A DNA stretch of 64,000 nucleotides from NCBI RefSeq assembly GCF_019880245.1, contig NZ_CP082286.1, positions 2,808,521-2,872,520 on the forward strand, read 5' to 3'. The translations under genes were made by a program, and so were the position numbers. The number at the start of each line of letters is the position of its first letter. Within the stretch, counting starts at the first letter, position 1. Of the stretch, positions 1 to 64,000 are shown piece by piece. A model generated the notes under the pieces. It was not told where the DNA came from and made no database searches. It saw only the letters and a program-made list of their open reading frames with translations. The DNA comes from Halobaculum roseum. Its GTDB lineage: Archaea > Halobacteriota > Halobacteria > Halobacteriales > Haloferacaceae.

Positions 1-462
1 GGTCGCGTGTGGGAGGGCTGCTTCGGGATCCTCGGGGTCCATCACCGCCGTCATCATGCGACCGACGGCGGAGGCGGAACCGTCCATGTACGCCTCGAGG
101 TCATCGTACGTCTCGTAGCGGTCGGTGTCGATGTCCGAGCGCATCGCCGCGATGAACGTCTCGACGTCCTCCTCGGCGATGTCGTGTTCCTCACACAGCT
201 CGGCGAACGCCGAGAGGACGGCGTCGTCGGTCTCCTCGCGGCCGAGCGCGGCCTCGCGGAGGCGATCCAATTCCCGGCGCTGTTCCTCGGGCGAGCCCGT
301 CTCCGCGCCGTCGACGACCTCGTCGGCGACCCGGAAGAACGCGTACAGCACGTACGTCGGCTCGCGAACCCGTTCGGGCAGCACCCGGGTCGCGAAGTGG
401 AAGGTCTTCCCCGTGCGCTGTTGGATGCGCTTGCTCCGGGCGATCTGGTCGTCGGCTACCAT
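1..462 (-). CDS. crtB: Phytoene synthase, N-terminal part (runs off left edge)
   Basis: Phytoene synthase joins two geranylgeranyl diphosphates into phytoene, the committed step towards bacterioruberin-type carotenoids. Only the first 154 codons lie in the window; the frame is open to base 1. The visible part starts MVADDQIARSK and has the first Asp-rich, Mg-diphosphate-binding motif FFRVADEVVD at residues 42-51, then FIAAMRSDIDTDRY at 103-116 and YMDGSASAVGRMM at 125-137, all in family order. The ATG at 460-462 fits the usual N-terminus. The second Asp-rich motif would lie outside the window. Function is known from the family; assignment is from these motifs. Confidence 0.9.
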   Translation of the reverse strand, partial: MVADDQIARSKRIQQRTGKTFHFATRVLPERVREPTYVLYAFFRVADEVVDGAETGSPEEQRRELDRLREAALGREETDDAVLSAFAELCEEHDIAEEDVETFIAAMRSDIDTDRYETYDDLEAYMDGSASAVGRMMTAVMDPEDPEAALPHAT

Positions 463-671
463 CGTCGCCCCGGCGCGTCCCGCACGACGTTTTCACTGTC
501 CCGTCCTCGCATCTGAGTAGAATTCCTTACGACGGCCGACACCATAACAGTTGGTGCCGGTTCGGGCGTGCGGTTTCGGCCGATCTCGATCGGAATTTTC
601 CCGCCGTGAGCCACGTCGCATTGCGCCCGCTCGGCGCGGCGGTCCCGACGGTGTCCCGGACGAGGCGGCGG

Positions 672-809
672 TCAGCCGTAGAACGGGTCCGAACAGTCGA
701 AGACGACGCCGTGTTGCGGACAGACGTACTCGCAGTGGCGGTGGACCATCGACGCCCCGCAGTAGGGACACGGGCGCGTCCGCTTCGTCGACTCCTCGGG
801 TTCGCTCAC
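672..809 (-). CDS. Small CPxCG zinc finger protein (HVO_2523-like)
   Basis: A 45-residue protein from a GTG start at 807-809. It contains CPYCG, then HRHCEYVCPQHG, then DCSDPFYG, so four cysteines and several histidines can form one zinc site. The C-terminal CSDPFYG-type ending is typical of a haloarchaeal one-domain zinc finger family that I recall as HVO_2523-like; the family name is from memory. No function is established. The upstream in-frame extension is GC-rich shadow sequence without the family pattern, which is why the GTG was chosen. It is divergent from the molybdoenzyme gene at 1002. Confidence 0.75.
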   Translation of the reverse strand: MSEPEESTKRTRPCPYCGASMVHRHCEYVCPQHGVVFDCSDPFYG

Positions 810-971
810 GTTCGGGCCGTCGTGGCGCGACGACAAAGCGGTTCTGACCGTGCGGCGCCGTTCGACGGCGACAGCGTCCACCGCCCATCCGCCGGCGACC
901 GTCCATCCGGCGACCGCGGCGCCGCCGGCGACCATCTCTTCGCCGCCCCGACGATAACCCCACCGTGCGCG

Positions 972-977
972 TTTTAC
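972..977 (+). promoter_or_regulatory. TATA element of the molybdoenzyme gene
   Basis: TTTTAC lies 25-30 nt before the ATG at 1002, the spacing expected of a leaderless haloarchaeal promoter. Assigned by position and composition only. Confidence 0.45.
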
Positions 978-1001
978 CGCTGGAAGCCCGTATACGCACG
1001 A

Positions 1002-2531
1002 ATGACTCCACCTCGCGTCCGGCGCGTCGCGGTCGCGACCGCCTCCGGCGTCGCGGTCGCGGCGGGCACGTTCCTCGTCGCCGGCTTCTCGCCCCGGTGG
1101 GTCGTCGTCGCGATCGCCCAGACCGTGCTGCTCGCGCTCCCCGACGCGGTGCTGGCGGCCGGGATCCAGGGACTCGGGAGCACCGGTCAGCCGTTGCTGG
1201 TCGCCGGCTCCGCCGGGCTCGCGGTGGCGCTGTTCGGCGGGCTAGCGCTGTTCGCGCTCCGTCTCGGCCGGGTCGCCGACAGGGACCGTGCAGAGATAGT
1301 CTTCCTCGTCGGGGCGCTCCAGGCGCTCGCGGCGTTCCTCCTGGCGGTGAATCCGGCGGCGGCCGTCGTCGGGGGCGCGCTCGGCGCCGCGGCCGTCGGG
1401 CTGGCGGGCGCATCCGCGACCGGAACCGGGGAGGTCTCCCGGGCGCGACGCGGGCTGTTGCGGTCGGCGGGCGCCGCCGCGGCGGCCGTCGGCCTCGCGG
1501 GAGCCGGACCGTTCGCGCGGGCCATCGGCGGCGGTGCGGACGGACGCGACCGGGCGGAGCCGGGCGAGCGCGACCCCCTCGTCGAGCGCCTGCTCGATGC
1601 CGCCGCGGCGAACTCGTTCGACCTGGCGGGCGCGGAGCCGCTCGTCTCCGAGTCGTTCTACGTCGTGGACAAGAACGCGGCCGACCCGCGGGTCGACCCC
1701 GACTCGTGGTCGCTGCGGGTCACCGGCGCCGTCGACGAGGAGGTCGAGGTCGACCTCGACGCGGTCGAATCGCGGCCCGCACAGCACCGGTTCGTCACGC
1801 TGCGGTGCGTCGGCGACACGGTGAACGGGCGGAAGACCGACACCGCGGTGTGGACCGGGATCCCCGTCGCCGACCTCCTCGAGGAGGCGGGCGTTCGACC
1901 CGACGGCTGCTGTGTCATGGTCCGCGCCGCGGACGACTACTACCAGGCGTTCCCGCTGGAGGCCCTCACGGACGGCCTGCTCGCGTACCGGATGAACGGG
2001 CGCCCGCTCCCGCGAGCGCACGGCGCGCCGGCTCGGGCGCTGATCCCGGGGCACTGGGGCGAGATCAACGTGAAGTGGATCACCGAGATCGAGATCCTCG
2101 AGGAGGAGGCGACCGGCTACTGGGAGGAGCGCGGCTGGCACGGCACCGGCCCCGTCTCGACGGTCGCGAAGCTCCACCACGTCGAGACCGCCGACGGCTC
2201 GGTGTCGGTCGGCGGCCACGCGTACGCCGGAACGAGGGGCGTCTCGGCCGTCGAGGTGTCGACCGACGGCGGCGACACCTGGAACGAGGCCGACCTCACG
2301 GATCGACTTCCCGGAGTAACTCCCGCGGACGCGGACCCAGAAGACCCAGACGCCGTCGGCGGCGAGGCGGCGGACGCCTGGCGCGGCTGGCGCTACGAGT
2401 ACGAGGCCGACGGGGAACACGAGGTCGTCGTCCGCGCGGTCGAGGCCGACGGCACAGTCCAGCCCGCCGCCGAACGCGACCCGTTCCCCAGCGGCGCCTC
2501 CGGCTACGCGAGCCGGACGGTTCGCCCCTGA
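1002..2531 (+). CDS. Membrane-linked sulfite-oxidase-type molybdopterin oxidoreductase
   Basis: A 509-residue protein with two parts. Residues 1 to about 150 are hydrophobic, with about four membrane helices. After a linker, residues about 200-400 form an oxidoreductase molybdopterin-binding domain. The molybdenum-ligand cysteine is probably in LRCVGD near residue 269, and ALIPGHWGEINVKWITEIE marks the end of the cofactor domain. The C-terminal part (SVGGHAYAGTRGVSAVEVS, DGGDTWNEADL) is the Ig-like Mo-co dimerization domain. The family includes sulfite oxidase and YedY/MsrP; the substrate and electron partner here are not evident. The ATG at 1002 was preferred because it directly precedes the first helix and has a TATA element at proper spacing. 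Confidence 0.85.
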   Translation: MTPPRVRRVAVATASGVAVAAGTFLVAGFSPRWVVVAIAQTVLLALPDAVLAAGIQGLGSTGQPLLVAGSAGLAVALFGGLALFALRLGRVADRDRAEIVFLVGALQALAAFLLAVNPAAAVVGGALGAAAVGLAGASATGTGEVSRARRGLLRSAGAAAAAVGLAGAGPFARAIGGGADGRDRAEPGERDPLVERLLDAAAANSFDLAGAEPLVSESFYVVDKNAADPRVDPDSWSLRVTGAVDEEVEVDLDAVESRPAQHRFVTLRCVGDTVNGRKTDTAVWTGIPVADLLEEAGVRPDGCCVMVRAADDYYQAFPLEALTDGLLAYRMNGRPLPRAHGAPARALIPGHWGEINVKWITEIEILEEEATGYWEERGWHGTGPVSTVAKLHHVETADGSVSVGGHAYAGTRGVSAVEVSTDGGDTWNEADLTDRLPGVTPADADPEDPDAVGGEAADAWRGWRYEYEADGEHEVVVRAVEADGTVQPAAERDPFPSGASGYASRTVRP

Positions 2532-2583
2532 GCGGGTCCGGTCCCGGTCGAGCGTCCAGAGCCCGGTCTATCGATCGGAGCCG

Positions 2584-2590
2584 TTATTAA
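2584..2590 (+). promoter_or_regulatory. TATA element of the ZIP transporter gene
   Basis: TTATTAA lies 23-29 nt before the ATG at 2613, consistent with a leaderless transcript. Confidence 0.5.
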
Positions 2591-2612
2591 CCGCAACCGG
2601 CGCGTTAGCAAC

Positions 2613-3473
2613 ATGGCCGACGTGACTACCGACGGGGCCGGGCGTTCCCGGCCGACTCGGACCCGGCTGATCGGCGCCGCGAGCACGGCGGCGCTGGTGG
2701 CCGCGACCGCGTACGCGCTCGCGACGGGACGGACGAAGCTGTTCGGGATCGCGTGGATCGCGTTCGCGGCGATGGCGCTGGCCGGTTGGCTCGGCGCCCG
2801 GACGAGCGACACCCACGCCGGAACGCTCGTGTGGGGGTACGGGCTCGCCGCCGGCGCGATGATCACCAGCGCGGCCGTCTTCCTCCTCCCGCAGGCGCTC
2901 GGTCAACACCCCGCATACGGCGGGTTCGGCGTCGCGATCGGGCTGCTCGTCGGCTACGGCGCCCACACGCTCGGCCACCGCCTGTCGCACATGGACCTCC
3001 CGCTGGATCGCTCGCTGGCGGAGCTGACCGCCCACGCCGTGAGCGCCGGCGCCATCATCGGCATCATCTACGGCAACATGCCGGAGTTGGGCCTCCTGCT
3101 CGGGCTGTCGATCGTCTCTCACAAGGGGCCCGCCGGCTACGCGGCGGTCCGGCGGTTCTCCGGGGGCGGCGGCGACTGGTCGGCGATCCTGCTGCCGGCG
3201 GCGGGCGTCGGCGTCGCCGCGATCGCCTCGTCGCTGTTGGCGCTGCCCGCCTCGGGGGCGGTCCGCGGCGTCGTCTTCGGTTTCGCGACCGGCGTCTTCC
3301 TCCACGTCGCGATGGACTTCCTCCCCGAGTGTGAGATCGGCAGCGAGGTCCACGAGTCGCTGAGCCACGAGGGCGATGCCCACACCCTGCTGGACCGCCT
3401 GCGCGTCCACGCCGTCGCCAGCACCGCGCTCGGCGGGCTCGCGGTGTTCGTCGGGTGGACGTTCGTCGTCTGA
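2613..3473 (+). CDS. ZIP family divalent metal transporter
   Basis: A 286-residue membrane protein with about eight hydrophobic segments. ZIP proteins bring zinc, iron or manganese into the cytoplasm. The binuclear metal-centre signatures are recognisable as IYGNMPELG near residue 155 and SIVSHKGPAGYA near 170, which correspond to the HNxPEG and HExPE motifs of transmembrane helices 4 and 5. The first His of HNxPEG is Tyr-Gly here and the Glu of helix 5 is replaced (HKGPA), so metal preference cannot be predicted. The short charged loop DFLPECEIGSEVHESLSHEG near 235-254 is a possible metal sensor. It stands alone and converges on the gene ending at 3508. Confidence 0.85.
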   Translation: MADVTTDGAGRSRPTRTRLIGAASTAALVAATAYALATGRTKLFGIAWIAFAAMALAGWLGARTSDTHAGTLVWGYGLAAGAMITSAAVFLLPQALGQHPAYGGFGVAIGLLVGYGAHTLGHRLSHMDLPLDRSLAELTAHAVSAGAIIGIIYGNMPELGLLLGLSIVSHKGPAGYAAVRRFSGGGGDWSAILLPAAGVGVAAIASSLLALPASGAVRGVVFGFATGVFLHVAMDFLPECEIGSEVHESLSHEGDAHTLLDRLRVHAVASTALGGLAVFVGWTFVV

Positions 3474-3507
3474 AACGGGAACCGGGCCGCGGTTTCGACG
3501 GCGATGC

Positions 3508-3966
3508 CTACGACGTGACCCGCCGGATCTGCACGGAGATGCCGGCGGCCGCGACCAGCAGCACCGCCAGGTTGAACGCGCCGTGGAACAGCGAGCGGTA
3601 CTCCGCGACGACCCACTGGTTGATCGTCCGGGAGACGGCGCCGTAGAACTGGATCCCCGCGACGAGCGCGAGCACGACCAAAGCGACGAGCACGAGGTAG
3701 TTCACGTACCGGGTGACGCTGTCGCCGACGCCGGCCCCGCGGTCGGCCGTCTCGGTCGGCTCACCGCGATCGACGGATTCGGTCGCGGCGCCGCCGTCCA
3801 CGCTCGCGGTCGCTCCGGAGCCGGCCGGCGGCGCTTCGCGCTCCGTCGGTGCCGGCTCGGTGTCGCTCGATCCGTCCGCCGTCGGGATCGCGTCGTCGGT
3901 GTGCTCGGTCCGGTCGGTGTGATCGCTGTCGTCCGTCCGTTCAGTGTTGTCGGTGTCGTCGGTCAT
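3508..3966 (-). CDS. Two-helix membrane protein with acidic N-terminus, coupled to PGF-CTERM gene
   Basis: A 152-residue protein. Residues 1 to about 85 are low-complexity and rich in Asp, Glu and Thr (MTDDTDNTERTDDSDHTDR at the start), with repeats such as ATESVDRGEPTETADRG. Two membrane helices follow at about 88-108 and 125-147, ending IRRVTS. I do not recognise a characterised family. Its ATG overlaps the stop of the upstream PGF-CTERM gene by 4 nt (ATGA), so the two are translated together and probably work together at the membrane. Confidence 0.8.
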   Translation of the reverse strand: MTDDTDNTERTDDSDHTDRTEHTDDAIPTADGSSDTEPAPTEREAPPAGSGATASVDGGAATESVDRGEPTETADRGAGVGDSVTRYVNYLVLVALVVLALVAGIQFYGAVSRTINQWVVAEYRSLFHGAFNLAVLLVAAAGISVQIRRVTS

Positions 3967-4973
3967 TGTCGGGTTCGCCTCCGTGCGAGCAGCGCGGCGC
4001 CGAGCAGCGCCACGACCGCGAGCGCCGGGCCGAACCCGGGCGCCCCGGTCGAGGTCTCGGTCGCCCTCGCCGCCTCGGTCGCTCGGTCGTCCGCCCCGTC
4101 GCCGCCGCCCTCGAAGTCGCCGACCTCGAACTCCACCTCGCGGGTGGTCTCGTTGGGCGAGATGGTCTCGGTCGGGTCGAGGTTCGCCACCGAGCGCGCG
4201 GTGTCGACGAGGACGCCGTCGCGGTACACCGCGGCGTCGACGTAGTAGTTGTACTCGCTCGGCACGGTCACCTCGGTCGTCGCGTCGGCGGTGCGGCCGG
4301 GGCCGATGTCGCTGACGGTCGTGGAGTCGCGCGCGGCGACGAGGTTCGACTCCGCCTGCCGGACGATGACTTCGACGCGCAGCTCTTCGCTCGACTCGGC
4401 GCCGCCGTTCGTCAGCGACGCCGCGACCGCCAGGGTGGTTCGGTTCGCCTCCTCGTCGACCGAGGCAACGGACACCGAAAGCGGCGGCACCGCCTCGCTC
4501 TCGGTGAAGCGGACCTCGGTGCCGAGCGCCTCCAGCCCGGAGACGCGCGTCCGGTCGCGGTCGACGACCTGCCCGTCGCGGAAGACGACCGTCTCGATCA
4601 CGTAGCCGCCCTCGCGGGGCACCTCGATCGTCGCGTTCACCGGAACGCTCCGGTCGCCGGTCAACTCGTCCAGCTCGACCGTCCGCTCGGTCGTCAGGAG
4701 GCCGGATTCCGCGTCGTACGCGCGGTAGCGCACGGAGACGTTGTCCGTGGGGTTGCCGCGGTGGCCGATGCGGGTGTGGAGCGTCAGCGTCGCCGTCGCG
4801 CCGTCGACCTCTCCGGGTGCGATCGCCGGCGACTCGGCGATAGAGACGTGACCGGGACGGACCGGCCCGTCCGCGGTCGGGTCTGCGAGGACGCCGGGAC
4901 CCACGGCGACCCCGAGGAGGGCGACGAGCAGGACGGCGACCGCGCCCGCGGTCAGCCGTCGTTCTCGTGACAT
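3963..4973 (-). CDS. Secreted PGF-CTERM-anchored surface protein
   Basis: A 336-residue secreted protein. Residues 1-31 (MSRERRLTAGAVAVLLVALL...) are a Sec signal peptide. The body consists of beta-rich CARDB-like repeats (VSVRYRAYDAESGLL, TEVTVPSEYNYYVDAAVYR), then an acidic stalk (FEGGGDGADDRATEAARATE). It ends in TGAPGFGPALAVVALLGAAL followed by LARRR, a PGF-CTERM signal. Such signals are processed by archaeosortase A, which replaces the tail with a lipid anchor (established in Haloferax). Its stop overlaps the start of the two-helix membrane gene by 4 nt. No specific ligand or enzyme motif is visible. Confidence 0.85.
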   Translation of the reverse strand: MSRERRLTAGAVAVLLVALLGVAVGPGVLADPTADGPVRPGHVSIAESPAIAPGEVDGATATLTLHTRIGHRGNPTDNVSVRYRAYDAESGLLTTERTVELDELTGDRSVPVNATIEVPREGGYVIETVVFRDGQVVDRDRTRVSGLEALGTEVRFTESEAVPPLSVSVASVDEEANRTTLAVAASLTNGGAESSEELRVEVIVRQAESNLVAARDSTTVSDIGPGRTADATTEVTVPSEYNYYVDAAVYRDGVLVDTARSVANLDPTETISPNETTREVEFEVGDFEGGGDGADDRATEAARATETSTGAPGFGPALAVVALLGAALLARRRTRQ

Positions 4974-5088
4974 GCGGCCGGGACTGCACAGGCGCGTGGT
5001 AAACCCTTTGTGCTGTCCCGATCCCGCACATTTCCCCGACCCGGTGGTCGCCGGTACCGTTTTGCGCCGTGCGCTCGGGAGTTCGATC

Positions 5089-5493
5089 ATGCTGTACGTC
5101 CTGGCGACGAACTCGGTTCGAACCAGCGAGGTGCTGTGCGAGTACCTCCGCGACCGGCTCGCACCCGGCGACGCGGTCCACGCGGTCAACTCCCAGCGGG
5201 GCGGCGACCGGACGGATTCCGTCGAGATCAGGAACGGGGAGGACGCCCTCGCCGCCGTCGAGGACGCGCTCGGGGGTGTCGCGGACGTGACCGTCGAAAC
5301 GCACCAGTTCGTGCGCGGCAACCCGCCCGCCGAGGACGTGCTCGCGTACGCCGACGACGTGGACGCCGACGAGTTCGTCATCGGGATCCGCGACCGCTCG
5401 CCGACGGCGAAGGTGGTCTTCGGCAGCGTCGCCCAGGACATCCTCCTCGGGTCGAACCTCCCGATGCGCGTCGTCCCCCGGGAACAGGTGTAG
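5089..5493 (+). CDS. UspA-like universal stress protein
   Basis: A 134-residue single USP domain starting MLYVLATNSVRTSEVL and ending with the beta strand NLPMRVVPREQV. The segment FVIGIRDRSPTAKVVFGSVAQ is the family's ATP-binding-loop region (GxxxRxxxxKxxxGSV), so nucleotide binding is plausible. The family's cellular role in Halobacteria is poorly known. The ATG at 5089 was chosen over an upstream one because residues before it are arginine/proline shadow sequence and CGTTTTGCG lies about 25 nt upstream. Transcribed divergently from the PGF-CTERM pair. Confidence 0.85.
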   Translation: MLYVLATNSVRTSEVLCEYLRDRLAPGDAVHAVNSQRGGDRTDSVEIRNGEDALAAVEDALGGVADVTVETHQFVRGNPPAEDVLAYADDVDADEFVIGIRDRSPTAKVVFGSVAQDILLGSNLPMRVVPREQV

Positions 5494-5602
5494 GAACGCC
5501 GATCCCCCGCCCGTCGCCCTCCGTCGACCGCGCGCTCGCGTTCGTGAGCCGGAGTCACACACCGGCGGGTGATTGAAGCGCCGGGACGGCGAGGTCCGGG
5601 GT

Positions 5603-6145
5603 ATGCCCGGTCCCGTGTTCCGTCGCGGCGAGACGGTCGAGCTGCGGACGGTCGAGGAGGAGGACGCCGGTTTCCTGGCAGAGCTGGTCAACGACCCGCG
5701 GGTCCGCGCGGGGACCGCGATGGCGACCCCGGTCAGCGAGGCGGACGAACGAGAGTGGATCGACGCCGTCGGCGACGACGGCGGGGTGCACCTGCTCGCG
5801 TGCGTCGACGGCGACCCCGTCGGGATCGCCGGCGTGAACGCGCCGAACGGGACGTGGGGGGTGGCGGAACTCGGCTACCAGTTCGCGCCCGACGCCTGGG
5901 GGAACGGCTACGCCACCGATGCCGCCCGCGAGCTGTGCGCCCACGCCTTCGCGGAGCGACGCCTCCACAAGGTGTCCGCGAAGGTGTACGAGACGAACCC
6001 CGCCTCCGCGCGGGTCCTGGAGAAGGTCGGGTTCGTCGAGGAGGGCCGCCACCGCCGGGAGGCGTTCGTCGACGGCGAGCACGTCGACGTCAGGCGGTTC
6101 GGCCTGCTCGCCGACGAGTGGCGCAGCGAGGCCGACAGCCGATAG
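5603..6145 (+). CDS. GNAT family N-acetyltransferase (RimJ/RimL-like)
   Basis: A 180-residue GNAT enzyme of the ribosomal-protein-acetyltransferase-like subgroup. It starts MPGPVFRRGETVELRTVEEE. ELGYQFAPDAWGNGYATDAA near residues 90-109 holds the acetyl-CoA pyrophosphate-binding loop (Q/RxxGxG/A, here DAWGNGYA). NPASARVLEKVGFVEEGRHR near 133-152 is the conserved C-terminal substrate/CoA segment. The acceptor (protein N-terminus, aminoglycoside or small amine) cannot be told from sequence. It converges on the amphi-Trp gene. Confidence 0.85.
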   Translation: MPGPVFRRGETVELRTVEEEDAGFLAELVNDPRVRAGTAMATPVSEADEREWIDAVGDDGGVHLLACVDGDPVGIAGVNAPNGTWGVAELGYQFAPDAWGNGYATDAARELCAHAFAERRLHKVSAKVYETNPASARVLEKVGFVEEGRHRREAFVDGEHVDVRRFGLLADEWRSEADSR

Positions 6146-6255
6146 CGTTCGCGGCGGCCTTCCCGCCGGCCGTCCCCGCTCGAACGGACGACGACCACCG
6201 CCGTCGATACCGTGGTGTGCGGGAGTCTTGCCTGGGTCGATCCCGGGTACCGGCC

Positions 6256-6498
6256 CTACTTCGTCCACCTGATCTCGTATTCGAGTTCGTACCGCTGCTC
6301 GCCCGTCTCCGAGTCGGTGAGGCGTTCGAGTTCGACTTCGAACGTCGGGTCCTCGGGGACGGCGACCTCCCGTTGCGTCTCGGGACTCTCGAGGCGGACG
6401 GTTCCGGATTCGATCGCTTCGGCCGCGGCGACGAGCGTCTCGGCGATCTCCGCTCTCGTTCGCGGTTCCTCGGTCTTGAACAGCTCCTCCTCGGGCAT
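6256..6498 (-). CDS. Amphi-Trp domain protein
   Basis: An 80-residue protein made of one amphi-Trp domain: the N-terminus MPEEELFKTEEPRTRAEIAE, an amphipathic helix TLVAAAEAIESGTV, then strands ending LEYEIRWTK, the tryptophan-containing end that names the family. The family is frequent in Halobacteria and scattered in bacteria, with no assigned activity. A GTATTAG element at 6521-6527 (reading CTAATAC on the coding strand) gives a leaderless promoter. Confidence 0.8.
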   Translation of the reverse strand: MPEEELFKTEEPRTRAEIAETLVAAAEAIESGTVRLESPETQREVAVPEDPTFEVELERLTDSETGEQRYELEYEIRWTK

Positions 6499-6520
6499 AC
6501 TCGACTGTCGGTTTCCGGAG

Positions 6521-6527
6521 GTATTAG
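6521..6527 (-). promoter_or_regulatory. TATA element of the amphi-Trp gene
   Basis: CTAATAC on the minus strand, 23-29 nt before the start at 6498. Confidence 0.4.
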
Positions 6528-6691
6528 CGTCCCCTGTCGGTTCCCGGGCCGTGGGTTCGAGGGTCGGTTCCCCGCCGTTCACCGCGATTCCGGGGCGAGA
6601 GACCTCGCTTGAGGCGTTCGGGGACAACCGCGCGCTCGGCGACCGGTTCCCTCGTTCGGACGCACACTATCGCGTCCGGACGCGCAGTTGT

Positions 6692-7951
6692 CTACCCCAG
6701 CAGCTCCTCGGCGAGCATCGGGACGAACGTCCCCACGTCGGTCACCATCCCGACCGCCTGCGCGGAGCCGCGGTCGAGCAGTTGCGTGACGGTGGCGGGG
6801 TTGATGTCGACGCAGACGGTGCGCGTCGTCGACGGGAGGCAGTTGCCCACCGCGACCGAGTGCAGCAGCGACGAGAGCATGAGCACAAGGTCAGCGTCGC
6901 GGGCCTGCTCGCGGATGGCGTTCTGTGCCTCGACGGCGTCGGTGATCGTGTCCGGGAGCGGCCCGTCGTCGCGGATCGACCCCGCGAGCACGAAGTCGCG
7001 GTCGTTGTCGACGCACTCGTACATGACGCCCTCGGTGATCAGCCCCTCCTCGACGGCGGCCTCGATGCCGCCCGCGCGGATCACCTCGCTGATCGTGTAG
7101 ATGTGGTGTTTGTGACCCTTCCGGGGGTGTTCCATCGTCTCCACGTCCATCCCGAGGCTGGTGCCGTACATCGACCGCTCCATGTCGTGGACCGCGAAGC
7201 CGTTGCCCGCCGAGATCGCGTCGACGTACCCCTCGCGAACGAGCCGTGCGAGCCCGGGGCCGCCGCCCGAGTGAATGACCGCCGGGCCGGCGACACACAG
7301 CACCTTCCCGCCCTGCGCCTTCGTCTCGGCGATCGCCTCGGCGATGTCGCGGATGAGCGACGCCGACGGGCGCTCGGCGGAGACGCCGCCGCGCATGAAC
7401 CCGAAGGGACCGGAGGCGTCGCGGGGGCGTTCCGGCGGTTTCACCCTGATGCCGGCGTCGCCGGTGACGACGAGGTCGCCCGCCTCGATCCCGTTGAGCA
7501 CCTTCGTCTCGGCCGCCACCTCGCTTCCCTTCGGAACGACGAGGCGCCCGTCGTCTCGTTCGACGCCCTCGACGACGATCGCACAGTCCATCTCGATGTC
7601 GTCCACGCCGACCCAGTCGCCGTCGACGCGCACGTCGGTCGGGTGGTTCGTCGTCGAGTAGAACCCGTCCGGGACGACGTTGTCGTCGGGCGCGGGCGTC
7701 AGCGTCGCGTCCGTCGGCGCCGCGAGCGTCGCGCCCGACTGGTGCAGTTCGTGGAGGATCGGGTGCAGCGTCTCCTCGTCGTCGGCGATCACCCGCATCC
7801 GGCAGTACGACTCCTTGTCCTTGCTCGTCCCGACGCGGAACTCCTCGATGTCGAACTCCCCGCCGAGATCCATCACGACGGTGAACGCCCGTTCCATGAG
7901 GCCGGAGTCGATGATGTGGCCCTCCAGCTCGACCACGTCGCTGACGGTCAT
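6692..7951 (-). CDS. Archaeal ornithine cyclodeaminase family protein (TIGR00300)
   Basis: A 419-residue member of the TIGR00300/ArgZ C-terminal family, not the classical mu-crystallin-like ornithine cyclodeaminase. Members convert ornithine to proline plus ammonia. The N-terminal LOR/SDH-like domain (residues 1-110, starting MTVSDVVELEGHIIDSGLM) is followed by the catalytic domain with AGPAVIHSGGGPGLARLVRE near 243-262 and HPRKGHKHHIYTISEVIRAG near 290-309. The ATG has a GGAGG-like Shine-Dalgarno sequence about 3 nt upstream (complement of 7954-7962) and a TATA element at 7974-7982. The gene stands alone, and the arginine-dihydrolase half of cyanobacterial ArgZ is absent. Confidence 0.85.
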   Translation of the reverse strand: MTVSDVVELEGHIIDSGLMERAFTVVMDLGGEFDIEEFRVGTSKDKESYCRMRVIADDEETLHPILHELHQSGATLAAPTDATLTPAPDDNVVPDGFYSTTNHPTDVRVDGDWVGVDDIEMDCAIVVEGVERDDGRLVVPKGSEVAAETKVLNGIEAGDLVVTGDAGIRVKPPERPRDASGPFGFMRGGVSAERPSASLIRDIAEAIAETKAQGGKVLCVAGPAVIHSGGGPGLARLVREGYVDAISAGNGFAVHDMERSMYGTSLGMDVETMEHPRKGHKHHIYTISEVIRAGGIEAAVEEGLITEGVMYECVDNDRDFVLAGSIRDDGPLPDTITDAVEAQNAIREQARDADLVLMLSSLLHSVAVGNCLPSTTRTVCVDINPATVTQLLDRGSAQAVGMVTDVGTFVPMLAEELLG

Positions 7952-8052
7952 ATCTCCCCTCCGCCCCGCGCCGGTGAAAAGCTACCCGTAACCGCGGTAT
8001 CGGCCGTGAACGACGGTCCGTATCGACGGCTCGCGGCGAGCGGGAGGGCCGC

Positions 8053-9000
8053 CTACGGTCGCTCGAAGACGGCGTCGAGGAACGCCACCTCGTGGGCGAG
8101 CACCTCGGTGAACCGCTCGTCCCAGGCGTCGAAGTGTCCCATCGGGAGCGCAACGAGCGAGGAGTCGGGGAGCTCGTCGGCCAGTCGCTCGGCGGTGCGG
8201 TACGGAACGATTCCGTCTTCAGTGCCGGCGACGACGAGCGAGGGGCACGTCACCGCCGACGCGTCGGCGACCGGGCGGTACCGCGGCAGCGCCAGCAGCG
8301 TCCGCGCGCGTGTCCCGTTCTGCCACGTCGAGTCGCGCGGGATCAGCGCCGCGTAGCCGTCGAGCGCGCCCGGCTCGTTCAGCGCCGCGAACTCCCCGGG
8401 CCGGCCGTACACCTTCACCTCGTGGTCCCGGCCGACGAGCCCCGCCAGCCGGTCGCGCAGCCCCGCGGCCGTCGCGCGCGCCAGGAACCGCGGCGACTTG
8501 CTCCGCAGCAGCGCCCGGCCGTCGGAAAAGGGCGTGCGCGCGACGACGGCGTCCACGTCGTAGCGCTCGGCGGCGACGCCGACGACGTGCCCGCCGGCCA
8601 GCGAGACGCCCCACAGCGCGATCCCGTCGCCCAGCGCGTCGACCCCGCGGACGCGGTCGACGGCCGCCCCCCAGTCGGCGACCTGCCTACTCGGAAGTAC
8701 CAGCGGTGCGCCCTCGGAGGCGCCGAAGCCGCGGTAGTCGAACGCGAACGCCGCGTAGCCGACGTCCGCGAGGTGCTCGGCCAGCCGGTCGAGCCCGAAG
8801 GCGGCCTCGGCGGCGAACCCGTGGCCGAGCACGACCGTCTCCGGCTCGTCCACGTCGCGCGGGCGGTACAGCGTCCCGACGCAGTCGTCGCCCTCGACGG
8901 AGAAGGTGAGCTGACGGGTCGAGAACCGCTCGCGGGAGGGGCGCTCCCCGCGAACGCGTCGCGCCGGCGCCCGGTCGGGGGTCGCGAGCGGGGCGCTCAC
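8053..9000 (-). CDS. Alpha/beta hydrolase
   Basis: A 315-residue cytoplasmic alpha/beta hydrolase. The oxyanion region is VVLGHGFAAEAAF near residues 56-68. The nucleophile elbow is LWGVSLAGG (Ser near 132), the acid is probably Asp in AGTEDGIVP near 259, and the base is His in LPMGHFDAW near 287, so a complete triad is present. Substrate unknown; related proteins are often annotated as acetyl xylan esterase or dienelactone hydrolase without evidence. The start overlaps the stop of the upstream unknown gene by 4 nt. The first 25 residues are arginine-rich and an internal start is possible. Confidence 0.8.
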   Translation of the reverse strand: MSAPLATPDRAPARRVRGERPSRERFSTRQLTFSVEGDDCVGTLYRPRDVDEPETVVLGHGFAAEAAFGLDRLAEHLADVGYAAFAFDYRGFGASEGAPLVLPSRQVADWGAAVDRVRGVDALGDGIALWGVSLAGGHVVGVAAERYDVDAVVARTPFSDGRALLRSKSPRFLARATAAGLRDRLAGLVGRDHEVKVYGRPGEFAALNEPGALDGYAALIPRDSTWQNGTRARTLLALPRYRPVADASAVTCPSLVVAGTEDGIVPYRTAERLADELPDSSLVALPMGHFDAWDERFTEVLAHEVAFLDAVFERP

Positions 9001-9413
9001 CGGGCTCCTCCGTCGTCACCGCCGGTCGTTCGGGGGGCGTCCGCGTCGCCGACATCGGGCTCGACGTCCGGATCCGTCTCGACGGTCTCGAGCACGCGCG
9101 CGGAGAACTCCTCCTCGGAGATCCGATAGTTCCTCACCCCGTCGAGCCACTCGGCCTCGACGTGCCACGTCGCCTGCACGTCGTCCTCGAACCGCAGCGA
9201 GGTGGCCTCGACGCGACGCGGCTCCAGGTCGCCGGCCTCGACGAGGTCGATCACCGTGTTGCAGACGCGGCCCATCTCGCCGTGGGCGGGGCGTTCCGCG
9301 GGCAGGGTCGTCGTGTAGACGACGGCGATCCGCTCCGGCGAGACGCGTACGTCGGCCACGTCGATGCCGTCGGCTCGTAGCTCCCGGGCGAGCGCCGACT
9401 CGTCGATGGTCAT
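8997..9413 (-). CDS. Uncharacterised haloarchaeal protein coupled to hydrolase
   Basis: A 138-residue soluble protein starting MTIDESALARELRADGIDVA. It has alternating strands (RIAVVYTTTL, LEPRRVEATSLRF, ATWHVEAEWLDGV), a helix with one cysteine (MGRVCNTVIDLVEAG), and an acidic, disordered tail after residue 115. I do not recognise the family and no catalytic motif is visible. Its stop overlaps the start of the alpha/beta hydrolase by 4 nt, so the two are co-translated and likely co-functional. Confidence 0.75.
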   Translation of the reverse strand: MTIDESALARELRADGIDVADVRVSPERIAVVYTTTLPAERPAHGEMGRVCNTVIDLVEAGDLEPRRVEATSLRFEDDVQATWHVEAEWLDGVRNYRISEEEFSARVLETVETDPDVEPDVGDADAPRTTGGDDGGAR

Positions 9414-9721
9414 GCCGCGGGCTACACTCGCGGGCGACTTACTGGTTCCGGGCGCACACACGGACTCGCGTCGGACGGTCGTAGGTCGGACGGTCGTAGA
9501 ACGGGACGGCTGGGAGCGGAGGGGTGGGAGTCCATGTCAGAGGCACTGTGGTCCCTTCGCTCCCAACGCAATGTATCGAACGACGCACACCGACTTAACC
9601 ACTTGGTGAAAAACCGTTCACCACGTGTGTACTACCCGATATCAGGTGAAGCGCGTTACACTCGATCGGACTGATATGACGAACGGAACACGTATCCGTT
9701 CCCGTGTGGCAGTACGGGTCG
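9414..9721. other. Regulatory intergenic region before the winged-helix gene
   Basis: 308 nt between divergent genes. The half next to 9414 is GC-rich. From about 9540 it is AT-richer and contains ACTTAACC at 9592-9600, a 28-bp interrupted palindrome at 9600-9627 and the TATA-like GATATGAC near 9673. I see no coding capacity here. Confidence 0.6.
9600..9627. promoter_or_regulatory. 28-bp interrupted palindrome, probable operator
   Basis: Arms TGGTGAA (9604-9610) and TTCACCA (9617-9623) are perfect complements around AAACCG. After one mismatch the arms extend by CAC (9600-9602) and GTG (9625-9627). It lies about 95 nt before the winged-helix gene, as expected of a dimeric regulator's site, possibly autoregulatory. 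The TACT-N-GAGTA pattern of TrmB is not present. Confidence 0.5.
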
Positions 9722-10603
9722 ATGGGTGTCGACGAGTCGTCGCGGCGGACGTTCGAGTTGCTGGCGAACGAGACGCGCCTCGGGATCATCTCGGCGCTCG
9801 GGGAGGCCAGCGGCGAGGGCGGATACGCGACGCTCGCGTTCTCGGAACTGCAGGAGGCGACGGGCGTCGAGGACAACGGCCACTTCAACTATCACCTGCA
9901 GGAGCTCGTGGGGGAGTTCGTCGAGGACCGCGAGGACGGGTACGCGCTGACGCTGGCGGGGATCCGGGCGTATCAGGCGATCGTAACACGTCAATCAAAG
10001 ACCAGTGTTCGAATTGATCCCTTCGATTTGGGTGGGGAGTGTGATTCTTGTGGTGGGGATCGAGAGGCTTGGTACAAAAATGGACGTGCGTATCTGGCGT
10101 GCAAGTCGTGCGGTGAACGGGAAATTCGGTATCCGGTGAGTAGCACACAGATCGATCCCGAGGAGCCTGAATCGGTTCTCGACGCGTTAGATGCGCGCCT
10201 TCGTCGAGATTATCATTCAATGTTCAACGGTCTCTGTCCATACTGTACTGGCCCAGTTGTGACCTCGATACAACAGTCATCAGGCCATTGGGAGGAGACC
10301 GACATGCGGTCTGGTGAACTGCTCGTTCACGCAGCATGCAAGGAGTGCGGATGGTTTCTCTATGCAAACCTCGCTGCTGCTCTTCGTTCCAAGGAGCCGG
10401 TCCAAGAGTTCTATTTGCACCGTGGGGTCGACCTGTGGGCGGAACACGTCATGACGACCGAAATTGACTGGATAGTTGATTCGATGGATCGGGATCCAGT
10501 TCGTGTCTGTGGTCACTTCAACTGTGGAGGAGATCGACTGGATGTGGAGGTCGATGAAAACTTCGGAGTGATCGACTACACGGTACGGGAGGAGGACGGC
10601 TGA
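9722..10603 (+). CDS. Winged-helix regulator with zinc-binding C-terminus; mosaic base composition
   Basis: A 293-residue protein. Residues 1 to about 85 are an ArsR-like winged helix (SRRTFELLANETRLGIISAL, then NGHFNYHLQEL). The rest carries four Cys pairs (CDSCGG, CKSCGE, CPYCTG, CKECGW), typical of a haloarchaeal wHTH plus zinc-ribbon regulator family. Base composition changes sharply near 9985: bases 9781-9840 are about 73% GC and 10021-10080 about 50%, so the two domains have different recent histories. ATG 9722 was chosen; an in-frame ATG at 9704 would add six residues. It converges with prolyl oligopeptidase, leaving an 8-nt gap. Confidence 0.8.
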   Translation: MGVDESSRRTFELLANETRLGIISALGEASGEGGYATLAFSELQEATGVEDNGHFNYHLQELVGEFVEDREDGYALTLAGIRAYQAIVTRQSKTSVRIDPFDLGGECDSCGGDREAWYKNGRAYLACKSCGEREIRYPVSSTQIDPEEPESVLDALDARLRRDYHSMFNGLCPYCTGPVVTSIQQSSGHWEETDMRSGELLVHAACKECGWFLYANLAAALRSKEPVQEFYLHRGVDLWAEHVMTTEIDWIVDSMDRDPVRVCGHFNCGGDRLDVEVDENFGVIDYTVREEDG

Positions 10604-10611
10604 ACCACCTC

Positions 10612-12915
10612 TTACGTGCTATTCGGAACTGCCATCCCCAACCGCTCGAACACGAACCCCCACCGCTCGCTGTTCTCGCGCATCTGCATCGACGTGGGCT
10701 TGCCGACGCCGTGGCCGGCGTCGTCCTCGACGCGCAGGATCACCGGCTCCTCGCCCGTGTTGCGCTCCTGGACCAGCGCGGTCATCTTGCGCGCGTGGCT
10801 CGGGTGCACGCGCGTGTCCCCCAGGGCGGTCGTGAACATCGTCGCCGGGTAGTCGGCCTCGGGCGCGTTGTCGTACGGCGAGTACTCGCGGATGTACGCG
10901 AAGGCCTCCGGGTCCTCCTCGGGGTGACCGTACTCCGTCGTCCACGACGCCCCGAGCAGGAACCGGTGGAACCGCAGCATGTCGAGCAGCGGGACGTGAC
11001 ACAGCGCGACCGCCCAGCGGTCGGGCCGCCGGGTGATCAGCGCGCCGACGAGCAGTCCGCCGTTCGAGCCCCCGGTGACGCCGACGCGGTCGGGGTCGGC
11101 CCACCCGCGCTCGACGACCCCGTCGGCGACCGCGAGCGCGTCGTCGAACACGCGCCCCTTGTTCCCCCGGCGCCCGGCCTCGTGCCACGGCTCGCCGTAC
11201 TCGGTTCCCCCACGTAGCGTCGCGAGGACGAACACACCGCCGGCCGCGAGGAAGGGGATCCGGAACCGGTCGAACGTCGGCGTGCGGTTCACCCGGAAGC
11301 CGCCGTACCCCGTCAACAGCGCGGGGTTGTCGCCGTCGGGCTCCACGTCGCCCCGGCGGACGACGAACGCCGGCACGTCGGTGCCGTCGGCCGACTCGAA
11401 CCACTCCTGGCTCACCTCGATGTCGATGTCGACCTCGGTCGACTGCCGGCACAGCGTCTCGGTCGTCCCGTCCGCGAGATCGACGCGGCGCACCGACGGC
11501 GGCTCGCCGAACGACTGGACGGTCAGGTACGCCTCGGGGTCGTCCCCCGAGCCGTGGACGCCCGCGACCGTCGGGAACGCCGGGAGGTCGACGGTCCCCT
11601 CGCGCCGCCCGTCGGCATCGAGGACGGCGAGCTCGGAGCTGGCGTCGCGGTGGTAGTGCGCGAGGAGTCGGTCGCCCGCGAGTTCGACGCCGCGGAGGAC
11701 GGCGTCCGTCTCGGGGACGAGTTCCTCGAACGCGTCCGGATCGGTCGCCTCGCCCGCGAGCGCGTCGGCCAGCGGCGCGGCGAGCACGCGCGAGAAGTCG
11801 GCGCCGTGGTCGGTCGCGAGCAGCAGCCGGTCGCGGTCGCCGTCGATGGTCGGCGTGAACACGGCGTCGTAGCCCGTGAGCACCGGCCCGAGCTCCGCGG
11901 TCGCCGGGTCGCCGCGGCAGCCGTACACGTCAGATCGCTCCCAGCCCTCGACGTAGCCGGCGACGAGCGCGTCGCCGTCGGTCACGAGCGTCGGCCACGT
12001 GGTCTCCCCCACCTCGTCGGCGACGACGTGGTCTTCCGCGGGGGCGGACCCGGACCCGAACTCGTGGAACCGGATCGCCTTGTCGAGCTGGCCGTCGGAC
12101 GGCGTGTCGGACCCCGCGTCATCGGTATCCGCCTCGCTGTCGTCGTCCTCGCCGTCGCCGCCGGCGGCGCCGGTCGTGACGTAGTAGAAGCCGCGCGGGG
12201 CGGCGTCGTCGGGATCCGCGTCGTCGGGACCCCTGGCGTCGTCGGCGTCGGCCCCGTCGGCATCGTCGCCGCCGGCGACGTCGGCTTCCACCCACGCGAA
12301 CCCGCTCGCCTGCGTTCGCCCCGCGCCCTCGACGGTCTCGACGACCTCGGCGGTCGCCACGTCGACGATCCGAACGTCGTACTGCTCGTCGCCGCCCTCG
12401 GCGACGCCGTACGCGAGGTACGCGCCCTCGGGACCGGGGACGGACCAGTCCATCGAGACGGTGCCGTCGCCGGCCCACTCGTTCGGGTCGACGAGGGCGG
12501 TTCCCCCGTCGGTGCCGACGGCGTCGGGATCGTCGTACGCGTAGAGGACGGGCTGTTCGTCCTCGGGGCGTTTTACTTCCTGAAACAGGCGGTCCCCCGC
12601 GGGTGTGACCGGGCCGTACTGGCCGACGCGCCCGAGCGACGCGAATCGCTCGGCGAGCGCCTCCCGCCGTGGCGTGTCGAGGACGGTCTCGGCGTACTCG
12701 TTCTGCTCGTCGGTCCACTCGCGAACCTCCTCGTCGTCGCCCTCGAGCCAGCGGTACGGGTCCGCGATCGGCTCGCCGTGGAGCTCGTCGGTAACTGGTC
12801 GCCGCGGCGTCTCGGGCGGCGTCGCTCGCGTTCGGCGGTCGTCGTCGCCGTCGCTGTCGTCGCCGTCACCGGCATCGACACCGGCGGCGTCGGCTCCCGC
12901 GTCGCTGTCGGTCAT
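10612..12915 (-). CDS. Prolyl oligopeptidase family serine peptidase (S9A)
   Basis: A 767-residue cytoplasmic peptidase cutting after proline in short peptides. Residues about 40-480 form the beta-propeller gate (RPVTDELHGEPIADPYRWLE, the family's N-terminal signature, is near 38-57). The catalytic domain has Ser in GVTGGSNGGLLVG near 616, Asp in LGDTRVHPSHA near 699 and His in DDAGHGVGKP near 735, so it should be active. Two low-complexity acidic inserts (near residues 210-230 and 245-265) interrupt the propeller. The start MTDSDAGADAAG follows an upstream region that lacks family similarity. Confidence 0.9.
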   Translation of the reverse strand: MTDSDAGADAAGVDAGDGDDSDGDDDRRTRATPPETPRRPVTDELHGEPIADPYRWLEGDDEEVREWTDEQNEYAETVLDTPRREALAERFASLGRVGQYGPVTPAGDRLFQEVKRPEDEQPVLYAYDDPDAVGTDGGTALVDPNEWAGDGTVSMDWSVPGPEGAYLAYGVAEGGDEQYDVRIVDVATAEVVETVEGAGRTQASGFAWVEADVAGGDDADGADADDARGPDDADPDDAAPRGFYYVTTGAAGGDGEDDDSEADTDDAGSDTPSDGQLDKAIRFHEFGSGSAPAEDHVVADEVGETTWPTLVTDGDALVAGYVEGWERSDVYGCRGDPATAELGPVLTGYDAVFTPTIDGDRDRLLLATDHGADFSRVLAAPLADALAGEATDPDAFEELVPETDAVLRGVELAGDRLLAHYHRDASSELAVLDADGRREGTVDLPAFPTVAGVHGSGDDPEAYLTVQSFGEPPSVRRVDLADGTTETLCRQSTEVDIDIEVSQEWFESADGTDVPAFVVRRGDVEPDGDNPALLTGYGGFRVNRTPTFDRFRIPFLAAGGVFVLATLRGGTEYGEPWHEAGRRGNKGRVFDDALAVADGVVERGWADPDRVGVTGGSNGGLLVGALITRRPDRWAVALCHVPLLDMLRFHRFLLGASWTTEYGHPEEDPEAFAYIREYSPYDNAPEADYPATMFTTALGDTRVHPSHARKMTALVQERNTGEEPVILRVEDDAGHGVGKPTSMQMRENSERWGFVFERLGMAVPNST

Positions 12916-13021
12916 CGGTCCGTCCTCCGGCGCCCGCGGCAAGTAGCTGCTGTTCGGCGGCGGCGTTGCCGGCTTCGATGCTCCTCCCGCGTGAGAAGAG
13001 GGGCCTGTCTCGAGTCTCGGA

Positions 13022-15259
13022 CTACCGTCCGAACAGCCGGTCGCGCAGGCTCCGCCGGGTCGGGCGCTCGGCCAGCAGCACCGAGCAGTCGACCTCGTTG
13101 ACGACGTCGAGCGCGAGCGCCCCGCTGACCAGTCGCGAGAGCATCCCGCGCTCGGTCGCCCCGATGACGACCAGCGAGGCGTCCTCGGCGTGTCGTCCGA
13201 TCGCCTCCTCGACGTCGCCCGATTCGACCAGCAGTTCGGCGTCGCCGAGGCCGTGATCGTTGGCCCACGCGGACAGGAACTCCTTGCCGTCGCCAACGTC
13301 GTCGGCGACGTGGAGCAGCCGGATCTCCGAGCCGAACGCGTCCCGGAGGGCGACGGCGATCTCCGCGGAGAGGTCCGAATCCGGCCCGCCCGCCGTGGGG
13401 ACGAGGACGCGCTCGGGGTCGAACCCGCGGTCCTTCAGGACGAGGAAGTCACACGGGAGGTCTCTGGTGAGCTCGTCCATCCGCCCCTCGACGCGGCCGG
13501 GCGCGCCGTGGCCCTCCGGTCCCCAGCCCATCACGACGAGGTCGGCCTCGTGGGTGCGGGCGGCGTCGAACACCTCCTCGAAGGACCGGTGGGAGACGAT
13601 AGTGCTCGTCTCGACCGGGACGCCGAGGTCCTCGGCGTCGACGCGCGCGCGTTCGAGGAGTTCGTCGCTCCCCTCGTCGAACTTGCGGACGTTGTCCGCG
13701 GCGTACTCGAGGGAGGTCTGGTCGGGCACCGAGACGATGTGGACGGCCTCGACGCTGCCGCCGCGCTCGCGCGCGATGTTCGCGGCGAGCTCGATGAGCG
13801 TTCCCTCGTTGGCGGGGTTCGCCAGCGGCACCATCACGCGGTACTCCCCGCCGTCGGGGGCGACCGCGTCGGCCGCGTCGACTGCGGCGTCGGGCATCCG
13901 ATCCGCGCGCGAGCGGACGAACTCCGAGAGCGCACCCTCGCTTTCCGTTCGCGAGCGGGCGTACCCGAAGTACCACAGCAGCGCGAACCCGACGAAGGCC
14001 CCGCCGATGGCGATCACGCGCAGGTCAATGAACGCGATGAGCGCCAGGGAGGCGACGGTGCCCAACACCGGAACGGCGGGGTACAGCGGGACGGTGTAGC
14101 TCGGCTCGTACCCCTCGACGTTCGCCTCGCGGAACACGATCAGCGCCACGTTGAGCAGGGCGTAGATGACGAGGTGGAGCACCGACCCGAGCGTCGCGAG
14201 CGTGTTCACGTCCGCGAGGACGATGAACAGGAGGATGAGCGCGCCCGTGATGGCGATCGAGCGGTAGGGCGTCCCGAACCGGGGGTGGATCTCGTTGAGG
14301 TTCGGGGAGACCAGACGATCCCGCCCCATCGCGAAGTTGATCCGCGAGGACGCCAGGATCGAGGCGTTCGCCGAGGAGGCGGTCGCCAGCAGCCCGCCGA
14401 TCAGCATCGCGATCGCCCCCGCGGGCCCGAGGACGATCCGCGCCACCTCGACGACGGCGATCTGGCCGTCGGGGATGGCCGCGATGAACCCCTGCTCGAC
14501 GGCGGCGCTCATCACGATCAACACGAGCGCGTAGATCACGGTCACGATGACGACCGACCCGATCACCGCACGCGGGAGGTTCCGACCGGGGTCTTTGATC
14601 TCCTCGGCGACGGAGGTGATCTGGACGAACCCCAGATACGAGACGAAGATGAGCCCGGTCGTCGTGAGCATCGGCTCCAACCCGGTTCCCTCGGCGACGT
14701 TCGCCGGATCCGCGCGCAGCGTGCCCGCGATCGTGAACACCGTGAGGATGAGGACCAAGAGTACGACGATCACGTTCTGGAGGCGACCGGTCTCCTTGGC
14801 GCCCACGTAGTTGACGAGGACGAACAGCGCCGCGCCCGTGAGCGCGACGGCTTTCACCCCGACGGGGATCGCGATCCCGATAGCCGGAACGGCGATCGAC
14901 CCGCCGGAGATGTTGACGACGTACTCGCCGAACCCGACCATGTAGAACGCGGAGGCGAACGCCAGCCCCATCCAGTTGGCCCACCCGGCGACGGAGCCGA
15001 ACATCGGGCCCAGCGCCTGATTCACGTAGTAGTAGGCGCCCCCCGAGACCGGCATGGCCGTCCCCAGTTCGGAGGCCGAAAACGCCGTCAGGATCGCGAT
15101 GGCGCCGCCGAGCACGAACGAGATCACGGCGAACGACCCGGCCTCGCTGATCGCCTCCCCCGGGAGGACGAAGATCCCGGCGCCGATCATCGTTCCGACG
15201 CCGATGGTCAGCGCCGCCAGCGGCCCCAGGTCCTTCGCGAGCTCCTCGTCGCCGCTCAT
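13022..15259 (-). CDS. APC amino-acid permease fused to two UspA domains
   Basis: A 745-residue fusion. Residues 1 to about 430 are an APC-superfamily transporter with about 12 helices. IGVGTMIGAGIFVLPGEAIS near 19-38 is the helix-1 substrate/Na site, and LIFVSYLGFVQITSVAEEIK corresponds to helix 6. Residues about 455-605 and 610-735 are two cytoplasmic USP domains (EYRVMVPLANPANEGTLIEL; GFDPERVLVPTAGGPDSDLS). Such fusions are known in Halobacteria and are thought to let a nucleotide-binding USP module regulate amino-acid uptake; the substrate is unknown. Its ATG overlaps the stop of the separate UspA gene by 4 nt. Confidence 0.9.
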   Translation of the reverse strand: MSGDEELAKDLGPLAALTIGVGTMIGAGIFVLPGEAISEAGSFAVISFVLGGAIAILTAFSASELGTAMPVSGGAYYYVNQALGPMFGSVAGWANWMGLAFASAFYMVGFGEYVVNISGGSIAVPAIGIAIPVGVKAVALTGAALFVLVNYVGAKETGRLQNVIVVLLVLILTVFTIAGTLRADPANVAEGTGLEPMLTTTGLIFVSYLGFVQITSVAEEIKDPGRNLPRAVIGSVVIVTVIYALVLIVMSAAVEQGFIAAIPDGQIAVVEVARIVLGPAGAIAMLIGGLLATASSANASILASSRINFAMGRDRLVSPNLNEIHPRFGTPYRSIAITGALILLFIVLADVNTLATLGSVLHLVIYALLNVALIVFREANVEGYEPSYTVPLYPAVPVLGTVASLALIAFIDLRVIAIGGAFVGFALLWYFGYARSRTESEGALSEFVRSRADRMPDAAVDAADAVAPDGGEYRVMVPLANPANEGTLIELAANIARERGGSVEAVHIVSVPDQTSLEYAADNVRKFDEGSDELLERARVDAEDLGVPVETSTIVSHRSFEEVFDAARTHEADLVVMGWGPEGHGAPGRVEGRMDELTRDLPCDFLVLKDRGFDPERVLVPTAGGPDSDLSAEIAVALRDAFGSEIRLLHVADDVGDGKEFLSAWANDHGLGDAELLVESGDVEEAIGRHAEDASLVVIGATERGMLSRLVSGALALDVVNEVDCSVLLAERPTRRSLRDRLFGR

Positions 15260-15717
15260 TCGTCCTCCGGCGACCCGTCGTCGCCCTCGGCGTCGCCGCC
15301 GGCCCGGTGCGGCAGGCTCACGACCGGACGGTCGGCCTCGGTGATCAGCCGCATCGCCACGTCGCCCGTGAGCATCCGCACGAACCGCCCGCCGTCGCGG
15401 GGCGTGAACACGATCGCCGTCGCGTCGACGTCGCCGGCGACCGCGAGGATCCCGTCCACCACGTCGGTGGCGTACGCGATCTCGCGGTCGACGGTCACGT
15501 CGGGCATCGCGGCGTCGAAGGTGTCGAACGCCTCCTGGGCGGCCGCCTCACGCTGCTCGACGCCCGCCTTGTCCGGGGCGCCGCCGGCCTTCTCGACGAC
15601 GTACACGAGCGTCACGTCGCCCGCGTCGGCGCCGTGGGCCGCGAACGCGGCGGCCGTGTCGGCCGCGTCCGCCTCGGAGGCGACGGGGACGACGACCCGC
15701 GAGAGCAGGCCGTTCAT
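15256..15717 (-). CDS. UspA-like protein in permease operon
   Basis: A 153-residue single USP domain (MNGLLSRVVVPVASEADAAD at the start; TAIVFTPRDGGRFVRMLTGD and MRLITEADRPVVSLPH towards the end). The canonical GxxGxxxxxxGS ATP loop is changed to RDGGRFVRMLTGDVA, so nucleotide binding is uncertain. It is the first gene of a two-gene operon with the APC-USP permease (4-nt overlap) and may pair with the permease's USP domains. Confidence 0.85.
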   Translation of the reverse strand: MNGLLSRVVVPVASEADAADTAAAFAAHGADAGDVTLVYVVEKAGGAPDKAGVEQREAAAQEAFDTFDAAMPDVTVDREIAYATDVVDGILAVAGDVDATAIVFTPRDGGRFVRMLTGDVAMRLITEADRPVVSLPHRAGGDAEGDDGSPEDE

Positions 15718-15964
15718 CGGCGTGCACCCCCGTCGGGAGCGTCGAGTTCGGCGAAAGCGGGGTCGCGTCGGCCGGGCGGCCGACGCGGGTCGCCGACGGT
15801 CGCACCGCTGGGACGTATGTCGGTCATGTACCGTCGGTCGGACCCGATCGGAGTAAACGCTTCCCCTCGCCGCCGACGATCCGGTACCCGGCGGCCTTAT
15901 GTTCCCGCCCCGGTTCCCCCCCGGTTCTCTTGCGGCCCCCTCCGGCTCCGTTCCGGCCGCCCCG

Positions 15965-16159
15965 TCAGCGAACGTCCTCGAGCGACACGGCCGCGTCGGC
16001 GTCGACGGTGATCCACGTCGTCTCCAGCGTCTCCGGGTCGTAGACGGTCACCGAACTCGGGTCCGACCCGTCGTCGAAGAGGTATCGGAGCCCGAACTCG
16101 GGGAGATCCTCGAGTGCGGCTGCCTCCCGGAGCTGCGGCAGATCGTCGCTCGCGTGCAT
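15965..16159 (-). CDS. Small haloarchaeal protein
   Basis: A 64-residue acidic protein, MHASDDLPQLREAAAL at the start and TTWITVDADAAVSLEDVR at the end. The TTWI...DA...L.D.R ending resembles small DUF7511-type haloarchaeal proteins; this is a recollection and not certain. No cysteines and no membrane segment. Function unknown. Confidence 0.6.
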   Translation of the reverse strand: MHASDDLPQLREAAALEDLPEFGLRYLFDDGSDPSSVTVYDPETLETTWITVDADAAVSLEDVR

Positions 16160-16291
16160 GCCAGTACGTCACACGTTCCGGTATATGACAGTGCGGTTCG
16201 GATTATCGCGCGCGAGAACCAGTGGCGGTTGCGGGAGCTGTCGCCGTGGCCGTCGTCGCGATCGGTCGGCTGCCCGTTCGCCCCGGGTTCC

Positions 16292-16864
16292 CTACGCCCG
16301 GTCCACGTCCGTCCGGTTCCAGTACTGTCGCACCCGCAGCCCCACGAACAGGACGACCGCGACGGCGATCACGCCCAACTGTGGATGCGTGCCCATGTCT
16401 CGATAGATCCGGATCAGCCGTATCCACGGCGCCACCTCGTCGGCCGATGACACCGGAACCGGGAACAGCGGGTACAACAGAAAGCGCGCGGTCCACAGGT
16501 CGCCCGCGAGCAGGAAGCGGTACGTGTCGCCTATCAGGTGGCTCAGATAGCCGATCGAGAACGCCCCGGGCGTGACGGCCCGCAGGCGCTCGGGCCACGT
16601 GTCTACGGCCCAGCGCCCGGACAGGCGTCGCGCGATCCACCAGACGGCGAGGGAACACGCGGCGAACGCGAACAGCGAGTGCGCCAGCGACCGACCGTAC
16701 GAGAGGACCTCGACGTACGCGAGCGGCTTGTCGACCAGGTCCGGGAACTGACTGCCGACCGCGAGCGGGACCAGCGCGGCGCGTGCGGGCAGCCGGTGTC
16801 TCCCGACGGCCCCGTAGCACGCATACCAGAGGTACGCGAACGCGAGATGCCCCAGCGGTAACAC
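16292..16864 (-). CDS. YdjM/DUF457-like membrane-bound metal-dependent hydrolase
   Basis: A 190-residue membrane protein of the LexA-binding inner-membrane hydrolase-like family. Conserved polar residues sit at helix ends: GHLAFAYL near 5-12, SQFPDLVDKPL near 38-48, RSLAHSLFAF near 58-67 and SHLIGDTYRF near 107-116. These His and Asp residues resemble a metal-dependent phospholipase or hydrolase site. Substrate unknown. A solitary gene, divergent from nothing obvious. Confidence 0.75.
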   Translation of the reverse strand: MLPLGHLAFAYLWYACYGAVGRHRLPARAALVPLAVGSQFPDLVDKPLAYVEVLSYGRSLAHSLFAFAACSLAVWWIARRLSGRWAVDTWPERLRAVTPGAFSIGYLSHLIGDTYRFLLAGDLWTARFLLYPLFPVPVSSADEVAPWIRLIRIYRDMGTHPQLGVIAVAVVLFVGLRVRQYWNRTDVDRA

Positions 16865-17015
16865 GATGGGAGACAGGCGATGCGTCCCGATAAGCGGGAC
16901 GATCGCGTCCGTTCTCCCGGCGAACGGGTGCGGGTCGACGGTGCGAGACGGAACTCGAAGGATCGGCGACCGGCGAGCCGGCGTCGGTCGGTTCGGCGGT
17001 CGATCCCGGTTCGAT

Positions 17016-18479
17016 TCAGTCGCTGCCGAACATCTGGCGCATCATCGGGTGCATCTCCATGAGCTGCTCCTCGGCGATCTCCTCGTACAGCTTGTAGGTG
17101 ATCGACACCGTCAGCAGCAGCCCCGTCCCGGAGACGCCTCCGAGCGTACCCAGCATGTTCGCAAGCACCGCGAGCAGGCCGACGAGCGCGCCGCCGATGA
17201 CGGTGACCTGCGGAATGTACCGCTCCATCACCTTCTCGATGACCTGCGGGTTCTTCCGGAAGCCGGGGATCTGCATCCCCGAGTTCTGGATCTGCTGGGC
17301 GGTCGACTCCGGCCCCATGCCGGTCGTCTCGACCCAGAACACCGCGAAGATGGCGCCGCCGATGATCATGAACGTGAGGTCGACGAGCACGCGGAGGACG
17401 ATCTGCCAGGGTTCGGCGCTCACGGTGAACGCCCCGGAGAACCACATCCAATCCGAGCGCGTCTGGATCGGCGCGAGATAATAGAACAGCCCGCTCACGG
17501 GCTGTCCCTGCGAATAGACGCCGACGAACGCCGGGAGCGTCATGTAGTTGTTGAGGATCTGCCCGAGGAACTGGATGTTCGCCTGCAGCGCGCGAACGAG
17601 GATCATCGGGAGGACGGACGCGTAGATGAGCTTCACGGGGAAGCGACCCCGGGCGCCCTTGACGCGGGCGTGGCTCAGCGGGATCTCGACGCGCACGGAC
17701 TCGGTGTACACGACGACCGCGAAGATGAGCACCGTGGTGAACAGCGCGAGGATGTTCCCGGGGTCGAACAGCAGCGACTGGACGAACGGGTCCAGCTCGA
17801 CGCTGCCGGTGATGATCCCGTACCACGCGGGGAAGAAGCCGGTCACCTGCGTGCCCAGCGCGGGCACGGCGAACAGCCCGGCGACGAGCTGCTGGCTCAC
17901 GCCCGCGATGATGAACAGGCCGATCCCGGAGCCGACGCCCCACTTGGAGATGACCTCGTCCATGAACAGGATGAGGACGCCGCCGACGAAGATCTGCGCG
18001 AACAGTACCGTTCGCATGCCGCCGCCGCCGATGCCCAGCGACGCCGCGAGCTGACTGTCCACCGGGAGGTAGTTGCCGGCGAACACCATCGGCAGGCCCG
18101 TCAGACAGATCATCACGACGACGAGTAGCTTCTGGAGCCCCTGGTACAGCACCTGGTCGCGGGGGTCGTCGGTGTCGAGGCCGAGCAGGTCGGCGCCCCC
18201 GAGCAGTTGGAGGACGATGGACGCCGTGACGATCGGCCCGATACCGAGCTGTAGGATCGACCCCTGCGAACCGGCGAGGATCGACCGGAAGCGACCGTAG
18301 AAGTCGCCCCCGGCGCCGCCGGTGGCGAGTCCGAACATCGTGATATTGGTGAGGAAGAAGTACATCACGAGGATGCCGGCCGTCCAGGCGAGCTTCCGTT
18401 TGAAGGGCACGTGCCCCTCCGGACGCTCGACCGTCGGCATCCGCGTGAGTACGGGTTCCGCGGTCTCTTTCCAACCCAT
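17016..18479 (-). CDS. secY: Preprotein translocase subunit SecY
   Basis: The 487-residue pore subunit of the Sec translocon with ten transmembrane helices, moving unfolded proteins through or into the membrane. It begins MGWKETAEPVLTRMPTVERP; the conserved plug/helix-2 region GGAGGDFYGRFRSILAGSQG follows near 52-71, and the cytoplasmic loop SVRVEIPLSHARVKGARG near 261-278 is a ribosome/SecA-type contact. It follows uL15 as in other archaea, but a 246-nt gap and its own promoter element separate it from the ribosomal genes. Confidence 0.97.
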   Translation of the reverse strand: MGWKETAEPVLTRMPTVERPEGHVPFKRKLAWTAGILVMYFFLTNITMFGLATGGAGGDFYGRFRSILAGSQGSILQLGIGPIVTASIVLQLLGGADLLGLDTDDPRDQVLYQGLQKLLVVVMICLTGLPMVFAGNYLPVDSQLAASLGIGGGGMRTVLFAQIFVGGVLILFMDEVISKWGVGSGIGLFIIAGVSQQLVAGLFAVPALGTQVTGFFPAWYGIITGSVELDPFVQSLLFDPGNILALFTTVLIFAVVVYTESVRVEIPLSHARVKGARGRFPVKLIYASVLPMILVRALQANIQFLGQILNNYMTLPAFVGVYSQGQPVSGLFYYLAPIQTRSDWMWFSGAFTVSAEPWQIVLRVLVDLTFMIIGGAIFAVFWVETTGMGPESTAQQIQNSGMQIPGFRKNPQVIEKVMERYIPQVTVIGGALVGLLAVLANMLGTLGGVSGTGLLLTVSITYKLYEEIAEEQLMEMHPMMRQMFGSD

Positions 18480-18505
18480 ATATCGTGCACCTGGTCGGCC
18501 GGCAC

Positions 18506-18514
18506 ACCTTAACG
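18506..18514 (-). promoter_or_regulatory. Possible TATA element of secY
   Basis: CGTTAAGGT on the minus strand lies 27-35 nt before the secY ATG at 18479. Together with the long gap after uL15, this suggests secY can be transcribed separately. Confidence 0.4.
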
Positions 18515-18725
18515 CTTCGATCAGGTCCGCGGCCGCAACGCGCCGTGAGGCGCCGACGCCGGCCGATCCCGGTCCGTTCGACGGGGGCGATCGTGCTCGG
18601 GTTGACGCGGGCGACGACGCGGTCGGCGCGGCCGCCAGCCGTCGCTCGGGGCGTCGGGACGCGTCGTGTGAAGAAGTGTGCGGCGAACCGCGGAATCCGA
18701 CCGCGGCGTTCGTCGACGGGGCCGA

Positions 18726-19232
18726 TTACTCGTCGTCGCTGTCGGCGTCGGACTGCTCCTCGGACGCCTCGGCGTCGGCCTGCGCCTGCTCGGCGCGGTC
18801 GGTCAGCTCCGCGGAGCCGCCGGCCTCCTCGATGAGGCGGCGGGCCTCCGCGGTGAACGCGTCGGCCGTGACGTGCAGCTCCCCGCGGACCTGCCCGCCG
18901 CCGAGCACCTTCACCACGTCGACCTCGTGACCGTCCTCGGCCACGTCGCGGGCGTCGAGGGCGTAGCCGTCGCCCTCCTCCTCGGCGAGGTCGTCGGCCG
19001 CCAGGAGGGCGGCGTCCTCGTCCAGCTTCTGGACGGAGACCTCGACGACCTCGTCCTGCACGCCCTGCGGGCGCTTGAAGCCGTACTTGCCGAGCGGACC
19101 GTACAGCTGCCGTTCGTGCTTCTTGCGGCCGGCCGCGCCGCGACCGCCCCGGTGACCGGCGCCGCGCCGGTTCTTGTGGGAGCCGCCGCCGTGCGTGCGC
19201 GAGCCGCGCTGGCGTCGCTTCTTGTTCGTCAT
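18726..19232 (-). CDS. rpl15: Ribosomal protein uL15
   Basis: The 168-residue large-subunit protein uL15. The first 45 residues are very basic and glycine-rich (RRQRGSRTHGGGSHKNRRGA), the rRNA-embedded arm. The globular domain contains VDVVKVLGGGQVRGELHVTA. The last 20 residues are a Glu/Asp/Ser tail typical of halophiles. Its ATG shares one base with the uL30 stop (TAATG). It ends the spc-type block; in the following gap CCGCGG repeats flank GGAT (18690-18708), a possible terminator hairpin. Confidence 0.95.
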   Translation of the reverse strand: MTNKKRRQRGSRTHGGGSHKNRRGAGHRGGRGAAGRKKHERQLYGPLGKYGFKRPQGVQDEVVEVSVQKLDEDAALLAADDLAEEEGDGYALDARDVAEDGHEVDVVKVLGGGQVRGELHVTADAFTAEARRLIEEAGGSAELTDRAEQAQADAEASEEQSDADSDDE

Positions 19233-19690
19233 TATCGCATCGCCTCCAGGAGGGTGTCGATGTCGTCGTGACGACCGAGCGCGCCGCCGTTCTTCACGGC
19301 GTGCTTGATGCCGTCGTGGCCGCCGCGCGGGGCGTGCAGGCGGAGGACCGGGGAGAGACCCTGCTCGCGCAGCGTCGTCTCCTCCTCGACCAGCGCCGCC
19401 GAAAGCGACTCGACGTCCTCGTAGTCGGTGTTGTCGGCGACCCACTCGTCGTCGACGTCGGCGTCGCCCTCGAGGGGCTCGCCGCGCCGCTCGATGAGCA
19501 TCGCGACCGTCTCGGTCTCGGGCTCGCCGAACGCGACGAAGTCGTTCACCTTCGCGATCATCCCCTCGTAGGTGTCCTCCTCGGGCACCAGCGCGCAGTG
19601 GTTGATCGCGTGGATGTTGAGCATCTTCAGGGTGTCGCGCTGCCCGGCGGACATGTCGATCTCGCCGCGCAGTTGGACGACCGCCTGCAT
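19232..19690 (-). CDS. rpl30: Ribosomal protein uL30
   Basis: A 152-residue uL30, the long archaeal/eukaryotic form. It starts [20 protein letters not shown] and has TLKMLNIHAINHCALVPEED, the family signature, near residues 20-39; the C-terminus is RLHAPRGGHDGIKHAVKNGG. It shares one base with uS5 upstream (TGATG) and one with uL15 downstream. Confidence 0.96.
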   Translation of the reverse strand: MQAVVQLRGEIDMSAGQRDTLKMLNIHAINHCALVPEEDTYEGMIAKVNDFVAFGEPETETVAMLIERRGEPLEGDADVDDEWVADNTDYEDVESLSAALVEEETTLREQGLSPVLRLHAPRGGHDGIKHAVKNGGALGRHDDIDTLLEAMR

Positions 19691-20337
19691 CAGCGCTCAC
19701 CCTCCGCTTCGCGCTGGACGCGCCGCGCCCGGTCGGGCGTGCGCGCCTGCGAGGCGTTTCGCAGGGCGTTGAACGTCGCCTTCGCGAGGTTGACCGTCGT
19801 CCGCGTGTTCCCGTTCGAGGAGGTCCAGGCGTCCTGGACCCCCGCGAGCTCGAGGATGTTGCGGACGGTCGGCGCCGCCGCGAGCCCGAGCCCCTGCGGG
19901 GCGGGCTTGATCTCGACCTCGACGGAGCCGGCCTTGCCGGTGGCCGTCCGGGTCAGGGAGTTGACTCCGCCGGCGGAGTCCTCCCACGAGCCCGAGCCGC
20001 GGTCGACCTTGATCATGTTCAGCTTGGCGACCTCGATGGCCTTCTGGATCGCGCCGCCGACCTGGTCGTCGCGGCCCTCGGCGTAGCCGAGGTAGCCGTC
20101 GCCGTTGCCGATGGCGACGACACAGCGGAACTTCACCCGGCGACCGGAGTCGGTCATGCGCTGGACCATGTTGATGTCCAGCACCTCGTCCTCCAGGTCC
20201 GGGAGGAGCTGGTCGACCAACTGGTGCTCCTTCAGCGGGAGCCCCGAGTTGAGCGCCTGCTCCATCGAGGTGATGTCGCCCTCCTGTACCTTCCGGCCGA
20301 GCCGCGTGCGCGGCTCCCATCCGCCGTTTCTACTCAT
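19690..20337 (-). CDS. rps5: Ribosomal protein uS5
   Basis: A 215-residue uS5, part of the mRNA entry site and decoding-fidelity region of the 30S subunit. The N-terminal double-stranded-RNA-like domain contains [20 protein letters not shown] near 64-83 and the C-terminal domain contains [20 protein letters not shown] near 144-163. It overlaps uL18 upstream by 8 nt, the largest overlap in the cluster, and uL30 by one base. Confidence 0.97.
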
Positions 20338-20893
20338 TGTCGAATTCCTCCGTCAGGGTCTCCCGAACCTCGTCGAAGTGTTCGGGCAGGTCCGCCGCGT
20401 CGAACTCCCCGCTGTAGAGCGGCTCGTCGAGCTGCTCGTCGTAGGCGGCGATGTGCTCGCCGCGGTTGCGCGACCAGTCCGCGAGGACGCTCTCGTTGTG
20501 GGGGATCTCGAGCCCGGCGTCGATCGCTCCTTCCTGCACCGCGAACGCCTTGTTTCCGGGCGTGGCGGTGTTCAGGCCGATGTCGAGGACGGCCTCCTCG
20601 AGGCCCGCCTCGACCGCCCGCAGTCCCGCGAGATAGCCCGTCAGGTACGCGCTGGGGAGATTGGCCGTGGGGGCCTCCCAGCCGTACTCCGCGAGGTCCT
20701 CGCTGGATGCGGCCGCGTGTGTCTCGTCGCCGTTCGGCCCGGGGGAAACCAGCTGCGCCCTGACGTGCTTGTTCGACAGGCGCGCGACGAGGCGCGGCTT
20801 GCCGGATTTCAGCAGGCGCAACCTCTGGTGGTAGTCCGTCCGGACTTCGCGACGGCGACGCATCGGTACCTTGTAGCGTGGTCCGGTCGCCAT
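20330..20893 (-). CDS. rpl18: Ribosomal protein uL18
   Basis: A 187-residue uL18, one of the 5S-rRNA-binding proteins. It begins [20 protein letters not shown] and contains the 5S-contact core [20 protein letters not shown] near 34-53 and [20 protein letters not shown] near 83-102. The ATG at 20891-20893 shares one base with the eL19 stop. Confidence 0.97.
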
Positions 20894-21354
20894 CAGTCGT
20901 CCTCCAGTGTTACGTCGTAGTTGTTCACGATGTACGAGTCGAGTCGTCGCACGTCCTCGAAGGCGCCGCCGGAGGCCTTGTTGTACAGCTCGCGGTACTG
21001 CGAGCTGTCGAGGGGCCCGTCGTCGCGGAGCTCCTTGAGGCGTGCGCGCTGGGCGCGGATCCGCGAGATCCACTCGTCCTTCTGACTCTGACGGCCGCCG
21101 GCCTTCCCCTTGCGGGAGCCGGCGCCCGTGCGGTGGCCGTACGAGCGCTTCTCGTCGCGCTCGCGGGCCCGGCCGCGGGAGTTGCCCTTGGCCTCCTTCT
21201 CGCGGATGTTGCCCTGTTCGATCTGCTCGCGGATGTCCTCACGCGTGATCGCGTCCGCGAGCTCGTCCTGTGCCTCCGGGTTGAGCCACACGCGGCTCTT
21301 GCCGACGTCGAGTTCGTCGGCGGCGAGCCGGCGCTGTGCTGCCAGGTCGCTCAT
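20893..21354 (-). CDS. rpl19e: Ribosomal protein eL19
   Basis: A 153-residue eL19, found only in archaea and eukaryotes. It starts [20 protein letters not shown] and carries the basic central arm [20 protein letters not shown] near 57-76, then a helical C-terminus [18 protein letters not shown]. Overlaps the eL32 start region by 4 nt upstream (ATGA) and uL18 by one base downstream. Confidence 0.97.
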
Positions 21355-22064
21355 TCTTCAACCTCCACTTCGACGTAGGTCGGGTTGAGGACGCGGATCT
21401 CGCGGTCCTCACACTCGTCCTCGATCGCCTCGCGCTTGCGGCCGCCGACCGACGAGGCGATCCGAACCGCCTGGGTCGCCGGGTCGACGCCCTCGAGGTC
21501 GTCCGTGTTGAACACGCGGACCTCCTCGAAGCCGCTCGGGTGCAGGCCGCGGGCGGCCGTCGGCGAGCGGAAGCCCGCCTCGACCTTCGGGCCCTTGCCC
21601 TTGATGCCGCGGCGCTGCTTCGACAGCTGGCCGCGCGGGCGGCGCCACGAGGTTGGGACGCGCTTCTTCTTGTGGTAGTCCTGCCGGTTGAACTGCGGCT
21701 TGCCCTCGCGGAGCTTCTTGGCGAGCGCGCGGGCGCGCTCGTCGTCGAGCTCGGGCGTCTTGTCCGCGTGACCGCGCGGGCGAAGCTCGGTCTCGACGTC
21801 CTCCTCGGCCTCCTCCTCGTCGGGTTCGGCCTCGGACTCGTCCTCCTCGATCTCCGCGTCGGCCTCCTCGTCGACCTCGAGCCCGCCCACGTCCGCCTTG
21901 ATGCGGGCGGCGAGGGCGTTCCCGACGCCGTCGACGTCCGCGAGCTCGGACTGGGAGGCCGCCTTCACGTCCTCGACGGTCTCGTAGCCGGCCTCGCGGA
22001 GCGCGTCGGCCTTTGACGGGCCGACGCCGGAGATGTCCTCGAGCGAATCCACGTCGTCGCTCAT
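21351..22064 (-). CDS. rpl32e: Ribosomal protein eL32 with N-terminal helix-hairpin-helix extension
   Basis: A 237-residue protein, about 100 residues longer than a plain eL32. Residues 1 to about 62 are two helix-hairpin-helix units ([20 protein letters not shown] and [20 protein letters not shown]). A very acidic linker ([19 protein letters not shown]) follows, then the eL32 core from about residue 95 ([20 protein letters not shown]). The extension is usual in Halobacteria; its role is not established, but such motifs bind nucleic-acid backbones. Confidence 0.96.
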
Positions 22065-22601
22065 TTAGACATCACCCGTGGGTTTGCGCGTGATGTACAC
22101 GCCGTCCTGGAAGATGCGCGTGTCCTTGTCGGTCACGCGGGTGAGCTGTTCGATGCTGGCGGCCGTCTGTCCGACGTCCTCCTTGGACGGGCCGGTCAAG
22201 ACGAGCTCCTCGCCGTCGATCTGTACGTCGGTGTCGCCGCGGATCGACGCGCGGCGGGGTGCCGTCTCCCCGAGGAAGTTCGTGATGACGACCTCGTCGC
22301 CCTCCACGTCCACGTCCATCGGGAAGTGGGCGTAGAAGACCTCCATCTCGTACTCCCATCCCTCCGTGACCCCGTGGATCATGTTGTCCACGTGGCTCGC
22401 GAAGGTACCGACGGTCGCGTTCGTCTGGCGGTCGGCGTCGTCCGGGTACGCGATGACGACGGCGTCGTCCTCCGCGGAGACGCTCACGTCCGGGTACCAC
22501 AGGCGGCGCGTCACCGAGCCGTTCGGCCCCTCGATCGTGAGATCGAGGTGGTCGAGGTCGGCGGAGACGTCCTCGGGTAGTTCGATTGTTCGTTCTGTCA
22601 T
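22065..22601 (-). CDS. rpl6: Ribosomal protein uL6
   Basis: A 178-residue uL6, located near the factor-binding site and sarcin-ricin loop. Two repeated folds are visible: LDLTIEGPNGSVTRRLWYPD near 20-39 and MDVDVEGDEVVITNFLGETA near 95-114, with the C-terminal segment DKDTRIFQDGVYITRKPTGD. Encoded between uS8 (2-nt gap) and eL32 (no gap). Confidence 0.97.
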   Translation of the reverse strand: MTERTIELPEDVSADLDHLDLTIEGPNGSVTRRLWYPDVSVSAEDDAVVIAYPDDADRQTNATVGTFASHVDNMIHGVTEGWEYEMEVFYAHFPMDVDVEGDEVVITNFLGETAPRRASIRGDTDVQIDGEELVLTGPSKEDVGQTAASIEQLTRVTDKDTRIFQDGVYITRKPTGDV

Positions 22602-22603
22602 TG

Positions 22604-22996
22604 TCAGTAGACGTATGCGATCACCTGGCCACCGATGCCCTCCTCGCGGGCCTCGTAGTGGCTCATGACGCCGTGACTCGTGGTCACGATGAGTGCGCCG
22701 TAGTCGCGCGCCGGGAGGAATCGCTTCTCCCACTTCTCGTAGCCGTCCGCGGCCACGGAGTAGCGCGGCTTGACGGCGCCGCACTCGTTGATGGCGCCTT
22801 TCAGTTCGACCTCGAACGTTCCCGCTCGGCCGTCGTCCACGAACTCGAAGCCGTCGACGTAGCCGTTGTCGTACAGCACCTCGAGCGTGGAGCCGATGAT
22901 GTTCGAGGCGGGCTGGACCGTGTATTCCAGATGACCGACGTCCTCGGCGTTGTCGAGGCCTGCGAGAGCGTCGGAGAGGGGGTCGTTACCTGCCAT
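22604..22996 (-). CDS. rps8: Ribosomal protein uS8
   Basis: A 130-residue uS8, a primary binder of the 16S central domain. It starts MAGNDPLSDALAGLDNAEDV and ends with the conserved RNA-contact region IVTTSHGVMSHYEAREEGIG followed by GQVIAYVY. Lies 2 nt after uS14. Confidence 0.97.
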   Translation of the reverse strand: MAGNDPLSDALAGLDNAEDVGHLEYTVQPASNIIGSTLEVLYDNGYVDGFEFVDDGRAGTFEVELKGAINECGAVKPRYSVAADGYEKWEKRFLPARDYGALIVTTSHGVMSHYEAREEGIGGQVIAYVY

Positions 22997-22998
22997 TG

Positions 22999-23190
22999 TT
23001 ATCGGTACTTCCGGAAGCCCATGTCGCGGGCGACCTCGCGGAAACACTGGCGACAGAGGTTGATGTCGTACTTGCCGACGAGCCCCTGCTTGCGCTCGCA
23101 GCGCCGGCACTCGGCCTCCTGGCCGGTGCGCTTTGCGGCGTGCTCGCCCGTTTCCTCGGGTCCGGTCGTTTCTGTGTCTGCGTCGCTCAT
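22999..23190 (-). CDS. rps14: Ribosomal protein uS14, zinc-binding form
   Basis: A 63-residue uS14. Residues 28-53 contain CRRC and CRQC pairs separated by about 14 residues, forming one zinc site, followed by [14 protein letters not shown], the invariant C-terminus. The first 22 residues are an acidic extension. Its ATG overlaps the uL5 stop by 4 nt. Confidence 0.97.
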
Positions 23191-23711
23191 GCTGTGACCT
23201 CCACGTCGAACTCGCGTTCGAGGAACGCGACGGCGTCGTCGACGTCCATCCGGTGACCGGTCGGGATCGACCGGGTGACCTTGTCCCGCTTGGAGACGCG
23301 GTACCCGGGTCGCGTGATGGTCACGGTGACGTCGAGTCCGTAGATGCCGATCTGCGGGTCGTACTCCTGACTCGGGAACTCCGTGTGCTCGGCCACGCCG
23401 AAGCTCACGTTGCCCGTGTCGTCGAACTGCGAGGCCGAGAGGTCGGCCAGCTCCAGCGCGGTCTCGAGGAACTCGTCGGCGTCCTCGCCGCGCAGGGTGA
23501 CCTTCGCCCCGATGGGGTCGCCGGGTCGGATGTCGAACTCGCCGATGGCGCGCTTGGCCGTCGTGCGAACCGTCTCCTGTCCGGTGATCTCCTCGAGGAT
23601 CTCCTCGCCGTTGGCGAGCTCGCGACCGCCCTGACCGACGCCCATGTGGACGACGACCTTCTCGATGCGCGGTTCGCGCATCTCGTGGAAGTCAGCGTCA
23701 GCCTCGCTCAT
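23187..23711 (-). CDS. rpl5: Ribosomal protein uL5
   Basis: A 174-residue uL5, which binds 5S rRNA and contacts the P-site tRNA. It contains [20 protein letters not shown] near 11-30, [20 protein letters not shown] near 51-70 and [20 protein letters not shown] near 121-140. It overlaps eS4 and uS14 by 4 nt each, so translation is probably coupled along this stretch. Confidence 0.97.
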
Positions 23712-24415
23712 TCGTCATCACCCACGAAGTTCTCGTCGATAACGACGACGTACTCCTCGACCGTCTCGAAGCCGTCGTCCTCGCCGTCCTCCTGACTGAC
23801 CGAGACCGCGTTGTCGCCGGAGCCGGCGGTGACGGTGATCTCGTCGATCTCGCCGATATCGCCGGCGTGCGCGCCGGCGACGGCGGTGACGAGCGCGCCC
23901 TCCTCGTAGGGGAAGTGCGCGACGACCTCCTTGGTGTCGTTGTCGACGACCAGCGAGTCGCCGCCGGCGTAGCTCCCGTCCTCGCTCACGAGGGTCGTCC
24001 CGTCGTGGAGCGTGTACTGGAAGTCGCCGCCGGCGACCTGGGTCTTGCCCGCGACCTTCCCCAGGCGCGAGGAGGCGGCCTCCTCGTCGATGGGCGTCAG
24101 CGAGAGCCGACCGCCCTCGCCGGGGAACACGCGGTAGTACTCCTCGCGCTCGGCGAAGGCCAGGATGTCGAACATCCCGACCGGACGGGCCTCGTCGGAC
24201 ACCGCCTTGCCGTTGACGAGCACGGATCCGTGATCGAGCGCGTAGCGCGCCTCCTTCCGGGAGTCGACGTACCCGAGCACGTCCCGAAGGACGATGAGCA
24301 GGGGCACGCCGGACTCGCCGTGCGGGCCCGCGCCCGCCTTCACGGTGAACGTCTCCTCTTTCCGCTCGATCGGCCACGAGTTCGGGGCCGACAGTCGCTT
24401 CTGGTGGTTACTCAT
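23708..24415 (-). CDS. rps4e: Ribosomal protein eS4
   Basis: A 235-residue eS4, specific to archaea and eukaryotes. It starts [20 protein letters not shown], has an S4-type RNA-binding domain ([20 protein letters not shown] near 59-78) and a KOW-like C-terminal part ([20 protein letters not shown] near 180-199). Overlaps uL5 by 4 nt and follows uL24 by a 1-nt gap. Confidence 0.97.
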
Positions 24416-24416
24416 G

Positions 24417-24779
24417 TTATGCAGCCTCCTCGTCGGACTCCAGACGCGCCTCCCGGCGGTCGTCCTCGAGGTCCAGGTCGACGACGCGCACGTTCGAGGT
24501 GTCGAGCGGGCGCGGGGTCTCCTCCCCGTCGGCCTTCTCGACGGTGACGTCCTCGACGTGGATCGCAGACTCGCGGAGATCCACGGCGAGCACCTCACCC
24601 TCCTCGCCCGCGAAGTCGCCGCGCATGACCTCGACGGTGTCGCCCGCGTTGACGCGGACGTTCCGCTGGCCGTACTCCTCCCGGAGCTCCTCCGAGAGGG
24701 TGGCGCGGACGAACTTCTGCCGCTCGTGGAGCGGCGCGTCTCGGGTCCGTGTGCGCTGTTTGTGCGGTTGTTCGCTCAT
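24417..24779 (-). CDS. rpl24: Ribosomal protein uL24
   Basis: A 120-residue uL24, an assembly initiator near the exit tunnel. The KOW motif is [20 protein letters not shown] near 40-59, followed by [20 protein letters not shown]. The last 15 residues are acidic. Overlaps uL14 by 4 nt. Confidence 0.97.
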
Positions 24780-25174
24780 ACGATCTGAGTCGCGGTGGAT
24801 GCGATGCTCCCGAAGCGTTCGGCGACCTCGCGCGCGATGGGACCCTTGATCTCGGTCCCGCGCGGCTCCTCCATGTCGTCGATAACGACGGCGGCGTTGT
24901 CCGCGAACTTCACGCGGGTGCCGTTCGGTCGACGGATGGATTTGCGCTGGCGGACGATGACGGCCTCCAGCACCTGGCGCCGCATCTCCGGCGTCCCCTT
25001 GGTCACCGAGACGGTGACCTTGTCGGCGACGCCCGCTTTGGGGTGGCGATTCTTCGTGCCCGAGTAGCCCGAGACGGAGATGACCTTCAGCTCACGCGCG
25101 CCGGTGTTGTCGGCGCACGCGATCAGCGAGCCCTTCTCGAGGCCCTGCGTGACGTCGGCCTTGAGGGCCTCCAT
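24776..25174 (-). CDS. rpl14: Ribosomal protein uL14
   Basis: A 132-residue uL14, at the subunit interface. The signature [20 protein letters not shown] spans about 17-36, followed by [20 protein letters not shown] and [20 protein letters not shown]. One-base overlap with uS17 (TGATG). Confidence 0.97.
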
Positions 25175-25506
25175 CAGGCATCACCGTCCGTGTCGAGCTG
25201 CTCGACCACGACGTGACTCTTCGTCTTCGACAGCGGCCGCGTCTCGGCGATGCGGACCTCGTCCCCCTCCTCGACGTCGAGGCAGGGCGACAGGTGCGCC
25301 GGCACGCGGCTTCGTCGTTTCATGTACCGGTCGTACTTCGGCACGAATACGTCGTATTCGCGCTCGACGACGACCGTCTTGTCCATCGATGTGGAGGCGA
25401 CCGTCCCCTCGAGCGTCTGTCCGCGCACGGAAAGCGATCCGTGGAACGGGCAGTTCTCGTCGGAGCAGGCTTCCTCCGGTTCTGTTACGTTCAGTCCGAT
25501 TGCCAT
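25174..25506 (-). CDS. rps17: Ribosomal protein uS17
   Basis: A 110-residue uS17 of the 30S subunit. It contains [20 protein letters not shown] near 26-45 and [20 protein letters not shown] near 71-90. Residues before 20 ([15 protein letters not shown]) hold extra cysteines, as in other archaeal forms. One-base overlap with rnp1 upstream (TAATG). Confidence 0.97.
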
Positions 25507-25967
25507 TAGTGATCACCCGCACGTTCCGTGCGGAAGGCGGGTCGTGAGAGCAGTCTGGCCCCATCCACCGTAACGGAGACCGCGTCCTCGCAACCGTCCG
25601 ACTGACCGGTTCTGACGCCGGTAGTATCGTACTGCCCGCGCTTCCCGGCCAGTGTGGGGAAGTCGGGCGACGGAAGTTCGAACGCGGACCCGGGGGCCTT
25701 GCGGTCCCCCGCGGCTTCATCTATGGGCTCGGTGTGACGGCGGCCCACGCCGTCTCCCGATTCCTGCGCGGAGAGGACGAACCGGAACGTCGTCCCCTCC
25801 TTCGGCACCTGCTTGTCCCCCCGAGCGGTGCGCACCGTGAGGGTGCGCATGCTTTCGGACACGACGACGCCGGCGAGCCCGACGTGGGCGTCGCTGGCGG
25901 CGGCGACCACCCTGACGGGGAGGCCGCGGAGTTCGTGTCGCGTGAGCGTCTCGGGGGTCAGTGCCAT
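25506..25967 (-). CDS. rnp1: RNase P protein component 1 (Rpp29/Pop4 homologue)
   Basis: A 153-residue subunit of archaeal RNase P, which matures tRNA 5' ends. The core is recognisable: [20 protein letters not shown] near 3-22, [20 protein letters not shown] near 30-49 and [17 protein letters not shown], with the last strands [19 protein letters not shown] at the end. Between them, residues about 69-127 are an extra acidic, Gly-rich segment not seen in shorter archaeal Rpp29 proteins (about 95 residues). Position between uL29 and uS17 is the usual archaeal one. Confidence 0.92.
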
Positions 25968-25968
25968 G

Positions 25969-26187
25969 TTATTCGTCGGTGTCGTCCAGGTCGCCTTCCT
26001 CGCGCTGGATCGTCTTGATCCGCGCGATCGTGCGCTTCAGCTCGCCGACGCGGCCCGGGTTCTCCGGGGCGCCGCCGGCCGCCTGCACGGCCTTCGCGTT
26101 GAGGAGTTCGGTCTCGAGCTCCTCCAGCTCGGCCTCGCGCTCGGCGGGCGTCATGTCGCGGATCTCCTGGGTGTGAAGGATCGCCAT
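25969..26187 (-). CDS. rpl29: Ribosomal protein uL29
   Basis: A 72-residue helical hairpin protein at the tunnel exit. It starts [20 protein letters not shown] and contains [20 protein letters not shown], the conserved second helix, then an acidic tail. Three-nt gap to uS3 and 1-nt gap to rnp1. Confidence 0.96.
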
Positions 26188-26190
26188 CGG

Positions 26191-27132
26191 TTACTCCTCC
26201 CCCTCGTCGTCCGCGTCCGCTTCGTCCTCTTCCATCTCCGCGACGAGGTCCTCGGCCTCTGCCTCGACGTCCTCGTCGAGGTCGTCGAGCTCGGGCTCCT
26301 CCTCCTCGGGCTCGGCCGTCTCGGCCGCGTCGCCGTCGGCGGTCTCGTCGGCCTCGATGACCTCCTCGACGACCTCCTCGTCGATGACCTCCTCGGGTTC
26401 GCCCTCGGGGATCTCCGGCTCCTCGAAGTCGCCCTCGGCCTCGTCGGCCTCCGGGACCTCCTCGTCGTCAACGTCGGCCAGCAGGTCCTCGACGCCCTCG
26501 TCGGACGCGGCGGCCTGCTCGACCTCGGGCGCGTCGGCGTCGTCGGCGATCTCGAAGTCGTCGGGCAGCTCCGCGCCCGGCGGGATGATCTTGACGGTGA
26601 CGCCGATGGTGCCGAGCTTCATGACCGCGACGCCCTGACCCTCGTCGACGACGTCCTCGGCGGGCTCGCCGTTGTGCTTGATGTAGCCGCGGTTGAACTT
26701 CTCCACGCGCGAGCGGGCGCCAGTGACCTTCCCGGAGAGGACGATCTCGGCGCCCAGCGCGCCCGCGTCCATGATCCGGTCGATCGTGGTGTGGCCCGCA
26801 CGGCGGAAGTACCAGCCGCGCTCGAGGGCGTTCGCGAGACGGTCCGCGACGATCTTCGCGTTGAGGTCGGGTTCGTCGACCTCCTGCACGTCGATCTGCG
26901 GGTCGTCCATGTCGAAGCGCTCCTCGAGCTCGGTGGTCACCTTGCGGATGTTCTTCCCGCCCTTGCCGATCACCATGCCGGGCTTCTCGGCCTTGAGCAC
27001 GATCTGGGTGCCCATGGGCGTCTTCGCGACCTCCATCCCGCCGTAGCCGGCGCGACCGAGCTCGTCCTCGAAGAACTCGTTGATCTGGCTCCGCTGGAGC
27101 CCGTCCTCGATGAACTGGTGCTCGTCCGCCAT
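26191..27132 (-). CDS. rps3: Ribosomal protein uS3 with long acidic tail
   Basis: A 313-residue uS3, helping form the mRNA entry channel. The KH domain has VLKAEKPGMVIGKGGKNIRK near 46-65 with the GKGG loop, and RNA contacts continue to IIPPGAELPDDFEIADDAD near 200. After that, about 110 residues are almost entirely Asp, Glu, Ala and Val, an unusually long acidic tail, though such tails are known in Halobacteria. Confidence 0.97.
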   Translation of the reverse strand: MADEHQFIEDGLQRSQINEFFEDELGRAGYGGMEVAKTPMGTQIVLKAEKPGMVIGKGGKNIRKVTTELEERFDMDDPQIDVQEVDEPDLNAKIVADRLANALERGWYFRRAGHTTIDRIMDAGALGAEIVLSGKVTGARSRVEKFNRGYIKHNGEPAEDVVDEGQGVAVMKLGTIGVTVKIIPPGAELPDDFEIADDADAPEVEQAAASDEGVEDLLADVDDEEVPEADEAEGDFEEPEIPEGEPEEVIDEEVVEEVIEADETADGDAAETAEPEEEEPELDDLDEDVEAEAEDLVAEMEEDEADADDEGEE

Positions 27133-27133
27133 G

Positions 27134-27592
27134 TTATTCGTCCTCCTCGATGATCATTTCGACGTCCACTTGCGGGGTGTTCCAGGCGCTCGCGCGACCC
27201 ATCGCTCGGGGCTTGCGGCCCTGCTGCTCGCCGACCTTGTGGGCGGCGACGTGTTTGATCGTCATCGACTCGCCGTCGAACCCCTGCTCGTCGGCGTTGT
27301 GTTTGACGTTCTCAAGGAGCTTTAGGAAGTCCTTGGAGGCCTTCTCGGGGGAGCGGCCGGCGTCCCAGCCGTCGATGTCCGAACGGTGACCGACGCCGGA
27401 GTTGTGCTTGCGGAACGGGACGGAGCGCTCCCCGTCGATGACCGCATGCAGGTACTCCTCGGCGTCGGCGACCGTCTCGCCCTTCAGTTCGCGGGCGATG
27501 GCCTTGCTGTGCTTGAAGCTGATCTGCCGCTCGCGGAGCATCCCCTTGGCGGTGGTCTCCGGGTCGGCGTCGACGCTGTAGCTGATTCCCAT
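27134..27592 (-). CDS. rpl22: Ribosomal protein uL22
   Basis: A 152-residue uL22, whose loop lines the exit tunnel. It starts MGISYSVDADPETTAKGMLR and has the tunnel-loop region HVAAHKVGEQQGRKPRAMGR near 120-139. One-nt gap after uS3. Confidence 0.97.
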   Translation of the reverse strand: MGISYSVDADPETTAKGMLRERQISFKHSKAIARELKGETVADAEEYLHAVIDGERSVPFRKHNSGVGHRSDIDGWDAGRSPEKASKDFLKLLENVKHNADEQGFDGESMTIKHVAAHKVGEQQGRKPRAMGRASAWNTPQVDVEMIIEEDE

Positions 27593-27594
27593 TG

Positions 27595-28017
27595 TTACTT
27601 GAGGGGCACGAACTTCGAGGACCGGGTCGCGCCGATGCCGGCCTGACCGTGTTCCACGGAGTTGCGAGTCAGGTTGAACTCGCCCAGGTAGTGCCCGATC
27701 ATCTCGGGCTCCACCTTGACGCGCTCGAAGTGACTTCCGTCGTACACCTCGAACGTGAGGCCGACGAACGACGGCAGGATCGGCATGTCCCGGACGTGCG
27801 TCCGGATCGGGTCGTTCGCCGTCTCCTCTTCCGTGGCGTCCTCGGCGCTCTCCAGCAGCTTCCGCTGCTGGATCCCGAGTCCTCGGTCGATGGTTCGCCG
27901 CGCGCGGGCGGGAAGCAGTGCTTTGACCTCGTCGAGCTCCATTGCCTGCAGCTCGTCGAGCGTGTGGCCGCGGTAGGTGAACTCACCCTCGCGACCGGTG
28001 CGGTATTCCGAACTCAT
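27595..28017 (-). CDS. rps19: Ribosomal protein uS19
   Basis: A 140-residue uS19, in the 30S head near the A-site finger. The signature [20 protein letters not shown] near 92-111 and [20 protein letters not shown] near 113-132 are intact, as is the C-terminal [10 protein letters not shown]. Confidence 0.97.
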
Positions 28018-28020
28018 GGT

Positions 28021-28749
28021 TTAGTTGTCCCCTCCGCGGCCAGTCCGCTTGGAGGCGATGTCGCCGACCTTCCGTCCCGGCGGGGCGTTCCGCGAAACGG
28101 ACTTCGGCTGTCCGGGGTGCTGGCGGCCGCCGCCACCGAACGGGTGGTCGACGGCGTTCATCGCGACGCCACGGACGCGCGGGTACTTCGTCCCGCGACT
28201 CCGCATCTTGTGGTACTTCTTTCCGGCCTTCACGAACGGCTTCTCCGTGCGACCGCCGCCCGCGACCACGCCGATGGTCGCGCGACAGTCGGGGTTGAGC
28301 CGCTTGACCTCCCCGGAGGGGAGCTGGACGACCGCGACGTCGCGGTCGTGGGTGAGCAGCGTCGCGTTGACGCCTGAGGCGCGGGCGAACTTACCGCCGT
28401 CGCCGGGCTTGGACTCGACGTTGCACACCGGAACCCCCTCGGGGATCTCCGCGATGGGGAGCGTGTTGCCGGGCTTGATCTCCGCGGAGACGCCGACCGA
28501 CAGCGTCTCGCCGACCGTGATGCCCTCGGGGGCGAGCACGAGGCGGCGGTCGCCGTCCTCGAACTCGACGTCCGCGAGCGGGGCCGAGCGGGCGGGGTCG
28601 TGCTCGATGCCGACGACCTCGCCGTGGACGGTGTCCGCCTCGTCCTCCGCGATCTTCTTGTGCTGTTTGTCCGATTTGTACCGGTGCGACGGGGCTCGGA
28701 ACGTCGAGCCGCCGCGACCGCGTCGTTGTCCTTGAATTCTGCGTCCCAT
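28021..28749 (-). CDS. rpl2: Ribosomal protein uL2
   Basis: A 242-residue uL2, essential for the peptidyl-transferase centre. It starts [20 protein letters not shown] and contains [20 protein letters not shown] near 182-201 and [20 protein letters not shown] near 202-221; the His within HPFGGG-type motif is the residue important for peptide transfer in the family. Confidence 0.97.
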
Positions 28750-28751
28750 TA

Positions 28752-29006
28752 TCAGAACACCCCGATGCGGGAGGCGACTTCCTGCGCGTCGCTGTCCTCG
28801 TCGAGTTCGACGGTCGCCTTCTTCGTCCCCTGCGGGGTCACCTGCGTCCGGACCGACTCGACGCCGACGTCGAACTGCGCGGCGACGGCGTCGGCGATCT
28901 CGGGCTTGGCGGCGTCCACGTCGACGATGAACTGGAGCTTGTTCTGGAAGTCCATCTCGTCCATCGCCTTCTCGGTGACGAGCGGGTGGTGGATGACGGA
29001 ACTCAT
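28752..29006 (-). CDS. rpl23: Ribosomal protein uL23
   Basis: An 84-residue uL23, the docking site for SRP and other exit-tunnel factors. It starts [20 protein letters not shown], the family's N-terminal signature, and ends [10 protein letters not shown]. Overlaps the uL4 stop/start by 4 nt. Confidence 0.97.
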
Positions 29007-29749
29007 CGCTCGGCCACCTCCTCCAGCGCGCTCTCGGTGAAGACCGTCAGGCGACCGGCGTGCGTGCCGGGCGCCAGGTCCTCGACGCTCACCTCGCGGC
29101 CGGTCGCCACGTCGGCGCCGGCGAGATTGCGCGCCGCCTTCGACGGCTCCTCGCCGGTGACGAACAGGACCGACTTCGGCTCCTGAGTCTTGCGCCCGCG
29201 GGTCGTGCCGCGGCCGGCGCGGATCGAGCGCCCCTCGTCGGCGCGCTCGATGTCGTCGGCGATTCCGACGGCCTCGAGGAAGGAGACGACCTCCTTCGTC
29301 TTCACGAGGTCCTCGAACTCGTCGGAGACGACGAGCGGGAGCTCGGTGTCCTCGTCGAAGGCGTGGCCGCGCTCGGCGACCAGCTCGGCGTCGGCGGTGG
29401 CCGCGATGGCCGACCGCGTCGCGAGCTTGCGCTCCTTGTCGTTCACCTTCTTGGTCTGGTCCTTCTCGGCCTTCGGCGGGTGGGCCTTGCGACCCTTGAC
29501 GGTCTGCGGGACGCGGCGACCCTGCCCGTTCTGTCGGGGCACGTGGGCCATGCCGCGGCCGGAGCCGAACGACTCCGCGGGTGTGCGGAGGCCGGCGAAC
29601 TCGTCGGCGCCGTACGCCTGTTTCCGGTTTGCCTGCGCGGCGACGACGGACCGCCGGATCAGATCCGAGCGGAACTCCGTCTCGAAGACGTCGGGGAGGT
29701 CGACCTCGCCCGCCTCGTCGCCGTTCAGGTCTCGTACTGTTGCCTTCAT
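29003..29749 (-). CDS. rpl4: Ribosomal protein uL4
   Basis: A 248-residue uL4, whose loop reaches into the exit tunnel. It begins [20 protein letters not shown], with the tunnel loop [20 protein letters not shown] near 62-81 and the globular end [20 protein letters not shown] near 208-227. Shares one base with the uL3 stop (TAATG). Confidence 0.97.
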
Positions 29750-30765
29750 TATCCTTGGTTCGATGCGGTGGAGACGTAGCGCACCTCGGGATCGAGGCGC
29801 GGCTGGTCGTTCGGCCGGATGGCCGGGCGGAACCGCAGGAGGCGCTTGGAGGGACCCGGCAGCGAGCCCTTCACGAGCGCGTAGTGGCCGTCCACCTCGC
29901 CGTAGCCCTTGAAGCCGCCCTCGACGGAGGCGTCGTCGCCCTCGCCGAAGTCGATGAGCCGCTTGTTGAGCTCCGTGCGCTGGTGGTAGCCGGTCTGTCC
30001 CTGCTGGGGGACGGTCGAGCGAACGCGCGAGGGGTTCCACGGGCCGAGGTTACCGATCCGGCGCCGCCAGCCCTGTCGCGCGTGCTTGCCCTTCCGCTTC
30101 TGGACGCCCCAGCGCTTGACGGGGCCCTGGGTGCCCTTCCCCTTCGTGACGCCGGAGACGTCGGTGTACTCGCCCGCGCGGAAGACGTCGCCGAACTCGT
30201 GTTCGCCGCCGTCCTCCAGCAGGTCGAGCCCGTAGTCGAGGCGCTCCCCGAGGGAGCCGCCGCCGACACGTGTCTCCATCACGTCGGGCTTCTTCTTGGG
30301 GACGTTCGAGAGCGCGGCCGGCTCGGTGTGGGTGATGAACCGGAGGTCGTCGACGACGCCGTCGTCGACCAGTTCGCGCAGCTCCTCGGCGTCCTCCTCG
30401 AAGGTGTTCTCCGCCGGCAGGTCGAGCGTGCGGTCGAGCTCCTCGTGGAACTCGGTGGCCCACACTTCGGTGACCGGCTTCTGTCCGTACGGCGTGTCCT
30501 CGTAGGCTCGCAGGGCGGCCGCCCGCATGGGGGGCACCTCCACGACCGTCACGGGAACGGACTCCTCCATCCCCTCGCGCGGGGAGTCGGATTCGTCGTT
30601 CACCATGACGACGTGGGTCATGCCCGCCTTGTAGCCCGCGAAGCCCTGGACGGCGGCGGCGCCGTCGTCCTCGGGCCACGAGCGGATGCGGGGGACTTCG
30701 CTGCTCGCGCGCTTGCGCGGGCCGAAGCCCAGCGAACCCTTGCGTGGTCTGCTTGGTTGTGGCAT
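29749..30765 (-). CDS. rpl3: Ribosomal protein uL3
   Basis: A 338-residue uL3, near the peptidyl-transferase centre. It starts MPQPSRPRKGSLGFGPRKRA and contains FAGYKAGMTHVVMVNDESDS near 42-61, TDVSGVTKGKGTQGPVKRWG near 201-220, and WNPSRVRSTVPQQGQTGYHQ with the W-finger-like loop. First ribosomal gene of the cluster, 10 nt after the SPOUT methyltransferase gene. Confidence 0.97.
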   Translation of the reverse strand: MPQPSRPRKGSLGFGPRKRASSEVPRIRSWPEDDGAAAVQGFAGYKAGMTHVVMVNDESDSPREGMEESVPVTVVEVPPMRAAALRAYEDTPYGQKPVTEVWATEFHEELDRTLDLPAENTFEEDAEELRELVDDGVVDDLRFITHTEPAALSNVPKKKPDVMETRVGGGSLGERLDYGLDLLEDGGEHEFGDVFRAGEYTDVSGVTKGKGTQGPVKRWGVQKRKGKHARQGWRRRIGNLGPWNPSRVRSTVPQQGQTGYHQRTELNKRLIDFGEGDDASVEGGFKGYGEVDGHYALVKGSLPGPSKRLLRFRPAIRPNDQPRLDPEVRYVSTASNQG

Positions 30766-30775
30766 TGTGTTTGGC

Positions 30776-31609
30776 TTACTCCGTGAGTGTGAGCGGCGAG
30801 AGCGCGGCGAAGATCGCCTCTTCGGTCCGCACCACCTCGCTGCCCTGTCGCGGAATCGCGTTCAGCCAGAGGTCGAACCCCGAGCCGTCCGTGGCGTCGG
30901 GGTCGACCGGGACATCCTCGGTGTCCATGCCGAGGATGGCCGGGAGCCCCCTGCCGGGCGAGCCGAACGCGACGGCGACGTGTGTGTCGCGCATGCGTGC
31001 ACGCACGTCGGCCAGGCCGGACACGGACAGTTCGCGTCCGTGTCGCGACGTGGCGACGGCGAGTTCGGCGTCGGCGAGGGCGTCCTCCAAGGCCGCGCCC
31101 GTCACCCGAAACCCCGGTGCGGGGTCGTCGGTGAGGCGGGCACGGACCGGTTCTCTCGAAGAGACCCTGACGGTGACGCGCTCCCCCTCCACGTACTCCC
31201 GTCCGGGAGACGCGTGTAGGGAGATCGGGTGTTGCGTTCCGCAATTGACCCGAACGCGGCCTTCAGGTCCGACCTCGGTCACGATTCCCTCTCGTAGTTC
31301 CGACCCGTCGGGGCCGGAGCGAGCGGGCCGCATCGGCGGGAGCACGCCGGCGTGCCGGAGTTCCTCGCGTTTTCCCCACACCTCCCGACGGAGGTAGGAG
31401 GGGGTCGCGCAGTACTCCAGCACGGTTCGGACGTACTCGCCGCCTCTGCGGCGTTCGCCTTCCCGGTCCGGGAAGACGACCAACCGGTCCGCCCGGAAGA
31501 CCGTCGCCGCGCGGGCGACGTAACCGAGTTTTCGCGTGGCCTCGCGGCCGTCCTCGGCCTCCCGGACGAGCGACGACGGAACGAGCACGTCGAGCGTCGT
31601 TCCGTTCAT
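30776..31609 (-). CDS. SPOUT-superfamily RNA methyltransferase (putative uridine N3 methyltransferase)
   Basis: A 277-residue SPOUT-class enzyme, first gene of the ribosomal transcript. The central insert (residues about 95-165: PPMRPARSGPDGSELREGIV, GRVRVNCGTQHPISLHASPG) is an OB/TRAM-like RNA-binding domain inside the knotted fold. The SAM-binding knot is probably AFGSPGRGLPAILGMD near 217-232 and LNAIPRQGSEVVRTEEAIFA near 251-270. The family is annotated as putative RNA (uridine-N3) methyltransferase; the archaeal target is, to my knowledge, not proven. MNGTTLDVLVPSS was chosen as start because a TATA element lies at proper distance. Confidence 0.88.
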   Translation of the reverse strand: MNGTTLDVLVPSSLVREAEDGREATRKLGYVARAATVFRADRLVVFPDREGERRRGGEYVRTVLEYCATPSYLRREVWGKREELRHAGVLPPMRPARSGPDGSELREGIVTEVGPEGRVRVNCGTQHPISLHASPGREYVEGERVTVRVSSREPVRARLTDDPAPGFRVTGAALEDALADAELAVATSRHGRELSVSGLADVRARMRDTHVAVAFGSPGRGLPAILGMDTEDVPVDPDATDGSGFDLWLNAIPRQGSEVVRTEEAIFAALSPLTLTE

Positions 31610-31651
31610 TGTCGCTGCACCGGACTGTACTCCGTTGATCCTCAGCCGCGG

Positions 31652-31659
31652 CGTAAAAG
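31652..31659 (-). promoter_or_regulatory. Probable promoter element of the S10/spc run
   Basis: On the minus strand CTTTTACG lies about 43-50 nt before the SPOUT gene start, implying a leader of roughly 15-20 nt. It is the only TATA-like element seen directly upstream of the ribosomal run. Confidence 0.4.
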
Positions 31660-31806
31660 GGTGTTGAATCACGTCCCCCGCCGTCACGCCGTCACACACC
31701 CGTCCGCGGGCGTTTCACGTGTGAACCACTCCCGTACCAGACGCCGTCACACGGGTGCGATCGCACCCCACGATACGTTCCCGCACGGCGCCGTCGGAGG
31801 AACGGA

Positions 31807-31814
31807 TTTATATA
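31807..31814 (+). promoter_or_regulatory. TATA element of tRNA-Gly
   Basis: TTTATATA, the strongest TATA box in the window, lies 67 nt before the tRNA. Transcription would start about 31838-31842, giving a 5' leader of about 40 nt to be removed by RNase P. Confidence 0.65.
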
Positions 31815-31880
31815 CAACCCTGCCGTTAGTGGTGAATGCGCACCGGGAGAAAGCCACAGACGGCGCCCGGATGCAGGTAC

Positions 31881-31951
31881 GCACTGGTAGTGTAGTGGTA
31901 TCACGTGACCTTGCCATGGTCACAACCTGGGTTCAAATCCCAGCCAGTGCA
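31881..31951 (+). tRNA. tRNA-Gly (GCC)
   Basis: A 71-nt tRNA without encoded CCA. The acceptor stem pairs GCACTGG (31881-31887) with CCAGTGC (31944-31950), with discriminator A at 31951. The anticodon stem TGACC/GGTCA (31906-31910/31918-31922) encloses TTGCCAT with anticodon GCC at 31913-31915. The T arm is CTGGG/CCCAG around TTCAAAT (31927-31943). All helices are canonical, so the tRNA should be functional. No intron. Its 3' end is duplicated downstream (see 32072-32098). Confidence 0.95.
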
Positions 31952-31956
31952 GTTCT
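31930..31956 (+). repeat. Direct repeat copy 1: tRNA-Gly 3' end
   Basis: A 27-nt segment from the T stem through the discriminator plus five following bases, starting GGTTCAAATCCCAG. Identical to 32072-32098, 142 bp downstream. Confidence 0.85.
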
Positions 31957-31968
31957 CTGCCGGCGACC

Positions 31969-31997
31969 GAACTCGCGAGGCGACGCCTCGCGAGTTC
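31969..31997. repeat. Perfect 14-bp inverted repeat with 1-nt loop
   Basis: GAACTCGCGAGGCG, then A, then its exact complement, 18 nt after the tRNA 3' end. It could end tRNA transcription or be one of the hairpin-type intergenic repeats seen elsewhere in the window. Confidence 0.8.
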
Positions 31998-32019
31998 CGC
32001 CGGCCGTGTCTCTCCTCGA

Positions 32020-32084
32020 TGGGATTTGAAGTAGACCGGACGCGCGCAGCGTAGCGAGCACGTCCGGGCGTGGTTCAAATCCCA
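32020..32084. repeat. Nested hairpin built on a tRNA T-arm sequence
   Basis: The outer arms TGGGATTTGAA (32020-32030) and TTCAAATCCCA (32074-32084) are exact complements, and the right arm equals the tRNA-Gly T arm. The inner arms CCGGACG (32036-32042) and CGTCCGG (32061-32067) also pair, giving an 11-bp plus 7-bp interrupted stem. Confidence 0.75.
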
Positions 32085-32098
32085 GCCAGTGCAGTTCT
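32072..32098 (+). repeat. Direct repeat copy 2: duplicated tRNA-Gly 3' end
   Basis: 27 nt identical to 31930-31956. The preceding sequence is not tRNA-like, so this is a fragment, not a second tRNA. A 3'-end tRNA duplication of this kind is what site-specific integration leaves behind, but the space between copies is only 115 bp. Confidence 0.85.
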
Positions 32099-32143
32099 GT
32101 CGCGACCACTCGACGAACGAGGCGCAGCCTCGCGAGTCAACGC

Positions 32144-32166
32144 GCGATCGCGTGCCACGCGATCGC
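32144..32166. repeat. Perfect 11-bp inverted repeat with 1-nt loop
   Basis: GCGATCGCGTG, then C, then its exact complement. Similar in design to the repeat at 31969-31997, and it lies 46 nt after the second tRNA fragment. Confidence 0.7.
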
Positions 32167-32213
32167 CCGCGGGGCCAACGCTTATTCCACCCCCGCCGCA
32201 TCCCCGAGTACCG

Positions 32214-32615
32214 ATGGACGATCTAGACGATGTCTTCGTCGCGCAGGTGATGTCCGAGAGCCTCTACACCGTCACGCCCGACACGCTGGTCGAGGACGCG
32301 GCGAAGGGGATGATGGAGCGCGGGATCGGCTCGGTGATCGTCGTCGACGACGACGGGACCCTCCGCGGGATCCTCACCAACACCGACTTCGTGCAGATCG
32401 TCGCGGAGCGACAGCCGAAGGACCAGACCCCGGTCTCCGAGTACATGAGCACGGACCTGGTCACCGCCGACCCCGGCGACTCGCTGGCGGACGTGGCCGC
32501 GACGATGCTGGAGCACCGCTTCCACCACATGCCCGTTACGGACGGCGAAAGCGGCGTCGTCGGCGTCGTCTCGACGACCGACCTGACGGCGTACGTCTCG
32601 AACCTCCCCGCCTGA
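32214..32615 (+). CDS. Tandem CBS-domain protein
   Basis: A 133-residue protein made of two CBS domains (a Bateman module) and nothing else. Domain 1 is MSESLYTVTPDTLVEDAAKG (about 11-30) through GILTNTDFVQIV, domain 2 MSTDLVTADPGDSLADVAAT (about 78-97) through GVVSTTDLTAYVS. Such modules bind adenine nucleotides or SAM and regulate a partner. No partner is adjacent. The start MDDLDDVFVAQVMS follows CTTATTCC (32181-32188) at leaderless spacing. Converges with the next gene, leaving a 4-nt gap. Confidence 0.88.
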   Translation: MDDLDDVFVAQVMSESLYTVTPDTLVEDAAKGMMERGIGSVIVVDDDGTLRGILTNTDFVQIVAERQPKDQTPVSEYMSTDLVTADPGDSLADVAATMLEHRFHHMPVTDGESGVVGVVSTTDLTAYVSNLPA

Positions 32616-32619
32616 ATCG

Positions 32620-32919
32620 CTACGCCGCGTCCCCGCTCGTGTCCTCGACGTCCTCGCCGGCGTCGCCGCCGTAGCCGACGGCGTTGGCCGTCTCGACGAG
32701 CGCGAGTCCGTCGAGCGAGCAGAGGTCGTCGACCGCCTCCTGGGGCAGGACCACCCGGTAGGAGTCGAACTGGAGGTCGCCGGTCACCTCGCCGTCGAGC
32801 GCCGCGACGGCCTCGCGAAAGCCGTCGGCGTCGCGGTCGCCGAGTTCGACGACGAGCGTCGCCGACTCGCCCGGAACGGGGTCCTCGCGCAGCCGCCTGA
32901 CCGGATGGCTCACGTACAC
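32620..32919 (-). CDS. Small uncharacterised haloarchaeal protein
   Basis: A 99-residue protein from a GTG start (32917-32919; a second GTG two codons later is equally possible). VYVSHPVRRLREDPVPGESA begins it, then ATLVVELGDRDADGFREAVA and LQFDSYRVVLPQEAVDDLCS: an alternating strand-helix pattern like a small ferredoxin-like or ACT-like fold. The final 16 residues are acidic. I do not recognise a characterised family. Convergent with the CBS gene and divergent from the thiamine-binding gene. Confidence 0.65.
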   Translation of the reverse strand: MYVSHPVRRLREDPVPGESATLVVELGDRDADGFREAVAALDGEVTGDLQFDSYRVVLPQEAVDDLCSLDGLALVETANAVGYGGDAGEDVEDTSGDAA

Positions 32920-33050
32920 GGACTCCCGGAGGACCGCGGCGGTGTTGTGTGTTTCCCGTTGCCGTCGCGGTTCACCCCGCTGACAGCGCCGTCGCCCGCG
33001 CCGCACGCCGAGGGGGAAACCGATTTGCGTCCCGCCGCCGTCGGTTCGGT

Positions 33051-33365
33051 ATGACCGTCATCGCGATGTTGAGCGTCGCGCCGGTCGTCGAGGGGAGCAT
33101 GGCGGGCGAGGTCGCCGAGGCCGTGGACGCGCTCGACGAGTTCGACGTGGACTACGAGACGAACCCCATGGGAACCGTGATCGAGGCCGACGAGATCGAG
33201 GAAGTGATGGTCGCCGCGACGGCCGCGCACAACGCCGTCGACGGCGACCGCGTCTCCACGTTCCTCAAGATCGACGACAAGCGGACCCGTGACCGGCGCG
33301 CACGCGAGAAGGTCGACGCCGTCGAGCGCGAACTCGGCCGCCCGGCCCGGAGCGACCCGAATTAA
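33051..33365 (+). CDS. Thiamine-binding family protein (MTH1187/YkoF-like)
   Basis: A 104-residue protein with one MTH1187-type ferredoxin-like domain: MTVIAMLSVAPVVEGSMAGE, YETNPMGTVIEADEIEEVMV, and AAHNAVDGDRVSTFLKIDDK. Family members bind thiamine or its pyrimidine part and form tetramers; whether they act as carriers or sensors is unclear. GATTTGCG (33022-33029) lies 22-29 nt before the ATG. Its stop codon is part of the first TTAATAACT repeat of the next gene's control region. Confidence 0.8.
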   Translation: MTVIAMLSVAPVVEGSMAGEVAEAVDALDEFDVDYETNPMGTVIEADEIEEVMVAATAAHNAVDGDRVSTFLKIDDKRTRDRRAREKVDAVERELGRPARSDPN

Positions 33366-33426
33366 TAACTCAGTCGGATATAGTTACTAGAAACGAGCAG
33401 TCAAAGCCCGAGTGTTAGCAGTTGGG

Positions 33427-33435
33427 TTAATAACT
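33427..33435 (+). promoter_or_regulatory. TTAATAACT: TATA element overlapped by GTTA-A-TAAC palindrome
   Basis: TTAATAACT lies 25-33 nt before the P-ATPase ATG and serves as its TATA box. The palindrome GTTA-A-TAAC (33426-33434) covers it, so a bound repressor would block TBP. The same 9-mer occurs at 33362-33370, and TAGTTACTA at 33381-33389 is related. Confidence 0.5.
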
Positions 33436-33459
33436 AACGAGCCGTTACTCCGGGATAAG

Positions 33460-36171
33460 ATGACTCACGACGACGCCGACGGCGGCCCGGACCGCCCCGG
33501 CGACCGTTCGATCCCGCCGGACGACGACCGGACGGCGGACGAGAACGCACACGACCGCACACATGACCGCGCTCACGGCGACGACGCCCCCGCCGCGGTC
33601 CGCGACGGCGACGAGTTCTCCCTCTCTGTCCCCGACATGGACTGCGCCTCCTGCGCGGCGAAAGTCGAGCGGAGCGTCTCCGATGTCGACGGGATCACCG
33701 AGGTGGACCCGTATCCGACCACCGGAACGCTGTCGGTCGCGACCGACGGCTCGACCGACCGCGACGCGGTCGCCGCGGCCGTCGAGTCGGCCGGCTACGC
33801 CGTCGAGGACGACCTCGAGTCGGTGACGCTGTCGGTGCCGGAGATGGACTGCGCCTCCTGCGCCGGGAAGGTCTCGGGCGCGCTGGAGGCCGTGGACGGC
33901 GTTCGCGACATCGACACTCACCCGACGACGGGGAAGGTGCTCCTCCGGTTCGACCCCGGGGCGACGACGCTCGCGGCGCTGACCTCGGCGGTCGAATCGG
34001 CCGGCTACGAGGTCGTCTCCACGTCGATGGACGGGGGCGGCGCCGGGGGCGACGGGGGGGAGCGTTCGGTCTGGCGGAGCCGTCGCGCGTACGCGACGTA
34101 CCTCGCGGCGCTGTTCACCGGCGTCGGCCTCGTGCTCGCGAACCCCCTGGCGCCCGCTGGCGCCGGCCCGACGGTCGACCTCCTCGGCCGCGCGGTTCGC
34201 ATCGGCGACCTCGCGTACCTCGCGGCCGTCGCCGTCGGCGGCGTCGCGGTCTTCCGCAACGGCTACTACTCGCTGCGCGGGCGTAGCCTCGACATCGACC
34301 TGCTGATGAGCGTCGCCATCCTCGGCGCCGTCGCCGCAGGGATCGGCTTCGACGAGCCGCTGTACTTCGAGGCGGCGACGCTGACGACGCTGTTCTCCGT
34401 CTCCGAGCTGCTGGAGGGGGCGGCGATGGACCGCGCGCGCGACTCCCTGCGCGAGCTGATGGAGCTGTCGCCGACGGAGGCGACCGTCGTCCGAAACGGA
34501 ACCGAGGAGGTCGTCCCCGCCGACGCGGTCGAGGTGGGCGAGACCGTCGTCGTCCGGCCGGGCGAACGCGTTCCCCGCGACGGAACCGTCACCGACGGCG
34601 CCAGCGCGGTGAACCAGGCGCCCGTCACCGGCGAGTCCGTCCCCGTCGACAAGGCCCCCGGCGACGAGGTGTTCGCGGGTACCATCGTCGAGGGCGGCTA
34701 CCTCGAAGTGGAGGTCACGACCGAGGCGGGCGAGGACACCCTCTCGCAGGTCGTCGACATGGTGGAGGCCGCCCAGGGCGAGCGGTCCGAGCGCGAGCAG
34801 TTCGTCGAGCGCTTCGCGAGCTACTACACGCCCGTCGTCGTCGCGTTCGCGCTCGTCGTCGCGCTCGGCCCGCCGCTGGCCGTCGGCGCGGCGTGGGACA
34901 CCTACGTCCTCTACGGGCTCACGCTGCTCGTGCTCGCGTGCCCGTGCGCGTTCGTGATCTCGACGCCCGTCACGGTCGTCTCCGGCATCACTTCCGCCGC
35001 CCGCAACGGCGTGTTGATCAAGGGCGGCACCCACCTGGAGGCGATGGGCGACGTGGAGGCGGTCGCGTTCGACAAGACGGGCACCCTGACGAAGGGCGAG
35101 CTCACCGTCACCGACGTGATCCCGCTGGGCGACAACAGCGAGGACGACGTGCTTCGCTGTGCCCGCGGCCTCGAACTCCGGTCGGAGCATCCCATCGGCG
35201 ACGCCATCGTCGACCGCGCCGAGGCGGCCGGCGTCGACGACCGCGCGGTCGACGACTTCGAGTCGGTCACCGGCAAGGGCGTGACCGCGACGCTCGACGG
35301 GACGCCCCACTACGCGGGCAAGCCCGGGCTGTTCTCGGATCTGGGCTTCGACCTCTCGCACGTCCACGCCGCCACCGACGGCGGCGTCGTCACCCGCACC
35401 TCCCGCGCCATCTGCGAGCGGAACAACTGCCTCGACCTGCTCTCGGATACGGTTCCGGAACTCCAGGCCGAGGGGAAAACTGTGGTTCTCGTCGGCACCG
35501 AGGAGGATCTGGAGGGCGTGATCGCCGTCGCCGACGAGGTGCGCCCCGAGGCGCACCGCACCGTCGAGCGCCTCCGCGAGGCGGGCGTTCACACCGTGAT
35601 GCTCACCGGCGACAACGAGCGCACCGCCCGCGCGGTCGGCCGCGAGGTGGGTGTCGACGACGTGCGCGCCGAGCTGCTGCCCGACGAGAAGGTCGCCGCC
35701 GTCGAGGAGCTGCTCTCCGCACACGACGGCGTCGCGATGGTCGGCGACGGCGTCAACGACGCCCCCGCGCTGGCGACCGCCACGGTCGGCATCGCGATGG
35801 GCGCCGCCGGCACCGACACCGCCCTCGAAACCGCGGACGTGGCGCTGCTGGCGGACGACCTCTCGACGCTGCCGTACCTCCGGACGCTCGCCGAGCGTGC
35901 GAACGCGGTCATCCGACAGAACGTCTGGACCAGCCTCGCGGCGAAGGCGGCGCTGGCGGCGGCGGTCCCGTTCGGACTGGTCCCCATCTGGTTCGCGGTG
36001 CTCGCCGGCGACGCGGGCATGACCGTCGGCGTCACCGCGAACGCGAGCCGGCTGGCGCGCGTCTCGCCCGAGGACCCGGGATCGATCGACGGGCCGGAGA
36101 CGCCCGACGGATCCGAACCGCCGACGGATCCGGAACCGGCGGCGGACCCGACCTCGCCGGCGGACGCCTGA
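33460..36171 (+). CDS. P1B-type heavy-metal-exporting ATPase (Zn/Cd/Pb type)
   Basis: A 903-residue metal-pumping ATPase. Residues 1-50 are an acidic, His-rich tail (ENAHDRTHDRAHGDD). Two HMA metal-binding domains carry MDCASC at about 60-65 and 129-134. The membrane CPC motif is ACPCAFVISTP with Cys 494/496; the VISTP ending fits the Zn/Cd/Pb group better than the Cu group (CPCALGLATP). The phosphorylation site is DKTGTLTKG (Asp 538), SEHPIGDA is the N-domain His-Pro motif, and VGDGVNDAP near 761-769 completes the P domain. An extra ERNNCLDLLS stretch lies in the nucleotide domain. Start MTHDDADGG was chosen for the TATA spacing. Confidence 0.92.
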   Translation: MTHDDADGGPDRPGDRSIPPDDDRTADENAHDRTHDRAHGDDAPAAVRDGDEFSLSVPDMDCASCAAKVERSVSDVDGITEVDPYPTTGTLSVATDGSTDRDAVAAAVESAGYAVEDDLESVTLSVPEMDCASCAGKVSGALEAVDGVRDIDTHPTTGKVLLRFDPGATTLAALTSAVESAGYEVVSTSMDGGGAGGDGGERSVWRSRRAYATYLAALFTGVGLVLANPLAPAGAGPTVDLLGRAVRIGDLAYLAAVAVGGVAVFRNGYYSLRGRSLDIDLLMSVAILGAVAAGIGFDEPLYFEAATLTTLFSVSELLEGAAMDRARDSLRELMELSPTEATVVRNGTEEVVPADAVEVGETVVVRPGERVPRDGTVTDGASAVNQAPVTGESVPVDKAPGDEVFAGTIVEGGYLEVEVTTEAGEDTLSQVVDMVEAAQGERSEREQFVERFASYYTPVVVAFALVVALGPPLAVGAAWDTYVLYGLTLLVLACPCAFVISTPVTVVSGITSAARNGVLIKGGTHLEAMGDVEAVAFDKTGTLTKGELTVTDVIPLGDNSEDDVLRCARGLELRSEHPIGDAIVDRAEAAGVDDRAVDDFESVTGKGVTATLDGTPHYAGKPGLFSDLGFDLSHVHAATDGGVVTRTSRAICERNNCLDLLSDTVPELQAEGKTVVLVGTEEDLEGVIAVADEVRPEAHRTVERLREAGVHTVMLTGDNERTARAVGREVGVDDVRAELLPDEKVAAVEELLSAHDGVAMVGDGVNDAPALATATVGIAMGAAGTDTALETADVALLADDLSTLPYLRTLAERANAVIRQNVWTSLAAKAALAAAVPFGLVPIWFAVLAGDAGMTVGVTANASRLARVSPEDPGSIDGPETPDGSEPPTDPEPAADPTSPADA

Positions 36172-36189
36172 ACCCGGTCGCTCGCCCGA

Positions 36190-36205
36190 CCGGAACGTAT
36201 TCCGG
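36190..36205. promoter_or_regulatory. Inverted repeat before the ACR3-like gene
   Basis: CCGGAA (36190-36195) and TTCCGG (36200-36205) flank CGTA, 27-42 nt before the GTG start. It could be an operator over the promoter or a hairpin after the ATPase gene. Confidence 0.35.
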
Positions 36206-36231
36206 ACGCAGGGTCCACCCCCGAGACACTC

Positions 36232-37233
36232 GTGACCGTCACAGCGTGGCTGCGCCGGAACCAGATCGCGGTGTACGCCGTCGCCGTCGCGTTCGCGGTC
36301 GCCGCCGCGGTCGGACGGCCGGACGCGGCGACGGGGTTGGATCGGGCGATCGACCCCGTGTTGGCGGTGTTACTGTACGTCACGTTCCTCGAGATCCCGT
36401 TCGTCCGGCTGCGCCGTGCGTTCACGAACGGCCGGTTCGTGGCGGCGGCGCTGGCGACGAACTTCCTCGCCGTCCCGGTCGTCGCGTGGGTGCTCACCCG
36501 GCCGATCGCGGGCGACCCGGTGATCCTCGTGGGGGCGCTGTTCGTCCTGTTGACGCCGTGTATCGACTACGTCATCGCCTTCACCGGGATCGCCGGGGGC
36601 GACGCCGAACAGCTCACCGCGACGACGCCGGTGTTGCTGTTGGCCCAGTTCGCGCTGCTGCCCGTCTACCTGTGGCTGTTCGCCGGCCCCGCCGCCGCGG
36701 CCGTCGTCGAGGTGGAGCCGTTCCTCGAGGCGTTCGCGACGCTGATCGCGGGGCCGCTGACGCTCGCGTGGGCGACGGAGGCGTGGGCCGAGGGCTGGGG
36801 GACGGGGCGGCGCGCGGAAACCGCGCTCGGCACGCTCCCGGTGCCGATGATGGCGCTGACGCTGTTCGTCGTGATCGCCTCGCAGCTCCCCCGTGTCCGC
36901 GCGTCGCTCGATCAGGTCGCGGCGGTCGTCCCGATCTACGTCGCGTTCCCGGTGGTGATGGTCGCGGTCGGTCGGGTCGCCGCAGAGGCGTTCGATCTCG
37001 ACCTCGGCGAGAGCCGCGCGCTCGTGTTCACCGCCGTCACGCGGAACTCGCTGGTCGTGCTCCCGCTGGCGCTGGCGCTGCCCGACCGCTACGCGCTGGC
37101 GCCCGCGGTCGTCGTGACGCAGACGCTCGTCGAGTTGGCCTGGATGGTCGCGCTCACGCGCGCGGTGCCGCGGTGGGTGCTGCCGAGCACGGCTGCGGCG
37201 GGCGCACCCCACCCGGGCGAGGGCGGCGACTGA
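36232..37233 (+). CDS. ACR3/bile-acid-symporter-family exporter, arsenic-resistance-like
   Basis: A 333-residue membrane protein with about ten helices, starting at GTG (36232). The conserved Cys-containing helix LFVLLTPCIDYVIAFTGIAG near 101-120 matches the position of the essential cysteine of ACR3 arsenite permeases. DYVIAFTGIAGGDAEQLTA is followed by TPVLLLAQFALLPVYLWLF; FTAVTRNSLVVLPLALALPD near 264-283 is the second family signature. Arsenite/antimonite export is therefore plausible but not proven; the superfamily also moves bile acids and organic anions. It lies 60 nt after the metal ATPase, so a joint detoxification role is likely. Confidence 0.75.
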   Translation: MTVTAWLRRNQIAVYAVAVAFAVAAAVGRPDAATGLDRAIDPVLAVLLYVTFLEIPFVRLRRAFTNGRFVAAALATNFLAVPVVAWVLTRPIAGDPVILVGALFVLLTPCIDYVIAFTGIAGGDAEQLTATTPVLLLAQFALLPVYLWLFAGPAAAAVVEVEPFLEAFATLIAGPLTLAWATEAWAEGWGTGRRAETALGTLPVPMMALTLFVVIASQLPRVRASLDQVAAVVPIYVAFPVVMVAVGRVAAEAFDLDLGESRALVFTAVTRNSLVVLPLALALPDRYALAPAVVVTQTLVELAWMVALTRAVPRWVLPSTAAAGAPHPGEGGD

Positions 37234-37294
37234 CGCCCGGACCCCCCAGCCCGGCGCATCCGACCGGGCGAGCCGGGCCGCACGAACCGGGAAC

Positions 37295-37302
37295 CATTAT
37301 TC
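37295..37302 (+). promoter_or_regulatory. TATA element of pyrF
   Basis: CATTATTC lies 23-30 nt before the ATG at 37325. Confidence 0.45.
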
Positions 37303-37324
37303 GCCGGCCGCCGAACCGTCGGCA

Positions 37325-38137
37325 ATGCCCGAGTTCAACGCCTTCTTCGAGACGCTGCGCGCGCGCATCGACAGCAAGGACACCGTCGTCTCCGTGGGGC
37401 TGGACGCCGACATCGACCGGATCCCCGAACACCTGCTGGAGAAGGACCTCCCGCGGTGGGCGTTCAACCGCCGGATCATCGACGCGACCCACGAGTACGC
37501 CGCCTGCTACAAGCCCAACGCCGCCTTCTACGAGGACGCCGACGGCTGGCGCAGCCTGCGGGAGACGGTCGCGTACGCCCACGGCAAGGACGTGCCCGTC
37601 CTGCTCGACGCCAAGCGGGGCGACATCGGCAACACGGCCCGGAAGTACGCCGAGCTGCTGGAGCACGTCGACGCGATCACCGCGAACCCGTACATGGGCC
37701 GCGACTCGCTGGAGCCGTTCCTCTCGAAGGCCGACAAGGGCGTGTTCGTCCTCTGTCGCACCTCCAACCCCGGCGGCTCCGACCTGCAGGACCTGGAGCT
37801 CGCGTCGGGCGAGCCGCTGTACCGCCGCGTCGCCGCCCTCGCGGACCTGTGGAACGATCGGGGGAACGTGGGGCTCGTCGTCGGCGCGACCGCGCCCGAG
37901 GAGCTGGAGGAGCTTCGCGGGGAGGTCCCGGACCTGCCGTTCCTCGTCCCCGGCGTCGGCGCGCAGGGCGGCGACGCGGAGGCGGCCGTCGAGCACGGCC
38001 TCGCCGACGGCGTCGGCCTCGTCAACTCCTCGAGGGGGATCATCTTCGCCGGAGAAGACGCCGGCGAGGACTTCGCGAAGGCGTCGGGACAGGCGGCCAA
38101 ACGGCTGCGCGACCGGCTGAACCGGTACCGCGAGTGA
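37325..38137 (+). CDS. pyrF: Orotidine-5'-phosphate decarboxylase (type 2)
   Basis: A 270-residue enzyme making UMP from OMP, the last step of de novo pyrimidine synthesis. The catalytic Lys-Asp array is VLLDAKRGDIGNTARKYAEL near 96-115. VSVGLDADIDRIPEH near 22-36, ITANPYMGRDSLEPFL near 119-134 and LVPGVGAQGGDAEAAVEHGL near 209-228 (phosphate-binding loop) complete the active site. The length and the DAKRGDIGNTA motif identify the type 2 (mycobacterial-like) subfamily. A single gene, without other pyr genes nearby. Confidence 0.95.
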   Translation: MPEFNAFFETLRARIDSKDTVVSVGLDADIDRIPEHLLEKDLPRWAFNRRIIDATHEYAACYKPNAAFYEDADGWRSLRETVAYAHGKDVPVLLDAKRGDIGNTARKYAELLEHVDAITANPYMGRDSLEPFLSKADKGVFVLCRTSNPGGSDLQDLELASGEPLYRRVAALADLWNDRGNVGLVVGATAPEELEELRGEVPDLPFLVPGVGAQGGDAEAAVEHGLADGVGLVNSSRGIIFAGEDAGEDFAKASGQAAKRLRDRLNRYRE

Positions 38138-38176
38138 CCGCGCGGTCAGCAGGAGCGACGCTCTCGGAGGGGGACC

Positions 38177-38184
38177 GTATATAC
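38177..38184 (+). promoter_or_regulatory. TATA element of the histidine kinase gene
   Basis: GTATATAC lies 24-31 nt before the ATG at 38208; a leaderless transcript is expected. Confidence 0.5.
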
Positions 38185-38207
38185 GTGTTCGACGTACAGT
38201 AGGGGGT

Positions 38208-39989
38208 ATGTCTCCCGGGGGACTCGCCGTCGTGTCGCTGGCGGTCCTCGCGGGCGCGACCGCGGTCGTCGTCGGCGCGTACGCCTGGCGCAACCGGGGG
38301 GAGCCGGGCGCGACGGCCTTCGCCGCGATGATGGGCGGCGTCGCCGTCTGGTCGGTGACGTACGGCGTCGCGCTCACCGTCTTCGACCCCGCCGTCCGGG
38401 TCGCGCTGGAGGTCCTCCTCGAGGTCGGGAAGGCGATCGTCGCGCCCGCGTGGCTGTTCTTCGCCCTCGGGTACACCGGACGCGGCGAGTACGTGACGCG
38501 GCGTCTCGTCGCCGCCCTGGCGGTTGTTCCCGTGTTCACGACGCTGCTGGTGGCGACAACGCCGTATCACGACCTGATGTGGGCGAACTACCGGATCGAC
38601 CCCACGCTCGGCACCGCGACGGTCGCGTTCGACCCCGGCGCGTGGTTCTACCTCCACGCGGGGTTCGGCTGGGCGGTGATCGGCGCCGGGATGGTCTTCC
38701 TCCTCGAGCCGGTGATCTCCTACGGCGACCGCTACCGCGACCAGGGGCTGGCGCTCATCTTCGGCGCCGGCGTCAGCTTCGCCGCCCACGTGAAGGCCAC
38801 GTTCTTCCTGCCGCCGGCGCCGGCGCTGGATCTCACGCCGCTCGTCCTCGCGGTCACCGGTGTGGTGTTCGGGGTCGCCCTGTTCCGGTTCGATCTGCTC
38901 GGGCTCCTCCCGGCGACACAGACGCTCGGGCGGCGCGCGGCAATCGAGGACGTCGGCGTCGGCCTCGTCGTCGTCGACGCCGCCGGGACGATCGTCGAGT
39001 TCAACGCAGCGGCACGTACCGTTCTCGGCGTCGACGGTGACGACGGCGACGGCGACGACGACGACAGTGACGGCGCCGTCGATAGCGACGACGGTCCCGC
39101 CGGGGCAGTGGCGGGGGAGCCGCTCGCCGCCCGGGTCTCCGGCGTCGACCTGGGGGCGGACGGACCACAGCGCATCGAGACGGCCGACGGCGACGGCTAC
39201 CGCGTGTACGAGGCGACCGCCTCGCCCATCGGCGACCACACCGACCGGACCGTCGGCTACACCGTCACCTTCGCGGACGTGACCGACAGAGAGCTGCGAC
39301 GCCAACGCCTGGAGGTGCTCAATCGCGTGCTCCGGCACAACCTCCGCAACGACATGACGGTCGTCGTCGGCAACGCGGACCTCCTGCTCGAACGGGTCGG
39401 CGACGACGAGCGCCCGCTCGCCGACGCGATCGCCAGGCGCGGGCGGGCGCTCCAGCGGCTCGGCGAGAAGGCGCGCGACGCCGAGGACGTGCTGGCGGAC
39501 GACGTTCCCGTCCGCGAGGTCTCGGTCGACGACCTGTGTGCGGGGCTGGTCACCCGCGCCCGCGACTCGTACCCGGAGGCGTCCGTCGACGTGCGCGTCG
39601 CCGACGGGCTCACGGTGTCCGTTCGGGCGACGGTGCTGGAGACGGTGCTGTGGAACCTCGTCGAGAACGCGCTCGAACACGGGTCGGACGTGGCCGTCCG
39701 GCTCTCGGCGCGGACGACCGACGCGGGCGTCGCGTTCGCCGTCGCGGACGACGGCCCGGGGATCCCGGAGACGGAGTTGGAGAGCATCCGGGCCGGAACC
39801 GAGACCGCCCTGACCCACGGCAGCGGGCTCGGGCTGTGGGTCGTCCGCTGGGGGACGCGCGTGCTCGGCGCCGACCTCTCCTTCGAGGAACGCGAGCCGA
39901 CCGGCACCGTCGTCACGGTGACGCTTCCGCACGCCGACCGAGGGGACTCGGGGTCGGGAACGCGAGCCGGCGACGGCGAACCGAACTGA
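38208..39989 (+). CDS. Membrane histidine kinase with 7TM-type sensor and PAS domain
   Basis: A 593-residue sensor kinase. Residues 1 to about 235 contain about seven membrane helices of the histidine-kinase N-terminal 7TM type. Residues about 245-360 form a PAS domain (IEDVGVGLVVVDAAGTIVEF) interrupted by a Gly/Asp-rich insert (about 283-305). The H box is RVLRHNLRND with His 377. The N box is LWNLVENALEHG, G boxes are VADDGPGIPETE and HGSGLGLWVV. All catalytic motifs are present. No response regulator is adjacent, as is common in Halobacteria, so the partner and signal are unknown. Confidence 0.9.
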   Translation: MSPGGLAVVSLAVLAGATAVVVGAYAWRNRGEPGATAFAAMMGGVAVWSVTYGVALTVFDPAVRVALEVLLEVGKAIVAPAWLFFALGYTGRGEYVTRRLVAALAVVPVFTTLLVATTPYHDLMWANYRIDPTLGTATVAFDPGAWFYLHAGFGWAVIGAGMVFLLEPVISYGDRYRDQGLALIFGAGVSFAAHVKATFFLPPAPALDLTPLVLAVTGVVFGVALFRFDLLGLLPATQTLGRRAAIEDVGVGLVVVDAAGTIVEFNAAARTVLGVDGDDGDGDDDDSDGAVDSDDGPAGAVAGEPLAARVSGVDLGADGPQRIETADGDGYRVYEATASPIGDHTDRTVGYTVTFADVTDRELRRQRLEVLNRVLRHNLRNDMTVVVGNADLLLERVGDDERPLADAIARRGRALQRLGEKARDAEDVLADDVPVREVSVDDLCAGLVTRARDSYPEASVDVRVADGLTVSVRATVLETVLWNLVENALEHGSDVAVRLSARTTDAGVAFAVADDGPGIPETELESIRAGTETALTHGSGLGLWVVRWGTRVLGADLSFEEREPTGTVVTVTLPHADRGDSGSGTRAGDGEPN

Positions 39990-40031
39990 TCTCGACTTCT
40001 CGGGTCTCAGGATACGGCTCGCGCGCACCGG

Positions 40032-40172
40032 TCACGGCATCGACGCGGCGCAGTCGGCGCAGACGCCGTGTTCGTCGTCCCAGTGGCTCTCACAGACAGC
40101 AGTCCCACAGCGCGGACACGTGTGAGACGCTTCCGCCCGTTCGCAGATCTGACAGAGGCCGGTGACGCTCAT
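40032..40172 (-). CDS. 46-residue double zinc-knuckle protein
   Basis: A complete 46-codon gene. It reads MSVTGLCQICERAEAS, then HTCPRCGTAVCESHWDD, then EHGVCADCAASMP. Eight cysteines (CxxC, CxxC, C, CxxC spacing) plus His form two zinc sites like a HIT/B-box finger, a known pattern among haloarchaeal microproteins. The nearby upstream region is free for a promoter, and the downstream end is 42 nt from the histidine kinase stop (convergent). It is short enough to be missed by automatic annotation. Function unknown; protein or nucleic-acid adapter is plausible. Confidence 0.75.
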   Translation of the reverse strand: MSVTGLCQICERAEASHTCPRCGTAVCESHWDDEHGVCADCAASMP

Positions 40173-40315
40173 GGCTGGTGTCGTGTTCGGACGTGGGTGC
40201 GCTCCGACTTGGGCGCTCCGGGGATGCGCGCGGGACGGGAACGGGCGGTCGGAGAGGCGGCCGCCCGGAGGAGCGGCGGCGAGGGGTTTACGGTCCGGCG
40301 CCGCCGATCGAGGGT

Positions 40316-40858
40316 GTGGACCGCGACGTACTCCTGCTCGGGATCGCCGCCGTGCTCGCCGGCCTGACGGCCACCCTCGCGATGCTGGGGATCGCGTACT
40401 CGCCGTTCGTGTTCCTCGCGGCGCTCCCGACCGGCGCGGCCGCCTACTTCCTCTGGTATCAGGCGTCCGGCCGACTGAAGGAGGACATGCGCTCGCGCGC
40501 GGCCGGTCGGCGGTCGGCCCGGGGAGCCGGCGAGGGCGCGCCCGGCGGCGACTCCCGGTTCGCCCGCGAGGCCCGCGCCCGGATGGGCGACGGCGGCCGC
40601 GTGGGCCCCCGCGGCACCGACGGGCGGGACGCGCGAACGCGCGGTCGCGGGCCGACGGGCGGCGCCGCGATGACCGGGAACTCGGGGATGCCGCCCGGCG
40701 ACGCGCGCCGAACGCTCGGCGTCGACGCCGACGCCTCCGGGTCGGAGGTGAAGGCCGCCTACCGCGACCGCGTGAAGGAGACGCACCCGGACTCCGGCGG
40801 CGACGAGGAGGAGTTCAAGCGGGTGAACCGCGCATACGAGACCCTGAAGGGCGACTGA
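40316..40858 (+). CDS. Membrane-anchored J-domain protein
   Basis: A 180-residue protein from a GTG start. Two membrane helices (LLLGIAAVLAGLTATLAMLG and YSPFVFLAALPTGAAAYFLW) occupy residues about 5-50. A basic Arg/Gly-rich linker follows. The C-terminal 60 residues are a J domain with DARRTLGVDADASGSEVKAA, then YRDRVKETHPDSGGDEEEFK; the HPD tripeptide that stimulates Hsp70 is intact. The membrane anchor points to recruiting DnaK to the membrane, perhaps for secretion or membrane protein quality control. It is divergent from the zinc microprotein (143-nt gap). Confidence 0.8.
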   Translation: MDRDVLLLGIAAVLAGLTATLAMLGIAYSPFVFLAALPTGAAAYFLWYQASGRLKEDMRSRAAGRRSARGAGEGAPGGDSRFAREARARMGDGGRVGPRGTDGRDARTRGRGPTGGAAMTGNSGMPPGDARRTLGVDADASGSEVKAAYRDRVKETHPDSGGDEEEFKRVNRAYETLKGD

Positions 40859-40890
40859 CGCGCTCGGTCGGTCGCTCTCCCCGCCGCTAT

Positions 40891-40909
40891 TGTGCCATTG
40901 GGTGGCACA
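40891..40909. promoter_or_regulatory. Inverted repeat upstream of the GTPBP1 promoter
   Basis: TGTGCCA (40891-40897), TTGGG, TGGCACA (40903-40909): perfect arms, ending 14 nt before the TATA element. Typical activator or operator position. Confidence 0.55.
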
Positions 40910-40922
40910 CACGTGAAAACCG

Positions 40923-40928
40923 TTATAC
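40923..40928 (+). promoter_or_regulatory. TATA element of the GTPBP1-type gene
   Basis: TTATAC lies 24-29 nt before the ATG at 40952, matching a leaderless start. Confidence 0.5.
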
Positions 40929-40951
40929 CCGCCCACCGCTACCCGTCGGTC

Positions 40952-42574
40952 ATGGGCGCTGACCGGGCCGTGCTCACACGGACCATCGAGCGCGGCGAGG
41001 AGGAGGGCGGGAACGTCGAGTTCAAGACCCGCCTCACGCGGGAGGTCCATCTCGCGGAGGGCCGCATGGAGTCGCTGGCCGCACAGCTTCGCCACCGGGT
41101 GCTCTCGGGCGACGGCGAGGCGCTGTACGTGATCGGCGTCACCGACGACGGGGGGATCGCCGGCATCGCGCCGACGGCCTTCTCGGAGTCGATGGACGTG
41201 CTCTCCCTGCTCGCGGAGGAGGCCGACGCCCACATCCACGAGGTGGAGACGTGGGCCGCCGGCGACGGCGAGGCCGCGGGCGGGCTCGTGGGGCTGGCGA
41301 CGATCCGCGAGGGCGCGGCGTTCGAGGCCGACGACGACCACATCGTCGTCGGCACGGCGGGCCACGTCGATCACGGCAAGTCGACGCTCGTGGGCACGCT
41401 CGTCACCGGACAGGCCGACGACGGCGAGGGCGGCACCCGCTCGTACCTCGACGTGCAGCCCCACGAGATGGACCGCGGCCTCTCGGCCGACCTCAGCTAC
41501 GGCGTCTACGGCTTCGACGACGAGGGGCCGGTCCGCATGGACAACCCCGACCGGAAGACCGACCGCGCGCGGGTGGTCGAGGAGGCGGACAGGCTCGTCT
41601 CGTTCGTCGACACCGTCGGCCACGAGCCGTGGCTCAGGACGACGATCCGCGGGCTCGTCGGCCAGAAGCTCGATTACGGACTCCTGACGGTCGCCGCCGA
41701 CGACGGGCCGACGAAGACGACCCGAGAGCACCTCGGCATCCTGCTCGCGATGGAGCTCCCCACGATCGTCGCGGTCACCAAGGTCGACGCGCCCCCCGAG
41801 GACCGCGTCCTCGAGGTCGAACGCGAGGTCGAGTCGATGCTCCGGGACGTGGGCAAGACCCCGCTGCTGGTGGAGCGCCACGGCGTCGCGACCGCCGTCG
41901 AGGAGATCGGCGACGGGATCGTGCCCGTGTTGCTCACCTCGGCGGTGACGCAGGAGGGACTGGGCGAACTCGACCGGATGCTGGAGCACCTCCCCAAACG
42001 CGAGGACGACGCCGACGGCGACTTCCGGATGTACGTCGACCGCTCGTACGACGTGAAGGGCGTCGGCGCGGTCGCCTCCGGCACCATCCGCTCGGGCGAG
42101 GTGGAGGCGGGCGACGAGCTCCTGCTGGGACCGATGCCCGACGGCTCCTTCCGCGAGGTCGAGGTGCGCTCCATCGAGATGCACTACCACCGCGTCGACA
42201 AGGCGCGCGCGGGCCGCATCGTCGGCATCGCGCTCAAGGGCGTGAAGGAGTCGGCGGTCGAACGCGGGATGGCGCTGGTGCCGCGGGACGCCGATCCGCG
42301 ACCGGTTCGCTCGTTCGACGCCGAGGTGATGGTGCTCAACCACCCCACCCGGATCCAGGAGGGGTACGAGCCGGTCGTCCACCTAGAGACCGTCAGCGAG
42401 GCCGCGGTGTTCCACCCCGAGGGCGGTCGGCTGCTCCCCGGCGACACCGGGGAGACGGAGGTGCGGTTCAAGTTCCAGCCGTATCTCGTCGAGGAGGGCC
42501 AACGGTTCGTCTTCCGGGAGGGCCGGAGCAAGGGCGTCGGCACCGTCACGGGCGTGCGGTACGCCGACGAGTGA
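40952..42574 (+). CDS. GTPBP1/2-type translational GTPase
   Basis: A 540-residue elongation-factor-like GTPase of the GTPBP1 group. An N-terminal 130-residue domain (NVEFKTRLTREVHLAEGRME) precedes the G domain: G1 GHVDHGKS near 137, G3 DTVGHEPWL near 219, G4 TKVD near 276. Beta-barrel domains II and III follow (GVGAVASGTIRSGEVEAGDE near 371-390; FKFQPYLVEEGQRFVFREG). In animals GTPBP1 acts like eEF1A in tRNA delivery and mRNA decay; the archaeal role is not established. ATG 40952 was chosen for TATA spacing. Confidence 0.88.
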   Translation: MGADRAVLTRTIERGEEEGGNVEFKTRLTREVHLAEGRMESLAAQLRHRVLSGDGEALYVIGVTDDGGIAGIAPTAFSESMDVLSLLAEEADAHIHEVETWAAGDGEAAGGLVGLATIREGAAFEADDDHIVVGTAGHVDHGKSTLVGTLVTGQADDGEGGTRSYLDVQPHEMDRGLSADLSYGVYGFDDEGPVRMDNPDRKTDRARVVEEADRLVSFVDTVGHEPWLRTTIRGLVGQKLDYGLLTVAADDGPTKTTREHLGILLAMELPTIVAVTKVDAPPEDRVLEVEREVESMLRDVGKTPLLVERHGVATAVEEIGDGIVPVLLTSAVTQEGLGELDRMLEHLPKREDDADGDFRMYVDRSYDVKGVGAVASGTIRSGEVEAGDELLLGPMPDGSFREVEVRSIEMHYHRVDKARAGRIVGIALKGVKESAVERGMALVPRDADPRPVRSFDAEVMVLNHPTRIQEGYEPVVHLETVSEAAVFHPEGGRLLPGDTGETEVRFKFQPYLVEEGQRFVFREGRSKGVGTVTGVRYADE

Positions 42575-42613
42575 CCGTCGGCTCGACGCCGGAGGATCCG
42601 CCGGCGCCTGTGT

Positions 42614-43345
42614 TCAGTCGCGCACCGTCACGTAGGCGTTCCTGATCAGTTCCGGGAGGTTCCCGAGGATCGCCCGCGGCGCGCCGCGTCTGGCCCCGTC
42701 GAGCGCCCGCGCCAGCGCGTCCGCGGCGTCCCGATGGACTCCGGGGCCGTGGCCGACGAGAACCCGCTCAACCGGGAGTCCGCCGAGCGAGTCCGTCGGG
42801 GGCGACAGTCTGAGGTGCGGCATCACCGCCAACCGCTCCCCCGGGTTCGTGTGTGAGGCCATCGTGGTCAGCGCGTCCCCGACGACGAGCGTCGCCCGGC
42901 CGGGGTGGTACAGCGCTATCTCCCGCCAGAGCTTGCTCACGACGGGCACGGTACGGAAGCCCGTATCGGCGGGGTCGCCGGTGAACCCCGTCGCCGTCCC
43001 GTCGCCCCCGAGGTCGCCGGGGTCGCCGAGGTGCTCGTGAACGAACACCGGAACGCCGTGGCGATCCGCTATCCGCGCGGCGTGGCGACCGTGGTTGTCG
43101 CTGAGTGCGAGGACACCGGCGACGGTTCCGAGCTCGGCGATCTCGTCGTCGAGCCCGTTCGCGTCGACCGGGTCGACCAACCAGACCGCGCGGCCGTCTC
43201 TCCTGTCGCCGTCCGCCGCGCCGACGGCGATCGCGTGCCCGGTCCGTTGGAACTCCTCGTCCGGGTGGGCGACCCACGAGAACCCGTGGCTCCACCGGTC
43301 GAGGAACGCGAGTCCGTCGCCGACGCCGTCTCGCTTCAGCGGCAC
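42614..43345 (-). CDS. Metallo-beta-lactamase-fold-like protein lacking the metal motif
   Basis: A 243-residue soluble protein. The order of elements resembles a metallo-beta-lactamase fold: AVWLVDPVDANGLDDEIAEL near 53-72, ALSDNHGRHAARIADRHGVP near 79-98, VFVHEHL near 100-106, LVVGDALTT near 151-159 and VERVLVGHGPGVHRDAADAL near 192-211. Yet the canonical HxHxDH is replaced by DNHGRHAAR. It is probably a degenerate, non-canonical member; I infer the fold from motif order. Convergent with the GTPBP1 gene and followed upstream by the HAD operon. Confidence 0.65.
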   Translation of the reverse strand: MPLKRDGVGDGLAFLDRWSHGFSWVAHPDEEFQRTGHAIAVGAADGDRRDGRAVWLVDPVDANGLDDEIAELGTVAGVLALSDNHGRHAARIADRHGVPVFVHEHLGDPGDLGGDGTATGFTGDPADTGFRTVPVVSKLWREIALYHPGRATLVVGDALTTMASHTNPGERLAVMPHLRLSPPTDSLGGLPVERVLVGHGPGVHRDAADALARALDGARRGAPRAILGNLPELIRNAYVTVRD

Positions 43346-43422
43346 GGGCGCGTCGTCGCGGTCGGCGGATAAGTAGTCGACGGCTCCGTGGGCGCCGGAC
43401 CGAGCGGGCGACGGGTTGGTCG

Positions 43423-44145
43423 TTAGACGGCGTCCCCGCCGTCGCGGTCGTCGCGTATCAGCTCCGTCAGCGACGCCACCCTCGTCGCCCTGTCAGGAAG
43501 CGGGTCACGGTCGCCCACCACGACCGCCCCCATCCCTGCCGCGAGCGCGCCCGCCGCGTCGGACTCGGGCGAGTCGCCGACGTGGACCGCGTCCGCGGCG
43601 GCGACGCCGAGCGCCGACACCCCGACCTCGAACGCCTCGACGGCGGGTTTCGCGGGCGCGTCGTGGCCGGCGAACACCACGTCGACGGCGCGGTCCTCCA
43701 GGCCGACCGCGCGCGCTTTCTCGGCCTGTGCGTCCGGCGGGCCGTTGGTGACGACGGCGTAGGGAACGCCGCGGGCGTCGAGCGCCTCCAGCAGATCGCG
43801 TGCGCCCGGCCGCCACGACACGTTCGCGTGGTCGCGCTCGTCGGCGAACGCCGCCGCCACCGCCCGTCCGAGGTCCGGGTCGCGACCGCGGTCCGCACAG
43901 AGCGCCGCGAAGCATTCCGCCCGGAGGTCCGCCATCGTGCCGGTCCGGTCGTTGAACTCGGCGAAGCGGTCGTAGTAGGCCTCGACAGGGAACACAGGGT
44001 CGACGCCAATGTCGTCGAAGGCGGCCGCCAGCACCTCCCCCGGCGACCGCCGGTAGGACACGAGCGTGTCGTCGAGGTCGAACGTCACGGCCGCGGCCTC
44101 GTCCAACGGGGGCGCGACCTCCGGCGGGTCCGCGTTCTCAGCCAT
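43423..44145 (-). CDS. HAD-superfamily hydrolase
   Basis: A 240-residue HAD phosphatase-like enzyme. Motif I is VTFDLDDTLVSY near 20-31 (nucleophile Asp 23, acid Asp 25), motif II is YAVVTNG near 127-133, motif III Lys lies in HDAPAKPAVEAFE near 165, and motif IV is VHVGDSPESDAAGA near 191-204. The order is complete, so phosphohydrolase activity is likely; the substrate is unknown. Related haloarchaeal proteins are annotated as HAD family only. It overlaps the upstream gene by 8 nt. Confidence 0.85.
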   Translation of the reverse strand: MAENADPPEVAPPLDEAAAVTFDLDDTLVSYRRSPGEVLAAAFDDIGVDPVFPVEAYYDRFAEFNDRTGTMADLRAECFAALCADRGRDPDLGRAVAAAFADERDHANVSWRPGARDLLEALDARGVPYAVVTNGPPDAQAEKARAVGLEDRAVDVVFAGHDAPAKPAVEAFEVGVSALGVAAADAVHVGDSPESDAAGALAAGMGAVVVGDRDPLPDRATRVASLTELIRDDRDGGDAV

Positions 44146-44719
44146 CGGCGTCCTCGCTCGCGCGCTCTCGGAGGTCGCGAAGCCGGTCGGTCGCGACGTA
44201 CGCGTCGCCGCGTCTTTCGGCGAGGTCGAGCAGGACGAACCACGCGAGGTGACGCTCGACGCGCTCGCGCCACACCGACTCCCAGTCGTCCGTCCGGTAC
44301 CGCTCCCAGTTCGGGACGCGGTCGACGAACGCCGCGAACGCCTCGTCCGCGGCGAGGCCGTTCGCCTCGTCGGGATCGCTCTCCCTATCGGGATCGCTCT
44401 TCCCCTCCGCGTCGGCCGCGAGGAGCGCGTCGGCCACGTCGCCGGCGCCGTACACGCCAGTGAGGAACTGCTCGCGCAGGTACGCCGGCGTCGGGTCCGC
44501 CCGGAGTCGCTTGAACCCGTCCTCGGTCTCGTCGGCGAGATCGAGCGCTCGGAGGAACGTGAGCCACGTCCGGGCCACGTCGCGCGAACGGAGGCCCAGC
44601 CGTCGCATCAGCCTGGCACAGCAGTCGTCCTCGCTGCCCGGGACGAGCGGCACGGCCGCCTGCGCGTCGGCGACGAACGCGACCGTGTCGGGCGCCTCCG
44701 GGACGAGTTTGAACTTCAT
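44138..44719 (-). CDS. Uncharacterised haloarchaeal protein coupled to HAD hydrolase
   Basis: A 193-residue, mostly helical soluble protein starting MKFKLVPEAPDTVAFVADAQ. CCARLMRRLGLRSRDVARTW near 33-52 and WLTFLRALDLADETEDGFKR near 52-71 look like a winged-helix-type DNA- or RNA-binding core, then a charged loop, then DDWESVWRERVERHLAWFVL near 143-162. I do not recognise a characterised family. It shares 8 nt with the HAD gene, so they are co-translated, and lies 13 nt after mch, suggesting a three-gene transcript. Confidence 0.75.
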   Translation of the reverse strand: MKFKLVPEAPDTVAFVADAQAAVPLVPGSEDDCCARLMRRLGLRSRDVARTWLTFLRALDLADETEDGFKRLRADPTPAYLREQFLTGVYGAGDVADALLAADAEGKSDPDRESDPDEANGLAADEAFAAFVDRVPNWERYRTDDWESVWRERVERHLAWFVLLDLAERRGDAYVATDRLRDLRERASEDADG

Positions 44720-44732
44720 CGCCGGCGACGGT

Positions 44733-45668
44733 TCACCGGTAGTCGAACGACTCCGCGAGCAGGTCCTCGCGCGTCTCGCCGAGCGCGTACGTCGGCCCGT
44801 CGAGCACGTCGACGGTGACTTCGGCGGGCGCGAACACCGACTCGTCGAGCTCGTAGAAGTCGTAGTCGGCGTCGGCGAACACGTCCGCGAACGGGCGGCC
44901 GTGTTCGTCGGCCGCGCTGGAGGGTATCTCGTCGAAGCGGTCGAACTCCTCCGCGACGGTGAGGTGGACCTCGCCGCCGTACGCGAGCGCGTCGTTCGTC
45001 CGGCCCATCGCCTCGGTCTCGTCGTAGCTGACTGGCGCCACCGGCGCCGAGCCCGCGACCGACTTGACGTGCTCGGGGTCGTAGCCCAGCTCGAACAGGC
45101 GGAAGACGGCGAGTTCGGCCGCGCGCGCCGCCGCCGTCACGCTGCCCGCGGTGGAGCCGAGCGCCGTCGTCGGGAGGAAGACGGCCTGCTCGTTCACGTT
45201 CGCCTTCTCCGCGACGTGCTCGACCACCTCGTCGTCGGGGAGCGTCGCGCTCTCGACGCACAGGACGGTGAGGTCGAACTCGTCGTAGTACCCCAGCGCC
45301 TGGAACTCGCGCTCCTCGCCCACGAGCGCGCGGGCCGGGCCGGAGCCGAGACCCGAGAAGTGCTCCGTCTCCAGTTCCCAGCCGGCCTTCTGACAGCCGA
45401 GCAGCGCGATCCCGGGGTGGTCGGTCGTCAGCTCCACGTACGGCGTCGGCGAGTCGTCGACGCGGCCCATCCGTGTTTGCAGGGTCGCGAGCCCCGCCGT
45501 CTGGATCTCGGCGAGGAGGAGGCCGGCCTCGAGGCCGCCGTCGGCCTCGACGCCGAAGTCGACGACGGTCGCGCCGGAATCGAGCTCGTAGCCGGCGATG
45601 TTGAGTTCGTCGGCGAAGTCGAGCGCCTCGTCGACCAGCTCCACCGCCATGCGATTGAGGCTGTCCAT
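44733..45668 (-). CDS. mch: Methenyl-tetrahydromethanopterin cyclohydrolase
   Basis: A 311-residue Mch, which interconverts methenyl- and formyl-tetrahydropterin. In methanogens it works in methanogenesis; in Halobacteria it serves folate/pterin C1 metabolism. It starts MDSLNRMAVELVDEALDFAD; TTDHPGIALLGCQKAGWELE near 80-99, FSGLGSGPARALVGEEREFQ near 104-123 and LPTTALGSTAGSVTAAARAA near 166-185 are conserved. First gene of a probable mch-unknown-HAD transcript. CTTAAC (45692-45697 on the minus strand) gives a leaderless promoter. Confidence 0.95.
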   Translation of the reverse strand: MDSLNRMAVELVDEALDFADELNIAGYELDSGATVVDFGVEADGGLEAGLLLAEIQTAGLATLQTRMGRVDDSPTPYVELTTDHPGIALLGCQKAGWELETEHFSGLGSGPARALVGEEREFQALGYYDEFDLTVLCVESATLPDDEVVEHVAEKANVNEQAVFLPTTALGSTAGSVTAAARAAELAVFRLFELGYDPEHVKSVAGSAPVAPVSYDETEAMGRTNDALAYGGEVHLTVAEEFDRFDEIPSSAADEHGRPFADVFADADYDFYELDESVFAPAEVTVDVLDGPTYALGETREDLLAESFDYR

Positions 45669-46134
45669 GGGCGGGCTTGGTCGGCATCCGGGTTAAGTTC
45701 GGTCTTGTGCGGATCCGGGGGTGTCGGTACGATCCCTGTGGGTGCGATCGGAACCGTGTCTGGTGGCGTGGAGCCGACCGCGGAAGCCCCCGCCGCTCCC
45801 GACTCGGTGCGGGCGCTGTGCTCCTCGGCTCACTCGCTCCGCTCGTTCGCCTGCGGTGCTCGACGCTCCGCGCCTTCGTCGGGAGCGACGGCCCCTTCCA
45901 TTCCCACCCGTGGTTCGGACGGGCTGAGCGTCGGCGTCGTCCAACCGGTGTGTACGATGGTTGAGGGCTTTCCACGCCAACGGGACGGGACGAGACAGGT
46001 AGAACACGTCGGAGGGGACCGTGCGAAAACACCGACAGAGTCCCCGAGTATCGAGCGTCTCGCCACGTTCAGGAGCGGAGCGGCACAGGACCGCTCCGCC
46101 GTTTCACCGGGGTCTCCCTGCGGTCGACCCCGCC
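45669..46134. other. 466-nt intergenic region with repeat-like sequence
   Basis: No credible gene. The mch promoter occupies the left end. The middle (about 45830-45965) is C- and CTCG-rich in a style I recall from haloarchaeal intergenic repeats; its frames yield only repetitive Arg/Ser-rich peptides such as GWEWKGPSLPTKA. At the right end is a 9-bp hairpin (46075-46099: GCGGAGCGG, CACAGGA loop, complement), well placed as a terminator for gltB. Confidence 0.55.
46075..46099 (-). terminator. Possible gltB terminator hairpin
   Basis: A perfect 9-bp stem with a 7-nt loop 36 nt after the gltB stop. No strong T-tract follows, so the terminator role is tentative. Confidence 0.4.
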
Positions 46135-50679
<4,545 letters not shown>

Positions 50680-50701
50680 GGATGCCGGTTCTCGCGTCCC
50701 G

Positions 50702-50709
50702 GGTAAAGG
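50702..50709 (-). promoter_or_regulatory. TATA element of gltB
   Basis: CCTTTACC on the minus strand lies 23-30 nt before the ATG. It adjoins GGGT-TG-ACCC (50708-50717) and two tandem TAGGATGA repeats (50747-50764), a possible nitrogen-responsive control region. Confidence 0.4.
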
Positions 50710-50879
50710 GTTGACCCTAAACGGCTAAGGGTGTGTTATTGGCATATTAGGATGATATAGGATGACAGTATCCTCTCGGACGACCGTGAACGATCCGATC
50801 GCGGGACGGCACGCTGTGACTCGAATTCGAGTTGTTGTTCGAAAAACGGATCGTCGGACCGGTCGCGACGAACCGTGGG

Positions 50880-52379
50880 TCAGTACGACTTCGCGAAGTA
50901 CGCCGTTCGCGTCGCGTCGTCGTCACAGACCGCGCAGGTGTCGTCGTGGTCGGTTCCGTGGCGGTCGTCGTCCTCCTCGAAGGGGACCATCACGATCTCG
51001 GCGGCGATCTGGTCTTTGATCTCGTCCTCGCATTCCTCGTCGCCGCACCAGGGCGCCTTCACGTAGCCGCCGTGCTGGCCGATGGTGCCGAGGATCTCGT
51101 CGCGCGAGTCGGCCTCGCGCACCTCGCCCTCCAGGTTCTCCTCTGCGGCGGCGTACAGCTTCGCGTACACCTCGTCGAGGTGCTCGCGGGTCGTCTCCGC
51201 GATCCCCTCGCGGTCGACGGTCGACTGTTCGCCGTCGGGACGGTGGACGACCGTGACCTCGTCGTCTTCGACCTCGTAGGGGCCGATCTCGAAGCGGACG
51301 GGGATCCCGTTGAGCTCGTGTTCGTTGAACTTGAAGCCGGGGTTGCGCGTGTCGCGGTCGTCGAGTTCGACGCGGATCCCCGCCTCCTCGAGCTCCTCGG
51401 CGACGCCCTCGGCGTACCCGAGCACCTCGTCTTTGGTGTCCTCCTGCCAGATGGGCACGATCGCGACCTGGGTGGGCGCGACGGTGGGGGGAAGCACCAG
51501 TCCCTGGTCGTCGGAGTGGGTCATGATCAGCGCGCCCAGCGCGCGCCAGGACAGTCCCCACGAGGTCGTGTGCGCGTGGCGTTCGGCCTCGTCCTCGTCG
51601 GAGTAGGTGATGTCGAACGCCTCCGCGAAGCTCGTCCCGAGGTAGTGGGAGGTGCCGCCCTGCACGGACTTGCCGTCGGGCATGAGCGCCTCGACGGTCG
51701 TCGTCGTGTCCGCGCCGGGGAACTTGTCGTGGTCGGGCTTCTGTCCGCGGAGGACGGGGATCGCGAGGAAGTCCTCGTACACCGACTCGTACTGGTCGAG
51801 GCGCGTCATCGTCTCGTCCCAGGCGCCGTCGCGGTCGGCGTGTGCGGTGTGGCCCTCCTGCCAGAGGAACTCCTTCGTGCGGAAGAACGGCTTCGTCTCC
51901 GTCGCCTCCCAGCGCACGACCGAGCACCACTGGTTCACGCGGAGGGGCAGGTCGCGGTGGCTCCGCACCCACTGGCTGATGTAGGGCGTGATGATCGACT
52001 CGGAGGTGGGCCGGACGGCGAGCCGTTCCTCCAGCTCGTCGTGGCCGCCGTGGGTCACCCACGCGACCTCGGGGTCGAAGCCCTCGACGATGTCCTTCTC
52101 GGCCTCGAGGTACGACTCGGGGATGAACAGCGGGAAGTAGGCGTTCTGCACCCCGGTGTCCTTGAACTTCGCGTCGAGAAAGCCCTGCAGGCGCTCCCAC
52201 AGCGCGTACCCGCGGGGTCGGGTGATGATGAACCCTGACATCCCCTCGGGCGCGTAGTTCGCGAGGCCGGCCTTCTTGACGACCTCGGCGTACCACTCGC
52301 CGGTCTCGTACTCCTTCGACTTCGTGATCCCCAACTCCTGGTCGTCGTCGCCGGAGTCGGCGGATTCGTGTTCGCTCAT
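50880..52379 (-). CDS. proS: Prolyl-tRNA synthetase
   Basis: A 499-residue archaeal/eukaryotic-type class II ProRS without the bacterial editing insert. Class II motifs are present: FIITRPRGYALWERLQG near 50-66, SESIITPYISQWVRSHRDLP near 124-143 and RWEATETKPFFRTKEFLWQE near 153-172. The anticodon-binding domain includes VAPTQVAIVPIWQEDTKDEV. The C-terminal zinc-type domain has CGDEEC near 442 and CAVC near 482. The start follows a TTTAAG element (52403-52408 on the minus strand) at leaderless spacing. Confidence 0.96.
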   Translation of the reverse strand: MSEHESADSGDDDQELGITKSKEYETGEWYAEVVKKAGLANYAPEGMSGFIITRPRGYALWERLQGFLDAKFKDTGVQNAYFPLFIPESYLEAEKDIVEGFDPEVAWVTHGGHDELEERLAVRPTSESIITPYISQWVRSHRDLPLRVNQWCSVVRWEATETKPFFRTKEFLWQEGHTAHADRDGAWDETMTRLDQYESVYEDFLAIPVLRGQKPDHDKFPGADTTTTVEALMPDGKSVQGGTSHYLGTSFAEAFDITYSDEDEAERHAHTTSWGLSWRALGALIMTHSDDQGLVLPPTVAPTQVAIVPIWQEDTKDEVLGYAEGVAEELEEAGIRVELDDRDTRNPGFKFNEHELNGIPVRFEIGPYEVEDDEVTVVHRPDGEQSTVDREGIAETTREHLDEVYAKLYAAAEENLEGEVREADSRDEILGTIGQHGGYVKAPWCGDEECEDEIKDQIAAEIVMVPFEEDDDRHGTDHDDTCAVCDDDATRTAYFAKSY

Positions 52380-52402
52380 ACTCGTGGATATCGGACTGCC
52401 GT

Positions 52403-52408
52403 CTTAAA
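52403..52408 (-). promoter_or_regulatory. TATA element of proS
   Basis: TTTAAG on the minus strand lies 24-29 nt before the proS ATG at 52379. Confidence 0.45.
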
Positions 52409-52604
52409 CTCGGTGCGATCGGTCCGCCGGCGTGTGCGGTGGGGAGAAGGATGGATGCGTGGCTACGCGCCACGCGGCGGAACCGGGAGGCGAACGCGCC
52501 GCTCGCGGCGACGACGGACTGCGATCGAGGCGCGGCGAGCAGCGCTCATGCCCGAGTCGACCGGCGCCGTGGACAAGAGGGTTCCCCCGCCGTGCGTACC
52601 GCTA

Positions 52605-53126
52605 TCACGGACGCTCGAACGCGAGCGCGTCTACGCCGGTCTTCACGTCGACGTACCGCGGTTCCCCGTCGTGGTAGACGAACGTTCCCCGGAACCGGTC
52701 CCCGTCGAGCACCGCCGGGAGCCACTCGCGGTCGGTCGACCACATCTCCCCCGTCGGGAGGTCGTCGACTGGCGCCCACACCGGGACGGCCTCCTCGCTC
52801 TCGGTCGGCGTGCCGTCGTACGCGGTCCCGCGGAACACGTGGACGACGGCCGACCAGTCGTCGGCCCAGTAGGCGAACGCGCCCGCGGGTTCCGGGTCGC
52901 TGACGCGGATGCCGAGCTCCTCGCGCACCTCGCGGACGGCGCACTCGCGGGGCGTCTCCTCGCCCTCCAGTTTGCCGCCCGGGCCGACCAGCTTGCCGGC
53001 GCCGACGCCGCGCTGCTTGCGTATCAGGAGCGTCCGGTCGCCGTCGACGACGTGACACAGCGTCGCCTCGGGAAGCGCCCCGCGGGCGGCCGCCGGCGTC
53101 AGCGCCGCGGGCGTCGCGCCCCTCAC
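52605..53126 (-). CDS. Nudix hydrolase (MutT-like)
   Basis: A 173-residue Nudix enzyme, hydrolysing nucleoside diphosphates linked to another group. The Nudix box begins GGKLEGEETPRECAVREVRE and continues ELGI (residues about 52-75), matching GX5EX7REXXEEXGU. WSTDREWLPAVLDGDRFRG and FVYHDGEPRYVDVK near the end match 8-oxo-dGTP-type relatives, so nucleotide-pool cleaning is plausible. The GTG start overlaps the stop of the upstream gene by 4 nt (GTGA), which decides the start. Confidence 0.85.
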   Translation of the reverse strand: MRGATPAALTPAAARGALPEATLCHVVDGDRTLLIRKQRGVGAGKLVGPGGKLEGEETPRECAVREVREELGIRVSDPEPAGAFAYWADDWSAVVHVFRGTAYDGTPTESEEAVPVWAPVDDLPTGEMWSTDREWLPAVLDGDRFRGTFVYHDGEPRYVDVKTGVDALAFERP

Positions 53127-53674
53127 GGCTCCCCTCCGTTGGTATCGTTCGTTCCGCTCGCTTCGTTCTGTCCGTTCCCCCCCGTCCCGTGCGGCGGAAC
53201 CGCGAACGGGCTGTCGCCCTCGCGCCACGACCACCCCGGAAGTCTGGTCTGAAAGCCCGCCGCAAGCGCCGCGTCGAGGTCGTCGGCGCCGGCGGCCTCG
53301 TCGGGCCCGCCGTGCGCGCGCGTGTCCGCGAAGTGGAACGTCGCCTCCGCCAGCAGCGCGAGGGGCTGGCCGCCGGCGATGGTCGACGCCAGCCGGCGCC
53401 CGAGCAGTTCGTCGACGACGAACCCCGGATAGTCGCCCTCCACGTCGAGGTCACGCAGGAGGCCGGCGAGGGCGGCGACGTTGACTGCGCGGTCGCCGTC
53501 GGCGAACACCCGGTCGACCTCGCGTCGGTACCGCTCGTCGGCGACGGGGTCGACCTCCGTGCCGAACAACTCGCCCAGGGCGACCCGGGTGTCGTTGAGC
53601 AGGGGGACGACCGTCGGGGCGCGCTCGCGGAGGCGGTCTCGCTCGGCGGCGACGGAGTCGGGCGTGAGTCGCAT
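53123..53674 (-). CDS. Uncharacterised haloarchaeal protein coupled to Nudix gene
   Basis: A 183-residue helical soluble protein starting MRLTPDSVAAERDRLRERAP. FADGDRAVNVAALAGLLRDL near 57-76 and YPGFVVDELLGRRLASTIAG near 82-101 are compact helices. The last 25 residues are an Asn/Gly-rich tail (GTGGNGQNEASGTNDTNGGE). Probably the haloarchaeal DUF7109-type family, a name from memory. No catalytic motif is evident. It overlaps the Nudix gene by 4 nt and shares its upstream TATA-like element with the aCPSF1 side. Confidence 0.7.
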   Translation of the reverse strand: MRLTPDSVAAERDRLRERAPTVVPLLNDTRVALGELFGTEVDPVADERYRREVDRVFADGDRAVNVAALAGLLRDLDVEGDYPGFVVDELLGRRLASTIAGGQPLALLAEATFHFADTRAHGGPDEAAGADDLDAALAAGFQTRLPGWSWREGDSPFAVPPHGTGGNGQNEASGTNDTNGGEP

Positions 53675-53715
53675 ACGGGTCGTTCGGACCGGCCCCGGTA
53701 GTGGTTTGCGAAGGG

Positions 53716-53723
53716 TTTTATAA
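53716..53723. promoter_or_regulatory. Symmetrical TTTTATAA element between divergent genes
   Basis: A strong TATA box that can be read on both strands. On plus it lies about 160 nt before aCPSF1, implying a leader of about 130 nt; on minus it lies 42-49 nt before the DUF7109-type gene. Confidence 0.5.
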
Positions 53724-53881
53724 CACGCGGGGGATACGGGGAGACAAGCGGGTTTTCCGTCGCCCACGAGGGCAGCTACAACGGAGCGTCCCGTACGCAT
53801 GCAGTCTTCAACTCACAGTCGACCCGAGGGCGTCGCGTCCGACAGCCGCGCCCTCCGGGACCCGCGACGATCCTCTCACAT

Positions 53882-55807
53882 ATGAGTCAAGTCGAGAAGC
53901 AGTTAGCCGACACGAAAGCACAGATCGAATCGGAGATCCCCGACGACATCTCCGTCACCGACGTGAAATACGAGGGCCCGGAGCTGGTCATCTACACCCG
54001 CCACCCGAAGGAGTTCGCCCAGGACGGCGATCTCGTTCGGCGGCTCGCCTCCAAGCTCCGAAAGCGGATCACCGTTCGCCCGCACCCCGACGTCCTCTCG
54101 AAGCCGAAGGAGGCGAGGGCAAAGATCGAGGACATCATCCCCGACGACGCCGGCGTCGCCGACCTCGACTTCCACGAGGACACGGGCGAGGTCGTCATCG
54201 AGGCCGAGAAGCCCGGCATGGTCATCGGCCGCCGCGGCTCCACCCTCCGGGAGATCACCCAGGAGGTCGGGTGGACGCCCGAGGTCGTCCGCACGCCGCC
54301 GATCGAGTCCTCCACGGTCTCGAACGTCCGGAACTTCCTGAAGCAGGAGCGCGAGGAACGCCGCGACATCCTCGAACGCGTCGGCCGCACCATCCACCGC
54401 GAGGAGATGGCCGACGAGCAGTGGGTCCGCATCACCACGCTCGGCTGCTGTCGCGAGGTCGGCCGCGCCTCGTTCATCCTCAACACCGCCGAGACGCGCA
54501 TCCTCATCGATTGTGGCGACAAGCCCGGCGCCGAGGGCGAGGTGCCGTACCTCCAGGTTCCGGAGGCGTTGGGTGCGGGCGCACAGAACCTCGACGCGGT
54601 CGTGCTCACCCACGCCCACCTCGACCACTCGGCGCTCATCCCGCTCCTGTTCAAGTACGGCTACGACGGTCCGATCTACTGCACCGAGCCGACGCGGGAC
54701 CTGATGGGGTTGCTCACGCTCGATTACCTCGACGTGGCGAGCAAGGAGGGGCGCACCCCGCCGTACGAGTCGGCGCAGGTTCGCGAGGCGATCAAACACA
54801 CCATCCCGCTGGAGTACGGCGACGTGACCGACATCGCGCCGGACGTGAAGCTCACGTTCCACAACGCGGGCCACATCCTCGGGAGCGCGGTCTCGCACTT
54901 CCACATCGGCGACGGGCTCTACAACGTCTGCTTCTCCGGCGACATCCACTACGACGACACCCGCCTGTTCAACGGCGCGGTTAACGACTTCCCGCGCGTG
55001 GAGACGCTCGTGATGGAGTCCACCTACGGCGGTCGCAACGACTACCAGACCGACCAGGAGGACTCCGAGCGCAAGCTGATCGAGGTGATCAACGAGACGT
55101 ACGAGAACGACGGGAAGGTGTTGATCCCGGCGTTCGCGGTCGGGCGCTCCCAGGAGATCATGATGGTACTGGAGGAGGCGATGCGCACCGACAAGATCCC
55201 GGAGATGCCCGTCCACCTCGACGGGATGATCTGGGAGGCGACGGCGATCCACACCACCTACCCCGAGTACCTCCGCGACGAGCTGCGTGACCGGATCTTC
55301 CACGAGGACGAGAACCCGTTCCTCGCCGACCAGTTCAACCACATCGACGGCGGGGAGGACGAGCGCCAGGAGGTCGCCGACGGCGGTCCCTGCATCGTCC
55401 TCTCGACCTCCGGGATGATGACCGGCGGCCCCATCATGTCCTGGTTGCGCCACCTCGGCACCGAGGAGAATTCGACGCTCACGTTCGTCGGCTATCAGGC
55501 CCAGGGGACGCTCGGCCGCCGCATCCAGAACGGCTGGGACGAGATCCCGGTGCAGGACCCCCGCGACCGCAGCCGCAAGTCGACCATCTCCCTGCGGATG
55601 GGAGTCGAGGTCGTCGATGGCTTCTCCGGGCACGCGGACCGCCAAGGGCTCGAAAACTTCGTGAAAACGATGAACCCGCGCCCAGAGAAGGTGCTGTGTG
55701 TCCACGGCGACGAGCGCTCCGTGCAGGACTTCTCGTCGGCGCTGTATCACGACTACAACATGCGGACGTTCGCCCCGAAGAACCTGGAGACGTTCCGTTT
55801 CAAATGA
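53882..55807 (+). CDS. aCPSF1 (FttA-type) beta-CASP ribonuclease
   Basis: A 641-residue archaeal CPSF1, the factor that cleaves nascent transcripts and ends transcription. Two KH-type domains occupy residues 1 to about 145 (VIEAEKPGMVIGRRGSTLRE, GRRG loop). The metallo-beta-lactamase domain has THAHLDHSA near 243-251 and later GDIHYDD, plus SFHAG-type NAGHILGSAVSHFHIGDG near 323-340. The beta-CASP domain includes LIPAFAVGRSQEIMMVLEEA near 415-434, LSTSGMMTGGP and the C-terminal HGD and FSGHADRQ motifs. Fully consistent with an active nuclease. Confidence 0.96.
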   Translation: MSQVEKQLADTKAQIESEIPDDISVTDVKYEGPELVIYTRHPKEFAQDGDLVRRLASKLRKRITVRPHPDVLSKPKEARAKIEDIIPDDAGVADLDFHEDTGEVVIEAEKPGMVIGRRGSTLREITQEVGWTPEVVRTPPIESSTVSNVRNFLKQEREERRDILERVGRTIHREEMADEQWVRITTLGCCREVGRASFILNTAETRILIDCGDKPGAEGEVPYLQVPEALGAGAQNLDAVVLTHAHLDHSALIPLLFKYGYDGPIYCTEPTRDLMGLLTLDYLDVASKEGRTPPYESAQVREAIKHTIPLEYGDVTDIAPDVKLTFHNAGHILGSAVSHFHIGDGLYNVCFSGDIHYDDTRLFNGAVNDFPRVETLVMESTYGGRNDYQTDQEDSERKLIEVINETYENDGKVLIPAFAVGRSQEIMMVLEEAMRTDKIPEMPVHLDGMIWEATAIHTTYPEYLRDELRDRIFHEDENPFLADQFNHIDGGEDERQEVADGGPCIVLSTSGMMTGGPIMSWLRHLGTEENSTLTFVGYQAQGTLGRRIQNGWDEIPVQDPRDRSRKSTISLRMGVEVVDGFSGHADRQGLENFVKTMNPRPEKVLCVHGDERSVQDFSSALYHDYNMRTFAPKNLETFRFK

Positions 55808-56130
55808 ACCACTTTTAACGGGGGCCTCGCGCCCTCCGGGCGCTCGACCCCCGCCAAAACCCGTTCATGCGGTCGGATTCTTCGAATCCGACTGCTAATC
55901 AGAATCGCTCCGCGATTCTGATGATGATCAAAAGGGCCGCTCGCTTGGCCTTCGGAGGGCTCGCTCCACTCGCCCTCCGTGCTCTCGTTCGCTTCGCTCA
56001 CGAGAACTTCGGCCTCGCTCGCGGTACAACACGGAGTGGTCCCGCACGTGGACCGATCGTGAGACGCTCACGGTCGGTCGACTGACCGACCATCGCCGGG
56101 ACTCAAGTTATCTCCCGTCGACGGATACGT
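55808..56130. repeat. Hairpin-rich intergenic region
   Basis: 323 nt without a gene, containing at least five stems: GCGCCC/GGGCGC (55829-55843), GTCGGATTC/GAATCCGAC (55872-55892), an 11-bp stem (55898-55922), CGGAGGGC/GCCCTCCG (55953-55979) and TCTCGT/ACGAGA (55983-56005). At 56051-56091 two stems exclude each other: 56051-56079 (13 bp, one G-T pair) or GGTCGGTC/GACCGACC (56072-56091). Several loops are TCC or TTC. Probably intergenic repeat units plus a terminator for aCPSF1. Confidence 0.65.
56105..56112 (+). promoter_or_regulatory. TATA element of mgsA
   Basis: AAGTTATC ends 19 nt before the ATG at 56131, so transcripts should begin near the start codon and exclude the upstream hairpins. 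Confidence 0.4.
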
Positions 56131-56520
56131 ATGCGCCTCGCGCTCATCGCCCACGACGAACAGAAGGACACCCTCGTCGAGTTCGCCCGCGAGTACGTCG
56201 ACACCCTCGCCGCCCACGACCTGCTCGCGACGGGGACGACCGGCAAACGGCTCAACGAGGAAACCGACCTCAGAGTCGAACGCAAGTCGTCGGGTCCCCT
56301 CGGCGGCGACATGCAGATCGGCGCCGAGGTCGCCAACGGCGACTGCCACGGGATCGTCTTCCTCCGCGACCCGCTGACGGCACAGCCGCACGAGCCCGAC
56401 ATCTCCGCGCTCCTCCGGATCTGTGACGTGCACGACGTGCCGCTCGCGACCAACCCCGCGAGCGCGGCGTACCTCGTCGAGGGGATCGAACGCGATCCCC
56501 CGGAGTATCACGAGGGATAG
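56131..56520 (+). CDS. mgsA: Methylglyoxal synthase
   Basis: A 129-residue enzyme converting dihydroxyacetone phosphate to methylglyoxal and phosphate, which relieves phosphate shortage in glycolysis. [20 protein letters not shown] near 4-23, [15 protein letters not shown] near 33-47 (phosphate loop), [20 protein letters not shown] near 53-72 with the catalytic Asp, and [20 protein letters not shown] near 77-96 with the catalytic His/Asp all match E. coli MgsA. It is a single gene with its own TATA element. Confidence 0.95.
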
Positions 56521-56563
56521 CCGGCTCGGGTGACTTTTCACCCCGACCGCCGAACCGCCGCCA

Positions 56564-57010
56564 GTGAGACGCTCGGCTCCCGCACGCGCCGTGCTCGCCC
56601 TCATCGTGACGATTGCGGCGGTCGGGGGTCCCGCCGTCGCGCCCGCGGCTGCCACGCCCGAGGACTGCTTCGGCGACGGCCGGGATCTGGACGTCGGGAC
56701 CGAGGGGCCGACGATCGATCTGTCGATCTACACGTCGCTGTTCACGAACCTCGGCGGGAAGGGCGCGCTCGGAATGTCGGCCGTCGGCCACACCGGCGAA
56801 TATGAGGTGATCAGCCTCCGCACGGGCGTCGTCTTCGCCGGCGTCAACGACCCCGAGGCGTTCCTCGCGGACCCGTTCTCCCGGTTCGCGCTCGCGTTCG
56901 ACTACACGCTCTCGCTGCCGATGCTGTCGGCTGCCCCCGGCGACACCACCTACGAGCAGTCGGAGGCGCCGGTCGAGGGCGTCCCCGAGGCCGAGTGCTC
57001 GGTGGAGTAG
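56564..57010 (+). CDS. Secreted or lipid-anchored haloarchaeal protein
   Basis: A 148-residue protein with a GTG start and a signal peptide (MRRSAPARAVLALIVTIAAV then GGPAVAPAAA). The mature part, TPEDCFGDGRDLDVGTEGPT to SEAPVEGVPEAECSVE, has two cysteines (residues about 34 and 146) that may form a disulphide. VGHTGEYEVISLRTGVVFAG near 73-92 suggests beta strands. No recognised function, no TM anchor at the C-terminus. Probably a haloarchaeal single-domain family (DUF7332-type, recalled only). Lies 43 nt after mgsA. Confidence 0.7.
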   Translation: MRRSAPARAVLALIVTIAAVGGPAVAPAAATPEDCFGDGRDLDVGTEGPTIDLSIYTSLFTNLGGKGALGMSAVGHTGEYEVISLRTGVVFAGVNDPEAFLADPFSRFALAFDYTLSLPMLSAAPGDTTYEQSEAPVEGVPEAECSVE

Positions 57011-57014
57011 GCAG

Positions 57015-57854
57015 TCAATCCTCGGCGCCGTCGGCGAGCGCCTCGGCCGGGTCGACCGCCTCGCCGGACAGCTCGTCGATCCCGACGCGATCGCACAGGT
57101 CGTACAGCGGGCACGCCTCCGGCCCCTGCAGACACGCCGGCTCGCGGGCGGTGCAGTACTCCCGCCCGAACTGGATCATCGCGGTGTGGCCGAAGCCACA
57201 TTTCTCGGGCGGCACCGCCTCCTCGAGTGCGGTCCGCACGCCCTCGTGGTCCGCGTCCGCGGGCGCGAGCCCCATCCGGCGAGAGATCCGGTGAACGTGC
57301 GTGTCCACCGGAAAGACGCCGTCGCGGCCGCCGGCGAACAGCAGGACGCAGTCGGCGGTCTTCGGCCCCACGCCGTTCATTTCGAGCAGCGTCTCGCGGA
57401 CCGTGGCCGGGTCTTCCTCGCGAACGAACGCGTCGAAGCCGTCGGCGTCGCCGTACTCCTCGACGACACGCTCGGCGAGCGCGACGATCCGCTCGGACTT
57501 CATGTTGTAGAGTCCGGCGCCCGAGATGGTCTCGGCCAACTCGTCCTGTGCCGCGTTCGCAAGCGACGCCGCTAGATCACCTATCCACTCGGACCCATCC
57601 GGCCCGTATCGGGCCATCAGCGCGTCGTGTGCCGGCTGGCTCGCCTTGTCGCTGGTGTTCTGCGAGAGGATCGTCCGGACGAGACACTCGAAGGCGTCCT
57701 GTCCGCCGTAGGCCTTCTGCCAGTACAGGTCGCCGAGGGCGCCGACGACGGCCTCGGGGTGCGTCGCCGGCTCGTCGGCCGAGTCGAACGCGGCCGGACG
57801 GCCGCCGCCCGCGTCGCCGCCGCTGATGTTCTCGGCCGGTTCGTCGTCGGGCAT
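57015..57854 (-). CDS. nth: Endonuclease III-like base-excision glycosylase
   Basis: A 279-residue HhH-GPD glycosylase/AP lyase removing oxidised pyrimidines. The HhH is LEMNGVGPKTADCVLLFAGG near 157-176 with catalytic Lys 165 (of PKT), and the essential Asp lies in VFPVDTHVHRISRRMGLAP near 184. The 4Fe-4S motif is CTAREPACLQGPEACPLYDL then C near 240-260. QNTSDKASQPAHDAL near 70-84 is the substrate-recognition stretch. The first 35 residues are a low-complexity leader. The start (MPDDEPAEN) is one of two in-frame ATGs. Confidence 0.93.
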   Translation of the reverse strand: MPDDEPAENISGGDAGGGRPAAFDSADEPATHPEAVVGALGDLYWQKAYGGQDAFECLVRTILSQNTSDKASQPAHDALMARYGPDGSEWIGDLAASLANAAQDELAETISGAGLYNMKSERIVALAERVVEEYGDADGFDAFVREEDPATVRETLLEMNGVGPKTADCVLLFAGGRDGVFPVDTHVHRISRRMGLAPADADHEGVRTALEEAVPPEKCGFGHTAMIQFGREYCTAREPACLQGPEACPLYDLCDRVGIDELSGEAVDPAEALADGAED

Positions 57855-57942
57855 GGTCGGTGCTCGGGCGTCATCGTACAAGAACCGTCGCCCGCGCGGT
57901 CCCGAACCGTCGGGGCGATCGACGACGCTCCCGACCGCGGCG

Positions 57943-58413
57943 CTACGGCTCGACGCGTAGCGTCACTGTCAGCGGGGCGCCCCGCTCCAGCGCCGTCACG
58001 AGTCGTCGGCCGAAGTCCGCGGCGGCCTTGTCCGCCTCGATCATGACCGTCCGCTCGTCGACGTAGTCGCTCGTCCGGCCGACCATGCTCCGGTCGCCCT
58101 CGTAGGAGAGGTCGGGATGGCCGTGACCCGTCACGGTCTCGGTCGCGTCGGCTGCGCCGAACTCGGCAACGATCGTCGCCTCCCGGGAGCGACACGCCTC
58201 GACGAACGAACGCGGCACGTCCGCGGGGGTGGCGTCCGCCTCGACCGCGAGGATGCAGTCGCCCGCGGGCGTGAGCCAATCGTCGCTGGTCACCTCGAAG
58301 GTGCTCTCGTGCTCGGCGCTGACGTGCTCGTGGCCCGACGCGCGGACGGTCACCTCGCGAACGGGACCCGCGGTCGTCGTCGCGTCCGACCCGCTCGACG
58401 CCTCGTCGGTCAT
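57943..58413 (-). CDS. DUF371 family protein
   Basis: A 156-residue protein. After an acidic N-terminal stretch (residues 1-17), one DUF371 domain is evident: RASGHEHVSAEHESTFEVTS near 24-43, DDWLTPAGDCILAVEADATP near 44-63, and VTGHGHPDLSYEGDRSMVGR near 93-112. The family is conserved in archaea; conserved His, Asp and Cys residues suggest an enzyme or metal site, but no function is established. It lies next to nth and 46 nt from the DUF368 gene. Confidence 0.85.
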   Translation of the reverse strand: MTDEASSGSDATTTAGPVREVTVRASGHEHVSAEHESTFEVTSDDWLTPAGDCILAVEADATPADVPRSFVEACRSREATIVAEFGAADATETVTGHGHPDLSYEGDRSMVGRTSDYVDERTVMIEADKAAADFGRRLVTALERGAPLTVTLRVEP

Positions 58414-58459
58414 ATCGGTGGTGGGTGACGGCGGGACAAAACGACCGCGGTCGAGTCGA

Positions 58460-59551
58460 TCAGTCCAGGTCGACGCCGCCGGCGAGGCGGTCGAGCCCGA
58501 CGACCAGCACCGCCCCGACCGCGGCCGCGACGACGAACTCGCCGCCGACCGCGGCGGTCCACGCGCCGACCTCCTCGCCGACGCGGACGACCGGCGCCCG
58601 GAGCGCCCCGACGATGAGGCCGATCAGGAACGCGAGCGTCGCCTCGCGCCGCGCCGCCAGCGCCGCTCGGACCGCGTGCGCGACGGTGAGCAGTCCGACG
58701 ACGCCGCCCGCGAGGAACGCGACGACCGGGACGCCGGTCTCGACGACCGCTGCCGTCGGGCCGCCGGTCGCGAGCGCCAACAGCGAATCGACGAACACGG
58801 ACAGCGCCTCGGTCATGCGGTCGTACTGCCCGAGGATGACGAGCAGGAGCGACCCCGAGATCCCGGGGAGGATCATCGCGCTGACCGCGACCGCCCCCGC
58901 GAAGAACGTCGCCAGGGCGGTCTCGCCGAGGGCCGCCGAGGCCTGCCCGGAGGCGACGAACGCCAGCGCCGCCCCCCCGATCGCAGCTGCGGCCCGACCG
59001 CCGGTGTCGACGCGGAACTCCCCGCGGAGGACGACAGCCGACGCCCCGATGAGGCCGAAGAAGAAGCCGTACGTGAGCACCGGAACGGTCTCCAGCGCGA
59101 TGTGCAACGCCCGCGTCACGGTGAGGATCGCGGTGGCGATGCCGGCGCCGAGCGCGAGCAGGAACCAGCCGTCGACCGCCGTCCAGACCGCGCGCAGCTC
59201 GTCGCGGTCGCCGAGCAGGCCGTCGAGCGCGCGTCGCGCGAGCGACGGCGACGCGGCCGTCACCGCGGCGATGAGGCGATCGTAGATCCCGGTGATCAAC
59301 GCGATCGTGCCGCCGGAGACCCCGGGAACGGCGTCGGCGGTCCCCATCGCGACCCCGCGGAGGTACGTGCCGAGCGGTCCCTCGTCGCGCTCGATCAACT
59401 GTACGTCGTCTGCAAACGACGGTGACGCGTCGGCGTTCGTCGAGCGACCGGCCTCGGACGGCTCGGCGGCGGTCGCCGATGCATCGGCCGCTGCCGTTCC
59501 CGTCACGTCAGCCGACTCGGCACCGTCACCGTCGCCGCCGGCGTCCGTCAT
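58460..59551 (-). CDS. DUF368 membrane protein, probable polyprenyl-phosphate translocase
   Basis: A 363-residue membrane protein of the DUF368 family. A 65-residue acidic/Ala cytoplasmic head precedes about eight to ten membrane segments. The two signature repeats are MGTADAVPGVSGGTIALITG near 70-89 and MILPGISGSLLLVILGQYDR near 225-244, an inverted-repeat transporter pattern. Bacterial DUF368 (PopT-type) proteins carry undecaprenyl phosphate back across the membrane; that is established. In archaea the analogous cargo would be dolichyl phosphate. It starts immediately after the aglB stop (0-nt gap), which supports this inference. Confidence 0.85.
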   Translation of the reverse strand: MTDAGGDGDGAESADVTGTAAADASATAAEPSEAGRSTNADASPSFADDVQLIERDEGPLGTYLRGVAMGTADAVPGVSGGTIALITGIYDRLIAAVTAASPSLARRALDGLLGDRDELRAVWTAVDGWFLLALGAGIATAILTVTRALHIALETVPVLTYGFFFGLIGASAVVLRGEFRVDTGGRAAAAIGGAALAFVASGQASAALGETALATFFAGAVAVSAMILPGISGSLLLVILGQYDRMTEALSVFVDSLLALATGGPTAAVVETGVPVVAFLAGGVVGLLTVAHAVRAALAARREATLAFLIGLIVGALRAPVVRVGEEVGAWTAAVGGEFVVAAAVGAVLVVGLDRLAGGVDLD

Positions 59552-62500
59552 CTACGGTGCGACCGTGCTCCGGGTAGGGGCGCGCACGGCCGGCGCGGCC
59601 TCACCCGCGGCCGAGCCAGCGAGCGATCCGTCCGTCGACGAGTCGCCGCCCGCCGTCAGCGAGTCCGCTGACGCCGAGTCAAGCCCCTCCAGCGAGTCGA
59701 ACTCCGCGGGCAGGGAACTCGTGTTGTCGGAGCCGTCGGTCGAGTTGTTCGTCTCCGAGCCGTTCTGGGCGCCCTCGGGCGCGCGGAGGACTTCCTCCGA
59801 GAGCGTGACGGTCGCGGTGCCGTCCTCGTCGCCGTTGACCAGTCCCTCACTCACGTTGAACGTCCCCTCGTTGCGGACGATGTACGCAGACTCGTTGCTC
59901 TCGACCTCGCCGGTGACCGTGTACGCGCCCGTCGCGCGAACGCTCACGTTGGTGTAGCCGTTCTCCGGGCCGTACTCGTCGTAGCCGGTCGTCGAGTACG
60001 GGACCGTGAACTCGAACTCGCCGTCCTCGTTGGCGGTCGCCTGCTGCTCGTAGGTGAACGTCGAGGCGTTGCCGCCGGTGCCGGCGTCGGGGACGCGCAT
60101 CTCGACGGTCGCGGTGACCGTCTCGTTGGGGTCGGCGCCGTCACCCTCGACGGTCGCGCCGGGCACCTTCTCGAACGTCTTCACCCACTGCGGCTGCGTC
60201 TGCTGCAGCAGCGACGGGCGCAGCCCGAGCGACTGGGACTCCTGCAGTACCGTCCGCTGGTACTGACTGGAGGAGTACGCCGAGGTTTCGGACGTACTCA
60301 CCAGCCGGTAGTGTTCCATCGCCGGCACGGACTCGCGCGGGAACGCCCCGACGCCGCCGATCTGCGCGGTGCCGTCCTCCTCGACGAACTCCTGGGCCGC
60401 GCTCTCGTTGGCGAACGTCCGAATCGCGCTCGCGTTCTCGCCCTGCGGCAGCACCTTGTAGGTGGTGCCGTCCTGCGCGGAGACCGTGTCGTAGTCGAAC
60501 ACGATCACGCGGTCGCCGAACGGCGTCTGGACCGCTGGGTCGGCGCGACTCCCGTGGAACAGGTACAGCCGCACCATCTGGCTCTCGTAGTAGCGCTGCG
60601 TCTTGTCGCGGAACGCGACGCCGTACTGAGTCCCCCGTTGGGTTTCCTGTGCGCGCAGCGTCGGCGAGTAGTAATCCGAGGCGTTCGTGTCGTCATCGAA
60701 GACGACGGGCGCGCCGAACTTCGAGCCGACCGTGACCATCTGCCAGTCGACCATGACGTAGCGCATGTCTTCGGCCTCGCCGTCGTCGTCGATGTTCGAG
60801 AGCACCTCGTCCGCGTCCTCTTCGCTGGGCGCGAGGAGGTAGTTCGCCGCGGAGCTGGCGCCCTGCTGGAACGGGTTCGCGTGCGGGATGCGCTCGCCCT
60901 GCGTGGTGATCCAGTGGCCGTAGTCCCACCAGGACATCACGCCGTAGGTTCCCTCTGCGTAGTCGTAGTCGTCGTCAGCGGGCCGCTGATAGGTGCCGTA
61001 GTAGTCGAGGTCGTCCGCGTTGCCGGCACCTCCGAGGTTCCCCTCGGCGGGCGTGTTGTCGTTCATCCACTCGAGGTTCTCGTCCCAGACGGTCACCGAC
61101 CCCGGGCCGGTGTTGTTGCCGACGCCGACGGCGGTGTTCGTCCGGTCGATGGACACCTGTCCGGTGTTCCCGAGCGACAGCGGGACGACGAGCACCGGGC
61201 CGAGCACGACCAGCACCGTGAGCACCACGGCGATGATCTGGTACGTCTCGACGTCCGGCATCGAGAGGTCCGCCGAGAAGTCGATCCCGATGACCGCGAG
61301 GATCTCCCGGAGGAAGTAGGCGTTCAGCCCCGCGACGGCGACCGCGAGGTAGTAGTTGAAGCGGACCTGCGTGAACGCGGCGGCCGTGATGAACGCCGCC
61401 CACACGAACACGAACAGGTGTTCGGCGTCGTAGCGAACGCGCGCGGCAGCGCCGAACACGAGCAGGGCGACGAGTGCGAGTCCGAGCACCTGCGGGTTGA
61501 ACCCGAGGCCGCTCGCGAGGTCGTTGAAGATCGGCGAGCCGACGAAGACGAACAGGACGACCAGCGCCGAGGCAGCGAGGTAGTAGTAGTCGCTCGTGGT
61601 GCCGCGCTTCCACAGCGGCTTGACGAGCATCCAGACGGCCGCCGCGAGGGCGGTGATGAACGCGAAGCCGTACTCGGCGATAACGACGCCGAAGCCGCCG
61701 TAGTACTGGACGAGCCCTGACTGGAGGAACGGTTGGGCCTCGCCGATGGTGCGGGTGGCCGCGCCCGCGGAGAAGCCGACGAACCGGAGGAGGTTGCTCT
61801 CGATCGTCGTGAACGGCGCCGCCTCGACGAAGATGACGAGGAGGACGCCGACCGCGCCGAGGATGCCGACGATCCCCGCGAACGCGTGGTCGTTCAGGCG
61901 GTCGTCCGCGAACTCGCGGGAGTCGAGTTGGCGCGCGAGGAACGCGAGGAAGACGGCGCCCGCGGCGGTCGCGAGCGCGAAAGCGGGCTGGATGAGGCTC
62001 ATCGCGGTCGGAGAGAACGTCGCCTCCTCGAACTTGAGGAGTGCCATCAGGGCGGCGACGACCATCGAGATGACAGCGACGAACGCGACGTGGTCTGGCG
62101 AGCGGTCGCCCGCGTAATCGGAGACGGTTTGGAATGCGACGTAGGCAGCAAAGATTCCGAGCAGGAGGACGGCCGGGGGCCAGGTCCAGATGTAGAGGCC
62201 GATGGCGACGCCTGCAAGCGCACTCCAGTATAGAGTGGGCTTCAACTCGTCCCACTCGCTCGCCTGCACGAGTTCCCAGATTGGGAGGTCCCGCTGCGCG
62301 ACAGCGAGCGCGACCATGAGCGCGACGACCGCGAACGCCTGGAAGAACGGTTCCGCGACGTTGTGGTCGGCGAACCCGACGAGGCCCCGACGGAGGAACG
62401 TTCCTGGGAGGAGCATGAGGATGACCGCGCCGAAGAGTCCTGCAAGGCGGCCACCGAGGCGCTTCCCGATCAAATAGGTAGGAACCACGACGAGCGCGCC

Positions 62501-62938
62501 GAAGACGGCGGGCGCAACGAGGAGCGTCTTGGCGACGAGCGCCTCGGAAGGGGAGCCGAGGCCGACGATGAGGGCGGCCGTGGCGATCAGTTGGTCGTAT
62601 AGGGTACCGAACTGGCCGGAGTTGGTTCCGAACGGGTAGTACGTCCACGGGTCCCATGGCATCGTCGCCGGCCAGTTAGCGACGGTGTACCGGACCTGTC
62701 TAAGGTGGTACCACGCGTCGTTACCGTTGAAGTATACCTGGCCGTCGCGAATGAAGTTGCCGTAGGACTGGAGGCGGATCCACAGCATGAACGCGACGAT
62801 TGCGAGGAGCGCCGGCACATGATAGAAGTCGCGTACGACATCTGCGGCCGACTTCCCTGTAAAGGAGTAGTTTAGGCCTGGGACGGAAGAAGCGGGATTT
62901 CCTCCGTCCGGGGTCGTGTCGCTATCGCTTCGACTCAT
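59552..62938 (-). CDS. aglB: Oligosaccharyltransferase AglB (STT3 family)
   Basis: A 1128-residue oligosaccharyltransferase that transfers a lipid-linked glycan to Asn-X-Ser/Thr of secreted proteins such as the S-layer glycoprotein. About 13 membrane helices occupy residues 60-590. Loop EL1 has the catalytic Asp in YFNGNDAWYHLRQVRYTV near 88-105, and FADHNVAEPFF is the DXD-like second motif near 195. The catalytic WWDYG motif lies in MSWWDYGHWITTQGER near 670. The extracellular C-terminal domain is large with beta-rich repeats, and the tail (from about 1060) is Ser/Thr/Ala-rich. The first 30 residues are also disordered. Confidence 0.95.
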   Translation of the reverse strand: MSRSDSDTTPDGGNPASSVPGLNYSFTGKSAADVVRDFYHVPALLAIVAFMLWIRLQSYGNFIRDGQVYFNGNDAWYHLRQVRYTVANWPATMPWDPWTYYPFGTNSGQFGTLYDQLIATAALIVGLGSPSEALVAKTLLVAPAVFGALVVVPTYLIGKRLGGRLAGLFGAVILMLLPGTFLRRGLVGFADHNVAEPFFQAFAVVALMVALAVAQRDLPIWELVQASEWDELKPTLYWSALAGVAIGLYIWTWPPAVLLLGIFAAYVAFQTVSDYAGDRSPDHVAFVAVISMVVAALMALLKFEEATFSPTAMSLIQPAFALATAAGAVFLAFLARQLDSREFADDRLNDHAFAGIVGILGAVGVLLVIFVEAAPFTTIESNLLRFVGFSAGAATRTIGEAQPFLQSGLVQYYGGFGVVIAEYGFAFITALAAAVWMLVKPLWKRGTTSDYYYLAASALVVLFVFVGSPIFNDLASGLGFNPQVLGLALVALLVFGAAARVRYDAEHLFVFVWAAFITAAAFTQVRFNYYLAVAVAGLNAYFLREILAVIGIDFSADLSMPDVETYQIIAVVLTVLVVLGPVLVVPLSLGNTGQVSIDRTNTAVGVGNNTGPGSVTVWDENLEWMNDNTPAEGNLGGAGNADDLDYYGTYQRPADDDYDYAEGTYGVMSWWDYGHWITTQGERIPHANPFQQGASSAANYLLAPSEEDADEVLSNIDDDGEAEDMRYVMVDWQMVTVGSKFGAPVVFDDDTNASDYYSPTLRAQETQRGTQYGVAFRDKTQRYYESQMVRLYLFHGSRADPAVQTPFGDRVIVFDYDTVSAQDGTTYKVLPQGENASAIRTFANESAAQEFVEEDGTAQIGGVGAFPRESVPAMEHYRLVSTSETSAYSSSQYQRTVLQESQSLGLRPSLLQQTQPQWVKTFEKVPGATVEGDGADPNETVTATVEMRVPDAGTGGNASTFTYEQQATANEDGEFEFTVPYSTTGYDEYGPENGYTNVSVRATGAYTVTGEVESNESAYIVRNEGTFNVSEGLVNGDEDGTATVTLSEEVLRAPEGAQNGSETNNSTDGSDNTSSLPAEFDSLEGLDSASADSLTAGGDSSTDGSLAGSAAGEAAPAVRAPTRSTVAP

Positions 62939-63160
62939 TGCATCGATGGACTTGGAAAACGAGGATAAGCCTTGTGAAGTGGTCCGAAGTCATTTATTCC
63001 GATTAGCCAGCGTTCACGGTCACTCCAACGGTTTTCACACTTCTGTTCTGTCAAATACAATTTAATTTGTGAAGTTCTCCGGTAGCTAATCAATATGGAT
63101 ATCGGGATAACGCCGACAGCCCGCGGTAGAGGTAGCACGAGTCTATCGATGGCGTATACT

Positions 63161-64000
63161 TCAGAGATATCCGAGATCTCTCAGGTGTTCCTCAGGCGTA
63201 CCTATCCCGGTCGCTCCGCCGTCATCTCCCGTAGCATCGAACAGTTGGGGAGTCAGCCAGTCGCGGACGTCGTACACGGTCTTCGGTAGCCCCTCTACCC
63301 CCTGAGCGGAGACCATCGCTCGCATCGAGTGTCGGCCAACTTGGCTATCGTTCGTCTCCTGCGTCTGGATGCCGTGGTCAGACAGGAGGACGAGACGGTC
63401 GCAACGCTCTCGCAGGTCTCCGACCATCCTGTCGACTATCGAATAGTACTCAAACAGTATCTCCGGACGGTCCGCGTAGACGTGTCCCGCCGTATCTAGC
63501 ACGTGAGAGTGAACACCCGCGATTGGAACCTCCAACGTCGCCATCGCAGACAACCATCCAAGTTCCCGGCCCGTGTTCGCGATCAGATCTCGACGGAGGC
63601 GCTCGTGCGTTATTTTGTCGTCGGAAGCTTCGCTCATCCATCGCCAGGCCTCCAACAGGTGTGGTGCGTCGACGATCCCGGGCCACAACCACACCTGCCC
63701 GGTTTCGAACAGAGTTTCGTTCGCCGAGGTCCTGATTTGGATGCCGTCTTCGCTGCCGTCGCTACTCCTGAACGGTCTCCCGAGAAGACGACGCCACCTG
63801 CGAGGAAGATACTGTGTCACTTTACTCGCTGCATCCAATATCGGGTTCCCCCAGTCCTGTGCGTCTCCGGAGATACCGTGATCCTCCGGGCTGACGCCTG
63901 TCGCGACAGTAGCCCACACTTCCGGAGTGTACGGGACATCCTTTGTATGTGTAAACGTTTCAAGTTCGGCGTGCTCGTCGAGGAGTAAGTTATCACAGTC
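63161..64000 (-). CDS. Alkaline phosphatase-superfamily hydrolase, N-terminus missing (runs off right edge)
   Basis: 280 residues without a stop to the window end, in much AT-richer DNA than the rest. It contains PYTPEVWATVATGVSPEDHG, whose TPEVWATVATG segment matches the nucleophile loop of sulfatase/phosphodiesterase-type alkaline-phosphatase-fold enzymes, HSHVLDTAGHVYADRPE for metal binding, and VLLSDHGIQTQE with Asp-His metal ligands. The C-terminus EEHLRDLGYL is a common family ending. Beside aglB such proteins are often part of glycosylation or surface-polysaccharide loci. Substrate not predictable. Confidence 0.8.
   Translation of the reverse strand, partial: DCDNLLLDEHAELETFTHTKDVPYTPEVWATVATGVSPEDHGISGDAQDWGNPILDAASKVTQYLPRRWRRLLGRPFRSSDGSEDGIQIRTSANETLFETGQVWLWPGIVDAPHLLEAWRWMSEASDDKITHERLRRDLIANTGRELGWLSAMATLEVPIAGVHSHVLDTAGHVYADRPEILFEYYSIVDRMVGDLRERCDRLVLLSDHGIQTQETNDSQVGRHSMRAMVSAQGVEGLPKTVYDVRDWLTPQLFDATGDDGGATGIGTPEEHLRDLGYL

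Follow-up and report, generated by a model that had tools for sequence, protein, structure and literature searches.

Here we propose that the DUF368 gene at positions 58460-59551 (minus strand) of the window, a 64,000-nt stretch of Halobaculum roseum DNA, encodes a PopT-type polyprenyl-phosphate translocase that is expressed with the oligosaccharyltransferase gene aglB and returns dolichyl phosphate (DolP) to the inner leaflet, a reading to which we give a probability of about 0.7. N-glycans of Haloferax volcanii are assembled on dolichyl phosphate; AglB would transfer the glycan from this carrier to asparagine on the outer face and leave DolP there, and the DUF368 protein would return it to the inner leaflet for reloading. 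Because the glycan is carried on DolP, our reading of the established pathway is that AglB leaves a monophosphate outside and that no phosphatase is needed. We infer DolP as the substrate, inward as the direction of movement and N-glycosylation as the main client of the protein. Accounts of N-glycosylation in archaea lack the step of carrier return, and the eukaryotic counterpart of this step is, to our knowledge, likewise unsettled.

Both proteins of the pair are readily placed by profile. The 1128-aa product of aglB (59552-62938, minus strand) scores 887.7 bits against the archaeal oligosaccharyltransferase model TIGR04154 (cut-off 450) and 72 against PF22627 (cut-off 27), with PF02516 and PF18079 also above their cut-offs and a WWDYG motif in the translation; TIGR04154 and the AglB core domains together identify it as AglB. 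The 363-aa DUF368 protein, our putative PopT-like translocase, belongs to PF04018 with 207.5 bits (Pfam gathering cut-off 26), the sole family found in a Pfam scan at E <= 0.001, in which the DedA profile (PF09335) had no match. Against the NCBIfam equivalogs for polyprenyl-phosphate transporters, NF052564 and NF052563, it reaches 184.9 and 87.0 bits, under the cut-off of 400, as do seven further haloarchaeal and one methanogen DUF368 proteins; because of these scores we assign it to PF04018 and not to the equivalogs. In a 57-row alignment that includes bacterial and methanogen DUF368 proteins, the window protein carries all 19 invariant columns, many of which fall in VPGVSGGT and LPGISGS. The first signature motif, VPGVSGG (residues 75-81; 59309-59329, minus strand), contains the invariant P76, G77, S79 and G80, and the second, LPGISGS (residues 228-234; 58850-58870, minus strand), the invariant L228, P229, G230, S232 and G233. 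Furthermore, homology of its two halves is evident from hhalign (E 1.4e-13) and from a local alignment score of 116, where shuffles reach at most 83. The AlphaFold2 model of the protein (mean pLDDT 86.8) is all-helical and two-repeat, with helix breaks at the motifs (helices 59-74 and 80-86 at VPGVSGG in repeat 1; 212-226 and 233-239 at LPGISGS in repeat 2). These features are consistent with an internally duplicated, all-helical membrane protein that would have its two PG[VI]SG motifs at helix breaks. Structure searches with the DUF368 protein, in the PDB copies covered, turned up neither a solved homologue nor any significant fold match; BacA, considered as a fold relative, was disregarded at rank 24 with an E of 0.77.

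The minus-strand junction of the two genes (59549-59554) reads ...gca ccg TAG ATG acg..., with 0 nt between the aglB stop and the DUF368 ATG; the reading frames, coordinates and abutment put forward in the earlier note are all borne out. The choice of start codon decides the length of this gap, because a tail of ~58 residues precedes the conserved domain (residues 1-58; 59378-59551, minus strand). This tail is predicted to be disordered (pLDDT ~50 over most of it), is represented by gaps in most other alignment rows, and is found at such length mainly in Halobaculum-like members of the 57-row alignment. In three other loci (L010, L011 and L012, from two Halobaculum and one metagenome-assembled genome) the DUF368 open reading frame likewise begins exactly at the aglB stop, with N-terminal tails that differ in length, and since relatives with tails of unlike length start at the same point, the ATG at 59551 is credible. 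From the abutment or overlap of the reading frames only, we infer that aglB and DUF368 are co-translated. A closer association, in which AglB and a linked DUF368 protein form a physically coupled module and DolP passes straight from the AglB active site to the translocase, is in our judgement quite unlikely; if true, it would make glycan transfer and carrier return one unit. Long open frames in three genomes (G024, G134 and G224) had suggested an AglB-DUF368 fusion; there the genes are separate reading frames, in different frames or with a stop between them, and what extends the open frames appears to be read-through of GC-rich sequence upstream of the gene.

Upstream of aglB, on the same strand, lies a gene of the type I phosphodiesterase/nucleotide pyrophosphatase family (PF01663; 63161-63919, minus strand), whose true start is slightly outside this open reading frame (the full form has 302 aa in L022). 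A Wzx-type polysaccharide flippase and a sugar nucleotidyltransferase are encoded upstream of aglB in the same genome, outside the window (L022:18094-19584 and L023:9131-10001), and therefore aglB sits at the border of a glycan gene region; the PF01663 gene would form the edge of that region adjoining aglB, and may or may not be part of the aglB transcript. On the other side, a DUF371 gene (57943-58413, same strand) lies 46 nt beyond DUF368, and in two near relatives the neighbour downstream of DUF368 resembles it.

The pairing extends well beyond this locus. In a class sample of 292 Halobacteria genomes, in which both genes were located by profile (AglB match at E <= 0.001), DUF368 and AglB are each found in 289, with one DUF368 match in 266 genomes, two in 23 and none in 3. 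DUF368 is the direct, co-oriented downstream neighbour of aglB (profile edges under 900 nt apart) in 192 of the 287 genomes holding both, and within 2.7 kb downstream in 12 more, which brings the linked total to 204/287 (71%), a count over related genomes that are not independent of one another. Direct adjacency occurs in nine of the ten families with both genes. Because it is conserved in 192/287 genomes, chance pairing is excluded, and the absence of DUF368 from aglB neighbourhoods elsewhere, which the earlier note took as an outcome that would speak against its proposal, is not what this survey found. In 19 linked loci from several families, where a simple composition rule served to call genes, there are 17 groups of downstream neighbours (the largest with three members) and many groups of upstream ones (the largest with eight related proteins); since the flanking genes vary in this way, the aglB-DUF368 pair outlasts its surroundings. 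Among 35 directly adjacent loci, 17 have a possible DUF368 start between -8 and +4 nt from the aglB stop, and in 14 of these 17 the offset is exactly 0, -1 or -4 nt; both figures are biased toward abutment by the choice of the start closest to the stop. Two genomes (G074 and G090; L068 and L069) carry a short second DUF368 fragment right downstream of the linked copy, and in a small draft haloarchaeal genome (G021) AglB and DedA are present and DUF368 was not detected.

A position beside aglB is not obligatory: DUF368 lies elsewhere in 83 of the 287 genomes (far off along the aglB contig in 44, on a different contig in 39), often as a distinct paralogue clade. In a tree of 84 DUF368 proteins, all haloarchaeal ones form a single group (support 100/100) apart from the methanogen and bacterial proteins, and linked genes occupy several deep branches of the haloarchaeal part. 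Most unlinked genes fall in one nested clade of 29 rows (support 100/99), here called type B. Many genomes of families f3 and f4 have a type B gene as their sole DUF368, and other genomes carry one as a second copy; a few further unlinked copies, from one genus of family f1 and from isolated f4 and f10 genomes, resemble linked-type genes that have been relocated. The simplest history suggested by this tree is an ancient aglB linkage in haloarchaea, with a detached paralogue replacing the linked copy afterwards in some lineages. Since nearly every genome retains at least one DUF368, the function seems to be needed, and adjacency to aglB itself does not. The second DUF368 of a genome from f1, the family of H. 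roseum (G211; L056:1324-2418), nests among f3 type B proteins, suggesting horizontal transfer.

These detached copies bear on the idea that DUF368 serves a polyprenyl phosphate pool common to N-glycosylation and other surface glycans, such as exopolysaccharide; it would then not be a dedicated N-glycosylation factor, and the aglB link would reflect shared regulation. A clade that lies away from aglB and provides many genomes of two families with their only copy would be in keeping with such a pool, as would the type B genes with an oppositely oriented glycosyltransferase 2-like gene next to them (L077:4347-5258, L090:4134-5033 and L106:4193-5095 in f4), and the methanogen relatives found near a sugar-nucleotide epimerase. 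The linked state is nevertheless the commonest one and sits on several deep haloarchaeal branches, and we regard a shared pool as improbable.

The proposed role in polyprenyl phosphate translocation draws its functional support from H. volcanii, in which aglF, aglI, aglG and aglB are HVO_RS12035, HVO_RS12040, HVO_RS12045 and HVO_RS12050, and whose agl cluster has been described as aglJ through aglM (HVO_1531). The DUF368 gene of this organism, HVO_RS12060, partly restores alkaline growth of a Vibrio cholerae DUF368 mutant, vca0040 (Sit et al., 2022, PMC9876793). By locus-tag order HVO_RS12060 is two steps from aglB, and HVO_RS12055 between them is presumably aglM; if so, the DUF368 member with functional data is the agl-linked one, separated from aglB by one gene where the window DUF368 abuts it. 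This arrangement matches that of Haloferax-like genomes: in five examined Haloferacaceae-type loci aglB and DUF368 are separated by a gene for an AglM-type UDP-glucose dehydrogenase, one of them profiled (NF041297, 754.4 bits against a cut-off of 670) and the other four sharing its N-terminal sequence. By analogy, the rescue, which was partial and concerned undecaprenyl phosphate (C55-P) rather than DolP, suggests that the window protein translocates polyprenyl phosphate. VCA0040 and the PopT-type proteins belong to the same Pfam family as the window protein, and the bacterial rows of the alignment have both PG[VI]SG motifs and the duplicated architecture in common with it; the bacterial proteins, however, serve undecaprenyl phosphate and peptidoglycan, whereas the window gene is aglB-linked, in an organism that has no peptidoglycan.

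In view of the negative structure searches described above, one might suppose that DUF368 moves something else, either another anionic lipid or the glycan-loaded carrier in the outward direction. We consider this most improbable: outward flipping has been attributed to AglR/Agl15-type proteins (Wzx-type membrane proteins, which are credited with moving dolichol-linked sugars in this pathway and lie outside PF04018), the glycan gene region at aglB in this genome also contains a Wzx-type gene, and the H. volcanii member partly substitutes for a C55-P translocase.

Return of DolP by DUF368 as the preferred reading also has precedent in print. Sit et al. (2022) described DUF368 as a C55-P translocase, reported the cross-domain rescue and mentioned both dolichol phosphate and the enrichment of the family in Halobacteria (PMC9876793), and related NCBIfam models are already named polyprenyl-phosphate transporter. 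The earlier note's interpretation of DUF368 is partly supported by the conserved aglB linkage; its view that the step had no assigned gene in Halobacteria was too strong, a candidate having been given in that paper. No paper was found in a literature search that combined AglB with DUF368, and the synteny appears to be unreported in the literature searched. As far as that literature goes, the quantified class-wide aglB link, its AglM-interrupted form, the takeover by a paralogue and the correspondence with the experimentally tested H. volcanii gene are new. They join work on the agl cluster, which has been described up to aglM, to work on DUF368 translocases, two lines not connected in the searched literature. 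The presence of DUF368 beside the oligosaccharyltransferase in most of the class, together with the H. volcanii rescue, makes the proposal open to a straightforward one-gene test, at HVO_RS12060, in a species that is easy to work with.

A serious rival to this reading is redundancy with DedA proteins (DedA/UptA, PF09335), which are reported C55-P flippases of a different Pfam family that would act alike. These proteins might do most of the DolP return, with DUF368 being conditional or accessory (e.g., at high Na+ or a given pH) and placed beside aglB for expression matching. DedA is found in 75/75 Halobacteria of a phylum sample, often in 2-5 copies, and in V. cholerae it is in alkaline and Na+ media that the DUF368 protein is important (PMC9876793). 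Among other Halobacteriota (n=251), 11 genomes have both families, 36 DUF368 only, 113 DedA only and 91 neither (Fisher p 8e-5), so that DedA is present in 11/47 DUF368-positive against 113/204 DUF368-negative genomes, a comparison confounded by lineage; this rare co-occurrence fits what is expected of alternatives for one task. Other archaeal control genomes match DedA and not DUF368. Against this, DUF368 is kept in 289/292 haloarchaea and is the conserved partner of aglB, with no DedA gene recognised among the neighbours tested at aglB, and we hold a mainly DedA-driven return to be unlikely.

Outside haloarchaea, we considered an AglB link in methanogens and found none: in 20 sampled non-haloarchaeal Halobacteriota loci, searched also with the AglB profile, AglB does not occur within ~6 kb of DUF368. 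Several methanogen DUF368 genes adjoin an NAD-dependent sugar-nucleotide epimerase gene, profile-checked at L116:6947-7897 and L127:7216-8142, with epimerase look-alikes recognised by their N-terminus beside DUF368 in L117, L119, L124, L125 and L128.
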